This document shows positions 1 through 64,000 of a DNA stretch of 64,000 nucleotides, piece by piece. The first letter of the stretch is position 1. Each line of letters opens with the position of its first letter. The translations under genes and the position numbers were made by a program. The notes under the pieces are model-generated. The model was not told the origin of the DNA, made no database searches, and worked only from the letters and a program-made list of their open reading frames with translations. Location of the stretch: NCBI GenBank assembly GCA_934339135.1, contig CAKRHP010000012.1, positions 54,552 to 118,551 of the forward strand. Direction: 5' to 3'. The stretch comes from an uncultured Lachnospiraceae bacterium. GTDB taxonomy: Bacteria; Bacillota; Clostridia; Lachnospirales; Lachnospiraceae.

Positions 1-3000
1 TTTATACTAAGTTTATGCTGGCTCCGACCATTACTGTAGGTGCCGGTGTGGGCGTAGGAAAGGTTATCGGTGTGACCGTGTCAGGTACGGCAGACTTTGA
101 TTTTGGCTTTAACGTGCCAATCATGGGAGACAATGAATCCTCCGCAGGCTATGGAAATGTAACATTAAGTGCTGCATTGAAATTAAAGATACTTTTTATT
201 AAGAAAAAGTGGACCCTGTATAAGGGCGAGAAGATGAGTCTCTTTAACTATGGTGCATCCGGTGTGGGAGCGATGCTTTCTGATTTCACAGAGAATTATC
301 TCTATGAGGATATTGATGATGATTCTAACACAGAGAAATTTGCAAGAGATTACCTGAACGATCAGAGTAAATGGCAGCCGTATGATATGAGTGCCAAAGC
401 GGTAGATGCCGGCAGGGAAATTGTTCTGCAGGAGGGAGCATATCCAAATCCTCAGTCCCGGATCGTCGAGATTGGAGATGAAAAGCTGCTGGCAGTCTTT
501 CTGACGGATAAAGGCGACAGAGATGACATTAACCGCTCAGAGCTTGTATACAGTATCTCGAAAGATAACGGTGTAACCTGGTCTGTGCCGGTCAGTGTCA
601 GTGATGACGGTACATGGGATGAAGCTCCGGCTCTTTACAAGGTGGGCAATGATAAGGTGCTTGTAACCTGGTCTGATGCCAGCCGCGAGTATACGAAGGA
701 TGATGACACGAAAACAGTCCTCTCACAGCTTGATATCAGCGGAGCATGGTTTGACATTAAGACACAGAAAATGGGAGAAGAATTTGCGATCACGCAGACG
801 ACAAAAGATGAAGTGATGGCAGATACGGATCCGATGATCGCGTACGACGACGAAACAAACCGTCTGGCGGTTTATTATACCAAGACAGATTACGAGGATA
901 CCAGAAGCGAGCTTGACGAGACAGCAAAGGGAGATATTGTATCAGACGAAAATGCAGATAATGTCGAAGAAGTTACCACATATGGTGATATTATTAACGG
1001 TTACAATGTGATCGCCTGCCGTATGGGAACACTGAAAGAAGACGGCATTACCTGGGATGCAGCAGATCCGGAGCTTCCGGAGGCATATGGACAGAGATTT
1101 ATGGATCTGGGTGTCGCAGCAGTGGTATCCGAAAGTGCCATTGAAGTAAATACCGGTAAGACAGCAACGGTTGAGGATGAAAACGGAGATATGGTGGAGC
1201 GTCCGGTTACAGAGACAAGAACCGTAACCGATCTGATAGTTGACGAAAACAGCGATCCCCGTGTGGTTGATTCCGACAGCATTTCTTACAATGGTCTGTC
1301 CATATATGCGTACACCATTGACCGGGATGCAAATCTGGAAACCGCAAATGATCAGCAGCTTTATATGCAGATCTATAACTTTGAGGAGGATACCTTCCAT
1401 CATCCGATCCAGATCACGGCAGATGCAATGCAGACAGCAAAACCGCAGTTTGTACGCTGCAAGGGAATGACGTATTTATACTGGCTCCATGGTGGAGATA
1501 TCCAGTATCTCAATGTCAGTGACGTGGTTTCTTCCCTGAATACCGAAAACAGTTATCTGGAAAAGAAGCAGGTGACAATGAAGGATCAGACCACAAGGGA
1601 AGTTTATGTTCTAAATAAGTATAAGAATGATCCGGTCATAACAGCGATCCGGCACAGATCTGAGACAGATGCGGAGGGCAATGTAACGGAAGACAGGATC
1701 AGTGATTATGATGTGCAGGCAAATGATACCAGTATGTATGTTCTCTGGAGTGAGATAGACACCTCTGTAAAGGATAAGGAAAAAACAGGGGCGGCAAATA
1801 CCATCCGAGAGACACAGCTTTACGGAGCATATTGTGAGCCGATGCAGGAAAAAACAGAGAAACTCTTTACATTTGAGGATACGGATGAAGTGACGTATCA
1901 GTTTACAGAAGGAAAAGATAACACCACATATCCGGTAAGCTTTACGGCTAAGAAGGATCTGACTCTGGAAGACGGGTCTACGCTGTCAGAGGGAGATGTA
2001 TATAAGATTGATTACAGTAAGGAGGATGACCTCAATGGTCAGACTGGTGTCGTAAAGGCAGGAGATCCGGCAAAGGTGAAGTCGATCCGGTCATGTGACG
2101 GATATAACTGGTCTGAACCGGTACAGATCACGGATGGTAAGGGAGCCAATTATACAGATGTTTCCTTCCGGGTCAATGAGGACGGATGGATGCAGGCAAT
2201 GTTTGCAAAGGGACAGCAGAAGCTTAATGACAACAATGTATTTGAGGAGGACGAAGCAGCAAAGGCTCTTTGTGTACAGAACTTTGTAGTAACGAGTGAA
2301 CTTGTATGTGGCAAAATTACCACAGACAAGGAGCTTTACGCCCCAAATGAGAGTATTGCATTTACTCTTGATGTCACCAATGACGGACTGAAGCCGGTTA
2401 CAGGTGCGCAGTATCGCATGTACCTGAAAAATGGAGATCAGATCCTCGGAGACGAGCCGGAATGGTCAGCTCTGGGGGATGTCAAAAAGGCAGATGATCA
2501 GGGGGTATTTCTGGGAGGAAATACCATTACACTCAGTGGAAATGGTGATCTGAATGTAGACAAAATTGGCGATACAACAATTGTTGTAGAAGTGAAACAA
2601 GGTGACAAAACAGAAACGTTGGAAAAGAAACTGGAGGAAAAAGAAGTATTAAGTATTCAGATAAACAATGCACAGCTTCTGGATGCAGAGACGGCCTCTG
2701 TCAATCTGCAGATTGCCAATAACGGCAACAAAGATTTCAAGGGAGACCTGCAGATTATGGACGGCGAGAATGTTCTTGTGGAAGAAAAGGCTTATGAAAT
2801 TCCGTATGGGGAAAGCAAAAGCCTGGAGAAGAATATTGACATCAGCAAATGCAGATTTGGGGATGTCATGGTACAGGAAGATGGCAGCCGGAAGGATGCG
2901 GTCACTCTGACAGCGGGATATGGAGATATCAGACAGCAGTTTGAGGTAACCAGAGAGGTATCCGGATGGGAAGGAATTGCGGCAGATGCCGTAAAGAATA

Positions 3001-3944
3001 TCAGCATTGGCCAATACGAGATCACAAAGGAGAGTGCTTCTGCTGATCAGAGCGTTCTCGATACGATCAGTTCTGTACAGCCGTTAAAGAAAGTAGATGG
3101 GACATTGGAAATGACAGAGGACCAGATTATGAAACTGGATACCATTTACGATGTGGATGATACGGATGGTCCCGGAAAGGATCTGAAGAAAGTCGGACTG
3201 GATGCAAAGGGAATTTTGAATACAGACTGGTCTGTATCGGATGACAGCGTCGCATATGTGGATGAAAACGGAGTTCTCGTTCCATTAAAAGAGGGCGAGG
3301 TCAGCGTGACGGCTAAGACGTATCCTGGTGGGGAAATGACGGAAGCCGATCCGTTTGTTCCGTCAGGAATCGAGGGAGAAAATAACGAAGACTTTGGTAC
3401 GCTGGTTAAGACCGAAGGAGAAGGATGGTTCCGAAAAGACAGAGCGATGTATCAGGTGCCGGAGAGTCTGATCCGGACTACGACGGTTAAAGTGAAAGTC
3501 ACAAAGGGAGCCGCAAAGCCGACGGAAACACCGGAAGTCACAGCGACAACGACACCGACAGAAACACCAACGGCAGCACCGGGTGGGACTCCTTCGGCTC
3601 AGCCGGGAGAAACCTCAACGGCAGCACCGGAAGTAACCCGAAAACCGGGAAAAACTTTGGCGAAGAAGACAACGCTGAAGGTAACCCTTCATAAAAATGG
3701 TGACAAAGTAACAGTGCAGTCTCTGCCGAAGGCAAAGATCACGACGGTTGTTTATAAGAATAAAAAGACAGCAGCGAAGGGAAAGAAATCAGGAATCCTT
3801 CAAAAATATGCAGTGGTTAAAACCAACAAAAAGGGTAAGATCACGATCAGACTAAAGAAAAAATTGAAAAAGAAACAGGCTGTCCGGGTAACTGCTGTGA
3901 AGAAGCCTTACAAGCAAAAGACAGTGGTCAAAGTGAAAAAATAA
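1..3944 (+). CDS. large secreted multidomain protein with Asp-box, CARDB-like and Ig-like modules (5' partial)
   Basis: The frame is open to the left edge (codons read Y-T-K-F before the first ATG at 15), so the N-terminus and any signal peptide lie outside. About 1313 residues are visible. An Asp-box (S-K-D-N-G-V-T-W, near 555-580) and a second one-like motif (near 2090-2120) suggest a sialidase-type beta-propeller. They are followed by a CARDB-like module (about 2320-2620), another Ig-like stretch (about 2640-2990), a segment like bacterial Ig-like group 2 (about 3220-3330), a Thr/Pro linker (about 3520-3640) and a strongly basic Lys-rich terminal module (about 3650-3941). The last module resembles the end of the neighbouring protease. 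Inferred: an extracellular, wall-associated protein. No enzymatic activity can be assigned; the Asp-box alone does not prove a glycosidase. Confidence 0.75.
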   Translation, partial: YTKFMLAPTITVGAGVGVGKVIGVTVSGTADFDFGFNVPIMGDNESSAGYGNVTLSAALKLKILFIKKKWTLYKGEKMSLFNYGASGVGAMLSDFTENYLYEDIDDDSNTEKFARDYLNDQSKWQPYDMSAKAVDAGREIVLQEGAYPNPQSRIVEIGDEKLLAVFLTDKGDRDDINRSELVYSISKDNGVTWSVPVSVSDDGTWDEAPALYKVGNDKVLVTWSDASREYTKDDDTKTVLSQLDISGAWFDIKTQKMGEEFAITQTTKDEVMADTDPMIAYDDETNRLAVYYTKTDYEDTRSELDETAKGDIVSDENADNVEEVTTYGDIINGYNVIACRMGTLKEDGITWDAADPELPEAYGQRFMDLGVAAVVSESAIEVNTGKTATVEDENGDMVERPVTETRTVTDLIVDENSDPRVVDSDSISYNGLSIYAYTIDRDANLETANDQQLYMQIYNFEEDTFHHPIQITADAMQTAKPQFVRCKGMTYLYWLHGGDIQYLNVSDVVSSLNTENSYLEKKQVTMKDQTTREVYVLNKYKNDPVITAIRHRSETDAEGNVTEDRISDYDVQANDTSMYVLWSEIDTSVKDKEKTGAANTIRETQLYGAYCEPMQEKTEKLFTFEDTDEVTYQFTEGKDNTTYPVSFTAKKDLTLEDGSTLSEGDVYKIDYSKEDDLNGQTGVVKAGDPAKVKSIRSCDGYNWSEPVQITDGKGANYTDVSFRVNEDGWMQAMFAKGQQKLNDNNVFEEDEAAKALCVQNFVVTSELVCGKITTDKELYAPNESIAFTLDVTNDGLKPVTGAQYRMYLKNGDQILGDEPEWSALGDVKKADDQGVFLGGNTITLSGNGDLNVDKIGDTTIVVEVKQGDKTETLEKKLEEKEVLSIQINNAQLLDAETASVNLQIANNGNKDFKGDLQIMDGENVLVEEKAYEIPYGESKSLEKNIDISKCRFGDVMVQEDGSRKDAVTLTAGYGDIRQQFEVTREVSGWEGIAADAVKNISIGQYEITKESASADQSVLDTISSVQPLKKVDGTLEMTEDQIMKLDTIYDVDDTDGPGKDLKKVGLDAKGILNTDWSVSDDSVAYVDENGVLVPLKEGEVSVTAKTYPGGEMTEADPFVPSGIEGENNEDFGTLVKTEGEGWFRKDRAMYQVPESLIRTTTVKVKVTKGAAKPTETPEVTATTTPTETPTAAPGGTPSAQPGETSTAAPEVTRKPGKTLAKKTTLKVTLHKNGDKVTVQSLPKAKITTVVYKNKKTAAKGKKSGILQKYAVVKTNKKGKITIRLKKKLKKKQAVRVTAVKKPYKQKTVVKVKK

Positions 3945-3981
3945 TGTATCCGATCTGTGTTAACTGACCGGGTGTATCAGC

Positions 3982-4014
3982 AGTCCGGCGGGTCATACTG
4001 CCGGGCTGTTTTTC
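3982..4014 (+). terminator. hairpin terminator between the large secreted protein and the protease
   Basis: A 9-bp stem (CAGTCCGGC with GCCGGGCTG, one G-U pair) with a 10-nt loop is followed by five T. It sits only about 20 bases before the protease start, leaving no room for a separate promoter, so it may attenuate rather than fully stop transcription into the downstream operon. Confidence 0.7.
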
Positions 4015-4035
4015 TGACAGGAAGGAATGTTGGAG

Positions 4036-6084
4036 ATGGGGAAAAAAACAATAAGGCAAAAACGAAAAAAGTCATTTTATAGGATGCTTATGATGACAGA
4101 ACTGCTGGTTACGGTTGTTACAGGAGGTATTCTGCTTCCCGGGAGGGCAGAAGCAGCCATACCGTCTCAGTGGTATGAAGGGGAAGAAGGATTGACAGCA
4201 GCCTGTGATGCGGCGGAAGGAATCGTGATCGCTGTGATTGATACCGGTGTTGATATGAATCATACTGCATTGCGTAACTGTCTGTGGGTGAATGAAGCGG
4301 AGCAGAATGGGAAGGAGGGGGAGGATGATGACGGAAACGGCTTTGTCGATGATGTGCATGGTTACAATATCTGGGGTGGAAATAGTGATATTACGGATTC
4401 GGATGGGCATGGAACGCATGTGACGGGAATTCTTGGAATGCAGACTGAGCAGGGGAGAAATTTTGGTTATGGGGCGCATATCATGATCGTAAAGGCAGGA
4501 AACAGCCGGAATGGATTCTCTGCAGAAAATTGTGTAAAAGCCATACAGTATGCCGTGCAAAACGGAGCCGATGTCATCACGATGTCCCTTGGGGGCGATT
4601 ATCTGGATACAAAACTGGAAAAAGCCATTCACGAAGCATCCCGCAAAACGGTGATCGTGGCGGCGGCGGGAAATGAAAGTGCGGCAACCGGTGAGTCCGG
4701 TTTTTCGGACTCTGCCAATACATTTCCGGCGGGACTTTCTGATGTGCTCGGCGTCATGGCGTATGACAGCGACAGGGAGCTGGCGTGGTTTTCCAACTGG
4801 GATTATGCCCCGGGGACGGCAGTGGACTATGAGGTGGCAGCACCGGGGGTAGACATATATTCGACGTGGCCGGGTGACCGGTTTCAGAAACAGTCGGGTA
4901 CCTCTATGGCGGCCCCGATTGCAGCCGGAGCCTGTGGGGCATTGGTGAGGAAATGGAAAGAAAATGGAAAATATGAGCCGTCAGCTATGATAGGCCAGCT
5001 GGTATTTACGGCAGATCAGTTTGTCAGGCTGACGGATCAAAAGGGAGAAGTTCATTCATTCCCAAGGATCAATCTGGAAAATGCATTGGAGACCACGCCA
5101 CAGCCCCGACTGCATATCCGGAACATAACGGCAGATGACAGTATAAAGTGGGGGAGGGGCAATGAAAAAGACGGAATTCCACGGAAGGGAGAAAGCTTTC
5201 AGCTTCCCATGGAAATTTTTAATCTGTGGGTCGGAGCGGAAGATATCCGGTTATGTGTTGCGACAGACAATGAGTATGTTGCTGTCAAGCTGCCGGAGCA
5301 AAGCATGGAGTCTCTGGCGGGCAGAGCATCTATGAGGACAACCGATGAACAAAATGCAGTCATTACTTTTTCGGATCATATGGAAAAGGGACAGAGTGTC
5401 TGTCTGGACATTACATTGCGTTACAGAAACGGGTACACAGAAGATGGAAAAGAATATATTACAACAGGAAAGCTTTTGTTGAAGGAAGGGGAAAAGGAGA
5501 TTCTGTACTGCGAGGAGCAGTTTGGACAGGAGCCGCTTCCGGAGTTAAATCCGGAGGTATCAGAGACCCCGGAACCGGAAATAACCCCGGAGGTATCAGA
5601 GACCCCGGAACCGGACATAATCCCGGAGGTATCAGGGACCCCGGAACCGGACATAATCCCGGAGGTATCAGGGACCCCGGAACCGGACATAATCCCGGAG
5701 GTATCAGAGACCCCGGAACCGAGAATAATCCCGGAAGTATCAGGGACCCCGGAACCGGAAATAACCCCGGTGATGCAGGGAACGCAGAAGTCTGTGACAA
5801 AAACGGCGAAAAAACGGAAGCGTATTCTGGTGAAGAAAAATGCGAAAAGACTTATCGTTATCACAGAAGCAAAAGCAAAAATAATTGTAAAGATCTATCC
5901 TAAAAATAGGACAGAAAACAGAAAACAAAAAGGAAGAAGATATTATATTTATCAGGGAAAAGCAGATAAAAACGGAAGATACGTGTTGAAAACAGGAAGG
6001 ATAAAAAAGAAATGCATCATAGAGGTGCGGGTATGTAAAAAAGGAAAAACAGCAGCAATTCAGAAATGGAGATTATCATGTTAA
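4036..6084 (+). CDS. secreted subtilisin-like serine protease (peptidase S8)
   Basis: Peptidase S8 with the full catalytic set. Counting from ATG 4036: Asp69 (A-V-I-D-T-G), His125 (D-G-H-G-T-H-V), oxyanion Asn213 (A-A-G-N-E) and Ser290 (G-T-S-M-A-A-P). A basic N-terminus, hydrophobic stretch and A-E-A-A site form a Sec signal peptide. ATG 4036 is chosen because GAAGGA lies 9 bases upstream; ATG 4027 almost touches it. After the catalytic domain come about 200 residues of beta-rich sequence, six 12-residue P-E-V-S-x-T-P-E-P repeats and a Lys/Arg-rich terminal module. No long propeptide precedes the catalytic Asp. It is first in a compact operon with a peptide exporter, so a role in maturing exported products or surface proteins is plausible but inferred. 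Confidence 0.92.
   Translation: MGKKTIRQKRKKSFYRMLMMTELLVTVVTGGILLPGRAEAAIPSQWYEGEEGLTAACDAAEGIVIAVIDTGVDMNHTALRNCLWVNEAEQNGKEGEDDDGNGFVDDVHGYNIWGGNSDITDSDGHGTHVTGILGMQTEQGRNFGYGAHIMIVKAGNSRNGFSAENCVKAIQYAVQNGADVITMSLGGDYLDTKLEKAIHEASRKTVIVAAAGNESAATGESGFSDSANTFPAGLSDVLGVMAYDSDRELAWFSNWDYAPGTAVDYEVAAPGVDIYSTWPGDRFQKQSGTSMAAPIAAGACGALVRKWKENGKYEPSAMIGQLVFTADQFVRLTDQKGEVHSFPRINLENALETTPQPRLHIRNITADDSIKWGRGNEKDGIPRKGESFQLPMEIFNLWVGAEDIRLCVATDNEYVAVKLPEQSMESLAGRASMRTTDEQNAVITFSDHMEKGQSVCLDITLRYRNGYTEDGKEYITTGKLLLKEGEKEILYCEEQFGQEPLPELNPEVSETPEPEITPEVSETPEPDIIPEVSGTPEPDIIPEVSGTPEPDIIPEVSETPEPRIIPEVSGTPEPEITPVMQGTQKSVTKTAKKRKRILVKKNAKRLIVITEAKAKIIVKIYPKNRTENRKQKGRRYYIYQGKADKNGRYVLKTGRIKKKCIIEVRVCKKGKTAAIQKWRLSC
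5551..5766 (+). repeat. six tandem 36-bp units encoding a TPEP-type linker
   Basis: Six in-phase 36-base units begin at 5551, 5587, 5623, 5659, 5695 and 5731, each coding 12 residues (P-E-V-S-[E/G]-T-P-E-P-x-I-x). Units differ at only a few positions, which points to recent expansion. It is a spacer between the protease and its basic C-terminal module. Confidence 0.95.
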
Positions 6085-7475
6085 CAGATATCAGAAGCTT
6101 ATTAACAGAAAATAATATTGATCCGGCAGAGACGGTATACGCAGAACTTCCTGCAAAAATTACGGAATATCCCATTACTATTGGAGACTTTAATACGATC
6201 GTTTCCGGTGCGGAAACGGTGGAACAATTTTCCGGACTGCTCGATGGCAAAGAACATTTTTTTGCAAAACTTGATACCATCACGGAATATGCCGGATGTG
6301 AAGAGCAGATCAAAAAACTGACAAAAACGCTGAAAACAAAGGATACTTCCGGTCAGATCCTTGATTGGGAGGAAAGGATAAAATTAAAGCAGGAGAAAAA
6401 GCAGCTGGGAAAAAGGAAGAAAGAGATTATCCGGAAACTGGAGGAAGAAATGGTGGAGGAATATGGATTTGATTTTCGAAAAAGGAAAGCGATCATCTAT
6501 AAAAATACTGTTTATTTTTCCTGGTTTGATGATCTGCAGAAGATGTTTCCTATGCTGGCCAAGATCCGGACAGAAGATATCCGGCAGATTCCTCTCTTTG
6601 TTTCACATCTGGAAAAACTCAGAGAGGCGGTTGATCGTAAGGAGACGGTCGGATTTGTTGGAGGACCGTGCCTGTTTGGGGTTGACGAGGTATTGATAGA
6701 ATTTCAGACAGAAGATGGACAGACAGAAATTTTTGACTGCAGCTGCGGACGGCGGTGTCTGGCACAGGCCGCCATATGGGGAGGGGAAAGCATAGAGGAT
6801 TACCTGGCAGATAAAGGAGAAAAAATCTGTTCTTTTCGCTTTTTAAACCGTAAAACAGGAGTCACAAGACAGGAATATGACAGTATCCGTTATTTGTTTG
6901 CCACGGCAGAGGTGTTTCATGGGAAAATTGTGATCCCATTGCCGGATCTGTCCTATTTTAAATACATGGAGAAATCTTTATGTAAGCTTTCGGAGTTTAT
7001 GGTCAAAAGGATCATGAGTGAATTCCGCCGGGAATGTTATTGTATTACAGACAAATATGTCCGGGTGATCGGGGAGATCGCACGGGAATATCCACAGATT
7101 GAATACACGGTGGTGCATCACCGGAACAGGGAATTGTGCCGGTTGTTTGAGCAGTGCAGAGAAAAGTATATCAAGGACTCGTCCTATATGCAGAAGATTA
7201 CCGGCAGAGATCAGAAGAAAGAGGCGGTTGTGGATTATATTACAATGCTGGCACTGCCTTATTATATCTACGGGACATCGTATGTGGTGCAGGTAGACAG
7301 TGTAGATGAAACCGATTCCGGCAGGAAATGTAATAAAATTCACGGACAGGATATGGAATTGATCCAGATTTTATATCCGGAGTATTTGAGCAGTGATGGG
7401 AAACATACAATATATAATACGTCTTTGGAACATAAAGATTATCTGGAAATGGAGGAACGAATTGAAAAAATATAA
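6078..7475 (+). CDS. uncharacterised 465-residue cytoplasmic protein
   Basis: I do not recognise this family. ATG 6078 has GGAG 6 bases upstream and overlaps the protease stop by 7 bases, implying translational coupling; ATG 6066 lacks a site. No signal peptide or membrane segment is visible. Residues about 75-135 are very rich in Lys and Glu and probably form a coiled coil. A cysteine cluster (D-C-S-C-G-R-R-C) lies in the middle (near 6738-6760), followed by a mixed alpha/beta C-terminal half with several aromatic residues. The position between protease and exporter suggests a cytoplasmic accessory of the same system, but nothing in the sequence assigns an activity. Confidence 0.8.
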   Translation: MLTDIRSLLTENNIDPAETVYAELPAKITEYPITIGDFNTIVSGAETVEQFSGLLDGKEHFFAKLDTITEYAGCEEQIKKLTKTLKTKDTSGQILDWEERIKLKQEKKQLGKRKKEIIRKLEEEMVEEYGFDFRKRKAIIYKNTVYFSWFDDLQKMFPMLAKIRTEDIRQIPLFVSHLEKLREAVDRKETVGFVGGPCLFGVDEVLIEFQTEDGQTEIFDCSCGRRCLAQAAIWGGESIEDYLADKGEKICSFRFLNRKTGVTRQEYDSIRYLFATAEVFHGKIVIPLPDLSYFKYMEKSLCKLSEFMVKRIMSEFRRECYCITDKYVRVIGEIAREYPQIEYTVVHHRNRELCRLFEQCREKYIKDSSYMQKITGRDQKKEAVVDYITMLALPYYIYGTSYVVQVDSVDETDSGRKCNKIHGQDMELIQILYPEYLSSDGKHTIYNTSLEHKDYLEMEERIEKI

Positions 7476-8601
7476 ATGGATCGGATGGACGGCAGGAATT
7501 ATTCTGGCTGCTGTAGGTGTGGCACTGTTTCTGATCCGGTATTATAAACCGGAAAAGAATGTGACCACAAAAACGGACACGTTGAATCTGGTGATCCTGG
7601 ACAGCGGTGATTACTATTATTCCGATGATGGCATTGAACATGGCATTGACCTGGCATTAAAAGATTTACAAAAAGAGCAGGGAATTACCATAAAAGTAAA
7701 GCGTGTCGATGACGGGGGCAATTATGTCAATGGCATTTCTCTGGCAAAAGCACTGTCCGAGGATGACCGGGTAGATGCAGTGATCAGTTTTCAGAATTTT
7801 GAATCCATTGGGGCAGAGGTGGATTTTTTTGAACAGGAGCAGAAGCCGTTTATTGTTACCATGGGATGCTATGATGAGGTTGCGGAAAAGGGTTATTCCT
7901 ATCTGCTCACCGATTTCCTGAGTGGGAAAATGATCGGAGAACGGATCGGAGAATATCTCAAAAGCAAAAAAAACTGTCGCGTAGCACTGTGCCATTCGGA
8001 TACAGCTTTTGAAAAGGATGAGATGAAAGGAATCCAGTCCGTGGTCAACAGATCAGATGAGATGAACATATACCATACCCAGACAGGACCCTTTGATGAT
8101 TCCGGACTTGCGCAGCTTTTAACGGATTGTGACAAACTGGAGATTGATGCCGTGATCGCAAATTTTTATACTCAGACAGACAGTGCCTGGCTGCTTTCCG
8201 GGCTTCGGAAGAAACGCCCCGGGATGATGGTGGTAGGAGATTATGCGCTGGATAGTTCTGAAATATTAAAGGAATACGGAAAAGATCTGGAAGGCGTCGT
8301 GATTGTTCCTGTTTACCCATATCAGGAAAGTGAAAAACTGCAGAAGTTTACCGCACGTTATGAACAGGAATGCGGTGCAGAATTTTCTACGGCGGCGGTA
8401 CAGTATTATGATCTGTTCCGTATGCTTGGCAAAGCAGCAAAGCAGAAAGCATCAGGGCGGGAGCTGATGAAAACAATGAAAAATGAAAAGGGATATGAAG
8501 GCGTGGCAGGGACCATCACATTTGATGAAAAAGGACGTCTTTTTGTCGAAAACTGTCCGGTATTTGTCTGCAGAAACAGCAGATTTGTCCGGTTAGATTA
8601 G
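7462..8601 (+). CDS. membrane-anchored periplasmic-binding-fold (type 1) protein
   Basis: The 379-residue product begins at TTG 7462 (GGAGG 6 bases upstream), overlapping the previous gene by 14 bases. One N-terminal membrane segment (about residues 8-25) is followed by a fold like the branched-chain amino-acid / Leu-Ile-Val-binding proteins: repeated beta-alpha units, with segments such as A-V-I-S-F-Q-N-F-E-S and G-V-V-I-V-P-V-Y-P-Y. There is no lipobox Cys, so it stays tethered by the N-terminal helix. No permease or ATPase of an importer is nearby; the only ABC genes are exporters. Inferred: a ligand sensor or substrate-presenting subunit of the export system rather than a nutrient-uptake protein. 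Confidence 0.75.
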   Translation: MKKYKWIGWTAGIILAAVGVALFLIRYYKPEKNVTTKTDTLNLVILDSGDYYYSDDGIEHGIDLALKDLQKEQGITIKVKRVDDGGNYVNGISLAKALSEDDRVDAVISFQNFESIGAEVDFFEQEQKPFIVTMGCYDEVAEKGYSYLLTDFLSGKMIGERIGEYLKSKKNCRVALCHSDTAFEKDEMKGIQSVVNRSDEMNIYHTQTGPFDDSGLAQLLTDCDKLEIDAVIANFYTQTDSAWLLSGLRKKRPGMMVVGDYALDSSEILKEYGKDLEGVVIVPVYPYQESEKLQKFTARYEQECGAEFSTAAVQYYDLFRMLGKAAKQKASGRELMKTMKNEKGYEGVAGTITFDEKGRLFVENCPVFVCRNSRFVRLD

Positions 8602-8629
8602 TATATACAGGGAAAGGAGGGAAAACAGG

Positions 8630-9544
8630 ATGAAACAGGGACTTTTTCAGGAAAAAGCAGTGGAAAGCCTGGCAGCACCGGAACAGCTGGATCAAAGGAT
8701 ACGGATCATTCCATCCGGCGGGTGGATCATATTTGCAGCTGTTGTGGTCGGAGTGGCGGCGGCTCTTTTGTGGGCATTTTTGGGGACAGTGTCCAGTGGA
8801 GCCGATTATCAGGGCGTTGTTTTTGACTATAATGATGTATTAAGTGTGCGGACACAGCAGGATGGTCTGCTTCGGGATGTACTGGTGGAAGAAGGCGATC
8901 AGGTTTCGCGGGGAGATATTATTGCCGTCATAAACAGCGAGGAATCCCTGCAGCAGATCAGTTACCTGAGAAAACAGCAGAAACGCTATTCAAAGGGATC
9001 AGAGGAATATCAAAAAATAGAAGAAGAGGTGCGAAGCTATCAGGCAGGATATATGCTGCGAAGCACTGTAGATGGAGTAGTGCAGAAAATATTGCTTTCC
9101 GGACAGGCCGTGAAGAAGGGGGATGCAGCGGCAGTCATTGTACCGCAGGATGAATACAGTTACCAGGAGGTATACATTTATGTGCCTAAGGAGGAGATCG
9201 GTGCATTGGCGATCGGTATGGAGGCGCAGATCACTCCCTCTTATGTCATGCGGGAGGAATATGGATATGTAGAGGGAGTGATCTCTCATATTGACGACAA
9301 TATCGTGACAGAAAATCATATCATAAAGCACATGGGAACGATGGATTATGTAGAGAAACTGCTTCCGTCCCAAAATTGTGTAGAAGTGACTATACAGCTC
9401 AGTGTCCGTGAAAACGGACAGGGAGGATATGTCTGGTCTAACCCGAAGGGGGAGGCACTTCGTATTAAATCCGGTGACCGGTGTAAAGTTCGCATCATCA
9501 AACAGGAATATCATCCTTATGAATTGATCATAAAAGAAATGTAA
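8630..9544 (+). CDS. HlyD-type secretion adaptor, NHLM-like
   Basis: A 304-residue membrane fusion protein. One transmembrane helix (about residues 28-50, G-W-I-I-F-A-A-V-V-V) leads to a split biotinyl-lipoyl-like domain (V-L-V-E-E-G-D-Q-V-S-R-G-D) with a short helical hairpin, then a beta-barrel. The strong site AAAGGAGG precedes ATG 8630. In NHLM peptide-export loci an HlyD-family protein of this kind sits beside two ABC proteins, exactly as here (11 and 12 bases between genes). It would connect the exporters to the outside of the membrane. The hairpin is short, as expected for a Gram-positive cell with no outer-membrane partner. Confidence 0.85.
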   Translation: MKQGLFQEKAVESLAAPEQLDQRIRIIPSGGWIIFAAVVVGVAAALLWAFLGTVSSGADYQGVVFDYNDVLSVRTQQDGLLRDVLVEEGDQVSRGDIIAVINSEESLQQISYLRKQQKRYSKGSEEYQKIEEEVRSYQAGYMLRSTVDGVVQKILLSGQAVKKGDAAAVIVPQDEYSYQEVYIYVPKEEIGALAIGMEAQITPSYVMREEYGYVEGVISHIDDNIVTENHIIKHMGTMDYVEKLLPSQNCVEVTIQLSVRENGQGGYVWSNPKGEALRIKSGDRCKVRIIKQEYHPYELIIKEM

Positions 9545-9555
9545 CGGAGGCGGAT

Positions 9556-11709
9556 ATGAGAAAGATAAAAAAAGTACCCGTGATCCTTCAGATGGAGGCA
9601 GTGGAATGTGGAGCCGCTTCGCTGACCATGATCCTGGGATATTATAAAAAATATATTCCATTGGAAAAGATGCGGATTGAATGTAATGTGACCAGAGACG
9701 GAAGCTCCGCAAAATACATTATGAAGGCAGCCATGCGTAACGGACTGGAGGCAAAGGCCTACAAAATAAATCCGGAGCAGATCCGGCAGAGGGAAGATTT
9801 TCCCATGATCATCCACTGGAACTTTAATCATTTTGTGGTTCTTTGCGGTTTTGATAGGGAATATGCGGTGATCAATGATCCTGCTTCCGGAAGGATCCGG
9901 GTGGAACCGGATGTTTTTGACCGGTCATTTACCGGTATTGCCATGTGTTTCCGGCCTGGAGAAGATTTTTTGACGGGAGGAAAACCTGCAACCGGCAGAA
10001 ACTTTCTGGGGCAGGAACTCGCCCGGATGAAACCGGCATTGTTTTTTGTGACGGTACTGGGGGTTATCTACAGCCTGATCCAGATATTGTCACCGGTATT
10101 CTATAAGATTTTTACCGACCGGATCCTTTTGGGAGGGGCACCGGAGTGGATGGAGCCGTTGATGCTTATCATGCTGGCGGCAGCAGCGGCTCTTTTGGTC
10201 AGTGGATGTCTGAAAAATCTGGTTTTGCAAAAGATGATGGCGAGATTCCGGATCCGTAATGCCTCCCGGTTTTTCTGGAAGCTCCTTCGTCTTCCTATGT
10301 CTTTTTTTGACCAGCGTTTTAGTGGAGACATTGTATCTCGGGAGGAAAATAATGAGGAGATTGCTGCTATTTTATTTCAGAGGGTTGTCCCATCGGTAAT
10401 GGATCTGGTGCTGGTGTGTTGTCTGATACTTTTAATGTTTCTTTTAGATCCCCGGATGGCGGGAATAGTGCTGGCGGCGGGAGTCCTGCAGCTGTTATGC
10501 ATACTGGTATTGACGGAAAATTACGGAAACTTAAGCCGTGGACTTGGACGGGATGGAGGAAAATTATCCGGGATCAAGCTTTCGGGGATTTCCATGATCG
10601 AAACAGTAAAAGCCAGCGGGGCAGAAAGAGGGATTGTCGAAAAAATACTGGGTTGTCAGGCAAAGTATGATAATGCGGCTCTGAAAATGACATCCGGCAG
10701 GATCTATCTGGAAATTCTACCGGCACTTCTGGCAGGAATCTGTAACGGATTAATTCTGATCCTTGGCATACAGGCTGTGTTTCAGGGGAGGCAGACCATC
10801 GGTACGCTTGTTGCGTTTCAGGCATTCCTGCAGTTGTTTTTTTCTCCCATGGCATCCCTGACGGGATGTATTCAGGCGATGCAGGAGATGAAGGGAAGTA
10901 TTGAGCGTGTTCAGGATGTTTTGGAATATGAAGAAGAGATAGATGAAGCAAAGATATTTCGCAGGGAACAGGCAGGAAAAGAGCGGCTGGAAGGAAAGAT
11001 TGATATGAGAAATATCACGTTTGGCTATAGTCCTGCAGCAGATCCGTTGATCAGGGATTTTCAAATGCATGCAGAACCCGGGCAGGTGATCGCCCTGGTG
11101 GGAGGCAGTGGAAGTGGAAAATCTACGCTGGCAAAGCTGCTATGCGGTTTATATCCATGCAGTTCCGGGGGGATTTTTTATGATGATATACCCCTGGCAG
11201 AACTGGATCATTATCTTTTTCGTTCTTCGGTGGCAGTGGTGGATCAGAATATATCATTGTTTGGAGGAACCATACTGGACAATATCACCATGTGGAATGA
11301 AGAGATCAGCATGGAAAAGGTGGTGGAGGCCTGTAAGGATGCCTGCATTCATCAGGATATTCTCATGAGAAAGGATGGGTACGGGTATGAGATCAGCGAA
11401 GGGGGTTCCGATTTTTCAGGCGGACAGAGGCAGCGGCTGGAGATTGCCAGGGCATTTGTTATGGATCCGGCGGTCATGATCCTCGATGAGGCAACCTCTG
11501 CACTGGATGTGATGACAGAGCATAAGATCATGGATGCGGTCCGTAAAAGGGGACTTACCTGTATTATTATTGCCCACCGGTTATCAACGATCCGTGATGC
11601 AGATGAGATCATTATGCTGGAGCGTGGTGTAGTGAAGGAAAGAGGAACCCATGAGGAATTGATGAAGCAGAAGGGTGCTTATGCGGCACTGCTGCAGTCG
11701 GATCAGTGA
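9556..11709 (+). CDS. C39 peptidase / ABC exporter with double-glycine leader peptidase (NHLM ABC1-like)
   Basis: A 717-residue three-domain exporter. The N-terminal C39 peptidase carries Gln12, catalytic Cys18 (V-E-C-G-A-A-S), His92 (N-H-F-V-V-L) and Asp108 (N-D-P-A-S-G). A six-helix ABC membrane domain spans about residues 155-450. The ATPase shows Walker A near 516 (G-G-S-G-S-G-K-S-T), the signature S-G-G-Q-R-Q-R-L near 621, Walker B I-L-D-E-A-T near 640 and the switch His in I-A-H-R-L-S-T. C39 exporters cut leader peptides after a Gly-Gly type site while exporting the core. All key residues are intact, so it should be active. No substrate peptide with such a leader is visible in the window. 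Confidence 0.93.
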   Translation: MRKIKKVPVILQMEAVECGAASLTMILGYYKKYIPLEKMRIECNVTRDGSSAKYIMKAAMRNGLEAKAYKINPEQIRQREDFPMIIHWNFNHFVVLCGFDREYAVINDPASGRIRVEPDVFDRSFTGIAMCFRPGEDFLTGGKPATGRNFLGQELARMKPALFFVTVLGVIYSLIQILSPVFYKIFTDRILLGGAPEWMEPLMLIMLAAAAALLVSGCLKNLVLQKMMARFRIRNASRFFWKLLRLPMSFFDQRFSGDIVSREENNEEIAAILFQRVVPSVMDLVLVCCLILLMFLLDPRMAGIVLAAGVLQLLCILVLTENYGNLSRGLGRDGGKLSGIKLSGISMIETVKASGAERGIVEKILGCQAKYDNAALKMTSGRIYLEILPALLAGICNGLILILGIQAVFQGRQTIGTLVAFQAFLQLFFSPMASLTGCIQAMQEMKGSIERVQDVLEYEEEIDEAKIFRREQAGKERLEGKIDMRNITFGYSPAADPLIRDFQMHAEPGQVIALVGGSGSGKSTLAKLLCGLYPCSSGGIFYDDIPLAELDHYLFRSSVAVVDQNISLFGGTILDNITMWNEEISMEKVVEACKDACIHQDILMRKDGYGYEISEGGSDFSGGQRQRLEIARAFVMDPAVMILDEATSALDVMTEHKIMDAVRKRGLTCIIIAHRLSTIRDADEIIMLERGVVKERGTHEELMKQKGAYAALLQSDQ

Positions 11710-11721
11710 AAGGAGAAGGGT

Positions 11722-13857
11722 TTGGATCAGATAGAAAAGAAAAGGGAACGGGAGAGGAGAATGCTTCAGGAATCCTGTCTGCAGTTGTATGATCTGCTGG
11801 AAAGTGACAAAGAAACAGTGGGAGGCACGGTACAGAGGGAGCAGGAGCAGATCCGGCGGGCACTGCAGTATTTTCGTATGCCGGAAAAGGGATCTGTGGC
11901 AGAGATGAAGCAGGAAACCGTAGAACAAATGCTTCACCGGAGTGGCCTGTTTACAAGAAGGATTACTCTGGACGGTGCATGGTGGAAAGAGGCATCGGTG
12001 CCGGTCCTGCTTATGGATGAGGAAGGGATGCAGTATGTGGCGGTTCCCTCCGGAGGGAGAAGGTATGGCATCTGGAAGAATGGAAAAGAGCAGCTGCTGA
12101 ATTCCAAAAATGCGGCAAGCTTTCGGAACACAGCATATTGTCTTTATAAACCATTTCCATCGGATCAAAAGGGGATGAAAATGGTATGGCGTTTTTTGTG
12201 GGAAAGCATTTCTCTGCGGGATCTGTTTGTGATCTTGGGGATCAGTCTGTTGGTAGAGTTATGCGGCATGATCCTGCCATATATTAACAGCGTTGTGTAT
12301 AATACGGTCATTCCTTCCGGGACATCCAGGCAGATTCCGGGAATCGTGGTGCTTGTGATCAGTACGGTGTTCTTTTCTGCTTTGATCTCATTATATAAAG
12401 AAATATCCGTGGCGCGGATTGGAGAAAAAATGAAAACAGCAGGACAGAGTGCTGTCTGGTGGCGTCTGATGCAGCTTCCGGTATCCTTTTTTAAGAGATA
12501 TGATTCGGGAGAATTATATCAGCGGGCCGATGCGATAGACGATATCTGCAGGACGATTGGAGGCAGGATGCTGCCATCTGTTCTGACGGCAGCTTTGTCC
12601 GTTATATATCTGTTTCAGGTGTCCTTTTTTGCGGATTCGCTGTTATTGCCATCTGTGGTGATCATTTTGGTACAGATGGTCAATATCATGCTGACCGGGA
12701 TCTGGCAGATACGTCTCCGGGAAAAAGAAAATAAAGTACATACGCAGGTGACAAGCATTTCATTTCAGTTGATCCAAGGAATTCAGAAAATAAAAACGGC
12801 AGGAGTGCAGATCCCGGCGTTTAGAAGATGGTCAGAGGCATGGAAGAATATGCCGGTCATGGGCCATCCCTGGATCACGATCTCACCTGTCATTGGAAAG
12901 GTCATAGCGCTGGGAGGGAGCATTGCATTATATTGTATTGCATGGAAAAGCGAGATATCCGCCTCCGATTATATTGCGTTTCAGACAGCATTTTCTTCCT
13001 TTGTAGTATCGATCATGATGCTGGCAGACTTTGGATTTCAGTTTGGAAGCCTGAAGCCGGCGGTGGATATGTTACGTCCTCTGATGGAGGAAGAGCCGGA
13101 GCTTTATGAGGATCGGGAATATGTAGAAAAACTGGCGGGAAACATTGAACTTAACCAGGTTCGTTTCCGCTATATACCGGATATGCCTTATGTTCTGGAT
13201 GGTCTCAATCTGCAGATCCGGGCAGGGGAATACCTTGGAATTGTGGGAGAATCCGGCTGCGGCAAGTCCACATTGATGCGTATTCTCCTTGGTTTTGAAA
13301 CGCCGGAAACAGGTTCTGTTTATTTTGATGGGCGGGATCTGGGGCAACTTGATCTTCCTTCTCTGCGGCGTCAGATCGGAGTAGTACTGCAGGATGGAAA
13401 ATTATTTGCCGGTGATATTTTTGACAATATTGCGATCTGTGCTCCTTGGCTTACCATAGATGAGGCATGGGAAGTGGCAGAACGGGCAGGTTTTGCACAG
13501 GATATCCGTCAGATGCCCATGGGAATGTTTACTGTGATCTCTGAGGACGGGGGTGGGATTTCCGGCGGACAGAGGCAGCGGCTGCTGATCGCCAGGGCAC
13601 TTGCCGGTGATCCGGGCGTTCTTTTGTTTGATGAAGCCACGTCGGCACTGGACAATGAAACTCAGTCGAAAGTAGTGGATACCTTGAAAAATATGGATTG
13701 CACTCGTCTGGTGATCGCACATCGTCTGTCCACGATCCGGGACTGTGACAGGATCATTTATCTGGAGCATGGACGGGTGGCGGAACAGGGAAACTACAAA
13801 GAACTAATGGAAAAAAATGGGAAATTTGCAAAAATGGCACAGCGCCAGCTTTTGTAG
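11722..13857 (+). CDS. second ABC exporter with soluble N-terminal domain (NHLM ABC2-like)
   Basis: A 711-residue protein starting at TTG 11722 (AAGGAG 7 bases upstream). About 150 soluble N-terminal residues, including a segment with G-A-W-W-K and P-V-L-L-M-D, resemble the domain found in the second ABC protein of NHLM systems. Then follow ABC membrane helices and an ATPase with Walker A near 509 (G-E-S-G-C-G-K-S-T), signature S-G-G-Q-R-Q-R-L and Walker B L-F-D-E-A-T-S-A-L-D. It has no C39 peptidase, so it probably pairs with the upstream C39 exporter. The NHLM assignment of the N-terminal domain is by eye and should be tested with family profiles. Confidence 0.85.
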   Translation: MDQIEKKRERERRMLQESCLQLYDLLESDKETVGGTVQREQEQIRRALQYFRMPEKGSVAEMKQETVEQMLHRSGLFTRRITLDGAWWKEASVPVLLMDEEGMQYVAVPSGGRRYGIWKNGKEQLLNSKNAASFRNTAYCLYKPFPSDQKGMKMVWRFLWESISLRDLFVILGISLLVELCGMILPYINSVVYNTVIPSGTSRQIPGIVVLVISTVFFSALISLYKEISVARIGEKMKTAGQSAVWWRLMQLPVSFFKRYDSGELYQRADAIDDICRTIGGRMLPSVLTAALSVIYLFQVSFFADSLLLPSVVIILVQMVNIMLTGIWQIRLREKENKVHTQVTSISFQLIQGIQKIKTAGVQIPAFRRWSEAWKNMPVMGHPWITISPVIGKVIALGGSIALYCIAWKSEISASDYIAFQTAFSSFVVSIMMLADFGFQFGSLKPAVDMLRPLMEEEPELYEDREYVEKLAGNIELNQVRFRYIPDMPYVLDGLNLQIRAGEYLGIVGESGCGKSTLMRILLGFETPETGSVYFDGRDLGQLDLPSLRRQIGVVLQDGKLFAGDIFDNIAICAPWLTIDEAWEVAERAGFAQDIRQMPMGMFTVISEDGGGISGGQRQRLLIARALAGDPGVLLFDEATSALDNETQSKVVDTLKNMDCTRLVIAHRLSTIRDCDRIIYLEHGRVAEQGNYKELMEKNGKFAKMAQRQLL

Positions 13858-13874
13858 AAAAGAGGTGACATAAA

Positions 13875-16826
13875 ATGTTTTCAGCTTTTAGAAGATTGGA
13901 AATGAAACAAAAGGATGCCTTTATTTTACTGGTGGCATTTCTGCTGTTTCTTGTGGGAATATTGTTATGGTGGTTTTTTCCACAGACCGCTTCGTGGAAA
14001 AAAACGATTGAAAATCCGTATTTTGCCACGAGGGACCATCAGGGAAACCACTATATTATCAATAACGGAAAAAGTGAAGTGCTCAGGATATCCAAAGAGA
14101 ACCTGATCACAGCAGATATATCGTGGAACAATCATGAGGAGGATTGTTTTGGAGAAGCGGACGAGGCAGCAGTGGACAGGGACGGCAATATTTATATACT
14201 CGATGTCCTTTGGAATGATACCGGGCTCGGACTGGCGATGGAGCGCGTTCTGCGTTATACTCCCGATGGAAAATTTGACCGGGTTGTATTTGAAAATGAT
14301 TATTCCGAAACCATGATCACCAAACGTCATTTATTTTCTCTTGTATGTGTCAACGATGAGATCCGTTTTGCGGCTGTTGATACGGACGGAAAAGGGTTTT
14401 CGACATATGTACTGAAAAAGGGACAGAACCAGGCGGAGCAGTTTACATCATTTGCGTGGGAAAGCGCAGTTGAGATTCAGGATTTTGCTCTGGATCAGGA
14501 CAGGGGGTACTTTGTAATTAAAAACGGAACGATCTATTCCTTTGGCGATGCCGGGATCAAGGTGGTATATCAGGTGGCGGACAGAGAATATATGCTTCCG
14601 TACAGCTTATCCTGTCAGAAAGGGGAGCTTTATTTTTCAGATATCTGCAATCAGGCGGTCTACAGAATGAGGGGAGACCGGGCAGAGCTTTTATATGGAA
14701 AGGAAGATTTTGAAAAGCTTACCTCCCGCAAGACGGAACAGGATATTTTAGAAACCATCAATGTCACCGGAAACGGGGAAGCGCAGATTTTATCGGTCAC
14801 CTGGAACAGTGGAGTGACAGAGATCGATATGGAAAGCAGCCGGAATGTCAGTCCGTCTGTTACGAACAGGTACACGCCGGTATCCCGTATGCTTTTTTTC
14901 CTTCGATATATTTGTTTTGGAGTGGCCGGTCTGACGGCTGTTTATTATCTGGCTGTTTTAATGAAATATCTGATCGTTTCCCGCACATTGGTCAAAAAGA
15001 AATTTACGATTTTTATGATACTGGGGGTCAGCATTTCCGCGATGGTTGTCATGATGAGCATGCTTCGGAGATTTAAGGAAAACTATGTGCAGGAGCAGAT
15101 CAGCAGCATGTGTACCGTGACCCAGATCGCATCCGAGATCATGGATGTGTCTGCGTTGAAGCATGTAACGTATCCGTCGGATTATGGTTCCGCAGATTAC
15201 CGGAAGCTGCAGGACTGTATGAATGATCTCATCGATATGACCAGCGAGTACAGCGAAAATTTATATTGTAATATTGTCAAGGTGTCGGGAGACAGAGCTT
15301 ATGCGCTGGCGTATCTTGACAACTCCGTGGGGGCTTATTTTCCATTGGACGAAAGCGAGGCGGCAGAGGCAAAGAAGGTATACAGGACAGGAGAGAAGCT
15401 GATCAATGACGGAAAACAGGACGCAACGGGTTCCTATGTTTATGTAAAGACTCCGGTAAAGGATCGGAATGGAAAGGTGGCCGGCATCATAGAGATCGGT
15501 ATGGTGTCGGATACTCTGTCAGGAATGATCGATTCCATGAAAACCAAGATTATGGTAGAGATCGCGTTGATGGTCATTATTGCGGTATTTATTCTTAATG
15601 AATGTCTGGCGTTTATTGAGGATCGTAAGGAATGGATCCACAAAAGAAAAAGAGGAGGGAAAAATTGTTTTCCTGTCCCATATCTGAGGATCATGACATT
15701 TTTCGTATTTGCGGCATATAATATGCCCACCAGTTTTCTGCCGGTGTATATTGAGAAGTTTTACCGGGAGAGTTTTCCGATCTCGAAGGAACTGGCGGGC
15801 TCCCTGCCTCTTACTGTTAATTTTGCCATGATAGGGATCATTTCCCTGTTCTGTACGGGCCTTTTGAGGAGATTCGGGTTTCGGATCGTCATGACGGCAG
15901 GGGCGCTGTGTTGTGGCATGGGAGAGCTTTCCATGGCACTGGCGGAAAATTATGCCATGGTTCTGGCAGGCCTGATCCTGGGAGGCATGGGATGCGGTCT
16001 GGTTATGAATGGTCTGTCCATTATTGTGGCAAACCAGAATGGAGAAGACCAGACAAAGGGATTTTCGGTGATCAATGGTGCCATATTATCCGGAATGATC
16101 TGCGGCACTGTTATTGGTGCAACTCTGGCGGAAAATCTGGGAGAATCAAGGATGTTTTTCTTCTCGGCAATGATCTGGGTAAGCATGCTGATTTTGATCT
16201 TTGTCACAGGCGGGGTCTTTCATATGTCCGGAGAAAAGGGGGAAAAGCATACGGGGAAGCTTGCCTTTTTGTTCTCCGGTTCCGTGCTTGGTTATCTGCT
16301 TCTGGTGGTGATCCCTTATGTGATCATTAACGGATTTACCAGCTATTTTCTGCCGGTCTTTGGTGACAGTTACGGTCTCAGTGAGTCGCAGACCAGTCTT
16401 TTACTTGTCATGAATTGCCTGGTGGGAATTTTCCTCAGCGAAGCATTGACAAATCTTACCATGAAATATCTGGGAAGAGGCGCTATTTATCTGTCCGGAG
16501 CTCTTTCTCTGGGAGCGGTGCTTCTGTTTGGATATTTTCAGAATCTGACGATGCTGGCACTTACGCTGTTTCTTTTGGGAGCTTCCAAAAGCTTTGGTGC
16601 GGCGGGGCGGGAAATCCTGTTTTGCAGACAGCCTGTGGTGGCACAATACGGAGAGGATGAAGCCATGGGGTATTATAATCTGGCGGACAATCTGGGAGAA
16701 TCCATTGGAACCATGGTGTTTGGCGGAATGCTCAGCATAGGGCTGGTGACAGGTATGTGGATCTTTACGGGGATCTCTGCCGTGACCCTTGGTATATATA
16801 CATTGATGGGTAAGCAAAAGAAATAA
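13875..16826 (+). CDS. beta-propeller / Cache / MFS fusion membrane protein
   Basis: A 983-residue protein with an unusual domain order: a transmembrane helix (about 14-36); an extracellular region of NHL/propeller-like repeats (about 45-320, with D-R-D-G-N-I-Y-I-L-D); two helices (about 340-365 and 376-397); an extracellular single-Cache-like domain (about 397-555, with the G-x-V-A-G-I-I-E-I-G signature); another helix (about 559-580); then a complete MFS transporter of about 12 helices (about 602-983). GAGGTGA precedes ATG 13875, 17 bases after the ABC gene, so it belongs to the export operon. Cache domains bind small ligands in sensor proteins; joined to a transporter this suggests ligand-gated transport. 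The ligand and cargo are unknown. The reading frame is continuous, so the fusion is not an obvious assembly artefact. Confidence 0.88.
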   Translation: MFSAFRRLEMKQKDAFILLVAFLLFLVGILLWWFFPQTASWKKTIENPYFATRDHQGNHYIINNGKSEVLRISKENLITADISWNNHEEDCFGEADEAAVDRDGNIYILDVLWNDTGLGLAMERVLRYTPDGKFDRVVFENDYSETMITKRHLFSLVCVNDEIRFAAVDTDGKGFSTYVLKKGQNQAEQFTSFAWESAVEIQDFALDQDRGYFVIKNGTIYSFGDAGIKVVYQVADREYMLPYSLSCQKGELYFSDICNQAVYRMRGDRAELLYGKEDFEKLTSRKTEQDILETINVTGNGEAQILSVTWNSGVTEIDMESSRNVSPSVTNRYTPVSRMLFFLRYICFGVAGLTAVYYLAVLMKYLIVSRTLVKKKFTIFMILGVSISAMVVMMSMLRRFKENYVQEQISSMCTVTQIASEIMDVSALKHVTYPSDYGSADYRKLQDCMNDLIDMTSEYSENLYCNIVKVSGDRAYALAYLDNSVGAYFPLDESEAAEAKKVYRTGEKLINDGKQDATGSYVYVKTPVKDRNGKVAGIIEIGMVSDTLSGMIDSMKTKIMVEIALMVIIAVFILNECLAFIEDRKEWIHKRKRGGKNCFPVPYLRIMTFFVFAAYNMPTSFLPVYIEKFYRESFPISKELAGSLPLTVNFAMIGIISLFCTGLLRRFGFRIVMTAGALCCGMGELSMALAENYAMVLAGLILGGMGCGLVMNGLSIIVANQNGEDQTKGFSVINGAILSGMICGTVIGATLAENLGESRMFFFSAMIWVSMLILIFVTGGVFHMSGEKGEKHTGKLAFLFSGSVLGYLLLVVIPYVIINGFTSYFLPVFGDSYGLSESQTSLLLVMNCLVGIFLSEALTNLTMKYLGRGAIYLSGALSLGAVLLFGYFQNLTMLALTLFLLGASKSFGAAGREILFCRQPVVAQYGEDEAMGYYNLADNLGESIGTMVFGGMLSIGLVTGMWIFTGISAVTLGIYTLMGKQKK

Positions 16827-16858
16827 ATCATAAAAACGCATAAATTGAAAAATGGGTA

Positions 16859-16887
16859 TTGCAATCGTGTGAAAAATGTTGTAAACT
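16859..16887 (+). promoter_or_regulatory. promoter of rpsF-ssb-rpsR
   Basis: TTGCAA and TAAACT are separated by 17 bases, upstream of the probable S6:S18 leader hairpin and rpsF. Confidence 0.5.
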
Positions 16888-16948
16888 ATTGATTTGTGAT
16901 ACGTTTATTTTTCCTTGTTCTCTCCTGTCAGGGTAAAGCATGCAGGGA

Positions 16949-16986
16949 CATGCCGCAGCCGGTTATCACACGGAGGCGGAGCCATG
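16949..16986 (+). promoter_or_regulatory. probable S6:S18 ribosomal protein leader in rpsF mRNA
   Basis: The rpsF leader folds into a strong hairpin: CCGC (16953-16956) pairs with GCGG (16976-16979), tandem A-G mismatches follow, then CCG pairs with CGG around a 9-base loop. The CCG element and the A-C-A-C-G-G-A-G-G segment resemble the known leader motif through which the S6:S18 complex represses its own mRNA. It lies about 37-75 bases upstream of rpsF. The identification is from memory of the motif, not a covariance search. Confidence 0.6.
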
Positions 16987-17022
16987 GAGAGAGCCAGAGA
17001 CCAAAAGGAGGTACAGACAACT

Positions 17023-17310
17023 ATGAACAAGTATGAATTAGCGTTAGTTGTCGATGCTAAGATCGAAGAGGATGTAAGAGTAGCAACTGTCGAGAAAGCA
17101 AAGGACTATGTAACAAAATTCGGCGGTAACATCACAAATGTGGATGAGTGGGGCAAGAAGAAGCTTGCTTACGAGATCCAGCATATGAAGGAAGGCTACT
17201 ACTACTTTATTCAGTTCGATGCTGAGGCAAATGTTCCGGGACAGCTTGAGCAGGCAGTCCGCATCATGGATCATGTTCTCAGATTCTTATGCATCAGACA
17301 GGAAGCATAG
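17023..17310 (+). CDS. rpsF: 30S ribosomal protein S6
   Basis: A 95-residue S6 protein (M-N-K-Y-E-L-A-L-V-V start; Y-Y-Y-F-I-Q-F and R-I-M-D-H-V-L-R-F-L near the end). It binds the 16S rRNA central domain with S18. ATG 17023 is chosen because AAAGGAGG lies upstream and the length matches the family; the frame extends upstream to 16915 but that segment contains the leader hairpin. It heads rpsF-ssb-rpsR, the usual Firmicute order. Confidence 0.97.
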   Translation: MNKYELALVVDAKIEEDVRVATVEKAKDYVTKFGGNITNVDEWGKKKLAYEIQHMKEGYYYFIQFDAEANVPGQLEQAVRIMDHVLRFLCIRQEA

Positions 17311-17332
17311 GAGAAAGGAAGGTGTTTCCTAA

Positions 17333-17788
17333 GTGAATAAGGTAATTTTAATGGGTCGTCTGACCCGTGATCCGGAGATCCGTTATTCTTCCGGAGAGAA
17401 TCAGACAGCAGTTGCAAGATATACACTTGCAGTCGATCGTAGATTTAAACGTCAGGGAGATGAGCAGACAGCAGATTTTATTAACTGTGTCGTTTTTGGC
17501 AGAGGTGCAGAGTTTGCTGAGAATTATCTTCATCAGGGTACCAAGATTGTGGTAACCGGACGGATTCAGACAGGAAGCTATACCAACAAGGAAGGCAACC
17601 GTGTTTATACGACCGATGTAGTTGTAGAGGAGCAGGAGTTTGCCGAGAGCAAAGCGGCTGCAGCAAACTACAACGGAAACAGAGATGGCTACCAGCAGGC
17701 TCCATCAAGACCTGAGCCGACACAGGCAGCAGGAGATGGATTTATGAACATTCCGGATGCCATCGAAGAGGAATTGCCATTTAACTAG
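17333..17788 (+). CDS. ssb: single-stranded DNA-binding protein
   Basis: A 151-residue SSB starting at GTG 17333. The N-terminal OB-fold is typical (M-N-K-V-I-L-M-G-R-L-T-R-D-P-E, later T-A-D-F-I-N-C-V-V-F-G). A flexible Gln/Pro-rich linker follows, and the C-terminus is acidic (I-E-E-E-L-P-F-N). The tip normally recruits partner proteins and usually ends D-D-D-L-P-F; here one Asn follows the Phe. It coats ssDNA in replication, repair and recombination. Confidence 0.97.
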   Translation: MNKVILMGRLTRDPEIRYSSGENQTAVARYTLAVDRRFKRQGDEQTADFINCVVFGRGAEFAENYLHQGTKIVVTGRIQTGSYTNKEGNRVYTTDVVVEEQEFAESKAAAANYNGNRDGYQQAPSRPEPTQAAGDGFMNIPDAIEEELPFN

Positions 17789-17825
17789 ACTTAGATGGCG
17801 GAGATTATGATTAGGAGGTTTTATC

Positions 17826-18092
17826 ATGGCTTATAATAAAGGCGATAGAGACGGTGCTCCGGCAAAGAGAAGACCGATTCGCAGAAGAAAAAAAGTTTGT
17901 GCTTTCTGTGCAGATAAAGAGCATGATTTCATTGATTACAAGGATACCAATAAGTTAAAGAGATATGTCTCTGAGAGAGGTAAGATTCTTCCTAGAAGAA
18001 TTACCGGAAACTGTGCAAAGCATCAGAGAGCTCTGACAGTCGCTGTAAAGCGCGCTCGTCACGTAGCACTTATGCCATACACTACAGATTAA
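17826..18092 (+). CDS. rpsR: 30S ribosomal protein S18
   Basis: An 88-residue S18 protein with the conserved core ([23 protein letters not shown], then T-G-N-C-A-K-H-Q-R). It pairs with S6 in the 30S platform. An AGGAGG site precedes ATG 17826. The N-terminus carries K-V-C-A-F-C-A-D-K, two cysteines of the type found in zinc-binding (C+) versions of S18. It is last in the operon, followed by a terminator. Confidence 0.97.
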
Positions 18093-18110
18093 TAGTCAGA
18101 CAGACTTATG

Positions 18111-18157
18111 AGCGGCAGCTCTTTCGAAGTGATTCGGGGGGGGCTGTCGTTTTTTTG
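18111..18157 (+). terminator. terminator after rpsR
   Basis: A GCGGCAGC arm pairs with GCTGTCGT (one G-U pair) across a long loop and runs into seven T. The rest of the 18093-18429 gap holds only the pan-operon promoter and its leader; no riboswitch or gene was recognised. Confidence 0.65.
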
Positions 18158-18257
18158 TTAGGAAAGCGGAAGGAGATAATATATTAATTAAGTGGCTTCC
18201 AGATATGCAATTGTATTTTTGAAAATTCTTATATTTGTGTTTATCCGGGTCTTTTGC

Positions 18258-18286
18258 TTGAAAAAGCTGCCGCTTTGTGCTATTCT
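18258..18286 (+). promoter_or_regulatory. promoter of the pantothenate operon
   Basis: TTGAAA, 17 bases, TATTCT with an extended -10 (TGC just before it). The expected transcript starts near 18293, giving a leader of about 137 bases before ATG 18430. Confidence 0.65.
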
Positions 18287-18429
18287 GTCTGAATGAGCGG
18301 TATTCGGAGAGAAACTGCATCAGGGAGCACGGCTGGGGCTGTGCTGATATATGATATGACAGACGATAGTGGAAATGATTTCAATGAGACTGGGGGCAGA
18401 TGCATCCCATCACCACAGGGAGGTTTCCT

Positions 18430-19410
18430 ATGAGGATCGGAATAATAGGAGCTGGAAAGGTCGGAACGACATTGGGGAAATACCTGTCCATTCATGGAGT
18501 GGATGTCACCGGATTTTACAGCCGTACGCAGGAAAGCGCTGACGAAGCAGCGACTTTTGCGGAGACAGGAACATATTCTTCCCTTCACGAGCTGGCGGAG
18601 AAGAATGATGTTATTTTCATCACGACGCCGGATGGCGTGATCTCTCAGGTATGGGAGGAGCTTTTGCAGCAGGATATTTCCAATCGCATGATCTGTCATT
18701 TTAGTGGTTCATTATCATCTCATGTATTTTCTGGTCGGGAAGAGGCAGGAGCCTTGGGTATCTCGATGCATCCGATGTACGCGTTCAGCGACAAATTCCA
18801 TTCATACGAACAATTTCATACAGCGTACCTGACACTGGAAGGCGACCCGGAGGCGGTTACAGTCATGAAACCTATGTGGGAAGAGCTTGGTCATCATGTG
18901 CTGACTCTGAAGGCACAGGACAAGATCAAATATCATGCGGCAGCAGCCATGGCGAGCAATGAAATGCTTGGTCTCATGCAGGCGAGCCTTGATGTCCTGT
19001 CAGAATGTGGATTCTCCGAAGAGGATTCCATGGCACTTCTGACACCGTTGGTACAGGGCAACATCGCATCTATGCTGGAGAACGGCTGCGTGAATGCACT
19101 GACAGGACCGGTGGAACGAGGGGATGCCCAGACAGTCCGGAAGCATCTGCAGGCACTGGAGGGGAGTGAGGCAGGAAGGATCTATCAGAGCCTTGGCAGT
19201 ACCATGGTAAAGCTTGCGAAGCGGCGAAATCCGGACAGGGACTATGCACTGCTCCGGAAGCTGTTTGAGGGGGCTGCGGATGAAAAGATATCGCAGGCCG
19301 AAAGAGATCTGTCCGGAGTGGCTGCGGATGAAAAGCGTCTGCAGATGGGAGGAGATCCGTCCGTAAAATGGAACAGAACAGAAATCGTTACTGATTACAC
19401 ACAGACGTGA
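18430..19410 (+). CDS. panG: ketopantoate reductase, PanG type (Rossmann + DUF2520)
   Basis: A 326-residue protein with an N-terminal NAD(P)-binding Rossmann motif (M-R-I-G-I-I-G-A-G-K-V-G) and a C-terminal helical DUF2520 region (K-Y-H-A-A-A-A-M-A-S-N). This two-domain family includes PanG, an alternative ketopantoate reductase that makes pantoate from ketopantoate with NADPH. It is the first gene of an operon with panB, panC and panD and no PanE is visible, which supports that role. ATG 18430 is preferred over 18400 because GGGAGG sits 7 bases upstream and the Rossmann strand starts at once. Substrate specificity is inferred from context. Confidence 0.82.
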   Translation: MRIGIIGAGKVGTTLGKYLSIHGVDVTGFYSRTQESADEAATFAETGTYSSLHELAEKNDVIFITTPDGVISQVWEELLQQDISNRMICHFSGSLSSHVFSGREEAGALGISMHPMYAFSDKFHSYEQFHTAYLTLEGDPEAVTVMKPMWEELGHHVLTLKAQDKIKYHAAAAMASNEMLGLMQASLDVLSECGFSEEDSMALLTPLVQGNIASMLENGCVNALTGPVERGDAQTVRKHLQALEGSEAGRIYQSLGSTMVKLAKRRNPDRDYALLRKLFEGAADEKISQAERDLSGVAADEKRLQMGGDPSVKWNRTEIVTDYTQT

Positions 19411-19471
19411 GCAGTGACAGGAAATGCGACTATCGAGAGGATAGCGGATATTCAGAAAGGCTGGTAATCAA

Positions 19472-20299
19472 ATGAAAAACACAGTACAAACATGGAGACA
19501 GGCAAAACAGGATGGCGTAAAGATCGCAATGCTCACCGCATACGATTACTCTACGGCAAAGCTGGAGGACGAGGCAGGAATTAACGGAATTCTGGTAGGA
19601 GATTCCCTTGGAAATGTGATCCTTGGATATGAGGATACACTTTCCGTAACCATGGAGGATATGATCCACCATGGAGCGGCTGTTTCCCGTGGAGCCAAAA
19701 ACGCCCTTGTGATGATCGATATGCCATTTATGTCATATCAGACATCTGTTTATGATGCGGTTGTCAATGCAGGACGCCTGATGAAGGAAGGTCGCGGCAA
19801 TGCGGTAAAGCTGGAGGGCGGCAAGGAAGTCTGCCCGCAGATCAAAGCCATCGTGGATGCGGGAATCCCGGTATGTGCCCATCTGGGACTGACCCCACAG
19901 CATGTCAATGCATTTGGTGGCAATAAGGTACAGGGAAAGAGCTCAGAGGCTGCCCAGAGTATTATTGATGCTGCACTTGCCGTACAGGAAGCGGGAGCTT
20001 TTGCGGTTGTTCTGGAATGTATTCCGGCAAAGCTCGCACAGATCATCACAGACAAGCTGGAAATTCCAACGATCGGTATCGGTGCCGGTGTGGGCTGCGA
20101 TGGACAGATCCTGGTATATCAGGATATGCTTGGAATGTTCTCGGATTATTCTCCAAAGTTTGTAAAACGGTTTGCTGAGGTCGGAGAGGTCATGAAGGAG
20201 GGCTTTGCCAAGTATATTAAGGAAGTACAGGAAAGCACTTATCCGGCTGAGGAACATACTTTTAAGATAGATGACGACGTATTGGACAAGTTATATTAA
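19472..20299 (+). CDS. panB: 3-methyl-2-oxobutanoate hydroxymethyltransferase
   Basis: A 275-residue PanB, the first step of pantothenate synthesis: it transfers a hydroxymethyl group from methylenetetrahydrofolate to ketoisovalerate to give ketopantoate. Seen: M-L-T-A-Y-D-Y near the start, metal-binding [13 protein letters not shown] and the V-L-E-C-I-P catalytic Glu segment. Length is typical of the TIM-barrel family. It lies 61 bases after the ketopantoate reductase and 25 before panC. Confidence 0.97.
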
Positions 20300-20324
20300 T
20301 TAGCGGGAAAGGAAGTAAGACAAA

Positions 20325-21164
20325 ATGAAAATTGTAAATACAGTAGCAGAGGTAAGAGAACAGGTAAAAGAATGGAGAGAACAGGGTCTGACCGTAGGAT
20401 TGGTGCCAACCATGGGATATCTCCATGAGGGTCACAAAAGTCTGATCGACCGTGCCGTAGCAGATAATGACCGCGTGGTTGTCAGTGTATTTGTCAATCC
20501 GATGCAGTTTGGACCAAGCGAGGATCTGGAAAGCTATCCAAGAGATATGGACAGGGATGCCGCTCTCTGTGAGGATGCAGGAGCAAGCCTGATCTTTCAT
20601 CCGGAGCCATCGGAAATGTATCATGATGATTTCTCAAGTTTTGTGGATATGAGCACGCTGACTGGCGGTCTTTGTGGAAAGACAAGACCGATTCATTTCC
20701 GTGGAGTTTGTACTGTGGTTTCCAAGCTTTTTAATATCGTGACACCGGACAGGGCATATTTCGGACAGAAGGATGCACAGCAGCTGGCGGTGATCCGTCA
20801 TATGGTATCCGATCTCAACTTCGGTATCGAAATCGTGGGCTGCCCGATCATCCGCGAGGAGGACGGACTTGCCAAAAGCTCCAGAAATACGTATCTCAGC
20901 CCGGAGGAGAGAAAAGCAGCTCTCGTATTATCACGCTCTTTGAAGCTTGGGAAGAAGCTGATCGAGGACGGCGAGAAGGATGCCAGGAAGGTGATCGCAG
21001 CCATTCGTGCAGAGATCGGGAAGGAGCCTCTGGCAAAGATTGATTATGTAGAGATCGTAGACTGGAATACTCTGGAACCGGTAGAGAGCACAGAGGGAGA
21101 AATCCTGACGGCAATGGCGGTTTATATCGGCAAAACAAGACTGATCGATAACTTTATTAAGTAA
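20325..21164 (+). CDS. panC: pantothenate synthetase
   Basis: A 279-residue PanC that joins pantoate and beta-alanine using ATP. The nucleotidyltransferase HIGH-like motif appears as [10 protein letters not shown], and the second ATP motif as [10 protein letters not shown]. The site GGAAAGGAAG precedes ATG 20325. It makes pantothenate directly from the products of the flanking panB and panD. Confidence 0.97.
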
Positions 21165-21183
21165 TAAAAGGAGATTGAACAAT

Positions 21184-21567
21184 ATGCAGATTACAATGTT
21201 AAAGGGCAAGATCCATCGTGCCGTGGTACAGCAGGCGGAGCTCAATTATGTAGGAAGTATTACTGTAGATCCGGAGTTGATGGAGCAGGCAGGGATTCTG
21301 GAATATGAACTGGTTCAGATCGTCGATGTGGAAAACGGTAACCGCTTTGAGACATATACCATTGCCGGAGAGCCGGGCAGCGGCATGATCTGCCTGAACG
21401 GAGCAGCGGCAAGACAGGCACAGGTAGGAGATCATGTGATCATTATGTGCTATTGCCAGATGACGCCGGAGGAGGCAAAGGATCATAAGCCGAAGGTAGT
21501 TTTTGTCGATGAACAAAATCATATCAGCCGTGTGACAAATTATGAAAAGCACGGACAGTTATCGTAA
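21184..21567 (+). CDS. panD: aspartate 1-decarboxylase
   Basis: A 127-residue PanD that makes beta-alanine from aspartate. It is synthesised as a proenzyme that cleaves between Gly24 and Ser25 (Y-V-G-S) to form the pyruvoyl group; both residues are present when counting from ATG 21184. That ATG has AAGGAG at a normal distance, whereas the in-frame TTG at 21175 is too close. Other typical parts are L-N-G-A-A-A-R and D-H-V-I-I-M. It is the last pan gene before coaBC. Confidence 0.97.
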
Positions 21568-21610
21568 GGCTGAAAAGATCTGATCGGGATGTTGTATTTA
21601 TATCACGATA

Positions 21611-21634
21611 AGCTGTCCTAAAAACAGGACAGCT
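21611..21634 (+). repeat. perfect 9-bp inverted repeat between panD and coaBC
   Basis: AGCTGTCCT and AGGACAGCT flank a 6-base A-rich loop. There is no T run after it, so it is more likely an mRNA-stability or processing hairpin than a terminator. Confidence 0.6.
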
Positions 21635-21656
21635 TATACAGCGAGGAGAAATGGAC

Positions 21657-22856
21657 ATGTTAAAGGGAAAAACAATCGTACTGGGTGTGACAGGCAGTAT
21701 TGCCGCTTATAAAATTGCAAATCTCGCAAGTATGCTGGTAAAGCTTCATGCAGATGTGCAGGTGCTTATGACACAGAATGCCACCAATTTTATTCATCCA
21801 ACGACATTTGAGACGCTGACAAGCCACAAGTGTCTGATCGATACATTTGACCGCAATTTTCAGTACAGTGTAGAGCATGTGGCTCTGGCCAAGCAGGCGG
21901 ATGTGGTTCTGATCGCACCTGCCTCTGCCAATGTGATCGGTAAGCTTGCCAATGGCATTGCAGATGATATGCTGACCACAACGGTTATGGCATGCCGCTG
22001 CAAAAAGATCATTTCTCCGGCGATGAATACGGCTATGTATGAGAACCCCATCGTCCAGGACAATCTTAAAAAATTAAAACATTACGGTATGGAGATCATC
22101 GAACCGGCAGTGGGATTACTGGCATGTCACGATGTCGGAGCCGGAAAGCTGCCGTCCGAGGATATCCTGTTACAGTATATTTTGAGAGAGGCCGCCTGCG
22201 AGAAGACCATGGCAGGTAAGCGGGTTCTTGTAACAGCAGGCCCTACTGTGGAAGCGATCGATCCGGTCCGTTATATTACCAATCATTCTACCGGAAAGAT
22301 GGGATATGCTATTGCGCGGGAGGCAATGCTTCGGGGGGCACAGGTAACGCTGGTGACCGGACCGGTAGCGATCGACCCGCCAATGTTTGTGGACGTGGTG
22401 CCGGTGACAAGTGCGGCAGACATGTTCGAAGCGGTGACCAGCCGGGCGCAGGAGCAGGATATTATTATCAAGGCGGCTGCGGTTGCGGATTACACACCAG
22501 TCACCACAGCAACCGAAAAGATCAAAAAGAAGGATGGGGATAATGCCATTGCACTGACCCGCACAAAGGATATTCTCGGGTGGCTGGGAGAACACCGCAG
22601 AGAGGGACAGTTCCTTTGTGGTTTCTCTATGGAGACGGAAAATATGCTGGAAAACTCCCGTCAGAAGCTGACGAAAAAGAACGTGGACATGATCGTTGCC
22701 AATAATCTTAAAGTGCAGGGTGCCGGATTTGGCGGTGACACCAATGTGGTGACGATGATCACAGCAGACGGTGCCACAGAGCTGCCGCTGCAGACCAAGG
22801 AGAAAGTGGCAGGAAAGCTGTTGGAAGAGATTATGGAGAAAATGCAGGGGAAATAG
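21657..22856 (+). CDS. coaBC: phosphopantothenoylcysteine decarboxylase / phosphopantothenate-cysteine ligase
   Basis: A 399-residue bifunctional enzyme of CoA synthesis. The N-terminal flavoprotein (CoaC) carries G-S-I-A-A-Y-K, the catalytic His in S-V-E-H-V-A-L, P-A-M-N-T-A-M-Y and the active Cys in A-C-H-D-V-G. The C-terminal CoaB ligase starts near K-R-V-L-V-T-A-G-P-T and includes I-T-N-H-S-T-G-K-M-G and A-A-V-A-D-Y. ATG 21657 is chosen because GGAG lies 8 bases upstream; ATG 21651 is too close. Placement behind panBCD links pantothenate synthesis to CoA. It converges on truA with a 13-base gap. Confidence 0.96.
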   Translation: MLKGKTIVLGVTGSIAAYKIANLASMLVKLHADVQVLMTQNATNFIHPTTFETLTSHKCLIDTFDRNFQYSVEHVALAKQADVVLIAPASANVIGKLANGIADDMLTTTVMACRCKKIISPAMNTAMYENPIVQDNLKKLKHYGMEIIEPAVGLLACHDVGAGKLPSEDILLQYILREAACEKTMAGKRVLVTAGPTVEAIDPVRYITNHSTGKMGYAIAREAMLRGAQVTLVTGPVAIDPPMFVDVVPVTSAADMFEAVTSRAQEQDIIIKAAAVADYTPVTTATEKIKKKDGDNAIALTRTKDILGWLGEHRREGQFLCGFSMETENMLENSRQKLTKKNVDMIVANNLKVQGAGFGGDTNVVTMITADGATELPLQTKEKVAGKLLEEIMEKMQGK

Positions 22857-22869
22857 GGTGGAAATTCTG

Positions 22870-23628
22870 TCAGTACATTACCTCCACCAAAAACAGACCC
22901 AGTGCCGGTGCGGTAAATCCTGCCTCCCGGCGGTCAAGTGACTGCAGGATGCGGGGAATATCCCCGGCGGATATCTGACCACTTCCTGCCTCAAGCAGTG
23001 TTCCGGTCAGGATACGTACCATATGATATAAAAATCCATTGCCGTAGAAATCCAGAGTGATTCGGTCGTTATCGTTTGCGATCCGGATATCCCGGATGGT
23101 ACGGACAGTGGATTTTTTCATGTGGCGGTTATCGCAAAAACTTTTAAAATCATGTTCCCCCATTAGATATGCGGCAGCTTTTCGCATCTCTTCCATATCA
23201 TAAGGAATACGTGGCTCATGTTCCGCCGGGATCCTGGCAGCATAGCGGCGTTCAAATACATCTGGCACTACTGCATTGTCGATCACATAGCGGTAGTGCT
23301 TTTCCTTCGCATTGAGTCTGGCATGGAAGCGTGCAGGGGCTTCCTCTACGGAAATGACGCGGATATCCATAGGAAGTGCATGATTAAAATAATCCCGGAT
23401 ATAATCGGTATTCCCAAGCAGTTTCTCACAGCGGAAATTTGCCACCTGTCCCAAAGCATGGACACCGGCGTCTGTCCGGCCGGAGCCGTTGACATCGGTA
23501 GGTGTGCCGGTGAGCTTCCCGGCAATCATTTCTAATTTTGCCTGTATGGTATTGTCTGTATTGCCCTGTTTCTGCCAGCCGCTGTAGCGGGTGCCATCGT
23601 ACTGCAGGAGGAGTTTGTAATTATTCAT
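22870..23628 (-). CDS. truA: tRNA pseudouridine(38-40) synthase
   Basis: A 252-residue TruA. The catalytic Asp is in S-G-R-T-D-A-G-V-H-A (Asp53), and L-Q-Y-D-G-T-R-Y-S-G-W is the typical N-terminus. It isomerises uridines 38-40 of the tRNA anticodon arm. The internal ATG (complement of 23626-23628) is favoured over the one at 23640 because a GAGG site precedes it and the protein then begins M-N-N-Y-K-L-L-L. Confidence 0.95.
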   Translation of the reverse strand: MNNYKLLLQYDGTRYSGWQKQGNTDNTIQAKLEMIAGKLTGTPTDVNGSGRTDAGVHALGQVANFRCEKLLGNTDYIRDYFNHALPMDIRVISVEEAPARFHARLNAKEKHYRYVIDNAVVPDVFERRYAARIPAEHEPRIPYDMEEMRKAAAYLMGEHDFKSFCDNRHMKKSTVRTIRDIRIANDNDRITLDFYGNGFLYHMVRILTGTLLEAGSGQISAGDIPRILQSLDRREAGFTAPALGLFLVEVMY

Positions 23629-23816
23629 AGTAATCCTCATTTCCGAGTGTTCATTTATAGTTATTAATTATTGGTTTGCTAACTAAGTGGATTCTAAGTC
23701 TAAGATTGTGTCATGTCACATATTCTATCAGAATACATTTTGTGATTCAAGGAAGATTACTCCATAAAGTGGGTCATATCTTTACAAATCTTTCATATAT
23801 TTCCATAGATTCTCTG

Positions 23817-23845
23817 TTGATGAAATATCTCATTAGGTGTAAAAT
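23817..23845 (+). promoter_or_regulatory. promoter of the iron alcohol dehydrogenase
   Basis: TTGATG, 17 bases, TAAAAT. The untranslated leader of about 65 bases contains a symmetric element at 23869-23883. The rest of the 23629-23916 gap shows no gene. Confidence 0.6.
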
Positions 23846-23868
23846 AGAGCTATCAAATTGTACGACAA

Positions 23869-23883
23869 ATCGATTGCATCGAT
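23869..23883 (+). promoter_or_regulatory. symmetric element ATCGAT-TGC-ATCGAT in the leader
   Basis: Two ATCGAT hexamers flank three bases, about 18-33 bases after the predicted transcription start. It could be an operator for a dimeric regulator. It does not match the Rex consensus. Confidence 0.35.
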
Positions 23884-23916
23884 GTAATTGTCAGATTTTA
23901 AAGGAGGTAAATGATT

Positions 23917-25134
23917 ATGGCAAGGTTTACGTTACCAAGAGATCTGTATCATGGCAAGGGGGCGCTGGAGGCTCTGAAGGATTTTGAAGGAAAGAAAGCG
24001 ATCATCTGCGTGGGCGGTGGCTCTATGAAGAGAAACGGTTTTCTGGACAAGGCGATTGGTTACCTGAAGGAAGCGGGTATGGAGGTTGATCTGATCGAGG
24101 GAATTGAGCCGGATCCGTCCGTAGATACGGTTATGAAGGGTGCGGCAAAGATGCAGGAGTTCCAGCCGGACTGGATCGTTGCCATGGGTGGAGGTTCACC
24201 AATCGATGCTGCCAAGGCAATGTGGATCAAGTATGAGTACCCGGATGTAACCTTTGAGGATATGTGCAAGGTGTTCGGTCTGCCAAAGCTTCGTACCAAG
24301 GCAAAGTTTTGCGCAATCTCATCTACATCAGGAACGGCAACCGAGGTGACGGCATTCTCCATTATTACGGATTATGAAAAGGGTATTAAGTATCCGATTG
24401 CTGACTTTGAGATCACACCGGATGTTGCGATCGTGGATCCGGAGCTTGCGGAGACGATGCCGAAGAAGCTGGTGGCACATACCGGTATGGATGCCATGAC
24501 TCATGCGATCGAGGCGTATGTTTCCACGGCAAATTGTGATTATACAGATCCGCTGGCACTTCATGCGATCAAAATGATCCAGAGAGATCTCGTGGGTTCC
24601 TATGAAGGAGACATGGAGAAGAGAGATAACATGCACAATGCACAGTGTCTTGCCGGTATGGCATTCTCCAACGCACTTCTTGGTATTGTACATTCCATGG
24701 CACACAAGACAGGAGCTGCTTTTGCGGATTATGGCGCACATATTATCCACGGCGCGGCCAATGCCATGTATCTGCCAAAGGTTATTGCGTTTAACGCAAA
24801 GGATCCGACAGCGAAGGAACGTTATGGAGAAATCGCAGATTTCATGAAGCTTGGAGGCAGTAATGATGATGAAAAAGTGGAACTTCTGATCAAGTATCTT
24901 CGTGGAATGAATGATGCATTAAATATTCCTCACTGTATTAAGAATTATGGTCCGGACAGTTATCCGACAGAGCAAGGCTTTGTGCCGGAGGAGGTATTCC
25001 TGGAACGTCTGCCGGAGATCGCAGCCAATGCAATTCTGGATGCATGTACCGGTTCCAACCCTCGCCAGCCATCTCAGGAGGAGATGGAAAAGCTACTGAA
25101 GTGCTGCTATTATGATACAGAAGTGGACTTCTGA
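23917..25134 (+). CDS. iron-containing alcohol dehydrogenase
   Basis: A 405-residue group III Fe-dependent alcohol dehydrogenase. The N-terminal nucleotide-binding half has G-G-G-S and I-V-A-M-G-G-G-S-P-I-D-A-A-K. The metal site is seen as G-M-D-A-M-T-H-A-I-E-A-Y-V and V-H-S-M-A-H-K-T-G-A-A. It probably reduces an aldehyde to an alcohol (ethanol or butanol type) to re-oxidise NAD(P)H in fermentation; exact substrate and cofactor are unknown. ATG 23917 has AAGGAGG at the right distance; ATG 23911 is too close. It is monocistronic with its own promoter. Confidence 0.93.
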   Translation: MARFTLPRDLYHGKGALEALKDFEGKKAIICVGGGSMKRNGFLDKAIGYLKEAGMEVDLIEGIEPDPSVDTVMKGAAKMQEFQPDWIVAMGGGSPIDAAKAMWIKYEYPDVTFEDMCKVFGLPKLRTKAKFCAISSTSGTATEVTAFSIITDYEKGIKYPIADFEITPDVAIVDPELAETMPKKLVAHTGMDAMTHAIEAYVSTANCDYTDPLALHAIKMIQRDLVGSYEGDMEKRDNMHNAQCLAGMAFSNALLGIVHSMAHKTGAAFADYGAHIIHGAANAMYLPKVIAFNAKDPTAKERYGEIADFMKLGGSNDDEKVELLIKYLRGMNDALNIPHCIKNYGPDSYPTEQGFVPEEVFLERLPEIAANAILDACTGSNPRQPSQEEMEKLLKCCYYDTEVDF

Positions 25135-25156
25135 TGTTCGATCACTTTTCCATGTG

Positions 25157-25176
25157 AAAGTACCTCTTTGTACTTT
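25157..25176 (+). terminator. weak hairpin after the alcohol dehydrogenase
   Basis: AAAGTAC pairs perfectly with GTACTTT around six bases, with only four T at the end. A possible weak terminator. Confidence 0.35.
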
Positions 25177-25217
25177 TCGGAGTCAATGCTTTTGACAGGA
25201 CGCGGACATTAATGATA

Positions 25218-25248
25218 AATTTTCTCGCTAAACACAAATGAGAAAATT
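25218..25248 (+). repeat. 9-bp inverted repeat upstream of the ferredoxin
   Basis: AATTTTCTC and GAGAAAATT flank 13 bases, about 55 bases upstream of the -10-like TATACT (25303-25308) of the ferredoxin gene. It could be an operator or a hairpin. Confidence 0.4.
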
Positions 25249-25329
25249 GAGTTAGTAAGGTTTTCCTCTTGTAAAAAACAAAAAATTGTATTAGAATGTG
25301 GTTATACTAAGAAAAGGAGGATTTTTAAA

Positions 25330-25500
25330 ATGGCATATGTTATTGGAGATGATTGTGTAAGTTGTGGCGCTTGTGCAGGCGGATGTCCTGTAGGAGCTAT
25401 TGCAGAAGGTGCTGAGCACTATGAGATCGACGCTGATTCTTGCATCAGCTGTGGCGCTTGTGCTGGTACATGTCCTTCTGGAGCTATTTCAGAGGAGTAA
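25330..25500 (+). CDS. small 2[4Fe-4S] ferredoxin
   Basis: A 56-residue clostridial-type ferredoxin with two complete C-x2-C-x2-C-x3-C-P motifs (C-V-S-C-G-A-C-A-G-G-C-P and C-I-S-C-G-A-C-A-G-T-C-P) in a pseudo-twofold repeat. It carries electrons at low potential between pyruvate:ferredoxin oxidoreductase, hydrogenase and similar enzymes. AAAAGGAGG precedes ATG 25330. A -10-like TATACT lies at 25303-25308 without a good -35. It stands alone, with a terminator just after it. Confidence 0.96.
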   Translation: MAYVIGDDCVSCGACAGGCPVGAIAEGAEHYEIDADSCISCGACAGTCPSGAISEE

Positions 25501-25519
25501 TCATTACACATGAATTACC

Positions 25520-25557
25520 GGACTGTCCTCGATGGCTTCACCGTGGACAGTCTTTTT
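25520..25557 (+). terminator. terminator of the ferredoxin gene
   Basis: GACTGTCC pairs perfectly with GGACAGTC across a 16-base loop and is followed by five T. Confidence 0.8.
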
Positions 25558-25640
25558 CCTTTTCAACACAAACAATGAGTTTTTTAGAAAATAAGCAGAT
25601 CTGACAGTGCGTTGGATTCTGTATGAGACGGAGGATTAAC

Positions 25641-25847
25641 ATGGACGCTAGAGTAAATAAAGATATGATCATTAGTGATATGCTTCAGATCGATCCGGGT
25701 ATTGCCGCTGTATTGATGGCATCCGGTATGCATTGTGTGGGCTGCCCTGCATCACAGGGAGAGAGCCTGGAGGAGGCCGCTATGGTTCATGGTCTCAATG
25801 CGGATGAGCTGATTGAGAATGTGAACGGATATCTGGCAAAGAAATAA
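25641..25847 (+). CDS. DUF1858 redox-disulfide protein
   Basis: A 68-residue DUF1858 protein. The family often accompanies the hybrid cluster protein and carries a redox-disulfide motif, here H-C-V-G-C-P-A-S. The preceding I-S-D-M-L-Q-I-D-P-G-I-A-A-V-L segment is typical. ATG 25641 follows GGAGG by 6 bases and is preferred to ATG 25623. Its role is probably a small thiol/metal redox partner, but no hybrid cluster gene is nearby. It converges with mecA across a shared terminator. Confidence 0.88.
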   Translation: MDARVNKDMIISDMLQIDPGIAAVLMASGMHCVGCPASQGESLEEAAMVHGLNADELIENVNGYLAKK

Positions 25848-25871
25848 TAATGAATTATAATTAACACAAAA

Positions 25872-25922
25872 TAAAAAGCCCTGTTACAAACTGCTGCACC
25901 GGTTTGTAACAGGGCTTTTCTT
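25872..25922. terminator. bidirectional terminator between DUF1858 gene and mecA
   Basis: A perfect 18-bp stem (25874-25891 with 25902-25919) with a 10-base loop, A-rich on the left and T-rich on the right, serves both converging genes. Confidence 0.92.
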
Positions 25923-25927
25923 TTAGA

Positions 25928-26761
25928 TCAGATGCTTGCCAGTACCTGAAGAGCATGCTCCTGGATCAGTGGTTCATAATGCTCCTCATAATAAGAATGG
26001 CTGGCATACATATTGTGTACCGGTCTGCCGTACTCACTCATCACATTGCAGATTTTATTGAACTCTTCCGGGCTATGCTCGGATTTGTGGGCGATCAGAT
26101 AATATAAGCCGCTTTTTTCATCCTTATAAACAGTATTGGAACCATAATAGGTGTATACCAGATATTCTGCCAGACTGGTAAGATCCCGAAGACTTTGGAA
26201 AGAGAAGATCTTGATCACATCGCGGCTTGCAGTATAGTCTTTGGTTTTGGGACGATGTTCCATGCCCAAAGCCTCAGAGAGAGAAATGAAATCTCCATCA
26301 GATTGATTGTGACTGTTGTTGTCGGATAAACCGGTAGATGACGTATCGGTTGACGGTGTGTCTGATTCCATCAGGATATCACTGTCAAACAGATCTATAT
26401 CCGACATATCCTCCTCCTCGATGGTAAAGACATTATCCATATCGTCGTCATCTGTATGTTCGAAATCGTCGTCATCATCGGTAAAACGGGAAAAACGTGT
26501 GTCGAGTTCATCCGGATCATCCACCTTCGTGATCACAAGAACAAGGCTGTCCGGATACATAGGAATCGCCTCTACCATTAAGGGGATATCCTCTGCCTCG
26601 AAACCGAATTCGTAGGATGCCTGCTGCATCATATCGCGAAAAAGAGCCTTTGCTTTTTCGCTGCCATAGGCAAGCTCACTGATTCGAAGCTCCCGGTCAC
26701 TCAAGTCCTTTTGATTTAAAGTACAACGGATCTGATGGTCGTTAATTTTTTCGATATGCAT
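25928..26761 (-). CDS. mecA: MecA-type adaptor protein for ClpC
   Basis: A 277-residue MecA homologue. The N-terminal substrate-binding part begins M-H-I-E-K-I-N-D-H-Q-I-R; a long Asp/Glu/Ser-rich linker (about residues 85-160) follows; the C-terminal ClpC-binding part has V-I-K-I-F-S-F-Q-S-L-R-D and Y-L-I-A-H. MecA delivers proteins to the ClpCP protease and promotes assembly of the ClpC hexamer. GAAAGGAAG precedes the start and a consensus promoter is visible. Together with the YwlE-like gene at 31373 it points to ClpC-based proteolysis. Confidence 0.92.
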   Translation of the reverse strand: MHIEKINDHQIRCTLNQKDLSDRELRISELAYGSEKAKALFRDMMQQASYEFGFEAEDIPLMVEAIPMYPDSLVLVITKVDDPDELDTRFSRFTDDDDDFEHTDDDDMDNVFTIEEEDMSDIDLFDSDILMESDTPSTDTSSTGLSDNNSHNQSDGDFISLSEALGMEHRPKTKDYTASRDVIKIFSFQSLRDLTSLAEYLVYTYYGSNTVYKDEKSGLYYLIAHKSEHSPEEFNKICNVMSEYGRPVHNMYASHSYYEEHYEPLIQEHALQVLASI

Positions 26762-26838
26762 AGGCTCACTTCCTTTCTATGGTTTTGTGACAGATGAAAT
26801 AATTATCATCCAAATAAGCAATTCTTCTGGTTAGTCTG

Positions 26839-26867
26839 ATTATAGAATATTCTTACGCATAAGTCAA
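26839..26867 (-). promoter_or_regulatory. mecA promoter
   Basis: On the minus strand TTGACT, 17 bases, TATAAT. The rest of the AT-rich gap up to 27050 shows no gene. Confidence 0.7.
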
Positions 26868-27050
26868 TTTTGCGTTCCTCTTTATTTTTTGTTGATTTTT
26901 ACTAAGAAATACTGGCATTTTTTGTGTGTTTTCTATTATTTGTATTTTACAGACAAAAACTGACTAAAAACTGATTATTCGGGAGCTTCTTTTGTGAAAA
27001 TATAACAGGAATTGAAGATGGATTTCGGCGTGAAACGCCCTGTTTATAGG

Positions 27051-27080
27051 TTGTCACGGGTGGTTTCACTGACGTATAAT
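27051..27080 (+). promoter_or_regulatory. strong promoter of the small-ORF unit
   Basis: TTGTCA, 18 bases, TATAAT. Transcription would start near 27087, downstream of the ATG at 27012, which rules that longer reading frame out. Confidence 0.75.
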
Positions 27081-27126
27081 AGGACATGGAGAGACGACCT
27101 GGAAAATGTAGAAAGGAGGTTGTTGA

Positions 27127-27210
27127 ATGTCAGACGAAGGGAGACACATATCCAGCGTATTCAGCGAGAAGTTTCTCCGGTCAACAAAAAGTTTATTTCA
27201 GGCGGGATGA
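27127..27210 (+). CDS. possible 27-residue small protein
   Basis: ATG 27127 has a near-perfect AAAGGAGG with 7-base spacing and lies about 40 bases after a consensus promoter. It encodes M-S-D-E-G-R-H-I-S-S then a basic amphipathic C-terminal half ending Q-A-G. No family is recognised. It may be a real small protein or a translated leader for the gene at 27272. Confidence 0.45.
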   Translation: MSDEGRHISSVFSEKFLRSTKSLFQAG

Positions 27211-27271
27211 TCAGGAAAACGTATCACAAATTTGTACTTCCGTATCATCTTTATCATAGGAGGGTGTGTCG

Positions 27272-27505
27272 ATGAAGGAAAACTCAGGTGATTTGAAAGA
27301 GCAGATGTATTCGTGGATATTGGCAGAGATGGAGCAGGCGGAGGCCGCCGGTTTGAGTGTTTCTGTTGATGGAAGACTCTATACTTTGGCTGAGACGGAC
27401 AAACTCCATCAGATGATGGAGGAGGCCTATTATATGAAAGACTACGTCGGGGATCAGCAGGGACGGATTACACAGATAGATTTTGAACACTTGGAGCATG
27501 TCTGA
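27272..27505 (+). CDS. hypothetical 77-residue protein
   Basis: A small acidic soluble protein (M-K-E-N-S-G-D-L-K-E-Q-M) with two predicted helices around a short beta hairpin (L-S-V-S-V-D-G-R-L-Y-T). ATG 27272 has GGAGG 8 bases upstream and is preferred over GTG 27266. It has no Cys and no membrane segment. It shares the promoter at 27051 with the 27-residue frame and ends at an unusual long-loop hairpin. Family not recognised. Confidence 0.7.
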   Translation: MKENSGDLKEQMYSWILAEMEQAEAAGLSVSVDGRLYTLAETDKLHQMMEEAYYMKDYVGDQQGRITQIDFEHLEHV

Positions 27506-27576
27506 CAGAAGATCATATAGTGTATGGTAGATATATGCCATGAAAAGCGAACTTGTCTTAGAACCTTTTAATTAAG

Positions 27577-27640
27577 CAGATGTGCCGTTTGCAAACCGTT
27601 GGCCCGGGGAACAGACAGGCACATCTGGTTTTCATTTTGA
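27577..27640 (+). terminator. long-loop terminator-like hairpin
   Basis: CAGATGTGCC pairs perfectly with GGCACATCTG, followed by a T-rich run, but the loop is 31 bases and contains G/C-rich sequence. Apart from this hairpin and the next promoter, nothing else was recognised in the 27506-27809 gap. Confidence 0.6.
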
Positions 27641-27708
27641 CCAATATCATGGACGGATGTTTGCAGGATTCATTGGTGGCATTTCATCGGTGGTATAAAA
27701 TGCGAGGA

Positions 27709-27750
27709 TTGATTGTGCATGGGAAAAGTGATATACTTTTTTTAAGTATA
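27709..27750 (+). promoter_or_regulatory. GH18 gene promoter with overlapping palindrome
   Basis: TTGATT (27709-27714), 17 bases, TATACT (27732-27737). A perfect palindrome (TATACTT, five T, AAGTATA, 27732-27750) overlaps the -10 box, an ideal place for a repressor to block RNA polymerase. Confidence 0.6.
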
Positions 27751-27809
27751 CGTATTTGATGTGGTTTGATTCGTTTACGTTATTTTATATAGAAAAGAGG
27801 GACTGAGCC

Positions 27810-29531
27810 ATGAACAAACAAAAGAAATTGACGCTGACTTTTATTGTACTTTTGGTTTTTGCAGTCATTATTGCAGGAATTGCATTGTTAGTGAAGAAGT
27901 ATATGCCCAGCAATAAGGAAATGGCACTGACAGATTATTTTAAAGTGTCTGATGGGGAGATGCAGGTGATCCTGCAGGATCAGATTTATGATACAAAAGC
28001 TCTTTATGAGGGAGGGCAGATTTATGTGGATTATGGGATGGTTCATGATTATCTGAATCCTCGTTTTTACTGGGATTCCAAGGAGAATCAGTTGTTATAT
28101 ACCACTTCTACCGCAGTGATATCTGCTGCTGTGGACAGTGCGGATTATTATACCAATAAGAGCAAAGCTTCTATGGATTACCCGATCGTAAAGGTAAAGG
28201 GAGATACAGCGTATGTGGCGCTGGATTACGTAAAGGAGCATACTGCACTGGATTATCAGAAGTACGATGATCCGGACAGAGTCGTGATCACGTATCGTTA
28301 TAATGAGAAGGCAGATTATGCCAAGGCCAAAAAGAAAGCAAAGATACGTTACCGTGCAAGCATCAAAAGCGATATATTGGTGAAGCTAAAGGAGAATGCC
28401 CAGGTGCGTGTACTGGAACAGGGAGACAGCACAAAATCCAGGGATGGAAACGTATCTTCTTTTGATAAAGTAATGTCTGAGGATGGAGTTGTGGGATATA
28501 TCCGCAAGAAAGATATTGGAAAGCTGTATCAGTCAGAGTATACGACTGATTTTAAGGAGGAGCAGTATACTCATATTTTGAAGGATGGCAAGGTGAATCT
28601 GGTATGGCATCAGGTTACCACCAACGCAGCGAATGATGGTGTACTGAATCTGCTCAATGCGACTAAGGGCGTCAATGTGGTAGCACCGACATGGTTTACG
28701 GTTTCCGGCAATCACGGTGAGATCACTTCGCTTGCCAGTGATACATATGTATCCAGAGCACGAAGTCTTGGAGTTGATGTGTGGGGCGTCTGCAATGATT
28801 TCGGTAATGACAGTAAGATCGGAAAAGTGCTAGAAAGCACAACGACACGGCAGAAGCTGGAAAAAAATCTGATCGCTGAGGCGATCAAGTATAGCCTGGA
28901 TGGCATCAATATTGATTTTGAGCATGTCCGAAAAGCCAATGGCGATGATTTTATTCAGTTCATTCGGGAGCTTGGTATCATGTGCCGTAATAATGGAGTT
29001 GTTTTATCCATTGATAATTATCCGCCAACTTCCTATTCCATGTATTATAACCGTAAAGAACAGGCTGCTGTAGCAGATTATGTGATCACTATGGCATATG
29101 ATGAGCATTATGCCGGTTCGAAGGAAGCCGGTCCTGTGTCTTCTCTGAATTATGTAAAGGAATCTACAGAGAATACTTTGAAGGAAGTTCCTGCGAAGCA
29201 GACGATCATTGCATTGCCATTTTACAGTCGTCTCTGGAAGGAGACGACCAAGGACGGAAAGGTGAAGTTGAGTTCTGAAGCATATGGCATGCATTCAGCG
29301 AAGGAAAATATGACCGATGCAGGGGCAAAATTTGGATGGAATGATGAAAGTGGCATGAATTATGCAGAGTACACCAAGGAAGGTGTGGTTTATAAAATGT
29401 GGCTGGAGGATCAGACGTCTCTGGAGCTGAAAATGAAAGAGGTATCCGATCGTCAGACAGCGGGATATGCATTCTGGAAGCTGGGTCTTGAGGATTCCGC
29501 TGTCTGGGATATGATCATCAAGTATATGTAG
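27810..29531 (+). CDS. membrane-anchored glycoside hydrolase family 18 protein
   Basis: A 573-residue protein with an N-terminal transmembrane anchor (about residues 10-28), a region like copper-amine-oxidase N-terminal / stalk domains (about 40-170), an SH3-like domain (about 173-235, K-I-R-Y-R-A-S-I-K-S-D-I-L-V-K-L) and a GH18 TIM barrel. The catalytic motif is D-G-I-N-I-D-F-E with Asp369 and Glu371. Relatives in spore formers cleave N-acetylglucosaminyl bonds in cortex or cell-wall glycan. It lies just before a cwlD-like amidase, which fits wall or spore remodelling; the exact substrate is inferred. Confidence 0.88.
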   Translation: MNKQKKLTLTFIVLLVFAVIIAGIALLVKKYMPSNKEMALTDYFKVSDGEMQVILQDQIYDTKALYEGGQIYVDYGMVHDYLNPRFYWDSKENQLLYTTSTAVISAAVDSADYYTNKSKASMDYPIVKVKGDTAYVALDYVKEHTALDYQKYDDPDRVVITYRYNEKADYAKAKKKAKIRYRASIKSDILVKLKENAQVRVLEQGDSTKSRDGNVSSFDKVMSEDGVVGYIRKKDIGKLYQSEYTTDFKEEQYTHILKDGKVNLVWHQVTTNAANDGVLNLLNATKGVNVVAPTWFTVSGNHGEITSLASDTYVSRARSLGVDVWGVCNDFGNDSKIGKVLESTTTRQKLEKNLIAEAIKYSLDGINIDFEHVRKANGDDFIQFIRELGIMCRNNGVVLSIDNYPPTSYSMYYNRKEQAAVADYVITMAYDEHYAGSKEAGPVSSLNYVKESTENTLKEVPAKQTIIALPFYSRLWKETTKDGKVKLSSEAYGMHSAKENMTDAGAKFGWNDESGMNYAEYTKEGVVYKMWLEDQTSLELKMKEVSDRQTAGYAFWKLGLEDSAVWDMIIKYM

Positions 29532-29594
29532 TGATTCTATCTGGTTTGGTATATTCATAAATATGAAACAAAAGGGTATACCGGAGCGGAAGGA

Positions 29595-30299
29595 ATGAAT
29601 AACAAAATAAACAGAGTGATGGGATTTTTAATTCTGGGACTGGCACTGATAGCGATGATCTTTGAGACAGGAAATGCTGTTTATACATGGTCAAAGCAGA
29701 ATGGTCAGAGAAAGCGTTATACGATTGTGATCGACCCGGGACATGGAGGCAATGATCCCGGTAAGATTGGAATTAATGACGTGCTGGAAAAGGACGTTAA
29801 TCTGGCGATTTCGTGGAAGCTTAAGGAAATATTGGAACAGAATGATTGCAGGGTGATCATGACCAGAGAGACGGATCAGGGACTTTATCAGGAGGGAGAT
29901 TCCAATAAAAAAGTGGAAGATCTGCATGCTCGGTGCCAGATCATTAATGACAGTGGTGCAGATGCTGTGATCAGTATTCACCAGAACAGCTTTACATCGG
30001 AAAGTTCAAAGGGGGCGCAGGTTTTTTACCAGACGACATCCGGTGAGGGAAAGGTTCTTGCGGAAATTCTGCAGGAGCAGCTGGTATCCGGACTGGATCC
30101 GGAAAATAACAGGGTGGCAAAGGCAAATAATGATTATTATATGTTAAAAAATACTCAGGCACCGATGGTGATTGTGGAATGTGGATTTTTGTCAAATTCC
30201 CAGGAGGCAGAGCTATTGACGCAGGAGGCGTATCAGCGGCGGGTAGCATGGGTGGTAGCTCTTGGAACGCTGCAATATGTGAGCGGAGGTCATAATTGA
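29595..30299 (+). CDS. cwlD: N-acetylmuramoyl-L-alanine amidase, CwlD-like
   Basis: A 234-residue Amidase_3 enzyme with one N-terminal membrane helix. Zinc ligands and the catalytic Glu are seen in I-D-P-G-H-G-G, V-L-E-K-D-V-N-L, V-I-S-I-H-Q-N-S and V-E-C-G-F-L-S-N. Length and topology match CwlD, which starts muramic-delta-lactam formation in the spore cortex. The neighbouring GH18 gene and other sporulation genes support this; a vegetative amidase is the alternative. GGAG lies 8 bases before ATG 29595. Confidence 0.85.
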   Translation: MNNKINRVMGFLILGLALIAMIFETGNAVYTWSKQNGQRKRYTIVIDPGHGGNDPGKIGINDVLEKDVNLAISWKLKEILEQNDCRVIMTRETDQGLYQEGDSNKKVEDLHARCQIINDSGADAVISIHQNSFTSESSKGAQVFYQTTSGEGKVLAEILQEQLVSGLDPENNRVAKANNDYYMLKNTQAPMVIVECGFLSNSQEAELLTQEAYQRRVAWVVALGTLQYVSGGHN

Positions 30300-30300
30300 A

Positions 30301-31356
30301 ATGAAAACGATAATGCAAACGATAAATTCAGAGAGTTTTCAGGATGAAGAGCTGCAGGAGGCATGCAGGATCCTGCAGAATGGAGGTTTGGTGGCATTTC
30401 CTACGGAGACAGTATATGGTCTTGGGGGGGATGCCCTGCGGCCGGAGGCATCGGCAAAGATTTATGAAGCCAAAGGACGTCCTTCAGACAATCCTTTGAT
30501 CGTTCATATTGCAGATATGGAATCTCTGGAGGATATCGCACAGACGATTCCGGGGGAGGCAGTGAAGCTGGCACAGCATTTCTGGCCGGGACCTTTGACG
30601 ATGATCTTTCCTAAAAAGGAAAAGGTCCCGGATTCTACAACAGGCGGTCTGGATACAGTGGCGGTACGGATGCCGAGTCATCCGGTTGCAAGAGCTTTGA
30701 TCCGGGAATCCGGTGTTTATATTGCGGCACCCAGCGCCAATACATCCGGCAGACCAAGCCCAACGAAAGCAGAGCATGTGCAGGAGGATCTGGAGGGAAG
30801 GATTGATATGATCCTTGACGGTGGGGCTGTTGGAATCGGTCTGGAATCCACAATCGTGGATATGAGTACGGGTACCCCGACGATCCTGCGTCCGGGATAT
30901 ATAACAAAAGAGATGCTGGAGGAGGTGCTGGGACAGGTACAGGTGGATCCGGCGATTCTTTCCCGGACCATCAATCCCAATATTGTAGCTAAAGCACCGG
31001 GGATGAAATACCGTCATTATGCACCGAAGGGACAGATGACTATTGTAGAGGGCGAAAGTGAACGAGTGATCACAGAGATCAATCGTCTCTGTCAGGAGAA
31101 GATGGCCGAGGGGTGTTCTGTGGCAGTGATTGCTACAGAGGAAACGAAAACACGGTATCAGTGTGAAAACGTACGAAGTGTTGGATCCCGCAGGACTGAG
31201 GGGTCGATTGCAGCGGGATTATATGATATACTGAGAGAGATGGATCATATTGGAGCAGAATATATATTTGCAGAGAGTTTTGAACAGGATACGCTGGGGA
31301 AAGCGATCATGAATCGAATGTTAAAGGCAGCAGCTTATCATGTGATCAACGTATAG
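30301..31356 (+). CDS. ywlC: L-threonylcarbamoyladenylate synthase, Sua5 type
   Basis: A 351-residue two-domain protein: YrdC-like domain (V-A-F-P-T-E-T-V-Y-G-L-G, then K-G-R-P-S-D-N-P-L-I-V-H and A-P-S-A-N-T-S-G) and a C-terminal Sua5 domain (about 230-345). It makes threonylcarbamoyl-AMP for the t6A modification of ANN-decoding tRNAs. It starts one base after the amidase stop and precedes the phosphatase-like gene and rpiB, the same order as ywlC-ywlE-rpiB in Bacillus. Confidence 0.95.
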   Translation: MKTIMQTINSESFQDEELQEACRILQNGGLVAFPTETVYGLGGDALRPEASAKIYEAKGRPSDNPLIVHIADMESLEDIAQTIPGEAVKLAQHFWPGPLTMIFPKKEKVPDSTTGGLDTVAVRMPSHPVARALIRESGVYIAAPSANTSGRPSPTKAEHVQEDLEGRIDMILDGGAVGIGLESTIVDMSTGTPTILRPGYITKEMLEEVLGQVQVDPAILSRTINPNIVAKAPGMKYRHYAPKGQMTIVEGESERVITEINRLCQEKMAEGCSVAVIATEETKTRYQCENVRSVGSRRTEGSIAAGLYDILREMDHIGAEYIFAESFEQDTLGKAIMNRMLKAAAYHVINV

Positions 31357-31372
31357 AGAGGGGTACTGATTA

Positions 31373-31885
31373 TTGGATTATTCAAAAATTATTTTTGTCT
31401 GTACGGCAAATACGTATTTAAGTCCTGTGGCAGAGGCCATGTACCGGCAGTTCACAGAGCAGGAAAGAGAACAGGCGAGAGATCATGGCGAGAGAGTACC
31501 ATCATTTCCGCCATGTTGTTCCAGAGGATTGGTGGTACTTTTTTCAGAGCCCATCAGTCCAAAGGTAAATGTTTCTTTGAGCCAGCATGATCTGCGGCCC
31601 TGCTCCCATGAGAATTCTGTGCCATTAGAGCAGTTTGATATTGCAGAGGATACACTGGTACTTACTATGACCTTTAGTGAGAAGGTTGCCTATCTTGAGA
31701 AGTATCAGGGAGGCGAGGTATTTACTTTAGGGGAATATGTCGGAGAAGATACGGATATTACAGATCCTTATGGTGGAGAAGAGGAGCAGTATGATATGTG
31801 CTATCATGACATTGCCCGGCGGATCCACAAGGTGATACAGATTTTAATGAAAAATGAGAAAGATGAAGGAGGACAAGCAGAATGA
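31373..31885 (+). CDS. low-molecular-weight phosphatase family protein with degenerate P-loop (YwlE-like)
   Basis: A 170-residue protein from TTG 31373. The fold and context match LMW tyrosine / arginine phosphatases, but the active-site loop normally C-x-G-N-x-C-R-S reads C-T-A-N-T-Y-L-S. The nucleophile Cys stays, while the phosphate-binding Arg is Leu, the Gly is Ala and the second Cys is Tyr. The general-acid region D-I-T-D-P-Y-G is present. About 25 residues (around 30-55) look inserted relative to a compact family member. Loss of the P-loop Arg should abolish normal catalysis, so it may be a pseudo-enzyme that binds partners. The frame is intact and coupled to rpiB by a 4-base overlap, arguing against decay. 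Confidence 0.82.
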   Translation: MDYSKIIFVCTANTYLSPVAEAMYRQFTEQEREQARDHGERVPSFPPCCSRGLVVLFSEPISPKVNVSLSQHDLRPCSHENSVPLEQFDIAEDTLVLTMTFSEKVAYLEKYQGGEVFTLGEYVGEDTDITDPYGGEEEQYDMCYHDIARRIHKVIQILMKNEKDEGGQAE

Positions 31886-32310
31886 TTGCATTGGGAAGTG
31901 ACCATGGTGGATATGGATTAAAGCAGGAGATCATGAAGCATCTGGAGGAGAAAGGAATCGAGTATAAGGATTACGGATGTTATGATGAGAGTCCCTGTGA
32001 TTATCCGGTATTTGGAAAGAAGGCGGCCCGGGCGGTAGCTTCCGGAGAATGTGAAAAGGGCATTCTGATCTGTGGGACAGGTATTGGTATTTCTATTGCT
32101 GCCAATAAGATCAAAGGAATACGGGCTGCGTTGTGTCATGATGTGTTTAGTGCGAAAGCAACCAGAGAACATAATGATGCAAATATGCTTGCAATGGGAG
32201 CACGCGTGGTTGGTCCCGGTCTTGCATTAATGATCGTAGACACCTTTTTGAATACTGAATTCTCAAGCGCAGAACGTCATCAGAAAAGAATTGATATGTT
32301 GGAGGAATAA
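31882..32310 (+). CDS. rpiB: ribose-5-phosphate isomerase B
   Basis: A 142-residue RpiB (M-I-A-L-G-S-D-H-G-G start; C-G-T-G-I-G-I-S-I-A-A-N-K anion-binding loop; catalytic-type Cys in that loop; R-E-H-N-D-A-N). It interconverts ribose-5-P and ribulose-5-P. The start overlaps the previous stop by 4 bases (ATGA), indicating translational coupling. An allose-6-P isomerase is less likely given this setting. Confidence 0.95.
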   Translation: MIALGSDHGGYGLKQEIMKHLEEKGIEYKDYGCYDESPCDYPVFGKKAARAVASGECEKGILICGTGIGISIAANKIKGIRAALCHDVFSAKATREHNDANMLAMGARVVGPGLALMIVDTFLNTEFSSAERHQKRIDMLEE

Positions 32311-32315
32311 TACCC

Positions 32316-32344
32316 TTGACACTCTTCCTGTCAAGTATTAAAAT
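32316..32344 (+). promoter_or_regulatory. ilvE promoter
   Basis: Consensus TTGACA, 17 bases, TAAAAT, directly after the rpiB stop. Transcript start is expected near 32351. Confidence 0.8.
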
Positions 32345-32363
32345 TGGATTCAGTGAATCAATC

Positions 32364-32386
32364 GTATACATGCATGGAATGTATAC
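32364..32386 (+). promoter_or_regulatory. perfect palindrome in the ilvE leader (probable operator)
   Basis: GTATACAT and ATGTATAC flank 7 bases, about 13-35 bases after the predicted start and upstream of the GGAGG site. The perfect dyad and its position suggest a repressor site. It does not match the CodY box. Confidence 0.55.
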
Positions 32387-32403
32387 AGAATGGAGGAATA
32401 GCT

Positions 32404-33429
32404 ATGGCAAAGAAAGATATCGATTGGCATAACCTTGGATTTGGTTATGTAAAAACGGACAAAAGATATGTGTCCAATTTCAAAAATGATGCATGGGATG
32501 ATGGTGCACTGATCAGTGATGATACGATTACGATCAGCGAGTGTGCCGGAGTGCTTCAGTATGCACAGACCGTATTTGAGGGGCTGAAGGCGTATACTAC
32601 AGAGGATGGTCATGTGGTGTGCTTCCGTCCGGATTTAAACGCAGAGCGTCTTGAGCAGTCAGCAAAGAGATTGGAAATGCCGGCTTTTCCACAGGATCGT
32701 TTTGTAGATGCAATCGTACAGACCGTTAAGGCGAATATTGATTATGTACCACCTTATGGTTCCGGTGCAACTCTTTACATACGTCCATATATGTTTGGAA
32801 CCAATGCAGTTATCGGTGTAAAGCCGGCGGATGAATATCAGTTCCGTGTGTTCACTACACCTGTTGGACCATATTTCAAGGGTGGCGCAAAGCCAATCAC
32901 AATCCGTGTTTCTGATTTTGATCGTGCAGCACCTCATGGAACAGGTCATATCAAGGCTGGTCTGAACTATGCTATGAGTTTACATGCTATTGTAGATGCA
33001 CATAATCAGGGCTTTGCTGAGAATGTATATCTTGACGCAGCCACCCGTACAAAGATCGAGGAGACTGGTGGAGCCAATATCCTGTTTATTACAAAGGATA
33101 ATAAAGTCGTCACACCGAAGTCTAACAGTATCCTGCCATCTATTACACGTCGTTCTCTGCTGATCGTAGCCAAGGAGTATCTTGGTCTTGAGGTTGAGGA
33201 GAGAGAAGTTTATCTCGATGAGGTGAAGGACTTCGCAGAGTGTGGTCTTTGCGGTACAGCTGCAGTTATCTCTCCGGTTGGCAAGATCAATGATCATGGT
33301 AAGGAAATCTGTTTCCCGAGTGGTATGGAGGAGATGGGACCAATTACCAAGAAGTTGTATGAGACACTGACAGGTATCCAGATGGGACGCATTGAGGCTC
33401 CAAAGGGCTGGATCAAGGTGATCGAGTAA
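32404..33429 (+). CDS. ilvE: branched-chain amino acid aminotransferase
   Basis: A 341-residue class IV PLP aminotransferase. The PLP lysine is Lys184 in H-I-K-A-G-L-N-Y; other marks are Q-T-V-F-E-G-L-K-A-Y, E-T-G-G-A-N-I-L-F and G-T-A-A-V-I-S-P-V. It interconverts Leu, Ile and Val with their keto acids using glutamate. ATG 32404 follows GGAGG and gives the family length; ATG 32344 lies before the start expected from the promoter. It is monocistronic with a strong promoter and a leader palindrome. Confidence 0.95.
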   Translation: MAKKDIDWHNLGFGYVKTDKRYVSNFKNDAWDDGALISDDTITISECAGVLQYAQTVFEGLKAYTTEDGHVVCFRPDLNAERLEQSAKRLEMPAFPQDRFVDAIVQTVKANIDYVPPYGSGATLYIRPYMFGTNAVIGVKPADEYQFRVFTTPVGPYFKGGAKPITIRVSDFDRAAPHGTGHIKAGLNYAMSLHAIVDAHNQGFAENVYLDAATRTKIEETGGANILFITKDNKVVTPKSNSILPSITRRSLLIVAKEYLGLEVEEREVYLDEVKDFAECGLCGTAAVISPVGKINDHGKEICFPSGMEEMGPITKKLYETLTGIQMGRIEAPKGWIKVIE

Positions 33430-33480
33430 TACAAAAATATAAAGCAAGTTGGCCGGACAGGCAGAAACTTTAGAAAAATA

Positions 33481-33560
33481 AAAGACATCGAATGTAGGAC
33501 TATGTTTCTCCGAAATTATTTTGGTAGAGACACAGAGACATATTCGATGTCTTTGTTGTT
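33481..33560 (+). terminator. long two-tier hairpin after ilvE
   Basis: A perfect 13-bp outer stem (33481-33493 with 33542-33554, extendable to about 15 bp) encloses an inner imperfect stem (TGTTTCTC with GAGACACA) and is followed by T-rich sequence. It probably ends ilvE transcription, but the structured 48-base interior is unusual. Nothing else was recognised up to 33687. Confidence 0.55.
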
Positions 33561-33687
33561 TTATCAGACAAAGTGTTGATGTAACTTGCATATATTGTAA
33601 GTGGGCAAAATGCGGGCGTTTTCTTTTTGTGCGATGGATTTTATATAAAAATTGCAGTACACTTGGGAGACGAATCTCATATAGAAA

Positions 33688-35289
33688 TCACAGTCCGTCA
33701 ACCTGCTTGGCAAGGAGCAGCCGGTCCCCCGGATGTATCTCCTCTGAGGTAAGTCCGTTCAGTTCCATGATGCTTTCCGGTGAAGTCTGGTACTCTTTGG
33801 CGATATCCCAGAGACTGCTGTTATCACTAACGATAAATCCTACGATGCCGGGCATATTCTGAAGACGTTCCAGATCCTGCGGGGCTTCCTCGATCTGTGT
33901 GATCACGTTGCAGCCGGTAGAGGTAAATACAATGGCACTGACGCTGAGAACCACCTTTGCTTCGATTTCTGAGGCATCCAGCATGATCACGCTGATCTGG
34001 CTGATATCCGTCTGGAGCAGATAATGATCGTCAGGAGAGATTCCTTTAATCTCCATAAAATGCTGGAATGGGATGACAGCACTCAGGCTGCCTAAAGGCT
34101 GATCATCATTTTCGGTGATATACAGGATATCTAATGCGACAATTCCTTCCAGAGCAATGCCATCCTCGCGGATTTCCTGCTCATCTATCTGTACTCTGCC
34201 GGAAGCGGTGCAGATCTGAAGGATGCGTTCCTGATTGTCATCCAACTTGATCTGGTCAGCAACCCGGATCACATTCTGGGTTTTCAATAAAAGCTGTTCG
34301 AAGGTGACAGGTTCTGTAGAGAGAGATAATTCACAGGCTGTGGAATAGGCATCTTTCAGAACAGGGAGTTTGATATCTTCGTAAAACTTCATAGTCATAT
34401 TCAGCGGAAGTTCGATCTCAAGGATGCGTTGTTCTCCGTCATCGTCTGGTTTGACCTCCAGAGAGCCACACCCGGGTTGGAATATAATATCCGGGATCAT
34501 TTCTTCGTTGCACTGGTCACACGGCACAATTCCATCAATAGAGGTTTCTGTTTCCAGATATTCCATTCGCCGTTCCTCGTCTGCCGGCACATACAGGACA
34601 AACACATGCAGATCGCCGGTGATGCGGATACTGTCTTCCAAAAGACGTGTCTGGAGATTTACAGGAGTCATTTCATAATACAGGATCGTGTCGATATCTG
34701 GTTTTCCTTTGGGAAGGGTGATCTCATCCTTGATGCGGAAGACATCCTTCTGGCGCGGAGTGGACCGGGTGTAGGTGATATTGTCAAAGCGTTTGTGCAG
34801 TCCCTCCGGTATGAGAGAGTCCATTCCGGCGCGGGCGGCATCATCTGATATGATATCGACTCCGGCAGGATAGCTTGCTTCATCCTCTGCCTGGCAGTGA
34901 AAACCTGCAATAGCGCGTACACTGATCTTACGGGAATGGATCAGCTTGATCTGACAGTCCTCAAGGTCGTAACTGCAGAAAACAGTGTCCACATCGGAAA
35001 GACCGTCCATGTTTACTGTTTCTTCAAAAGGAATCTGCCCTTTCATATTATGTATAGGGCGGATATCATCATTGCTGGCATACAGCAGTTCAAATTGAAG
35101 ATGTCCATGTAAAATACATTTATTTTGTTCACAGATGATCTCAGTAAGTTCCAGGCAGCCACGTTGTTTTATGATATGATCAATATCCGGCTTTGTGTCC
35201 GGAACATTTACATCATCCTCCAATGTGGTCTGGATGCTGCCGTGGCATTTTATCCGGTTCGTAATCATGGTTTCTAAGGATAATTTCAT
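33688..35289 (-). CDS. SPOCS (DUF3794) and LysM domain protein
   Basis: A 533-residue protein. The true start is the ATG at the complement of 35287-35289, with GGAGGAATTCCC before it; the longer open frame runs back into the divergent chemoreceptor. It has an N-terminal region (M-K-L-S-L-E-T-M-I-T), repeated SPOCS/DUF3794 segments (V-P-D-T-K-P-D-I-D and L-P-K-G-K-P-D-I-D) and a C-terminal LysM motif (D-N-S-S-L-W-D-I-A-K-E-Y to G-D-R-L-L-L). DUF3794 proteins occur in spore formers and are associated with the spore coat or cortex surface. No signal peptide is visible, as expected for a protein made in the mother cell. Confidence 0.88.
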   Translation of the reverse strand: MKLSLETMITNRIKCHGSIQTTLEDDVNVPDTKPDIDHIIKQRGCLELTEIICEQNKCILHGHLQFELLYASNDDIRPIHNMKGQIPFEETVNMDGLSDVDTVFCSYDLEDCQIKLIHSRKISVRAIAGFHCQAEDEASYPAGVDIISDDAARAGMDSLIPEGLHKRFDNITYTRSTPRQKDVFRIKDEITLPKGKPDIDTILYYEMTPVNLQTRLLEDSIRITGDLHVFVLYVPADEERRMEYLETETSIDGIVPCDQCNEEMIPDIIFQPGCGSLEVKPDDDGEQRILEIELPLNMTMKFYEDIKLPVLKDAYSTACELSLSTEPVTFEQLLLKTQNVIRVADQIKLDDNQERILQICTASGRVQIDEQEIREDGIALEGIVALDILYITENDDQPLGSLSAVIPFQHFMEIKGISPDDHYLLQTDISQISVIMLDASEIEAKVVLSVSAIVFTSTGCNVITQIEEAPQDLERLQNMPGIVGFIVSDNSSLWDIAKEYQTSPESIMELNGLTSEEIHPGDRLLLAKQVDGL

Positions 35290-35379
35290 GGGAATTCCTC
35301 CATATATGTGATTTGTTGTCCCGTATGTTTCAATATATGAAAATTGTTGCGCAGATATTCTAAAAAGCAGGGAAAAAGA

Positions 35380-35409
35380 TTGGACAGAAACGGTTATCTG
35401 ATTTATAAT
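35380..35409 (+). promoter_or_regulatory. chemoreceptor promoter
   Basis: TTGGAC, 18 bases, TATAAT, about 47 bases upstream of the start. Confidence 0.6.
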
Positions 35410-35455
35410 ATTGTTATATTTTGAACGAATTATATGAAATACGAGGAGGGTAATT

Positions 35456-37228
35456 ATGGTTAAAAAGAAAAAGCATGGAAAGAAAAATGGCAACAGCAGA
35501 TTGCGGATCAAGATCATGCTGGTAGCTTTATTTCCAATGATACTGATGGCAGTGATCGTGGGGATTACCGCTGCACGTAATATGAGAGAAGGAATGCAGC
35601 AGGAGATGATGTATGCACTGGAGACAGAGGCACATTCCCTGGAGCAGTTGTATAATGCAGTCAATGACGATGCATATTCGGTCAGCGGCGATAAGCTGAT
35701 GAAGGGAAGCTTTAATGTTACCGATGAGACAGATTTTCTGGATTCCCTTGTGGAAGGAACCGACATGCAGGTGACTTTATTTTATGGAGATACCCGTATG
35801 GCAACAACCCTGAAGGATCAGTCAGGGAAGCGTCTTACCGGTACCAAGGCAGATGAATCCGTTGCCAAAGCTGTGACACAGGATGGCAGGACAGTAGAGG
35901 ACTATAATATTACTATTGATGGGGAAAAGTATTATGCGTGCTATGCACCACTGAAGGATTCCGGTGATAAGGTGATCGGTATGACATTTGCCGGTAAGCC
36001 GGTAAAGCAGGTAGAGGCACTGATCAGTCAGCGTACCAGAGGGATTATTATTGCGGAGACGGTGATGGTTTTGATCGCTTTGGTTGTGATATTTATTTTG
36101 ACAAGGAGCATCCAGATAGGACTGCTGGCGGCAGAAAAGGCTGTCCACAGTTTGTCTAACGGTGATCTGACAGCAGTAGTCGAGTCAAAAGCAATGCGGC
36201 GCAATGATGAGCTGGGCGATATGGCAAAGGGTGTGGCAGTACTTATGAACCAGCTTCTTGAGGTGGTAAATAATATCCGTGCTTCTTCCGAACAGTTATT
36301 GAAGTCCGGCACAGATCTCAGCAATATGGCATCTCAGACCAGCTCTACCGCAGATGATATCAGTAAAGCGATCGAGGAGATTTCACAGGGAGCGGTTGCC
36401 CAGGCAGATGAGATTGAAAAAGCATCTCATGACGTGGATACGATGGGGCAGCTGATCGAGCATATTGCAGATAATGTTGCAGAGCTGGATCAGGGTACGC
36501 AGGAGATCAAAGGTTCCAGCGACCGTTCGATCGACATTATCCGGGAGCTTACAGATTCCAATGACAGGAGCATGGAAGCGGTCAAGGAGATCTCCCGTCA
36601 GGTAAATGCAACTAATGAGTCTGCATTAAAGATCCGTGCGGCGGTTGATCTGATCACTTCCATTGCAGAAGAGACAAATCTCCTGTCGTTAAATGCTTCT
36701 ATTGAGGCAGCCCGTGCCGGAGAGCAGGGACGCGGATTTGCAGTGGTAGCAGGACAGATCCAGAAGCTTGCGGAGCAGAGTAATGAATCCGCAGGAAGTA
36801 TTGCCGATATTATTAGAGATCTTTTGAAGGATTCGGAAAATTCCGTAGAGGTCATGGAAGAGGTTCAGAAGATTATGAATGAGCAGCAGGAGAAGCTGCA
36901 TGCAACCAGAAAGCAGATCGTGGAGGTTGGCGATGGTATCAGTGGTGCTGCCCAGGCAGCAGGAATGATCCGCCAGCAGACAGAGCACTGCAACAGTGCT
37001 CGTGCCAGTGTGGCAGATGTGATCTCCAATCTCTCTGCAATCTCGCAGCAGAACGCGGCATCCACAGAGGAGACGACGGCTTCTATGGAGGAGATGAATG
37101 CAGCGATCAATCTTCTGGCAGAGTCTGCACAGCAGCTTCAGGAGATGTCCAAGTCTCTGGAAGAGAATATTTCCTTCTTCCGTGTAGACAATATCCGGGA
37201 AAGCATTCACGATATCACAGAAGCATAA
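35456..37228 (+). CDS. methyl-accepting chemotaxis protein with Cache sensor
   Basis: A 590-residue receptor: N-terminal membrane helix (about 20-40), extracellular single-Cache-like sensor (about 45-180, ending [10 protein letters not shown]), second helix (about 197-217), HAMP linker (about 218-275), then the signalling coiled coil with the conserved tip [19 protein letters not shown]. It controls CheA, but no che or flagellar gene is visible. AGGAGGG precedes ATG 35456. The ligand is unknown. Confidence 0.95.
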
Positions 37229-37262
37229 ACGATCAATACAGCAGAAAGAAAGGGAAGACAAA

Positions 37263-37706
37263 ATGCTTACATATACAGATGAGATTACGGTGGAGGAGTA
37301 TAATGATCTGCGACGTTCCGTAAATTGGATCACTGTAAAAGATAAGAGAGCACAGAAGGCATTGACCAATTCTTTCTATAAACTCATTGCCCGGAAGAAT
37401 GACAGACCGGTTGGCATGGCAAGGATCGTCAGTGACGGTGGTTATACTTATTTCATAACAGACGTGATCGTGCGGCCGGAGTGTCAGGGAGAGCATATCG
37501 GCACGGCTTTGATCGACAGACTTTTGGAGTATATCAAGCGGGATGTTATGGATGATGAGACTGTGATGGTCAGCCTGATGGCGGCATATGAAAGAGAGAG
37601 CTTTTATGAGCGGTTTGGCTTCCATACCCGTCCCTTTGGCAATCATGGACCCGGAATGTCTATGTGGGTTTCCCGGATTGCAGACGGCAGTATTATCACT
37701 TCATAA
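37263..37706 (+). CDS. GNAT family N-acetyltransferase
   Basis: A 147-residue GNAT protein. The acetyl-CoA loop is seen as V-R-P-E-C-Q-G-E-H-I-G-T-A-L, with D-V-I-V before it and the C-terminal Y-E-R-F-G-F motif. The acceptor substrate is unknown. It follows the chemoreceptor by 34 bases and may be cotranscribed; a strong terminator follows. Confidence 0.9.
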   Translation: MLTYTDEITVEEYNDLRRSVNWITVKDKRAQKALTNSFYKLIARKNDRPVGMARIVSDGGYTYFITDVIVRPECQGEHIGTALIDRLLEYIKRDVMDDETVMVSLMAAYERESFYERFGFHTRPFGNHGPGMSMWVSRIADGSIITS

Positions 37707-37740
37707 ATCTAATGATCAAAGAGTAAAATGGTGCAATAAT

Positions 37741-37793
37741 AACAGCCTCAGATATCACCGAAATGTGAAAAGGTGATATCCGAGGCTGTTTTG
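37741..37793. terminator. bidirectional terminator between GNAT and DUF4250 genes
   Basis: An arm of 19 bases (37741-37759) pairs with 37772-37790 with one mismatch around a 12-base loop; A-rich left and T-rich right. Confidence 0.88.
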
Positions 37794-37814
37794 CAATATC
37801 TGTTATAATCATTG

Positions 37815-37991
37815 TTATACAAATCGGTTGGCAGCAGCATCATAGCTGTAATCTATCGATTTTAATTTATCGCAGATATGCTGCTGATCTACATCCAGTG
37901 ATTTGCACAGCTCTTCCAGACTGGGATAAAAGTCACGAAGCTGTGTATTAATGTAACTGACCAGCATCATAGGATCGTTTGGAATATTCAT
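37815..37991 (-). CDS. DUF4250 small protein
   Basis: A 58-residue protein matching my recollection of DUF4250 (M-N-I-P-N-D-P-M-M-L-V-S-Y-I-N-T-x-L-R-D-F-Y, L-x-x-L-C). The internal ATG (complement of 37989-37991) is used because GGAGG lies 6 bases upstream. The function is unknown. It follows murG by 28 bases on the same strand and is probably cotranscribed. Confidence 0.82.
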   Translation of the reverse strand: MNIPNDPMMLVSYINTQLRDFYPSLEELCKSLDVDQQHICDKLKSIDYSYDAAANRFV

Positions 37992-38019
37992 GGGAACCTC
38001 CATTCTTTAGTGGCACAGG

Positions 38020-39096
38020 TTACTTCTTTTTGTTTTTTGCAGAAACATTGATCAGTTCCACGATCTTTTCGATGGAATTGTTGAGCTGGCTTCGCTGCAT
38101 TGCCTTGATGAAACGCTCTTTTTCATTAAATGCGGTATTGACGACATTCAGAAGCTTTTCGTTGGTCAGATCCTCCTCCTGAATTACGATGCTGTAACCC
38201 TGTTTCTCGAAGGAAGCGGCATTCAGGATCTGGTCGCCACGGCTTGCCTGTGCGGAAAGCGGGATCAGGATGTTTGGCTTACGAAGGGCGAGGATCTCAC
38301 AGATGGCATTGGCTCCGGCACGGGAGATCATAATATCTGCGGCTGCCATAAGATCTCGTAATTCCTCTTTTATGTACTCAAATTGTACATAGCCTTTTGT
38401 ATCCTTGAGAGAATCGTCCATCTTGCCTTTGCCGCACAGATGGATGATCTGGAAACGCTCCAGAAGCTGTGGAAGAATGGCACGTACAGCTTCATTGACC
38501 CGGACAGCACCAAGGCTTCCGCCGATGATCAGGATCACGGGTTTCTCGCCGGTAAAACCACAGAAGGCAAGTCCCTTTTCTTTGCTGCCCCGGAAAAGCT
38601 CCTGACGGATCGGAGAACCGGTCAGAACACCCTTGTGTTCCGGCAGATGCTTCAATGTCTCCGGAAAGTTTGTGCAGACTCTGTCTGCGCATGGGATGCA
38701 GATCTTATTGGCAAGTCCAGGTGTCATATCGGACTCATGGATCACACATGGGATATGACGGGATTTCGCTGCGACAACTACGGGAACGGAAACAAAACCG
38801 CCTTTGGAAAATACCACATCCGGGTGGATGATCTTTAGCAGCTTTCGTGCCTGACTGTATCCGCGGATCACCTTGAAGGGATCACTTAAGTTTTTCGGAT
38901 CAATATAGCGGCGCAGCTTACCGCTGGAGATACCGTAATAAGGAATACCCAGCTCCGGGATCAGACGGCTTTCAATGCCCTCGTAGGAGCCAATGTAGTG
39001 AACCTCGTATCCCTGCTTCTGAAGTTCTGGGATCAGGGCGATGTTTGGTGTTACATGACCGGCAGTACCACCACCAGTAAGAACTATTTTTTTCAT
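38020..39096 (-). CDS. murG: UDP-GlcNAc:lipid I GlcNAc transferase
   Basis: A 358-residue MurG, which adds GlcNAc to lipid I to give lipid II on the inner membrane face. Seen: G-G-G-T-A-G-H-V-T-P-N near the N-terminus, S-K-G-G-F-V-S-V-P, H-E-S-D, G-G-S-L-G-A and the C-terminal S-R-A-G-A-N-A-I-C-E. ATG at the complement of 39094-39096 is preferred to an upstream in-frame TTG. It stands apart from the division/cell-wall cluster, with only a DUF4250 gene behind it, and has its own consensus promoter. Confidence 0.95.
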   Translation of the reverse strand: MKKIVLTGGGTAGHVTPNIALIPELQKQGYEVHYIGSYEGIESRLIPELGIPYYGISSGKLRRYIDPKNLSDPFKVIRGYSQARKLLKIIHPDVVFSKGGFVSVPVVVAAKSRHIPCVIHESDMTPGLANKICIPCADRVCTNFPETLKHLPEHKGVLTGSPIRQELFRGSKEKGLAFCGFTGEKPVILIIGGSLGAVRVNEAVRAILPQLLERFQIIHLCGKGKMDDSLKDTKGYVQFEYIKEELRDLMAAADIMISRAGANAICEILALRKPNILIPLSAQASRGDQILNAASFEKQGYSIVIQEEDLTNEKLLNVVNTAFNEKERFIKAMQRSQLNNSIEKIVELINVSAKNKKK

Positions 39097-39145
39097 TTTA
39101 TATACCAATCCTTTCTTGAAGAATAAACAGGTTATTATCTAATTT

Positions 39146-39174
39146 ATTATATTAGTATTGGAGTATTTTATCAA
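39146..39174 (-). promoter_or_regulatory. murG promoter
   Basis: On the minus strand TTGATA, 17 bases, TATAAT. Confidence 0.7.
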
Positions 39175-39286
39175 CAGAAACTTCGTTTCACAGTTTGAAC
39201 ACGGATTCTACACTTTATCAACAAGAAATTTGGGTATGATATGGAACATATCATTCGATTTTTTTGTTAGAAAGGTAAGGTGTCAT

Positions 39287-40999
39287 ATGAAAAAGAAACG
39301 TGGGAAAAAGTTTAAGGTGATTGTCTGTGGAGGTGTTGTTCTGGTGCTGGCAGGAGGAATTCTGACAGGAAGACATTTTCTTCAGGCAAAGAAAGCCTCC
39401 TCGGAGGGAGTGACCAGACAGAGTACAACCACTCTGACGAAAATGGATCTCACCGATTCCATCAGTGCATCCGGAACCATTGAGAGCCGGAAGACACAGA
39501 GCGTATCGGCTTCAGTTAATGATGTGACGGTCAAAAGGGTCTATGTCAAGGTCGGGGATGAAGTAAAAAAGGGAGATACCATTGTTCTTTTTGATTCAGA
39601 CAGTCTGGAGAGCAGTCTGACGGAAGCGAAGGATGCTTTATCAGAGGCACAGAGCTCTGCCGCATCCGAGGTGGAATCTGCGCAGGAACAGTATGACACC
39701 GCACTCAGCGACCAGAGCTACAATAATGCGAAGGCCACGAAAAATGTAAAAAAGGCGCAAAAAGCAAAGGAAACGGCAGCAAAAGCGTTACAGACTGCCA
39801 AAAATAAAGTAAAGAAGCTCAAAAGCAGTGCAAAGGGAAAGAACAGTCAGGAGCTTACGGCGGCGCAGGAGGCACTGACAAAGGCGCAGGAGGCGTATGA
39901 GCAGGCAAAATCCGCGCTGGAGACAGCAAAGGACAATCAGACAGATACGGCAAGACAAAATAAATCCTCTGTGACCCAGGCGAAAAGCTCCGTAAGCAAT
40001 GCGCAGAGCAATCAGACCAAGAATGTGAAAGAGGCACAGAAGAAGGTGGAGGAAGCCCGGAAGTCATTGGATAAATGCACGGTAACAGCTCCTATGGATG
40101 GTGTTGTGACCACATTAAATGTATCTGAGGGAGACACATATACCGGTGGAACCATTGCGGAGCTGGATGATACCAGCGGATATACAATTACAACAAGTGT
40201 AGATGAATACGATATCAGCGATGTGAAAAAGGGACAGCGTGTGGTGATCCTGACGGAGGCTACCGATGAGGATGAGCTGGAGGGTGTTGTAACCTTCGTG
40301 GCGCCGTCTACCGGAAGCAGTTCTTCTACAGAAAGCACCGGAAATGCCGGAAATACAGGGAATAGCAGCAGTGACGGATACGAGGTCCGCATTCGTATAA
40401 AATCAAAGGACAGCCGTCTCAAAATGGGAATGACAGCAAAATGCAGCATTATCAAAGAGGAAGCAGATGATGTATATGCTGTCCCATATGATGCGGTCAG
40501 CGAGGCACAGGATGGCAGCTATTATATTACCGTGGTAGATAATGATAATACCGGTGATCAGAAATCGGAAAATAGTACAGAAAGCCAGCAGACAGGGAAT
40601 AATACAGAGCAGCAAAATAGTGACAACAGCAGTGCACAGCAGGGTGATGCCGGACAGATGAATGGAAATCCGCCGGACGACAAGAAGGGGCAGAAACCAC
40701 AGGACAGTGACGGTAAAGAGGACAGCGCAAAGAGCAGCAGCCGGGCGCAGACGCGCCAGGTCACGGTAACCAAAGGAATGGAGACGGATTATTATGTGGA
40801 AATTTCCGGAGATGATCTGCAGGAGGGATTGGAGGTTGTGGTTCCGACCGACAAGGTTTCTTCCGGAAGCGATTCCTCCTCTGACAAAAGCAGCAATGCC
40901 CTTGGCGGTATGGGGGGCATGAACGGAGGCGGTATGCCGGACGGTGGTAACATGGGCGGCAAAGGCGGCTTCGGTGGCGGACCGGGAGGTGGAAAATAA
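39287..40999 (+). CDS. MacA-type efflux adaptor (HlyD/RND family)
   Basis: A 570-residue membrane fusion protein. One N-terminal helix (about 10-30), a lipoyl-like half (V-K-V-G-D-E-V-K-K-G-D), a long Ala/Lys/Gln-rich coiled coil (about 110-250), the second lipoyl half (C-T-V-T-A-P-M-D-G-V-V) and beta-barrel follow. A Ser/Gln/Asn-rich low-complexity insert (about 430-500) and a Gly/Met-rich tail end the protein. It works with the ABC pair just downstream, overlapping the ATPase gene region by adjacency (stop and next start contiguous). ATG 39287 fits the membrane-helix topology; ATG 39158 would add 43 residues that lie before a normal signal-anchor. Confidence 0.87.
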   Translation: MKKKRGKKFKVIVCGGVVLVLAGGILTGRHFLQAKKASSEGVTRQSTTTLTKMDLTDSISASGTIESRKTQSVSASVNDVTVKRVYVKVGDEVKKGDTIVLFDSDSLESSLTEAKDALSEAQSSAASEVESAQEQYDTALSDQSYNNAKATKNVKKAQKAKETAAKALQTAKNKVKKLKSSAKGKNSQELTAAQEALTKAQEAYEQAKSALETAKDNQTDTARQNKSSVTQAKSSVSNAQSNQTKNVKEAQKKVEEARKSLDKCTVTAPMDGVVTTLNVSEGDTYTGGTIAELDDTSGYTITTSVDEYDISDVKKGQRVVILTEATDEDELEGVVTFVAPSTGSSSSTESTGNAGNTGNSSSDGYEVRIRIKSKDSRLKMGMTAKCSIIKEEADDVYAVPYDAVSEAQDGSYYITVVDNDNTGDQKSENSTESQQTGNNTEQQNSDNSSAQQGDAGQMNGNPPDDKKGQKPQDSDGKEDSAKSSSRAQTRQVTVTKGMETDYYVEISGDDLQEGLEVVVPTDKVSSGSDSSSDKSSNALGGMGGMNGGGMPDGGNMGGKGGFGGGPGGGK

Positions 41000-41689
41000 A
41001 TGGAAAAGCAACAAAAGGATTCTTCTGTGATCTCTTTGCACGGCATTGTGAAGAGGTTTTATATCGGCAAGCCGAACGAACTGGAAATTCTTCATGGGAT
41101 CGACCTGCATGTGGAACAGGGCGAGTTTGTATCCATCGTGGGGGAATCCGGTTCCGGTAAATCCACGCTGATGAATATCATTGGCGCGCTGGACCGTCCT
41201 ACGGAGGGAGAATATTATCTCCGGGGAAGAAATGTAGGAGAGACGGGAGACAAGGAATTGTCCATGATACGAAATCAGGAGATCGGCTTTGTATTTCAGA
41301 CATATAATCTGATTCCGCGGACCACTGCCCTGGAAAATGTGGAACTTCCAATGCTGTATAGCAGGGTAAAAAAGACAGAACGCCGTGCCAGGGCTAAGGA
41401 ACTTCTGAATCTGGTGGGGATGGGAGAACGGATGCTTCATAAACCGGAGGAATTATCCGGAGGACAGAAACAGAGAACGGCCATTGCCCGTGCCATGGCG
41501 AATGACCCTTCCATCATACTGGCAGATGAGCCTACAGGTGCCCTTGATTCCGAGACCAGCCGAAAGATTATGGATATTTTTCATGAGCTTCATAAGGAAC
41601 AGGGAAAAACCATTGTACTGATCACACATTCCAAAGAGCTGGCAGAGGAAACGGACCGGGTCATTCGTATTTCGGATGGCAGAATATAA
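41000..41689 (+). CDS. MacB-type ABC transporter ATP-binding protein
   Basis: A 229-residue LolD/MacB-family ATPase: Walker A G-E-S-G-S-G-K-S-T, family-typical I-G-F-V-F-Q-T-Y-N-L-I-P, signature L-S-G-G-Q-K-Q-R and Walker B I-I-L-A-D-E-P-T-G-A-L-D. It powers the downstream FtsX-fold permease. The start codon follows the adaptor stop directly, with GGAGG in the end of that gene. Substrates of such Gram-positive sets include peptides and antimicrobials; here unknown. Confidence 0.93.
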   Translation: MEKQQKDSSVISLHGIVKRFYIGKPNELEILHGIDLHVEQGEFVSIVGESGSGKSTLMNIIGALDRPTEGEYYLRGRNVGETGDKELSMIRNQEIGFVFQTYNLIPRTTALENVELPMLYSRVKKTERRARAKELLNLVGMGERMLHKPEELSGGQKQRTAIARAMANDPSIILADEPTGALDSETSRKIMDIFHELHKEQGKTIVLITHSKELAEETDRVIRISDGRI

Positions 41690-41736
41690 ACAGGGATATG
41701 CAGATTTCTGAGGATTAGTATGAAAGGAGGCAGAAA

Positions 41737-43023
41737 ATGCTGATTTGGGAAAATATCAGGATTGCATGTAAAGCATTGTTTTCTAATAAGCTTCGAGCGT
41801 TACTGACGATGCTGGGTATTATTATCGGTATTGGTTCTGTCATTGCGATCATGACGGTGAGTGAATCATTGACCACATCCATATCCAACAGCTTTCAGGA
41901 GATGGGAGCCAATAATATTACGGTAGGATTATCCGCTAAAAGTGAGGAGGAAGAGGTTCGTGCCAATGGAATGAGGTTTGGCGCCGGTAACCGGAATGCA
42001 TCCATTACGGAGGATGACAGGATCACAGATACCATGCTTCAAAAAATGAAAAAAACATTTCAGAGCCAGATTTCTGCAGTGGCGATCAGCGAATCGGCAG
42101 GATCTGTTACTGTAGAAAAGGACGGCAATTCTGCCAGTCTGAACGTATCAGGCGTAAATAAAGATTATTTTCAGAGTGATAAGGTTACCTTGTTGGCGGG
42201 ACGTTCTATCAAAAAGGCCGATCTGGACGGAAACAAGCATGTTATTATGGTATCGGATCAGATGGTGGAAACCCTGTTTGATGGAGAGAATGAAAATGCG
42301 TTGTGGCAGAAGATCAGCTTGAATATTAATGGAAATTATCAGGATTTCTATATTGTGGGGGTGTATCAGTATGAAAGCGAGGGAACGGTCAGTGACAGCT
42401 CAGAGGATGTTACGACAAATGCGTATATCCCGCTGACGACCGCCAAGGAGATCATGCATTCCGACGATGGATATACACAGTTCACCATTGTTACGGACAC
42501 TTCTGTATCCAGTGTATCGAATTTTGCAGACCAGATTGAGACGTTTTTTGCACCATATTATATGAGCAATGATGACTATGAGATCGCGACTTCTACCATG
42601 GAGTCTATGACAGAGTCCATGAGTGAAATGATCCAGACCGTTTCTCTGGCGATTTCGCTGATCGCGGGCATATCCCTTCTGGTGGGCGGTATTGGTGTTA
42701 TGAATATCATGCTGGTTTCCATTACAGAGAGGACAAGAGAGATTGGAACGAGAAAGGCACTGGGAGCAACCAATGGTTCGATCCGTCTTCAGTTTATCAT
42801 AGAATCCATGGTGCTTTGCCTGGTAGGCGGCTGTCTGGGAATCGTGCTGGGCCTGATCCTTGGTTCTGTGGCGGCATCCGTGCTGGGATATTCCGCGACA
42901 GCGCCGGTGGCAGCGATCATGGTTGCTGTGCTGTTCTCCATGATCGTCGGGATATTCTTTGGATATTATCCGGCCAATAAAGCCGCCAGACTGGATCCCA
43001 TCGAGGCACTGCGATACGAATAG
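41737..43023 (+). CDS. MacB-type ABC transporter permease (FtsX fold)
   Basis: A 428-residue permease with the MacB order: first membrane helix (about 18-40, A-L-L-T-M-L-G-I-I-I-G-I-G), an extracellular domain (about 50-300), then three helices with the FtsX motif (G-I-G-V-M-N-I-M-L-V-S-I-T-E-R-T-R-E-I-G). A strong AAAGGAGG precedes ATG 41737. It completes the adaptor-ATPase-permease set. Confidence 0.93.
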   Translation: MLIWENIRIACKALFSNKLRALLTMLGIIIGIGSVIAIMTVSESLTTSISNSFQEMGANNITVGLSAKSEEEEVRANGMRFGAGNRNASITEDDRITDTMLQKMKKTFQSQISAVAISESAGSVTVEKDGNSASLNVSGVNKDYFQSDKVTLLAGRSIKKADLDGNKHVIMVSDQMVETLFDGENENALWQKISLNINGNYQDFYIVGVYQYESEGTVSDSSEDVTTNAYIPLTTAKEIMHSDDGYTQFTIVTDTSVSSVSNFADQIETFFAPYYMSNDDYEIATSTMESMTESMSEMIQTVSLAISLIAGISLLVGGIGVMNIMLVSITERTREIGTRKALGATNGSIRLQFIIESMVLCLVGGCLGIVLGLILGSVAASVLGYSATAPVAAIMVAVLFSMIVGIFFGYYPANKAARLDPIEALRYE

Positions 43024-43090
43024 TGTGAAAAATACTTCTAAAGCAGCGTTTTTCCAGCTATAGATACGGCCCAAAGTTTGCGGCGTTGTG

Positions 43091-43138
43091 AAAAAAAACC
43101 TTCGAAAGAGCCTACGGCGGCTTTCGAAGGTTTTTTTT
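43091..43138. terminator. bidirectional terminator between efflux operon and trkH
   Basis: A perfect 18-bp stem (43091-43108 with 43121-43138), eight A on the left and eight T on the right. It overlaps the trkH stop codon. Confidence 0.92.
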
Positions 43139-44609
43139 ATGCTTTCTGTTTCTTTTTGCGGTGGCTTTCGAAGGATTCCTTCCAGATAGCCGGGTGGAAC
43201 AGGATTAAAAGAGGGAACAGCTCCAGACGGCCTGCAAGCATATCAAACATCAGTACCAGTTTGGAAAAGACATTAAATTGTCCGAAGTTCTGTGTGGGTC
43301 CTACCTTGGCGAGACCGGGGCCCATATTATTGATCGTGGTAAGTACTGCGGTAAAGTTGGTGACCAGATCCTTATCCTCAAAGGAAATTGCAAAAACAGA
43401 AAGAGCAAAAATGATCATAAATGTAATAAAAAATACATTGATGGAGCGGACGACCTCGTGGTCTACCGGTTTGCCTTCGACATTGATCTTGCGGACACTT
43501 TTTGGATGGATATAGCTGTTTAACTCTTTTAAAACGGTCTTGAACAGGATCACAATTCGTGACACTTTAATGCCACCGCCGGTACTGCCGGCACAGGCCC
43601 CCACAAACATGACAATGATCAGGATCGTCTGGCTGGTCTGTGGCCACAGGTCAAAATCCGTGGTGGAAAATCCCGTAGAGGTGGCAAGGGATGCTACCTG
43701 AAAGACGGAATGGGTCATTGCCTCAAATCCGGTTGGGTACATGGCGCGGATATTTAAGAATATGATCGTCACGGCGATCAGGATCATGGCGAGATAGTAA
43801 TGAATCTCCTCCATGGATACTGCCTTGCGGAAATGACGATATATAATATAAAAATAAAAGTTAAAGTTGATACCAAATAATATCATAAAGATGGCAACCA
43901 CCCATTGAATATATGGGGAATAGCCCATCATACTGTCGTTTTTGATGCCAAAGCCTCCGGTGCCTGCAGTACCGAAGGCGGTGGTCAATGCATCGAAAAG
44001 AGGCATTTTGCCGGCCAGCAGAAAGATAAATTCAATGACTGTCATGCCAAAATAAATGGTATACAGGATCATTGCGGTATAACGAACCTTTGGTACCAGT
44101 TTGCCGACGGATGGTCCCGGACTTTCTGCTTTCATTAAGTTTATGCTGGAACCGCCGCTTAAAGGAAGGATTGCCAGAAGAAACACGAGAACGCCCATAC
44201 CGCCGATCCAATGGGTAAAGCTCCGCCAGATCAGAGCTGTGTGTGACAGAGCCTCGACATCTCCCAGAATGGTCGCTCCGGTAGTGGTAAATCCGGAAAT
44301 GGTTTCGAAAAGAGCATCTTCCCAGCGGGGAATCTCACCACTGATCCAGAACGGGATCGCACCAAAAAGACTTAGGATGATCCAGCTTAGAGAAGTGGCA
44401 AGACAGCCCTCCTTTAAATAAAAAACCGTGTTTTTGGGTTTGCGGTATGTCATAAGTACGCCTAAAAGCATACAGACACAGGCAACGAGAAAGAAATAGC
44501 GTCCCTCTTCCTCGTGGTAAATAAGAGATGTAACACAAGGAAGCAGCATAAACGCTGCTTCTATTTTTAATACATAACCAAGAACATATTTTAATATTGA
44601 ATAATTCAT
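43137..44609 (-). CDS. trkH: potassium uptake protein TrkH
   Basis: A 490-residue Trk/Ktr-type potassium channel subunit. Four pore-loop selectivity segments are recognisable: G-F-T-T-T-G-A, G-T-A-G-T-G-G-F-G, S-T-G-F-S-T, and N-N-M-G-P-G. Several membrane pairs match the MPM repeat fold, and G-A-C-A-G-S-T-G-G-G-I-K-V is the highly conserved segment after the third pore. It is regulated by the TrkA protein encoded 13 bases upstream. Confidence 0.94.
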   Translation of the reverse strand: MNYSILKYVLGYVLKIEAAFMLLPCVTSLIYHEEEGRYFFLVACVCMLLGVLMTYRKPKNTVFYLKEGCLATSLSWIILSLFGAIPFWISGEIPRWEDALFETISGFTTTGATILGDVEALSHTALIWRSFTHWIGGMGVLVFLLAILPLSGGSSINLMKAESPGPSVGKLVPKVRYTAMILYTIYFGMTVIEFIFLLAGKMPLFDALTTAFGTAGTGGFGIKNDSMMGYSPYIQWVVAIFMILFGINFNFYFYIIYRHFRKAVSMEEIHYYLAMILIAVTIIFLNIRAMYPTGFEAMTHSVFQVASLATSTGFSTTDFDLWPQTSQTILIIVMFVGACAGSTGGGIKVSRIVILFKTVLKELNSYIHPKSVRKINVEGKPVDHEVVRSINVFFITFMIIFALSVFAISFEDKDLVTNFTAVLTTINNMGPGLAKVGPTQNFGQFNVFSKLVLMFDMLAGRLELFPLLILFHPAIWKESFESHRKKKQKA

Positions 44610-44622
44610 AACCCTTCATCCT

Positions 44623-46011
44623 TTATTTCAGAATATCCTGAAGATCGTTAAAACCGGTATGGGTAGTTACTACCATGACGGTATCTCCGACCTGAATGGA
44701 ATCAGAACCGGTAGGGATCAGAATGGATCCGTTGCGGCTGATAAAACAGATTAACAGATTGTCCTTAAGAGACAGATCCATTAATGGTATATCCGTGACA
44801 GCAGATGGTTCATTGACACGGAATTCGATGGCCTCTGCACGGGAATTAAACATATGGTACAGAGTTTCAATATTGCTGCCCATGGAATCTTTTTTGGCAC
44901 GGACATACGCAACGATGGTCTCAGAAGTAATATAACGTGGGTACACAACGCTTCCCAGATCCAGACGGCTGATCACATCCTTAAAATTCATCCGGTTGAT
45001 CTTTGTAATGACCTTTGCCTTGGAAATCTGTTTGGCGTGAAGTGTCAGAAGAATGTTTTCTTCATCAATACCGGTCAGAGGGACAAAAGACTCGACAGAA
45101 TCAATGCCTTCCTCCTCCAGCAGATCCTCATCCGTACCATCCCCATTGATGATCGTTGCCTTTGGAAGAAGCTCGCTTAAGGTTTCACAGCGTTTCAGAT
45201 CCTGCTCTATGATCTTAACGGAAACGCCCATCGGCAGAAGCTGCTTTGCAAGATAGTATGCCGCTTTGCTGCCACCGATGATCATGGTGCTTTTGACCTG
45301 GTTTGTTTTGATGCCGATATCCTCCAGAAAGAAACGACCGTGCCCTTTTGGTGCTACGAAGGAAATCTTGTCCCCTCCCAACAGCAGGGAATCACCGGAT
45401 GGAATATACATGGCACCGCTTCTCTCAATACCACAGATCAAAACGCTGGTATTGATCTTTTTGCTGAGCAAGGCGACACTCATGCCATCTAATATATTAT
45501 TTTCCGGAATCTGTATTTTGATCAGCTCCGCCTGGCCATGGGCAAAGGAGTTGACCTCCAGTGCCGTAGGAAGATAGAGAATGCGGGAAATCTCCTTTGC
45601 AGCCTCCAGTTCAGGATTAATGATCATGGCAAGACCAAGCTTATCCCGCAGGTATGCTGCCTCGCCGCTGTAATCCGGTGTGCGGACCCGGGCAATCGTG
45701 GAACAGTTTGCCACCTGATTTGCTACGGTACAGCACAGAAGATTTAATTCGTCTGATTCCGTTACAGCGATCAGCAGATCGGCAGAGGCGATGCCGGCAT
45801 CCATTTGAATACGGTGGCTGGCGCCGTTTCCGGCTACGCCCATGACATCATAAATGCTTCCGACTTCCTGAACCTTTTTGGCATCCTGATCAATGATCGT
45901 AATATCATGTCCCTCTTTGACAAGCTGTTCGATCAGTGTAAGTCCTACTTTTCCGCAGCCAACGATAATAATATTTAATCCCTGTTTCGCCGGCTTCTTT
46001 GCGATTAACAT
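44623..46011 (-). CDS. trkA: Trk potassium system NAD-binding subunit
   Basis: A 462-residue TrkA with two RCK repeats. The first Rossmann motif is I-I-I-V-G-C-G-K-V-G with acidic end I-I-D-Q-D; the second is M-I-I-G-G-S-K-A-A-Y-Y-L. Each is followed by an RCK C-terminal (TrkA-C) domain. It gates TrkH from the cytoplasmic side in response to nucleotides. The internal ATG (complement of 46009-46011) is chosen for its GGGAGG site. Confidence 0.94.
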   Translation of the reverse strand: MLIAKKPAKQGLNIIIVGCGKVGLTLIEQLVKEGHDITIIDQDAKKVQEVGSIYDVMGVAGNGASHRIQMDAGIASADLLIAVTESDELNLLCCTVANQVANCSTIARVRTPDYSGEAAYLRDKLGLAMIINPELEAAKEISRILYLPTALEVNSFAHGQAELIKIQIPENNILDGMSVALLSKKINTSVLICGIERSGAMYIPSGDSLLLGGDKISFVAPKGHGRFFLEDIGIKTNQVKSTMIIGGSKAAYYLAKQLLPMGVSVKIIEQDLKRCETLSELLPKATIINGDGTDEDLLEEEGIDSVESFVPLTGIDEENILLTLHAKQISKAKVITKINRMNFKDVISRLDLGSVVYPRYITSETIVAYVRAKKDSMGSNIETLYHMFNSRAEAIEFRVNEPSAVTDIPLMDLSLKDNLLICFISRNGSILIPTGSDSIQVGDTVMVVTTHTGFNDLQDILK

Positions 46012-46090
46012 AAATCTTACCTCCCAAAACAAATACCCGGACGACACACGAAAAACGTGGAAGCCAGGATGACATATCTAAACACTCTAT

Positions 46091-46119
46091 ACTATATTCT
46101 TTTTTTTCACAAGTTTCAA
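46091..46119 (-). promoter_or_regulatory. trkA-trkH promoter
   Basis: On the minus strand TTGAAA, 17 bases, TATAGT. Confidence 0.65.
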
Positions 46120-46136
46120 GAAAAATTTATATGGAA

Positions 46137-46164
46137 TCATAAGACGGGATTTCCTGCATAGGAT
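46137..46164 (+). promoter_or_regulatory. possible sigma-E-type promoter of spoIIID
   Basis: TCATAAG and CATAGGAT lie 13 bases apart, loosely like the mother-cell sigma-E pattern (ATA upstream, CATA at -10). In Bacillus spoIIID depends on sigma-E. Confidence 0.35.
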
Positions 46165-46196
46165 GAAGTAAGGTATGAAATGAGGAGAAACACTCA

Positions 46197-46517
46197 GTGG
46201 AAAAGAAAAAATATGAAAAATATCGGTTAGGCTCGTTGTCGGAATGCCTGGAGGAACGTGCTGTTTTGCTGGCACAGTATATGATCGAACATAAAGCGAC
46301 CGTCCGTCAGACGGCAGCAGTATTCGGGGTCAGTAAAAGCACAGTACATAAGGATCTGACGGAAAAACTTCCGGCGATCAATCATGCTCTGGCATCGCAG
46401 GTACGGGAAGTGCTGGATGTCAATAAGTCGGAACGCCATATCCGGGGGGGACTTGCCACAAAGGAAAAATATCTTTTGAAAGAAAAAGAACAGGAGAAAT
46501 ACCGCAATGCATATTAA
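46197..46517 (+). CDS. spoIIID: sporulation transcriptional regulator SpoIIID
   Basis: A 106-residue SpoIIID from GTG 46197. The helix-turn-helix core is nearly invariant (T-V-R-Q-T-A-A-V-F-G-V-S-K-S-T-V-H-K-D-L-T-E-x-L), followed by R-H-I-R-G-G-L-A-T-K-x-K-Y. It controls mother-cell genes during sporulation. An N-terminal extension of about 15 basic residues precedes the usual start. Its presence supports a spore-forming host. Confidence 0.95.
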   Translation: MEKKKYEKYRLGSLSECLEERAVLLAQYMIEHKATVRQTAAVFGVSKSTVHKDLTEKLPAINHALASQVREVLDVNKSERHIRGGLATKEKYLLKEKEQEKYRNAY

Positions 46518-46525
46518 ATGCAGGG

Positions 46526-46555
46526 GAGTTTCTCCTGTTTCAGGAAACTCTTTAT
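46526..46555 (+). terminator. weak hairpin after spoIIID
   Basis: GAGTTTC pairs with GAAACTC around 11 bases, followed by only three T. It lies between two converging genes. Confidence 0.4.
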
Positions 46556-46573
46556 CAGAGTTTGAAAATTGTT

Positions 46574-48910
46574 TTATGACTGTTTCTCATTGATGGCACG
46601 GATCGTTTCCTGGATATCTTCCCAGGTCAGCTGGTCTGTGCTGAATGAGAGAATGGAATGTAACGGGGTATCGTTATACATTGCCCGCATCATCATGGCT
46701 GTTCCACCGCCCATACTGTCGTTTTCGGTGTCTGCGGCATCGATAAAGCCGCTTTTGACCATCAGATCATCAAGAGGAGACGGATCGTTTGCATGATCAT
46801 ATACATCCCCGCAGGAGGTGATGTCCGTTACGATAAACGGCAGCTTCTGCTCATTTTCCAGATGAAGAGTCAGACGCTGGCGGACGTCTCTGGAGGAAGC
46901 GGAGAGTAACAGTTCATAGTCTCCGGATGGTGCATACCAGTCATGGATCTGTGTGTTGTAATAGGCAAAACAACGTTCCTCCAGTTCTAAAATGACTGTT
47001 TTCGTTTCACCCGGCTCCAGACCAATCTTGGTGAAGTTGCGCAGCTCTTGTTCCGGACGGATCGCATCACATGCAGCATTTTTTACATAGAGTTGGACAA
47101 CCTCTTTGCCATATACATCACCGGTATTTGTAATATCTACAGATACCAGAATCTGATCCTGTGGTTTTGCCGTAATAGAAGGAATCACATTTGGCTCGGT
47201 GCCTTCTGCTGTGCTTGTGGCAGAACTGCTGACGGATTGACCGTTGACGATCAGTTTGGCATTGGAGTACTGGAAGGTGGTGTAACTGAGTCCATATCCA
47301 AATGGAAAAAGTACATCCATTTCCCGCTTATCATAATAACGGTATCCGATAAAAATACCCTCACTGTAATGAGACTCGTTCTGTGCACCCGGGAAATTCA
47401 GATAGGTTGGATTGTCCTGAACGCGGAGCGGGAAGGTCTCTGCAAGTTTGCCGGATGGATTTACTTTGCCGTAGAGCAGATCCGCGGCAGCAGCACCGCT
47501 TGCCTGACCGGAAAGATACATTTCCAGTACACCCTTTACCTTAGAAAGCCAAGGCATACGGATTGGGGAACCGTTGTGCAGGACAACCACAGTATTTGGC
47601 TGTACCTTGCAGATTTCATGGATCAGACGATTCTGGTTTTCCGGCATGTCCAGATGAGTCCGGTCAAAGCCCTCGCTTTCAAAGGAATCCGGCAATCCGG
47701 CAAAGATCACAGCAACTTCAGAGGACTTTGCAGCGTCAATGGCTTCTTTTAACAGAGCTTCGTCTGTTTCTTCCTGCTCGGAACAAAAGCCCTTGCTGTA
47801 GGTAATGTTTGGATTATCCTTCAGAACATCCAGTGCGCTTTCCACACGGAAACAGTTAATATGACTGGAGCCGCCACCCTGGATACGGGGAACCTCTGCA
47901 AACTCGCCTATGATGGCAATTTTCTGGGATTCCTTTAGCGGAAGGATCCCATCGTTTTTCAGAAGAACAGCACTGTTGCCTGCCATTTTGCGGGCAAGCT
48001 GGTGGTGTGCTTCTTTATCATAGGAAGCGTTTTCTTTCTTATTAGAATAATATTTATCTACCGCAGTCAGGATTCGTTCTACGGTCTGATCCAGAGTATC
48101 CATGGAAACCGTGCCGTTTTTGACTGCCGCTGCGATCTGTTTGTCGGTTTCTCCGTGACAGTCCGGCATCTCCAGATCCAGACCGGCATTTATGGACTTC
48201 ACGCGGTCATTCATGGCACCCCAGTCTGTCATAACAAGACCTTCAAATCCCCATTCATCCCGGAGAACTTTATTTAACAGCCAGTCGTTTTCACAGGAAT
48301 AGGTGCCGTTGATGCGGTTGTAGCTGCACATGATGGTCCATGGCTGTGCTTTTTTGACCACACGCTCAAAGGCGGCAAGGTATGTCTCGCGAAGCGTGCG
48401 CTCATCCACCTGGGCGCTGACATTCATACGGCGTGTTTCCTGATTGTTCGCCGCAAAATGCTTCAGGCTGGTTCCGACATTCTGTTCCTGGACACCGTTT
48501 ACAAAAGCGGCGCCGATCTCTCCGGCAACATAAGGATCCTCTGAATAATACTCAAAGTTTCTTCCTCCCAGAGGGGATCGTTTCATATTGATGCCCGGTC
48601 CCAGAAGAACAGCAACATCCTCTGCCTGACATTCCTCTCCGAGAGCATTGCCTACCTCGCGGACGAGGTCACGGTCAAAAGAGGATGCCATGGAGGAAGC
48701 CGTAGGAAAGCCAACGGCGAGAATGCTCTCAGCCCATCCCATGTTGTTTCCGACCTCTTCCTGCTTGCGGAGTCCGTAAGGTCCGTCCGAAACCATAATG
48801 CTCTTTAAGCCGACCCGGTCTACTGCCTCTGTGTGCCAGAAATCCGCACCGGAGCAAAGGCTTGCCTTTTCCTCCAATGTCATGTCCTGTATCATTTTTT
48901 TAATGTTCAT
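46574..48910 (-). CDS. glycoside hydrolase family 3 beta-glucosidase-like enzyme
   Basis: A 778-residue GH3 enzyme without signal peptide, so cytoplasmic. The N-terminal barrel carries L-K-H-F-A-A-N-N and the nucleophile Asp229 in V-M-T-D-W-G-A. The second domain contains the acid/base-type segment F-E-S-E-G-F-D-R, and a C-terminal fibronectin III-like domain follows (P-F-G-Y-G-L-S-Y-T-T-F). It would hydrolyse imported beta-glucosides or related oligosaccharides. The exact sugar cannot be read from sequence. It converges with spoIIID. Confidence 0.93.
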   Translation of the reverse strand: MNIKKMIQDMTLEEKASLCSGADFWHTEAVDRVGLKSIMVSDGPYGLRKQEEVGNNMGWAESILAVGFPTASSMASSFDRDLVREVGNALGEECQAEDVAVLLGPGINMKRSPLGGRNFEYYSEDPYVAGEIGAAFVNGVQEQNVGTSLKHFAANNQETRRMNVSAQVDERTLRETYLAAFERVVKKAQPWTIMCSYNRINGTYSCENDWLLNKVLRDEWGFEGLVMTDWGAMNDRVKSINAGLDLEMPDCHGETDKQIAAAVKNGTVSMDTLDQTVERILTAVDKYYSNKKENASYDKEAHHQLARKMAGNSAVLLKNDGILPLKESQKIAIIGEFAEVPRIQGGGSSHINCFRVESALDVLKDNPNITYSKGFCSEQEETDEALLKEAIDAAKSSEVAVIFAGLPDSFESEGFDRTHLDMPENQNRLIHEICKVQPNTVVVLHNGSPIRMPWLSKVKGVLEMYLSGQASGAAAADLLYGKVNPSGKLAETFPLRVQDNPTYLNFPGAQNESHYSEGIFIGYRYYDKREMDVLFPFGYGLSYTTFQYSNAKLIVNGQSVSSSATSTAEGTEPNVIPSITAKPQDQILVSVDITNTGDVYGKEVVQLYVKNAACDAIRPEQELRNFTKIGLEPGETKTVILELEERCFAYYNTQIHDWYAPSGDYELLLSASSRDVRQRLTLHLENEQKLPFIVTDITSCGDVYDHANDPSPLDDLMVKSGFIDAADTENDSMGGGTAMMMRAMYNDTPLHSILSFSTDQLTWEDIQETIRAINEKQS

Positions 48911-48975
48911 ATATGTCTCCTTCCTTATTATATATAAATTTTATAGAAAGAAATTATTCAATAACCTGGAAAAGC

Positions 48976-49004
48976 TTGACAACCATCAGATTAGATGGTA
49001 AGAT
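48976..49004 (+). promoter_or_regulatory. rpoBC promoter
   Basis: Consensus TTGACA, 17 bases, TAAGAT. The spacer is almost entirely a palindrome (ACCATC, six bases, GATGGT). The leader to the start at 49124 is about 113 bases and contains an AT-rich dyad at 49043-49064. Confidence 0.75.
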
Positions 49005-49123
49005 GGAAAATGCACTTATTGTGGCACCCTATAAAATAAAACTGATATAAAATATATTATATCATAGTTTGTGAGGATTGAAAAGCCACAAAATACTCTA
49101 CAAAATTAAGGAGTGAAACGGCG

Positions 49124-52100
49124 ATGGAGAAAAACAGAATACGTCCGGTAAAAGTAGGCAATGGTGTGAGAATGAGTTATGCCCATCAGGGAGAAGTTCT
49201 GGAGATGCCAAACCTCATTGAGGTGCAGACCAATTCTTACCAGTGGTTTTTGGATGATGGTCTGAAGGAAGTATTTCGGGATATTTCCCCAATCTCTGAC
49301 TTTGGCGGTCATCTCAGCCTGGAATTTGTTGATTTCAAGCTTTGCAGAGACGAGAGTAAGTACGATATTGACCAGTGTAAGGAGAGGGATGCTACTTATT
49401 CCGCACCTTTAAAGGTTAAGGTTCGTCTGCACAACAAAGAGACTGAGGAAATCAAGGAACATGAGATCTTTATGGGTGAATTGCCTCTTATGACAGCGAC
49501 AGGTACCTTTATCATCAATGGTGCTGAGCGTGTTATCGTAAGTCAGTTAGTACGTTCCCCAGGCATTTACTATGCGATCGGTCATGACAAGATCGGTAAA
49601 GAGTTATTTTCATCTACAGTAATCCCGAATCGTGGTGCGTGGCTGGAGTATGAGACGGATTCCAATGATGTCTTCTTCGTCCGTGTAGATAGAAATAGAA
49701 AGGTCCCGATCACTGTATTCCTGCGTGCTCTTGGACTGGGCACCAATGCAGAGATCAAAGAGCTTTTCGGTGAGGAGCCAAAGATCCTCGCAAGTATCGA
49801 GAAGGATACAACAGAAAATTATCAGGATGGTCTGCTTGAGCTTTACAAAAAGCTTCGTCCGGGCGAGCCACTTTCCGTAGACAGTGCCGAGAATCTTCTC
49901 AATGGTATGTTCTTTGATCCAAAGAGATATGATCTGGCAAAGGTCGGAAGATACAAGTTCAATAAGAAACTGCACTTCAAGAACCGCATCGTAGGATGCA
50001 GACTGGCAGAGGATGCAGTGGATACTGTGACCGGCGAAAAGCTGGAAGCAGGTACACTGATCACAGAGGAGATCGCGGTTCAGCTCCAGAACGCTGCAGT
50101 TCCTTACGTGATGGTGGAGCATGAGGAGCATGTGACAAAGGTTCTTTCTAACCTGATGGTTGACCTTCGTTATTATCTCCCGGATGTGGATCCAAAGAGC
50201 ATCGGTGTGACAGAGGATGTATATTATCCACTGTTAAAGCAGATCCTGGATGAGAATGAGTCCCAGGAGGATATCATTGAGGAGATCCGGTACAATATCT
50301 CTGAGCTGATTCCAAAGCATATCACCAAGGAAGATATCTTTGCTTCCATTAACTACAATATCCATTTGGAGTATGGTATTGGTAATGATGACGATATCGA
50401 TCACCTGGGCAACCGTCGTATCCGTGCGGTAGGCGAGCTGCTTCAGAACCAGTATCGTATCGGTCTGTCACGTATGGAACGTGTTGTTCGTGAGAGAATG
50501 TCCACACAGGATCTTTCTTCTATCACAGCACAGTCCCTGATCAATATTAAACCGGTAACGGCAGCCGTGAAGGAGTTTTTCGGAAGTTCCCAGCTGTCAC
50601 AGTTCATGGATCAGAATAACCCGCTGAGTGAGCTGACTCATAAGCGTCGTCTTTCTGCATTGGGACCTGGTGGTCTTTCCCGTGACCGTGCCGGATTCGA
50701 GGTGCGAGATGTCCACTACTCTCATTACGGACGTATGTGTCCTGTAGAGACTCCTGAGGGACCAAACATCGGTTTGATCAACTCTCTGGCATCTTATGCA
50801 CGTATTAATGAATATGGTTTTGTCGAGGCTCCTTACCGTAAGGTGGACAAGACAGATCCTGCAAACCCTCGCGTAACCGATGAGGTTGTATATCTCTCTG
50901 CTGACGAGGAGGATAAATATACGGTTGCACAGGCGAACGAGGCAATCGATGCGGATGGCCACTTTGTACGAAACAGCGTATCCGGCCGCCGTCGTGAAGA
51001 GACATCTGAGTTCCCGAAGAAGGAGATCGATCTGATGGACGTATCTCCTAAGATGGTGTTCTCTGTGGCAACAGCCATGATCCCATTCCTGGAGAACGAT
51101 GATGCGAACCGTGCCCTGATGGGATCCAACATGCAGCGTCAGGCAGTGCCGCTTCTGGTGACAGAGGCTCCGGCAGTTGGTACAGGTATGGAGATGAAGG
51201 CTGCGATTGACTCCGGTAACTGTGTGATCGCAGAGGCAGATGGTGTGGTTGAGCGTTCTGCTTCCAATGAGATCATTGTAAAGGAGACAAACGGCACCGT
51301 TCATAATTATAAATTAGCGAAGTTCCAGCGAAGCAACCAGGGAACCAGTATGAACCAGAGACCTCTGGTCAATAAGGGTGACGAGGTAAAGGCCGGTCAG
51401 GTTCTCGCAGACGGTCCTTCTACCTGTGGCGGTGAGATTGCTCTCGGTAAGAACCCGTTGATCGGTTTCATGACCTGGGAAGGTTATAACTACGAGGACG
51501 CGGTTCTCTTAAGTGAGAGACTGGTTCAGGAAGACGTTTATACTTCTGTACACATCAGCGAGTATAATGCCGAGGCAAGAGATACCAAGCTGGGTGCGGA
51601 GGAGATTACCCGTGATGTACCGGGCGTTGGTGACGATGCCCTGAAGGATCTGGATGAGAGAGGTATCATCCGTATCGGTGCGGAGGTTCGTGCCAATGAT
51701 ATTCTGGTCGGTAAGGTTACTCCAAAGGGAGAGACTGAGCTGACGGCAGAGGAGAGACTTCTTCGTGCGATCTTTGGTGAGAAGGCAAGAGAAGTGCGAG
51801 ATACTTCCCTGAAGGTTCCTCATGGTGAGTTTGGTATCGTTGTGGATGCCAAGGTATTTACCAGGGAGAACGGTGATGAGCTTCCACCGGGAGTGAACGA
51901 AAATGTTCGTATCTATATTGCCCAGAAGCGTAAGATTCAGGTGGGGGACAAGATGGCCGGCCGTCATGGTAACAAGGGTGTGGTTTCCAGAGTACTTCCT
52001 GTGGAGGATATGCCATTCCTTCCAAACGGACGTCCTTTGGATATCGTATTGAACCCTCTGGGTGTGCCTTCCCGAATGAACATCGGTCAGGTCCTGGAGA

Positions 52101-53017
52101 TTCATCTGAGTCTGGCTGCCAAGGTGCTTGGCTTTAATGTGGCAACTCCTGTCTTTGATGGTGCAAACGAGCACGACATCATGGATACACTGGAACTGGC
52201 AAACGATTATGCCAATACACCGCTGGATCAGACAGAGCTGGAAGCAGAAAAGGCAAAGGCTGCTGAGGATGGCACAGAATATCCGGCAGACGTTGTTCCT
52301 TTCGTTGATAAATATAAAGATATTCTTGATCCGGAAGTTATGAACTATCTGGTAGAGAACAAAGAGTACCGTCAGCAGTGGAAGGGTGTACCGATTCGCC
52401 GTGATGGTAAGGTTCGTCTTCGTGACGGACGTACCGGAGAGTACTTCGATGGTGAAGTTACCGTTGGTTTCATGCACTACCTGAAGCTGCATCATCTGGT
52501 TGATGATAAGATCCATGCACGTTCTACCGGTCCTTACTCACTGGTAACACAGCAGCCTCTGGGTGGTAAAGCCCAGTTCGGTGGACAGCGTTTCGGAGAG
52601 ATGGAGGTATGGGCACTGGAGGCTTATGGTGCTGCATATACACTTCAGGAGATCCTGACTGTGAAGTCCGATGACGTGGTCGGTCGAGTGAAGACATATG
52701 AGGCGATCATCAAGGGAGAGAATATCTCTGATCCTGGTATCCCTGAGTCCTTCAAGGTACTTCTCAAAGAGCTGCAGGCACTTGCTCTTGACGTAACTGT
52801 TCTGGATGAGAACGGTAATGAAGTACCGATGACGGAGAGTGTTGAAGAGGATCATGATGAGGACATCAAACCATTGATCGATGGCGATGCCAACTTTGCA
52901 TTTGGCAGTGGTGAGTCCTTTGAATCTGCCGGTTTTAAAGAGGGAACTGCAGAAGAGTTAGAGAATGACGACATTTTTGGTGATTTTGAAGCTTCAGAGG
53001 AGCCGGATCTGTTATAA
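49124..53017 (+). CDS. rpoB: DNA-directed RNA polymerase beta subunit
   Basis: A 1297-residue RpoB. The rifampicin region (about 50580-50700) reads [20 protein letters not shown] and then [11 protein letters not shown]; the common resistance positions carry the sensitive residues (Asp, His, Ser). Later conserved parts are [10 protein letters not shown] and [16 protein letters not shown]. The C-terminus has an acidic extension of about 40 residues. AAGGAG precedes ATG 49124. Codon use is strongly biased to preferred codons, as expected for high expression. Confidence 0.99.
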
Positions 53018-53067
53018 GACGAAACTTCGGATTTACACAACCTGGATGTGGAAGAATGGAGGTTACT

Positions 53068-56000
53068 ATGATCGATAGTACTGTAAAGGAAGAAAAGCAT
53101 ATCACATATGATGCGATCAAGATTGGTCTTGCATCTCCGGAAAAGATCAGAGAGTGGTCCCGCGGTGAGGTAAAAAAGCCGGAGACCATCAACTACAGAA
53201 CATTAAAGCCGGAAAAGGACGGTCTGTTCTGTGAGAAGATCTTTGGACCGAGCAAGGACTGGGAGTGTCATTGTGGTAAATATAAAAAGATTCGTTATAA
53301 AGGCGTTGTCTGTGACCGTTGCGGTGTCGAGGTAACAAAGGCGAGTGTACGTCGTGAGCGTATGGGTCATATCGAGCTGGCAGCACCGGTATCACATATC
53401 TGGTATTTCAAGGGTATTCCAAGCCGTATGGGTCTGATCCTTGATGTGTCTCCAAAGAACCTGGAAAAGGTCCTTTACTTTGCATCTTATATCGTACTGG
53501 AGGCTCAGGACGGTATCGGTCTGCAGCAGAAGCAGATCCTGTCTGAGGCAGAGTATCAGGAGGCAAGAGCAAACTATGGCAATGCATTCCGTGCCGGCAT
53601 GGGTGCTGAGTCTATCATGGAGCTTTTGATGAGCATTGACCTTGAGGAAGAGTCCAACACCCTCAAGGAGGAGCTGAAAAATGCATCCGGCCAGAAGCGT
53701 GCCCGTATTATCAAGAGACTGGAAGTGATCGAGGCATTCCGTGGCTCAGGAAACAAGCCGGAGTGGATGATCCTTACGGTTATTCCGGTAATTCCGCCGG
53801 ATCTTCGTCCTATGGTACAGCTGGACGGAGGACGTTTTGCAACATCTGACATGAACGATCTTTATCGTCGTATCATCAATAGAAATAACCGTCTGAAGAG
53901 ACTGCTGGAGTTAGGTGCACCGGATATCATTGTGCGTAACGAGAAGAGAATGCTCCAGGAGGCAGTGGATGCCCTGATCGACAATGGTCGTCGTGGCCGT
54001 CCTGTTACCGGCCCTGGAAACAGACCGCTCAAGTCTCTGTCTGATATGTTAAAGGGTAAGCAGGGACGTTTCCGTCAGAACCTGTTAGGTAAGCGTGTCG
54101 ACTATTCCGGTCGTTCCGTTATCGTCGTAGGACCAGAGCTTAAGATCTATCAGTGTGGTCTTCCAAAGGAGATGGCTATTGAGCTGTTCAAGCCTTTCGT
54201 AATGAAGGAACTTGTATCAGACGGAACGGCGCACAATATCAAGCAGGCCAAGAAGATGGTTGAGAAGCTCCAGCCGGAGGTATGGGATGTGCTTGAGGAG
54301 GTTATCCGTGAGCATCCGGTTATGCTGAACCGTGCCCCTACACTTCACCGTCTTGGTATTCAGGCATTTGAGCCGACACTGGTAGAAGGTAAAGCGATCA
54401 AGCTTCATCCACTGGTATGTACCGCATTCAACGCCGATTTCGATGGTGACCAGATGGCTGTGCATCTGCCACTGTCCGTAGAGGCACAGGCAGAGTGCCG
54501 TTTCCTTCTTCTTTCGCCAAACAACCTGCTGAAACCGTCCGATGGTGGTGTGGTTGCCGTACCTTCACAGGATATGGTGCTTGGTATCTACTATCTGACA
54601 CAGGAAAGACCTGGTGTAAAGGGTGAGGGCAAGTTCTTCAAGTCTGTCAATGAGGCGATCACAGCTTATGAGAATGGCGTAGTTACACTTCACTCCCGCA
54701 TTACAGTCCGCAGAAGCGGTGTCAATGCAGAGGGACAGGTTGAGATCAAAAATATCGAGTCTACTCTGGGACGTTTCATCTTCAACGAGATCCTGCCACA
54801 GGATCTGGGCTTTGTAGACAGAAGCAATCCGGACAATTTCCTGACACTGGAGGTAGACTTCCATGTAGGTAAGAAGCAGTTAAAGCAGATTCTGGAGAAG
54901 TGTATTGATGTACACGGTGCTACAGGTACTGCTGAGACAATGGATCATATTAAAGCATTAGGTTATAAGTATTCTACCCGCGCGGCCATGACCGTATCCA
55001 TTTCTGATATGACCGTGCCTGCAGCCAAGAAGGATATTCTGGCAGATGCAGAAAAGACAGTTGAGACGATCACACGTAAGTTCCACCGTGGTCTCCTGAC
55101 CGAGGAGGAGCGTTACAAGGCAGTTGTAAACACATGGTTCGCAGCCGATGATAAGCTGACAAAGGCTCTGATGGCCGGTCTGGATCGATATAATAATATC
55201 TTCATGATGGCTGATTCCGGTGCCCGTGGTTCTCAGGCACAGATCAAGCAGCTTGCCGGTATGCGTGGACTGATGGCGGATACATCAGGACGTACCATTG
55301 AGCTCCCGATCAAGTCAAACTTCCGTGAAGGTCTTGACGTACTGGAGTACTTCATTTCAGCCCATGGTGCCCGTAAGGGTCTGTCCGATACAGCCCTTCG
55401 TACCGCCGATTCCGGATACCTGACCCGTCGTCTGGTTGATGTATCTCAGGAGCTTTCCATCCGTGAGGTAGACTGCAGTGTGGATCGAGATGAGATCCCG
55501 GGTATGGAGATTGGTGAGTTTGCTGATGGCAAGGAGTTGATCGAGTCTCTGGAAGAGCGTATTACAGGTAGATTTGCCTGTGAGAATATGTATGATGACA
55601 ATGGTGAACTGATCGTAAAAGCAAACCATATGATCACACCAAAGAGAGCTGCACGTATTGTAAACACAAAGGCGATCATGGATGCCGGTTCTAAGGCAAG
55701 AGTCAAGATCCGTACGATCCTGACATGTAAGTCACACATCGGCGTCTGTGCAAAATGTTACGGTGCCAACATGGCAACCGGTGAGCCGGTTCAGGTTGGT
55801 GAGGCTGTTGGTATTATTGCCGCACAGTCCATCGGTGAGCCTGGTACACAGCTGACCATGCGTACATTCCATGCCGGTGGTGTAGCCGGTGATGATATCA
55901 CACAGGGTCTTCCTCGTGTCGAGGAGCTTTTTGAGGCACGTAAGCCTAAAGGACTTGCCATTATCGCTGAGTTTGGCGGTACCGTAAGCATTCGTGATAC

Positions 56001-56808
56001 CAAGAAGAAGCGTGAGGTTGTTGTTACCAACAAAGAGACAGGCGACAGCAAGGCATATCTGATCCCATACGGTTCCCGTATCAAGGTACTTGAGGGACAG
56101 GAGCTGGAAGCCGGTGATGAGCTTACAGAGGGTAGTGTAAATCCACATGATATCCTTGCGATCAAGGGTGTCCGTGCCGTACAGGATTACATGATCCGCG
56201 AGGTACAGCGTGTTTACCGTCTGCAGGGTGTAGATATCAACGATAAGCATATCGAGGTTATCGTCCGTCAGATGCTCAAAAAGATCCGTATCGAGAATAA
56301 CGGTGATTCTGATTATCTGCCGGGTGTTATGGTCGATGCTCTTGACTATGAGGACACGGTAGAGGCACTTACCAAAGAAGGCAAGGAGCCACCGGAAGGA
56401 AGTCAGGTTATGCTTGGTATTACCAAGGCTGCACTGGCAACCAATTCCTTTATGTCAGCCGCATCCTTCCAGGAGACCACAAAGGTTCTGACCGATGCCG
56501 CTATTAAGGGCAAGATCGATCCACTGGTCGGTCTGAAGGAGAACGTTATCATTGGTAAGCTGATCCCTGTTGGAACCGGTATGAAGAGATATCGTTCCGT
56601 AAAACTGGACTGCGATGAAGAGGCAGAGCGCGAGATTGCTGCAATCCGTGCTGCCAAAGCTGCAAAGTCTGAGGATGAGGACAAAAAGGACGACAAGAAG
56701 GATCGTGCAAAAGAGAAAGAAGCAGCGATCGAAGAAGAGTCTGCAAAAGATTTTGCTTCTTCTGACGGAGAGCTTGTATATTCCACATCCACAGAGGATG
56801 AAAATTAA
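53068..56808 (+). CDS. rpoC: DNA-directed RNA polymerase beta-prime subunit
   Basis: A 1246-residue RpoC. It has the N-terminal zinc site (C-H-C-G-K then C-D-R-C-G), the catalytic N-A-D-F-D-G-D-Q loop (near 54430), the second zinc site ([13 protein letters not shown]) and the bridge-helix region. The Lys/Asp/Glu-rich C-terminal tail is about 60 residues. ATG 53068 follows GGAGG and matches the family start better than ATG 53056. It is cotranscribed with rpoB, 50 bases downstream. Confidence 0.99.
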
Positions 56809-56850
56809 AAACAATAAAAGAGAATTCTGATAGATTAGGACATTTTGATG

Positions 56851-56886
56851 GGACCTGGCAGAAGGATGCCGGGTCCTGTTTTGTTT
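56851..56886 (+). terminator. terminator of rpoBC
   Basis: GGACCTGGCA pairs with TGCCGGGTCC (one G-U) around six bases and runs into a T-rich tail. Confidence 0.85.
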
Positions 56887-56939
56887 GTTAAGAAATACGC
56901 TATACGTTATAGACGAAAATGTTTCGGGAGGATGCAATC

Positions 56940-59900
56940 ATGTCAGATAATAATATGAACAGAAATAATCCCTTGTGGGATTCTGAAAAAAACATAGAAG
57001 AAAGATTGGACTATCTGGTCAGTGAATTAACCTTAGAAGAGAAATTCTCCTGTCTGGGTACAGGAAATCCAACCATAGAGCGATTGGGCATTCCGTCCTT
57101 TTATGTGGGTTGTGAGGGTGCCCATGGCTTGCAGATGCGCCATGATCAAAGCTTTGACAAGGGGGAGCCGCAGCCGACGACGATTTTTCCAAATCCTGTC
57201 GGTATGAGTGCTACCTGGGATCCGGAGCTGATTCGTAAGGCAGGGGAGGTAGTAGGAACTGAGGCAAGAGCTGTCTTTGAAAAGGACGGACGAAGGGGTG
57301 GCCTGTGTCTTTGGGCTCCAACCATTGACATGGAACGGGATCCACGCTGGGGACGTACGGAGGAGGCATATGGAGAGGATCCGTATCTCACGGGAAAGAT
57401 GGCGTCCGCATATATTCGCGGAATGCGGGGTGACGGAGAAACGATACGCTGTGGAGCTACATTAAAGCATTTTTATGCCAACAATGTAGAGGATGGTCGT
57501 GTCTGGAAATCCTCCTCCATTGATCCTCGAAATAAGCAGGAGTATTATCTGGAGCCATTTCGTCGTGCCGTGACGGAGGGCGGCGCCGAGGCGATGATGA
57601 CCTCTTATAATGAGATTAACGGTGTACCTGCGATCCTGAATCATGAAGTACAAAAGATTGCCAAGGAGCAATGGGGTGTGCATCATGTGGTATGCGATGG
57701 CGGCGATATGAAACAGACCGTAGACTGTCATCATTATTTTGGTTCTCATACAGAGACCATTGCCGAGGGATTAAAGGCGGGCATTGACTGCTTCACGGAT
57801 GATATTGATGCTGTGATCGAGGGAGCGAGAGAAGCTTATGAGCTGGGGATGATCGACATGACAGATATTGATCGTGCTTTGCGGTGTCATTTTAGTACTC
57901 TGATCCGTCTGGGATTATTTGATCCTCAGGAGACTGTCCCGGATTACGGACTGAATCTTCCGGAGTTTCAGAAGCTGGCGGGAGAGGTTACCACAGAATC
58001 CGTTGTACTCCTTAAGAATGACGAAATCGACGGACAGAAGCTGTTGCCATTAGACAAGACACAGATCACATCGGATCATAAAATTGCTGTGATCGGACCT
58101 TCCGCAGAGGAATGGTTCCTGGACTGGTACTCCGGCATTCCGCCCTATGCGGTGACGCCGCTGCAGGGCATCCGTGATGTCATATCTCATCCGGAAAATG
58201 TAATCTTTGAGTCAGGTGTGCCAAAGCTTAAGATCGCCTGCGGAGATAAATATCTGGGTCTGCTGGAGGATGGAGAAACCCTTGGCCTGGTCGAAGAGGA
58301 CAAGGCAGAAATCTTCGAGTCCGTTTTATGGGACAAGGAACAACTGACATTAAAAGCAGAGAGTAATGGTCGTTATCTGACCGCTCTGGACGGCTGTGAT
58401 GAGGATGAAGTGTATCGTGGCGGTATTTTTAAGGCTTGCTCTGAGAGGGCATTTGGATGGTTTGTCAAGGAAGCATTCCATGCACAGGTCAATCTTACGG
58501 ATTTAAAAGAGACAGAGGAAAAAGGCATGTCCCTGGCGGTTGGCAGTCACTTCAAAAGTATTCTGGAAAACGGGGAAGAATTTCAGCTGAAGGCATGGAA
58601 TAGCGGCGGACTTTATGTGGACGGGCAGAACCGGATCCGTGTCCGGGATGGTCAGGGCTTTGCGGAGGATGGAGAGGTGCGCCGGATCGTAAGCTGCACC
58701 GATGTCCATGGACATCAGGTATTTGCAGAAGATTTTAAAGCGGAGCGAAGCGGCGGCATCTATGAGACGGTGACAGGTCAGAAATACCGGACACTGCCCG
58801 CACTTTGTCCGGTTCTGGTCAAGGATGGCATCCAGGCAGCACGCGAGGCAGCAGCTCAGGCAGATACCGTGATCTATGTGGGCGGGGCACATCCGATGAT
58901 CACCTGTAAGGAGGAAGTGGATCGGAAGGATATTGACTTTCCGGTTTATCAGAGACAGCTTCTGCAGGCGGTATATCAGGAAAATCACAGGGTCATCGCA
59001 GCACTTGTAACAAGTGTGCCTTATGCGGTCGGCTGGGAGAAACAGCATCTGCCGGCAATCCTTACGATGGCAGGCGGCAGTATGGAGCTGGGAAACGGTC
59101 TGGCAGATATCCTGTTTGGGAAAAAAGCACCGGCCGGGCGGTTAAATATGACATGGTACCGCGATACAGAGCAGCTTCCGGATATGGATGATTATGACAT
59201 TATCCAGAAGGAAAGAACATATCAGTATTTTAAGGGAGAGGTGCTGTATCCCTTTGGATATGGTCTGACGTATACACCGACGGAGATTGATGCACTTACA
59301 GCGAAGGTTTCTGGGGATGAAAAGTATATTGATGTCACCTGTACTGTACAAAATATGGGACAAGTGAGAGATGCACTTCCGCCGCAGGATGAAGTGGTTC
59401 AGATTTATTATACGAAGAAGGATTCGGCCGTGAAACGCCCGATCCGGACATTGATCGCATTTAAAAGAGTAAAGGATCTGGAAGCAGGAGAAGAGCGGAC
59501 AGTTTCATTTCGGATTCCGGTCGAGGATCTGATGTATTATGATACGATCCAGAGAAAGAAGCTTCTGGAACCGGGAATGTATGAGATACAGGCAGGTCAT
59601 TCCTCCGCTGACATAGACGTTGTGGTTACAACCACACTGAAGGGGCAGGAGAGAGGATACCGGGACGGCGGTCTCTGGCAGCCGGCAGATCACTATGACC
59701 GCTCACGGAACGGATACTTGTGGGAAGGACATATGGGGTATGACAGTGTCGCACACAGAGCCGATGCGCATGTCCCGGAAGAATTATTTGAAAAAGTGGG
59801 CGGCTTGTGGCAGAATATAAATGAGGTGACCAGAGAGGAGAAGTCCGGGGAGCGGCTTGATGATTGTCTGGTTTTGGAGTATGACCGTGTCCGCCTGCCG

Positions 59901-60209
59901 GAGGAGACAGCATACCTTGTGCTGGATGCAGATGCCGTGTCGGAGAGTACGGTGGATGTATTTATCGATGACATACATAATAAGTCCTATATTGTGCCTG
60001 ATTTCGAGGATCTGTCCAGTGCCGGGGATAATCCGGGATGGGCGGCAGCAGCGACGGCAAAGAACGCACCTCATGGCAGAATATTCCGCCAGCTTCTGAT
60101 ACCGGTGGAGGGTCTGGAAGCATCTAATGAACCTGTAACCCTGCGGCTACGTTGTCAGGGAGATCTAAGGATCTGCCGGTGGAGATTTGTAAAAGGAAAT
60201 ACAAAGTAA
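56940..60209 (+). CDS. large GH3 glycosidase with fascin-like insertion
   Basis: A 1089-residue GH3 enzyme, xylosidase/glucosidase-like. The N-terminal barrel includes W-A-P-T-I-D-M-E-R-D-P-R-W-G-R and the probable nucleophile Asp253 in V-V-C-D-G-G-D. About 145 residues (about 425-570) interrupt the second GH3 domain; they contain N-G-R-Y-L-T-A, the signature of fascin-like beta-trefoil repeats. After the C-terminal fibronectin III-like domain (Y-P-F-G-Y-G-L-T-Y-T), about 200 residues form an additional beta-sandwich like a carbohydrate-binding module. There is no signal peptide. ATG 56940 has GGGAGG and is preferred to ATG 56919. The substrate is inferred only from family. Confidence 0.9.
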   Translation: MSDNNMNRNNPLWDSEKNIEERLDYLVSELTLEEKFSCLGTGNPTIERLGIPSFYVGCEGAHGLQMRHDQSFDKGEPQPTTIFPNPVGMSATWDPELIRKAGEVVGTEARAVFEKDGRRGGLCLWAPTIDMERDPRWGRTEEAYGEDPYLTGKMASAYIRGMRGDGETIRCGATLKHFYANNVEDGRVWKSSSIDPRNKQEYYLEPFRRAVTEGGAEAMMTSYNEINGVPAILNHEVQKIAKEQWGVHHVVCDGGDMKQTVDCHHYFGSHTETIAEGLKAGIDCFTDDIDAVIEGAREAYELGMIDMTDIDRALRCHFSTLIRLGLFDPQETVPDYGLNLPEFQKLAGEVTTESVVLLKNDEIDGQKLLPLDKTQITSDHKIAVIGPSAEEWFLDWYSGIPPYAVTPLQGIRDVISHPENVIFESGVPKLKIACGDKYLGLLEDGETLGLVEEDKAEIFESVLWDKEQLTLKAESNGRYLTALDGCDEDEVYRGGIFKACSERAFGWFVKEAFHAQVNLTDLKETEEKGMSLAVGSHFKSILENGEEFQLKAWNSGGLYVDGQNRIRVRDGQGFAEDGEVRRIVSCTDVHGHQVFAEDFKAERSGGIYETVTGQKYRTLPALCPVLVKDGIQAAREAAAQADTVIYVGGAHPMITCKEEVDRKDIDFPVYQRQLLQAVYQENHRVIAALVTSVPYAVGWEKQHLPAILTMAGGSMELGNGLADILFGKKAPAGRLNMTWYRDTEQLPDMDDYDIIQKERTYQYFKGEVLYPFGYGLTYTPTEIDALTAKVSGDEKYIDVTCTVQNMGQVRDALPPQDEVVQIYYTKKDSAVKRPIRTLIAFKRVKDLEAGEERTVSFRIPVEDLMYYDTIQRKKLLEPGMYEIQAGHSSADIDVVVTTTLKGQERGYRDGGLWQPADHYDRSRNGYLWEGHMGYDSVAHRADAHVPEELFEKVGGLWQNINEVTREEKSGERLDDCLVLEYDRVRLPEETAYLVLDADAVSESTVDVFIDDIHNKSYIVPDFEDLSSAGDNPGWAAAATAKNAPHGRIFRQLLIPVEGLEASNEPVTLRLRCQGDLRICRWRFVKGNTK

Positions 60210-60244
60210 ATTGAAATCACATGATGTGTAGAACGGAGGATGAT

Positions 60245-60628
60245 ATGGAAACAAATTTTATCTGGAAAGAACGAAAAAGAAATGCACTGGGCTTGCCATG
60301 GACATTTACCAAGTATGCCCTGACAGACGACAGACTTTTTATCACGACCGGCCTGTTAAAGACGGTTGAGGACGAGGTGCGTCTGTATCGTATTATGGAC
60401 CTGTCCCTGAGCCAGACCCTGTCCCAGAAGATTTTCGGGATCGGAACCATTCAGGTTTCCTCAGCGGATAAGAGCATGAAAGACTTCGAGATAAAAAATA
60501 TCAAGAAGCCCAGAGAGGTGAAGGAGCAGTTATCCCGGTTAGTAGAGGAAAACCGTGACAAAAAGCGTGTGACAAACCGTGAATTTATGGGGGACGACGC
60601 TGATTTTGATGACGATGATGACCGGTAG
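60245..60628 (+). CDS. small bacterial PH-domain protein
   Basis: A 127-residue protein whose first 100 residues match a bacterial pleckstrin-homology (bPH2/DUF304) fold: Y-A-L-T-D-D-R-L-F-I-T-T-G and I-x-x-L-S-x-S-Q-T-L-x-Q-K-I-F-G-I-G-T-I. The C-terminus is strongly acidic (D-D-A-D-F-D-D-D-D-D-R). ATG 60245 follows GGAGG. It has no membrane segment, unlike many relatives. It lies 35 bases after the GH3 gene and is probably cotranscribed; function unknown. Confidence 0.85.
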   Translation: METNFIWKERKRNALGLPWTFTKYALTDDRLFITTGLLKTVEDEVRLYRIMDLSLSQTLSQKIFGIGTIQVSSADKSMKDFEIKNIKKPREVKEQLSRLVEENRDKKRVTNREFMGDDADFDDDDDR

Positions 60629-60683
60629 AAATGATTCCAGTATAAAAAATGTCAAAAAACTCTTTTCATACGTGGGAGGAGTG

Positions 60684-60692
60684 TGTTATACT
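60684..60692 (+). promoter_or_regulatory. ppdK promoter (extended -10)
   Basis: TGT-TATACT is a good extended -10; the -35 position (TTTCAT, 17 bases upstream) is weak. The transcript would start near 60699. Confidence 0.5.
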
Positions 60693-60780
60693 AGAAACAG
60701 CGATGTGGCAGTCCGTGGGCGTAGTGCGTCCGTCTGTCGATATCAACATTACAATTACAAATATAGGAGGTAACTTTACA

Positions 60781-63417
60781 ATGGCAAACAAATGGGTGTA
60801 TATGTTTAGCGAAGGCGACATGACCATGCGTAACTTACTCGGTGGTAAGGGTGCGAACCTTGCAGAGATGACCAACATCGGTCTTCCTGTACCACAGGGT
60901 TTTACAGTAACTACAGAGGCTTGTACACAGTATTATGAGGATGGTCGTCAGATCAATGATGAGATCATGGCTCAGATCATGGACGGCGTAAAGAAGATGG
61001 AGGAGCTCAACGGCAAGAAGTTCGGTGATTCTAAGAATCCACTTCTCGTTTCTGTTCGTTCCGGTGCCCGTGCATCTATGCCTGGTATGATGGATACAAT
61101 TCTGAACCTTGGTCTTAACGATGACGTAGTGGCTACTATGATCGAGGGTAATGACGATCCTGCATTCGAGCGTTTCGTATACGATTCATACAGACGTTTC
61201 ATCCAGATGTTCTCTGATGTCGTTATGGAAGTTGGTAAGAAGTATTTCGAGCAGCTCATCGACAAGATGAAAGAGGAGAAGGGTGTTCAGTATGACGTTG
61301 ATCTGACTGCTCAGGATCTTAAGACTCTGGCAGAGCAGTTCAAGGCTGAGTACAAGAACCAGTTAGGTACAGACTTCCCATCTGATCCTGTAGAGCAGAT
61401 GAAGCTGGCTGTAGAGGCTGTATTCCGTTCATGGGACAACCCTCGTGCAAACGTATACCGTCGTGACAATGATATCCCTTATTCATGGGGTACAGCAGTT
61501 AACGTAATGCCTATGGTATTCGGTAACCTGAATAATGAGTCCGGTACAGGTGTTGCATTTACCCGTGACCCTGCAACAGGTGAGAACAAGCTGATGGGTG
61601 AGTTCCTGATCAACGCACAGGGCGAGGACGTAGTAGCCGGTGTTCGTACACCAATGCCAATCGCTCAGATGGAGCAGGAGTTCCCAGAGGCATATGCTGA
61701 GTTCGTTAAGGTTTGTGATACTCTTGAGAATCACTACCATGATATGCAGGATATGGAGTTTACTGTTGAGAACAAGAAGCTGTACATGCTTCAGTGCCGT
61801 AACGGTAAGAGAACAGCTCCAGCTGCATTAAAGATCGCTTGTGACCTTGTAGATGAGGGACATAAGACAGAGGAAGAAGCAGTAGCAATGATCGATCCTC
61901 GTAACCTGGATACACTTCTTCATCCACAGTTTGATGCTGCTGAGCTTAAGAAAGCTACTCCGATCGGAAAGGGTCTTGGTGCTTCTCCGGGAGCTGCTTG
62001 CGGTAAGGTCGTATTTACAGCAGAGGACGCTGTAGAGTGGGCTGAGCGCGGTGAGAAGGTTGTACTTGTTCGTCTTGAGACTTCTCCAGAGGATATCACA
62101 GGTATGAAGAGTGCACAGGGTATCCTGACTGTTCGTGGTGGTATGACATCACATGCAGCCGTAGTTGCCCGTGGTATGGGTACATGCTGTGTATCCGGTT
62201 GTGGCGACATCGTTATGGACGAGGAGAACAAGAAGTTCGAGCTCGCAGGTAAGACTTATACAGAGGGTTCTGAGATCTCTATCGATGGTACAACAGGTAA
62301 CATCTATGATGGTCTTATCCCAACTGTTGATGCTACGATCGCTGGTGAGTTCGGCCGTGTAATGGCTTGGGCTGACAAGTATAGAAAGCTTAAAGTTCGT
62401 ACAAATGCTGATACACCTGCAGATGCTAAGAAAGCTCGTGAGCTTGGTGCAGAGGGTATTGGTCTTTGCCGTACAGAGCATATGTTCTTCGAGGAAGACA
62501 GAATCGCTGCTTTCCGTGAGATGATCTGTTCTGATACAGTAGAAGAGAGAGAAGAAGCACTTGCTAAGATCCTTCCATATCAGCAGGGAGATTTCGAGGC
62601 TCTTTATGAGGCACTCGAGGGTAACCCAGTTACCATCCGTTTCCTGGATCCTCCACTTCATGAGTTCGTTCCTACTGAGGAAGCTGACATCAAGAAGCTT
62701 GCAGAAGCTAAGGGCAAGAGCGTAGAGGAGATTAAGGCAATCATCGATTCACTTCACGAGTTCAACCCAATGATGGGTCATCGTGGATGTCGTCTTGCTG
62801 TAACATATCCTGAGATTGCTAAGATGCAGACAAGCGCTGTTATCCGTGCAGCAATCAATGTAAAGAAGAAACATCCTGATTGGACAGTTGAGCCGGAGAT
62901 CATGATCCCACTTGTTGGTGATGTAAAAGAGCTTAAGAATGTTAAGGATGTCGTTGTAGCAACAGCTGACGCTGAGATCGCAGCAGCAGGCGTTGAGATG
63001 AAGTACGAAGTTGGTACTATGATCGAGATTCCTCGTGCAGCACTGACCGCTGATCAGATTGCAACAGAGGCTGAGTTCTTCTGCTTCGGTACAAACGACC
63101 TGACTCAGATGACATTCGGTTTCTCCCGTGATGATGCCGGTAAGTTCCTGGATGCTTACTATGATGCTAAGATCTATGAGAGCGATCCATTTGCCAAGCT
63201 TGACCAGACAGGTGTTGGCCAGCTGATGGAGATGGCTGTAGAGAAAGGTAAGAAGGTTCGTCCTTCCCTTCACTGCGGTATCTGTGGTGAGCACGGTGGA
63301 GATCCTTCATCTGTTGAGTTCTGCCACAAGATTGGTCTGGATTACGTATCATGTTCTCCATTCCGTGTGCCAATCGCACGTCTTGCAGCAGCACAGGCAG
63401 CAATCGCTGATAAATAA
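60781..63417 (+). CDS. ppdK: pyruvate, phosphate dikinase
   Basis: An 878-residue PPDK, interconverting pyruvate + ATP + Pi with PEP + AMP + PPi. Seen: N-terminal ATP-grasp (G-G-K-G-A-N-L-A-E-M), the phospho-carrier His in G-G-M-T-S-H-A-A-V-V-A-R-G-M-G, and the C-terminal PEP barrel with H-C-G-I-C-G-E-H-G-G-D-P. ATG 60781 has GGAGG and gives family length; the frame open to 60649 starts before the promoter. Clostridia use PPDK in glycolysis as a reversible PPi-linked enzyme. Codon bias is strong, indicating high expression. Confidence 0.98.
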   Translation: MANKWVYMFSEGDMTMRNLLGGKGANLAEMTNIGLPVPQGFTVTTEACTQYYEDGRQINDEIMAQIMDGVKKMEELNGKKFGDSKNPLLVSVRSGARASMPGMMDTILNLGLNDDVVATMIEGNDDPAFERFVYDSYRRFIQMFSDVVMEVGKKYFEQLIDKMKEEKGVQYDVDLTAQDLKTLAEQFKAEYKNQLGTDFPSDPVEQMKLAVEAVFRSWDNPRANVYRRDNDIPYSWGTAVNVMPMVFGNLNNESGTGVAFTRDPATGENKLMGEFLINAQGEDVVAGVRTPMPIAQMEQEFPEAYAEFVKVCDTLENHYHDMQDMEFTVENKKLYMLQCRNGKRTAPAALKIACDLVDEGHKTEEEAVAMIDPRNLDTLLHPQFDAAELKKATPIGKGLGASPGAACGKVVFTAEDAVEWAERGEKVVLVRLETSPEDITGMKSAQGILTVRGGMTSHAAVVARGMGTCCVSGCGDIVMDEENKKFELAGKTYTEGSEISIDGTTGNIYDGLIPTVDATIAGEFGRVMAWADKYRKLKVRTNADTPADAKKARELGAEGIGLCRTEHMFFEEDRIAAFREMICSDTVEEREEALAKILPYQQGDFEALYEALEGNPVTIRFLDPPLHEFVPTEEADIKKLAEAKGKSVEEIKAIIDSLHEFNPMMGHRGCRLAVTYPEIAKMQTSAVIRAAINVKKKHPDWTVEPEIMIPLVGDVKELKNVKDVVVATADAEIAAAGVEMKYEVGTMIEIPRAALTADQIATEAEFFCFGTNDLTQMTFGFSRDDAGKFLDAYYDAKIYESDPFAKLDQTGVGQLMEMAVEKGKKVRPSLHCGICGEHGGDPSSVEFCHKIGLDYVSCSPFRVPIARLAAAQAAIADK

Positions 63418-63460
63418 GATATGGTCTGATGTGATACAGCATTCATATTAGAATAATAGA

Positions 63461-63504
63461 TTCCCATTCCGGGCTAGGTTTTCGTCCGGGATGGGGATTT
63501 TTTT
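63461..63504 (+). terminator. terminator of ppdK
   Basis: CCCATTCCGG pairs with CCGGGATGGG (one G-U) across 13 bases, followed by seven T. Confidence 0.85.
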
Positions 63505-63628
63505 GTGCTATGAGCGAACTCTGAAAGGTGCATGTTTCGAATATACCTAGGGAAATGCTGATTAATTCAAGCAATTTCCAGTGATTTTTGTTATAATATA
63601 GGTATCTTGATGAAAGGCTGTGATACCT

Positions 63629-63790
63629 ATGAATAACCAATATACATTAACTGATATGGAATATTCAAACCGCAAAAAGAAAACAAAGCGTGAAGAATTT
63701 TTTAATGCTATGGATGAAATATGTGTACATGAGGTACAAAGAAGTGGCGTAAGATTGTTTCGTGCAATTACTTTTTTAACGACAAAATGA
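63629..63790 (+). pseudogene. truncated IS5-like transposase N-terminus
   Basis: A 53-residue frame starting M-N-N-Q-Y-T-L-T-D-M-E-Y, then R-K-K-K-T-K-R-E-E-F-F-N-A-M-D-E-I. This resembles the N-terminus of IS5-family transposases (Y-x-x-K-R-K-K-T-R-x-E-x-F-L-x-x-M-D). The sequence after M-D-E-I departs from the family, and a stop follows. A promoter-like TATAAT lies upstream. It is probably a remnant rather than a working gene. Confidence 0.4.
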
Positions 63791-63823
63791 TGTTATTTGA
63801 AATACGGAGGGTGAGAGGCGTTT

Positions 63824-63961
63824 ATGGAAGCACTATTTGATGGAAATATTGTTTTTGTATTCTTTTTTGCGATGATTGCAATTTACAATTATTCAGACTT
63901 ACGAATTTACGAATCCCGGAATTTTGAAATTGCCGATAGAAGATATTTTCCGTGGCGGTAA
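63824..63961 (+). CDS. possible 45-residue membrane peptide or IS remnant
   Basis: An open frame (M-E-A-L-F-D-G-N-I-V-F-V-F-F-F) with one hydrophobic segment and a charged tail. A GGAGG-like site lies about 13 bases upstream, farther than usual. No family is recognised; it may be a fragment of the IS-like region. Confidence 0.2.
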   Translation: MEALFDGNIVFVFFFAMIAIYNYSDLRIYESRNFEIADRRYFPWR

Positions 63962-64000
63962 TTCAAAACCACGTAATCCGCATATGCAGACTATGCTCAG

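Follow-up and report, generated by a model that had tools for sequence, protein, structure and literature searches.

A propeller–Cache–MFS protein as a candidate receptor of a multi-gene signalling module

To our knowledge, proteins that combine transport with signalling are few. A gene at 13875-16826 on the + strand of the window (the whole 64,000-nucleotide stretch of DNA analysed here) encodes a chain in which a transporter fold is joined to two sensory domains. The sequence-only reading had placed a beta-propeller, a Cache domain and an MFS transporter in one polypeptide; all three do lie in a single 983-aa frame, with profile matches (weak for the Cache domain) and predicted structure in agreement. 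We refer to the protein as PCM (propeller–Cache–MFS).

Architecture and conservation of PCM

The domain order is a TM helix, the propeller, two TM helices, the Cache domain, another TM helix and a 12-helix MFS domain, with the following features:

13875..16826, + strand: PCM, propeller–Cache–MFS protein (983 aa, single frame, ~16 predicted membrane helices)
13908..13976, + strand: N-terminal membrane helix, residues 12-34 (helix in AlphaFold2; hydrophobic by reading)
13998..14873, + strand: predicted six-bladed NHL-type beta-propeller, residues 42-333 (strand pattern; PknD/Pizza profile matches)
14877..15140, + strand: two long helices putatively re-crossing the membrane, residues 335-368 and 376-422 (AlphaFold2 secondary structure)
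15147..15506, + strand: single Cache domain, CitA-like (sCache_3_2), residues 425-544 (weak profile matches; fold elements)
15507..15656, + strand: long helix back to the cytoplasm, residues 545-594 (AlphaFold2 model; E576 conserved)
15675..16814, + strand: MFS domain, 12 helices, DHA1-like, residues 601-980 (motif A Asp replaced)

Profile comparison matched the propeller to the solved NHL propellers of PknD (1rwi, 7e-07) and Pizza7H (4.5e-12), and six groups of about four strands could be counted in the AlphaFold2 secondary structure. The Cache region scored 26.6 bits (7e-06) against PF17203, below the curated cut-off of 28.4; precomputed annotation gave this family to 3 of 23 PCM homologues, and a PCM family profile matched CitA weakly (0.0076). 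The predicted secondary structure of the region fits an N-terminal helix and a central sheet between membrane helices, and the assignment of the middle domain as Cache survived on this combination of weak profile matches and predicted structure, which points to a CitA-like type. The MFS domain scored 75.3 bits against the MFS_1 profile (curated cut-off 33.4) and has a twelve-helix fold in two halves, with a DHA1 fold in the predicted model. We infer that the propeller and the Cache domain are extracytoplasmic.

Scanning 84,980 species genomes yielded 47 loci, which with L111, L112 and the window make up a close group of 50. Sixteen distant propeller–Cache matches were also checked: eleven carried an MFS domain (L097-L107, the outer group), and the other five had HAMP instead. 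Four of the 17 fetched regions (L108, L109, L110 and L113) were dropped as repeats of L001, L002, L004 and L008, and the PCM module of G297 was left out of the locus counts. The domains occur in the same order in one frame in 56 of the 61 loci (45/50 close and 11/11 outer), so that the fusion is neither confined to one assembly nor replaced by separate genes in homologues. The remaining five loci are incomplete or disrupted. The contig start truncates L028 and L046; in L015 the frame is 818 aa long, its N-terminal part being incomplete and 272 bases away from the contig start; L044 holds a remnant; and L045 is split over three frames. Some of the rows counted are near-copies (L010/L013, L019/L022 and L025/L041) and hence not independent. 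In the PCM alignment of 55 rows (L032 left out), the junction leading into the MFS domain is kept in related genomes, with E576 in 55/55, P600 in 53/55 and R605 in 55/55 rows. Mostly metagenome assemblies underlie these loci, which is all that speaks for an assembly artefact or a recent fusion unique to one lineage; the 56 single-frame loci, including the isolate- or strain-titled records L018, L019, L022, L029 and L042, refute it. Mean identity in the close group is 42% for the MFS domain, 43% for the Cache domain and 31% for the propeller, and the equal conservation of MFS and Cache argues that the MFS domain is under selection.

The propeller–Cache front end is also found with other outputs. 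To recover these non-MFS relatives we used a profile of just the propeller and Cache domains, which gives MFS fusions no advantage; at E 0.001 it matched in 53/299 and 31/391 genomes, most by short stretches. The front end is followed by HAMP–Guanylate_cyc in L086 (85-2904, 68 bits) and L121 (1018-3768, 55 bits) and by HAMP–HD_5 in L122 (1314-3815, 43 bits). HAMP also follows it in L088 and L089, both cut by the fetched stretch, and L124 is a Cache histidine kinase. Because the same front end is fused elsewhere to HAMP–cyclase or HAMP–HD, the MFS domain occupies the usual place of an output domain.

Genes linked to PCM

PCM is preceded in the window by genes for a protease, a protein without a family name (C6066) and a putative exporter:

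4027..6084, + strand: S8 subtilase, overlapping the start of C6066 (PF00082, 3.9e-42)
6066..7475, + strand: C6066, TrpRS/TyrRS-like predicted fold, 469 aa (start may be 6078)
7393..8601, + strand: substrate-binding protein (Peripla_BP_6) with an N-terminal hydrophobic stretch (PF13458, 2.1e-25; true start probably near 7462)
8630..9544, + strand: NHLP/NHLM exporter HlyD-like adaptor (TIGR03794, 162.1 bits, cut-off 156.2)
9556..11709, + strand: NHLP/NHLM-like exporter ABC1 with C39 peptidase (TIGR03796, 851.5 bits, below the cut-off of 853.3)
11722..13857, + strand: NHLP/NHLM-like exporter ABC2 (TIGR03797, 686.1 bits, below the cut-off of 709.4)

Only the HlyD model, one of the three for NHLP/NHLM exporters, was thus matched above cut-off. 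Promoter and terminator scans found no operon end and no predicted terminator just after 16826; they gave 27 promoter sites (21.4 in shuffles) and 26 terminators (11.0 in shuffles), most inside genes. In the subtilase, a linker resembling SGTPEPDIIPEV is repeated and the C-terminal end is rich in Lys; homologues of this protein lie near the PCM module in L001, L004 and L009. At 3-3944, in a frame open at the left edge of the window, is a protein of at least 1309 aa with a Lys-rich tail. This tail is common to large proteins encoded beside NHLM-type exporters (L108, 61% over 80 aa; L100, 53% over 74 aa) and is possibly an export or anchoring tail.

C6066 is linked to PCM in every close locus with a long enough flank, and for this reason we dropped the reading of PCM as a single-gene system. 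The one-chain architecture of the sequence-only reading stands, and its suggestion of a ligand-gated transporter or a receptor that reports transport state stays a hypothesis; its picture of a self-contained protein does not hold, since the neighbours suggest that PCM belongs to a multi-gene module. In the outer group the PCM chain is the same but C6066 is present in none of the 11 loci, which shows that the architecture can do without C6066. An apparent C6066–PCM fusion in L032 (a 1340-aa frame) was ruled out, as C6066 lies in another frame there.

C6066 has no Pfam or NCBIfam assignment, and neither it nor PCM was matched by PADLOC at 1e-05. Its aaRS fold is a prediction taken from the structure model, which matches the class I aaRS catalytic domain, with archaeal TrpRS as the best fold match. 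We found no sequence-profile relation to class I aaRS in profile searches that covered bacterial TrpRS and TyrRS (profiles of four sequences each, no match); the score against human TrpRS, 19.7, falls within the 10.0-22.4 of 12 shuffles. Motifs were counted in 145 sequences (140 distinct), namely 25 locus rows and 120 of 152 proteins, among those listed. KMSKS occurred in 0/145 and strict HxGH in 2/145, and a looser pattern, counted irrespective of its place in the fold, in 6/145; these near-absences make ordinary aminoacyl activation by C6066 doubtful. On inspection of the sequence, something else stands at the HIGH site, and what follows is too short for an anticodon-binding domain. Cyclodipeptide synthases have the aaRS fold too; none was among the 24 families listed for 25 C6066 members at E 5, nor among the 50 fold matches listed for C6066, which excludes nothing. 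A match to phage Mu Gp48 (0.0046, residues 73-128, one of 25 members) was rejected.

An LPG_synthase_C-like (MprF-type) gene lies near PCM in seven of the eleven outer loci (L097-L101, L106 and L107; weak in L100), and PF09924, the MprF-type C-terminal domain, was matched in two scanned outer-group proteins (1.4e-16 and 1.8e-18). L031 and L037 have both C6066 and such a gene. Together with the predicted fold of C6066, the outer-group enzyme suggests aminoacyl chemistry or sensing.

The other frequent neighbour is a SpoIIE phosphatase, found within 2 kb of PCM in 37/50 close and 9/11 outer loci (phosphatase-only model; Pfam checked in a sample). PCM, C6066 and the phosphatase occur together in, for example, L022, from the culturable [Clostridium] aminophilum DSM 10710. 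We recounted with the phosphatase-only model because SpoIIE neighbours share their sensory half with other outputs, and the close count fell from 41 to 37: the neighbours in L003 and L009 are HD_5 proteins, and in L026 and L033 the sequence stops short of the phosphatase part. Proteins sharing the sensory half are those at L003 4803-6929 and L009 13015-15162 (HD_5) and a further neighbour at L034 9407-10774 (GGDEF). Six of the 13 close loci without SpoIIE form the window's clade (the window, L001-L004 and L009). No phosphatase lies near PCM in the window, L001, L002 or L004, and HD_5 holds the slot in L003 and L009. L011 has no SpoIIE phosphatase in about 10 kb on both sides of PCM and L032 none in 4.4 kb on the downstream side only; L026, L031, L033 and L047 are cut, and L044 is the remnant. 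L001 is the nearest relative of the window; its genome has two SpoIIE matches, neither of the PCM-linked type, and that of L009 has a phosphatase of this type away from the locus (L114, 486 bits). STAS and RsbW-like genes stand beside PCM in a minority of loci (families checked in L018). At L043 6949-8694 we observed a MATE-like protein with a C-terminal part that looks, by eye, like an RsbW-type ATPase, a second transporter–signalling fusion near the module.

Export or injection genes lie near PCM in 17/50 close loci (L021 and L043 loosely) and 4/11 outer loci, a minority. Contractile-injection genes stand about 2.4 kb upstream in nine close loci, with related genes in three outer loci; the families checked were Pvc16_N and DUF4280 in L008 and Tail_P2_I in L042. 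NHLM-type exporters adjoin PCM in the window's clade, L033, L100 (above cut-off for ABC1 at 859.1 bits and for HlyD at 163, slightly below it for ABC2 at 706.4) and, as a looser case, L043 (606 and 468 bits, well short of the cut-offs); ABC2 of L033 is short (628.8 bits). On a tree of 56 receptors, made by a quick method and with long branches flagged, the injection label changes 7 times (shuffled mean 10.2) and the exporter label 6 times (8.4), and starred branches force at least 7 and at least 5 changes, numbers that are inflated because short-flank loci such as L006 and L012 were labelled 'none'. Both labels occur in the close and outer groups, which argues for a repeated functional tie, though in a minority of loci. 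Between the injection genes and C6066 of L042 sits a protein (7480-8574) of a family without a Pfam match, weakly Pycsar cyclase-like (4.5e-06), with relatives in L005, L007, L008, L010, L013, L014, L016 and L045.

Receptor, transporter or both

We give roughly even odds (about 0.5) to the reading of PCM as a membrane receptor, or transceptor, of a multi-gene signalling module. C6066 shows tight linkage to the PCM gene, as does, in most loci outside the window's clade, the gene for a membrane-bound SpoIIE phosphatase. Against this reading stand the lack of a phosphatase in the operons of the window's clade, an aaRS fold of C6066 that is predicted and finds no echo in profile searches, the outer-group chains without C6066, the minority share of loci with export or injection genes nearby, and the absence of a cytosolic output domain from PCM itself. 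The propeller and Cache domain would bind a ligand outside the cell, probably a small amino-acid-like molecule or peptide, and binding would change the conformation of the MFS domain, either gating solute movement or using the transporter fold as a signal switch. C6066 may bind an amino acid in the cytosol, as a partner protein that has lost tRNA charging. The outcome would set how actively the phosphatase works on a STAS protein, by partner switching, and would thereby control linked functions, including, in several lineages, the neighbouring export or contractile-injection genes. In the window, where the phosphatase slot is empty and the substrate-binding protein and HlyD, ABC1 and ABC2 lie between C6066 and PCM, the module probably serves or controls the exporter. 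More tentatively, C6066 could be a tRNA-synthetase-derived, non-charging intracellular amino-acid sensor of the PCM transceptor, both driving a phosphatase switch that times the making or firing of contractile injection machines or peptide/protein exporters, which would amount to a new class of signalling in bacteria.

The MFS domain itself can be read in two other ways. PCM may be a plain transporter that exports or flips an aminoacylated compound or lipid handled by C6066 or the LPG_synthase_C protein, with the propeller and Cache domain giving feedback. Both alternative partners resemble aminoacyl-tRNA enzymes, C6066 by predicted fold and the other by family (PF09924), L031 and L037 have both types, and the MFS domain is conserved as well as the Cache domain in the close group. 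The motif losses in C6066 (KMSKS in all 145 sequences, strict HxGH in 143) run against such chemistry, however, and the linkage to phosphatase, STAS and RsbW-like genes is left unexplained, so that we regard a plain transporter as rather unlikely. The Asp of motif A, between MFS helices 2 and 3, is important for transport. With the column matched by hand, it is present in 0 of 55 rows and replaced by Arg or Lys in 47, which also tells against a plain transporter and would suit a dead one, serving only as membrane scaffold or output switch in a pure receptor, as would the exchange of HAMP–cyclase or HAMP–HD for MFS among homologues with the same front end. Against a dead transporter, many MFS-helix glycines and the polar residues R605, N616, Y824, E837 and N939 remain conserved (49-55 of 55 rows) and the predicted model retains the DHA1 fold; we consider it improbable. 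A conserved MFS domain lacking the motif A Asp fits a switch or an unusual transporter, without deciding between them.

Known systems and biological meaning

PknD has a cytosolic Ser/Thr kinase. PknD-type NHL receptors (1rwi) share with PCM an NHL propeller beside a membrane helix; in PCM, by contrast, Cache and MFS domains come after the propeller. PCM resembles CitA/DpiB-type sensor kinases in its predicted single Cache between membrane helices but lacks a kinase, and it differs from the DHA1 transporters NorA, SotB and VMAT2 in its large N-terminal sensory extension and missing motif A Asp. Unlike the class I synthetases TrpRS and TyrRS, C6066 has no KMSKS, and it shows no significant sequence similarity to them. 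NHLP/NHLM bacteriocin exporters provide the best models for HlyD, ABC1 and ABC2 of the window, but ABC1 and ABC2 fall just below cut-off and the operon adds the substrate-binding protein, C6066 and PCM. As in RsbU/SpoIIE partner-switching modules, SpoIIE stands beside the receptor in most PCM loci and STAS/RsbW-like genes in a minority; PCM loci add PCM and C6066, and the window is without a phosphatase in its operon.

The nearest published concept we found is the transceptor CbrA. In the available text of two papers, CbrA and SLC5/STAC histidine kinases combine a transporter fold and signalling in one polypeptide (PMC13022988, PMC7096432); the transporter in CbrA is of the SLC5 type and is fused to a histidine kinase, whereas PCM joins an MFS domain to two extracellular sensory domains, its likely output enzyme being a separate gene. 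The 2016 Cache survey (PMC4822843) names kinase, chemoreceptor, cyclase, phosphatase and other outputs, and a term search of its main text gave 0 uses of transporter, MFS or major facilitator; the available text of PMC12088040 gave 0 uses of MFS, transporter or Cache. Judging from counts and titles, we found no published description of the PCM architecture or of C6066 in the open-licence literature. Transporter-linked sensing itself is already known, and we rate as new here a variant of it with an unnamed partner family.

Natural swaps, in which one sensor carries an MFS, cyclase or HD output, make the transporter fold as a signal output directly testable, and the unnamed aaRS-fold family of C6066 may represent a synthetase that became a sensor. 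PCM and its partners point to an unstudied way of small-molecule sensing, and the recurrent linkage with genes for export and injection suggests what PCM may control in these bacteria, most of them from the gut.
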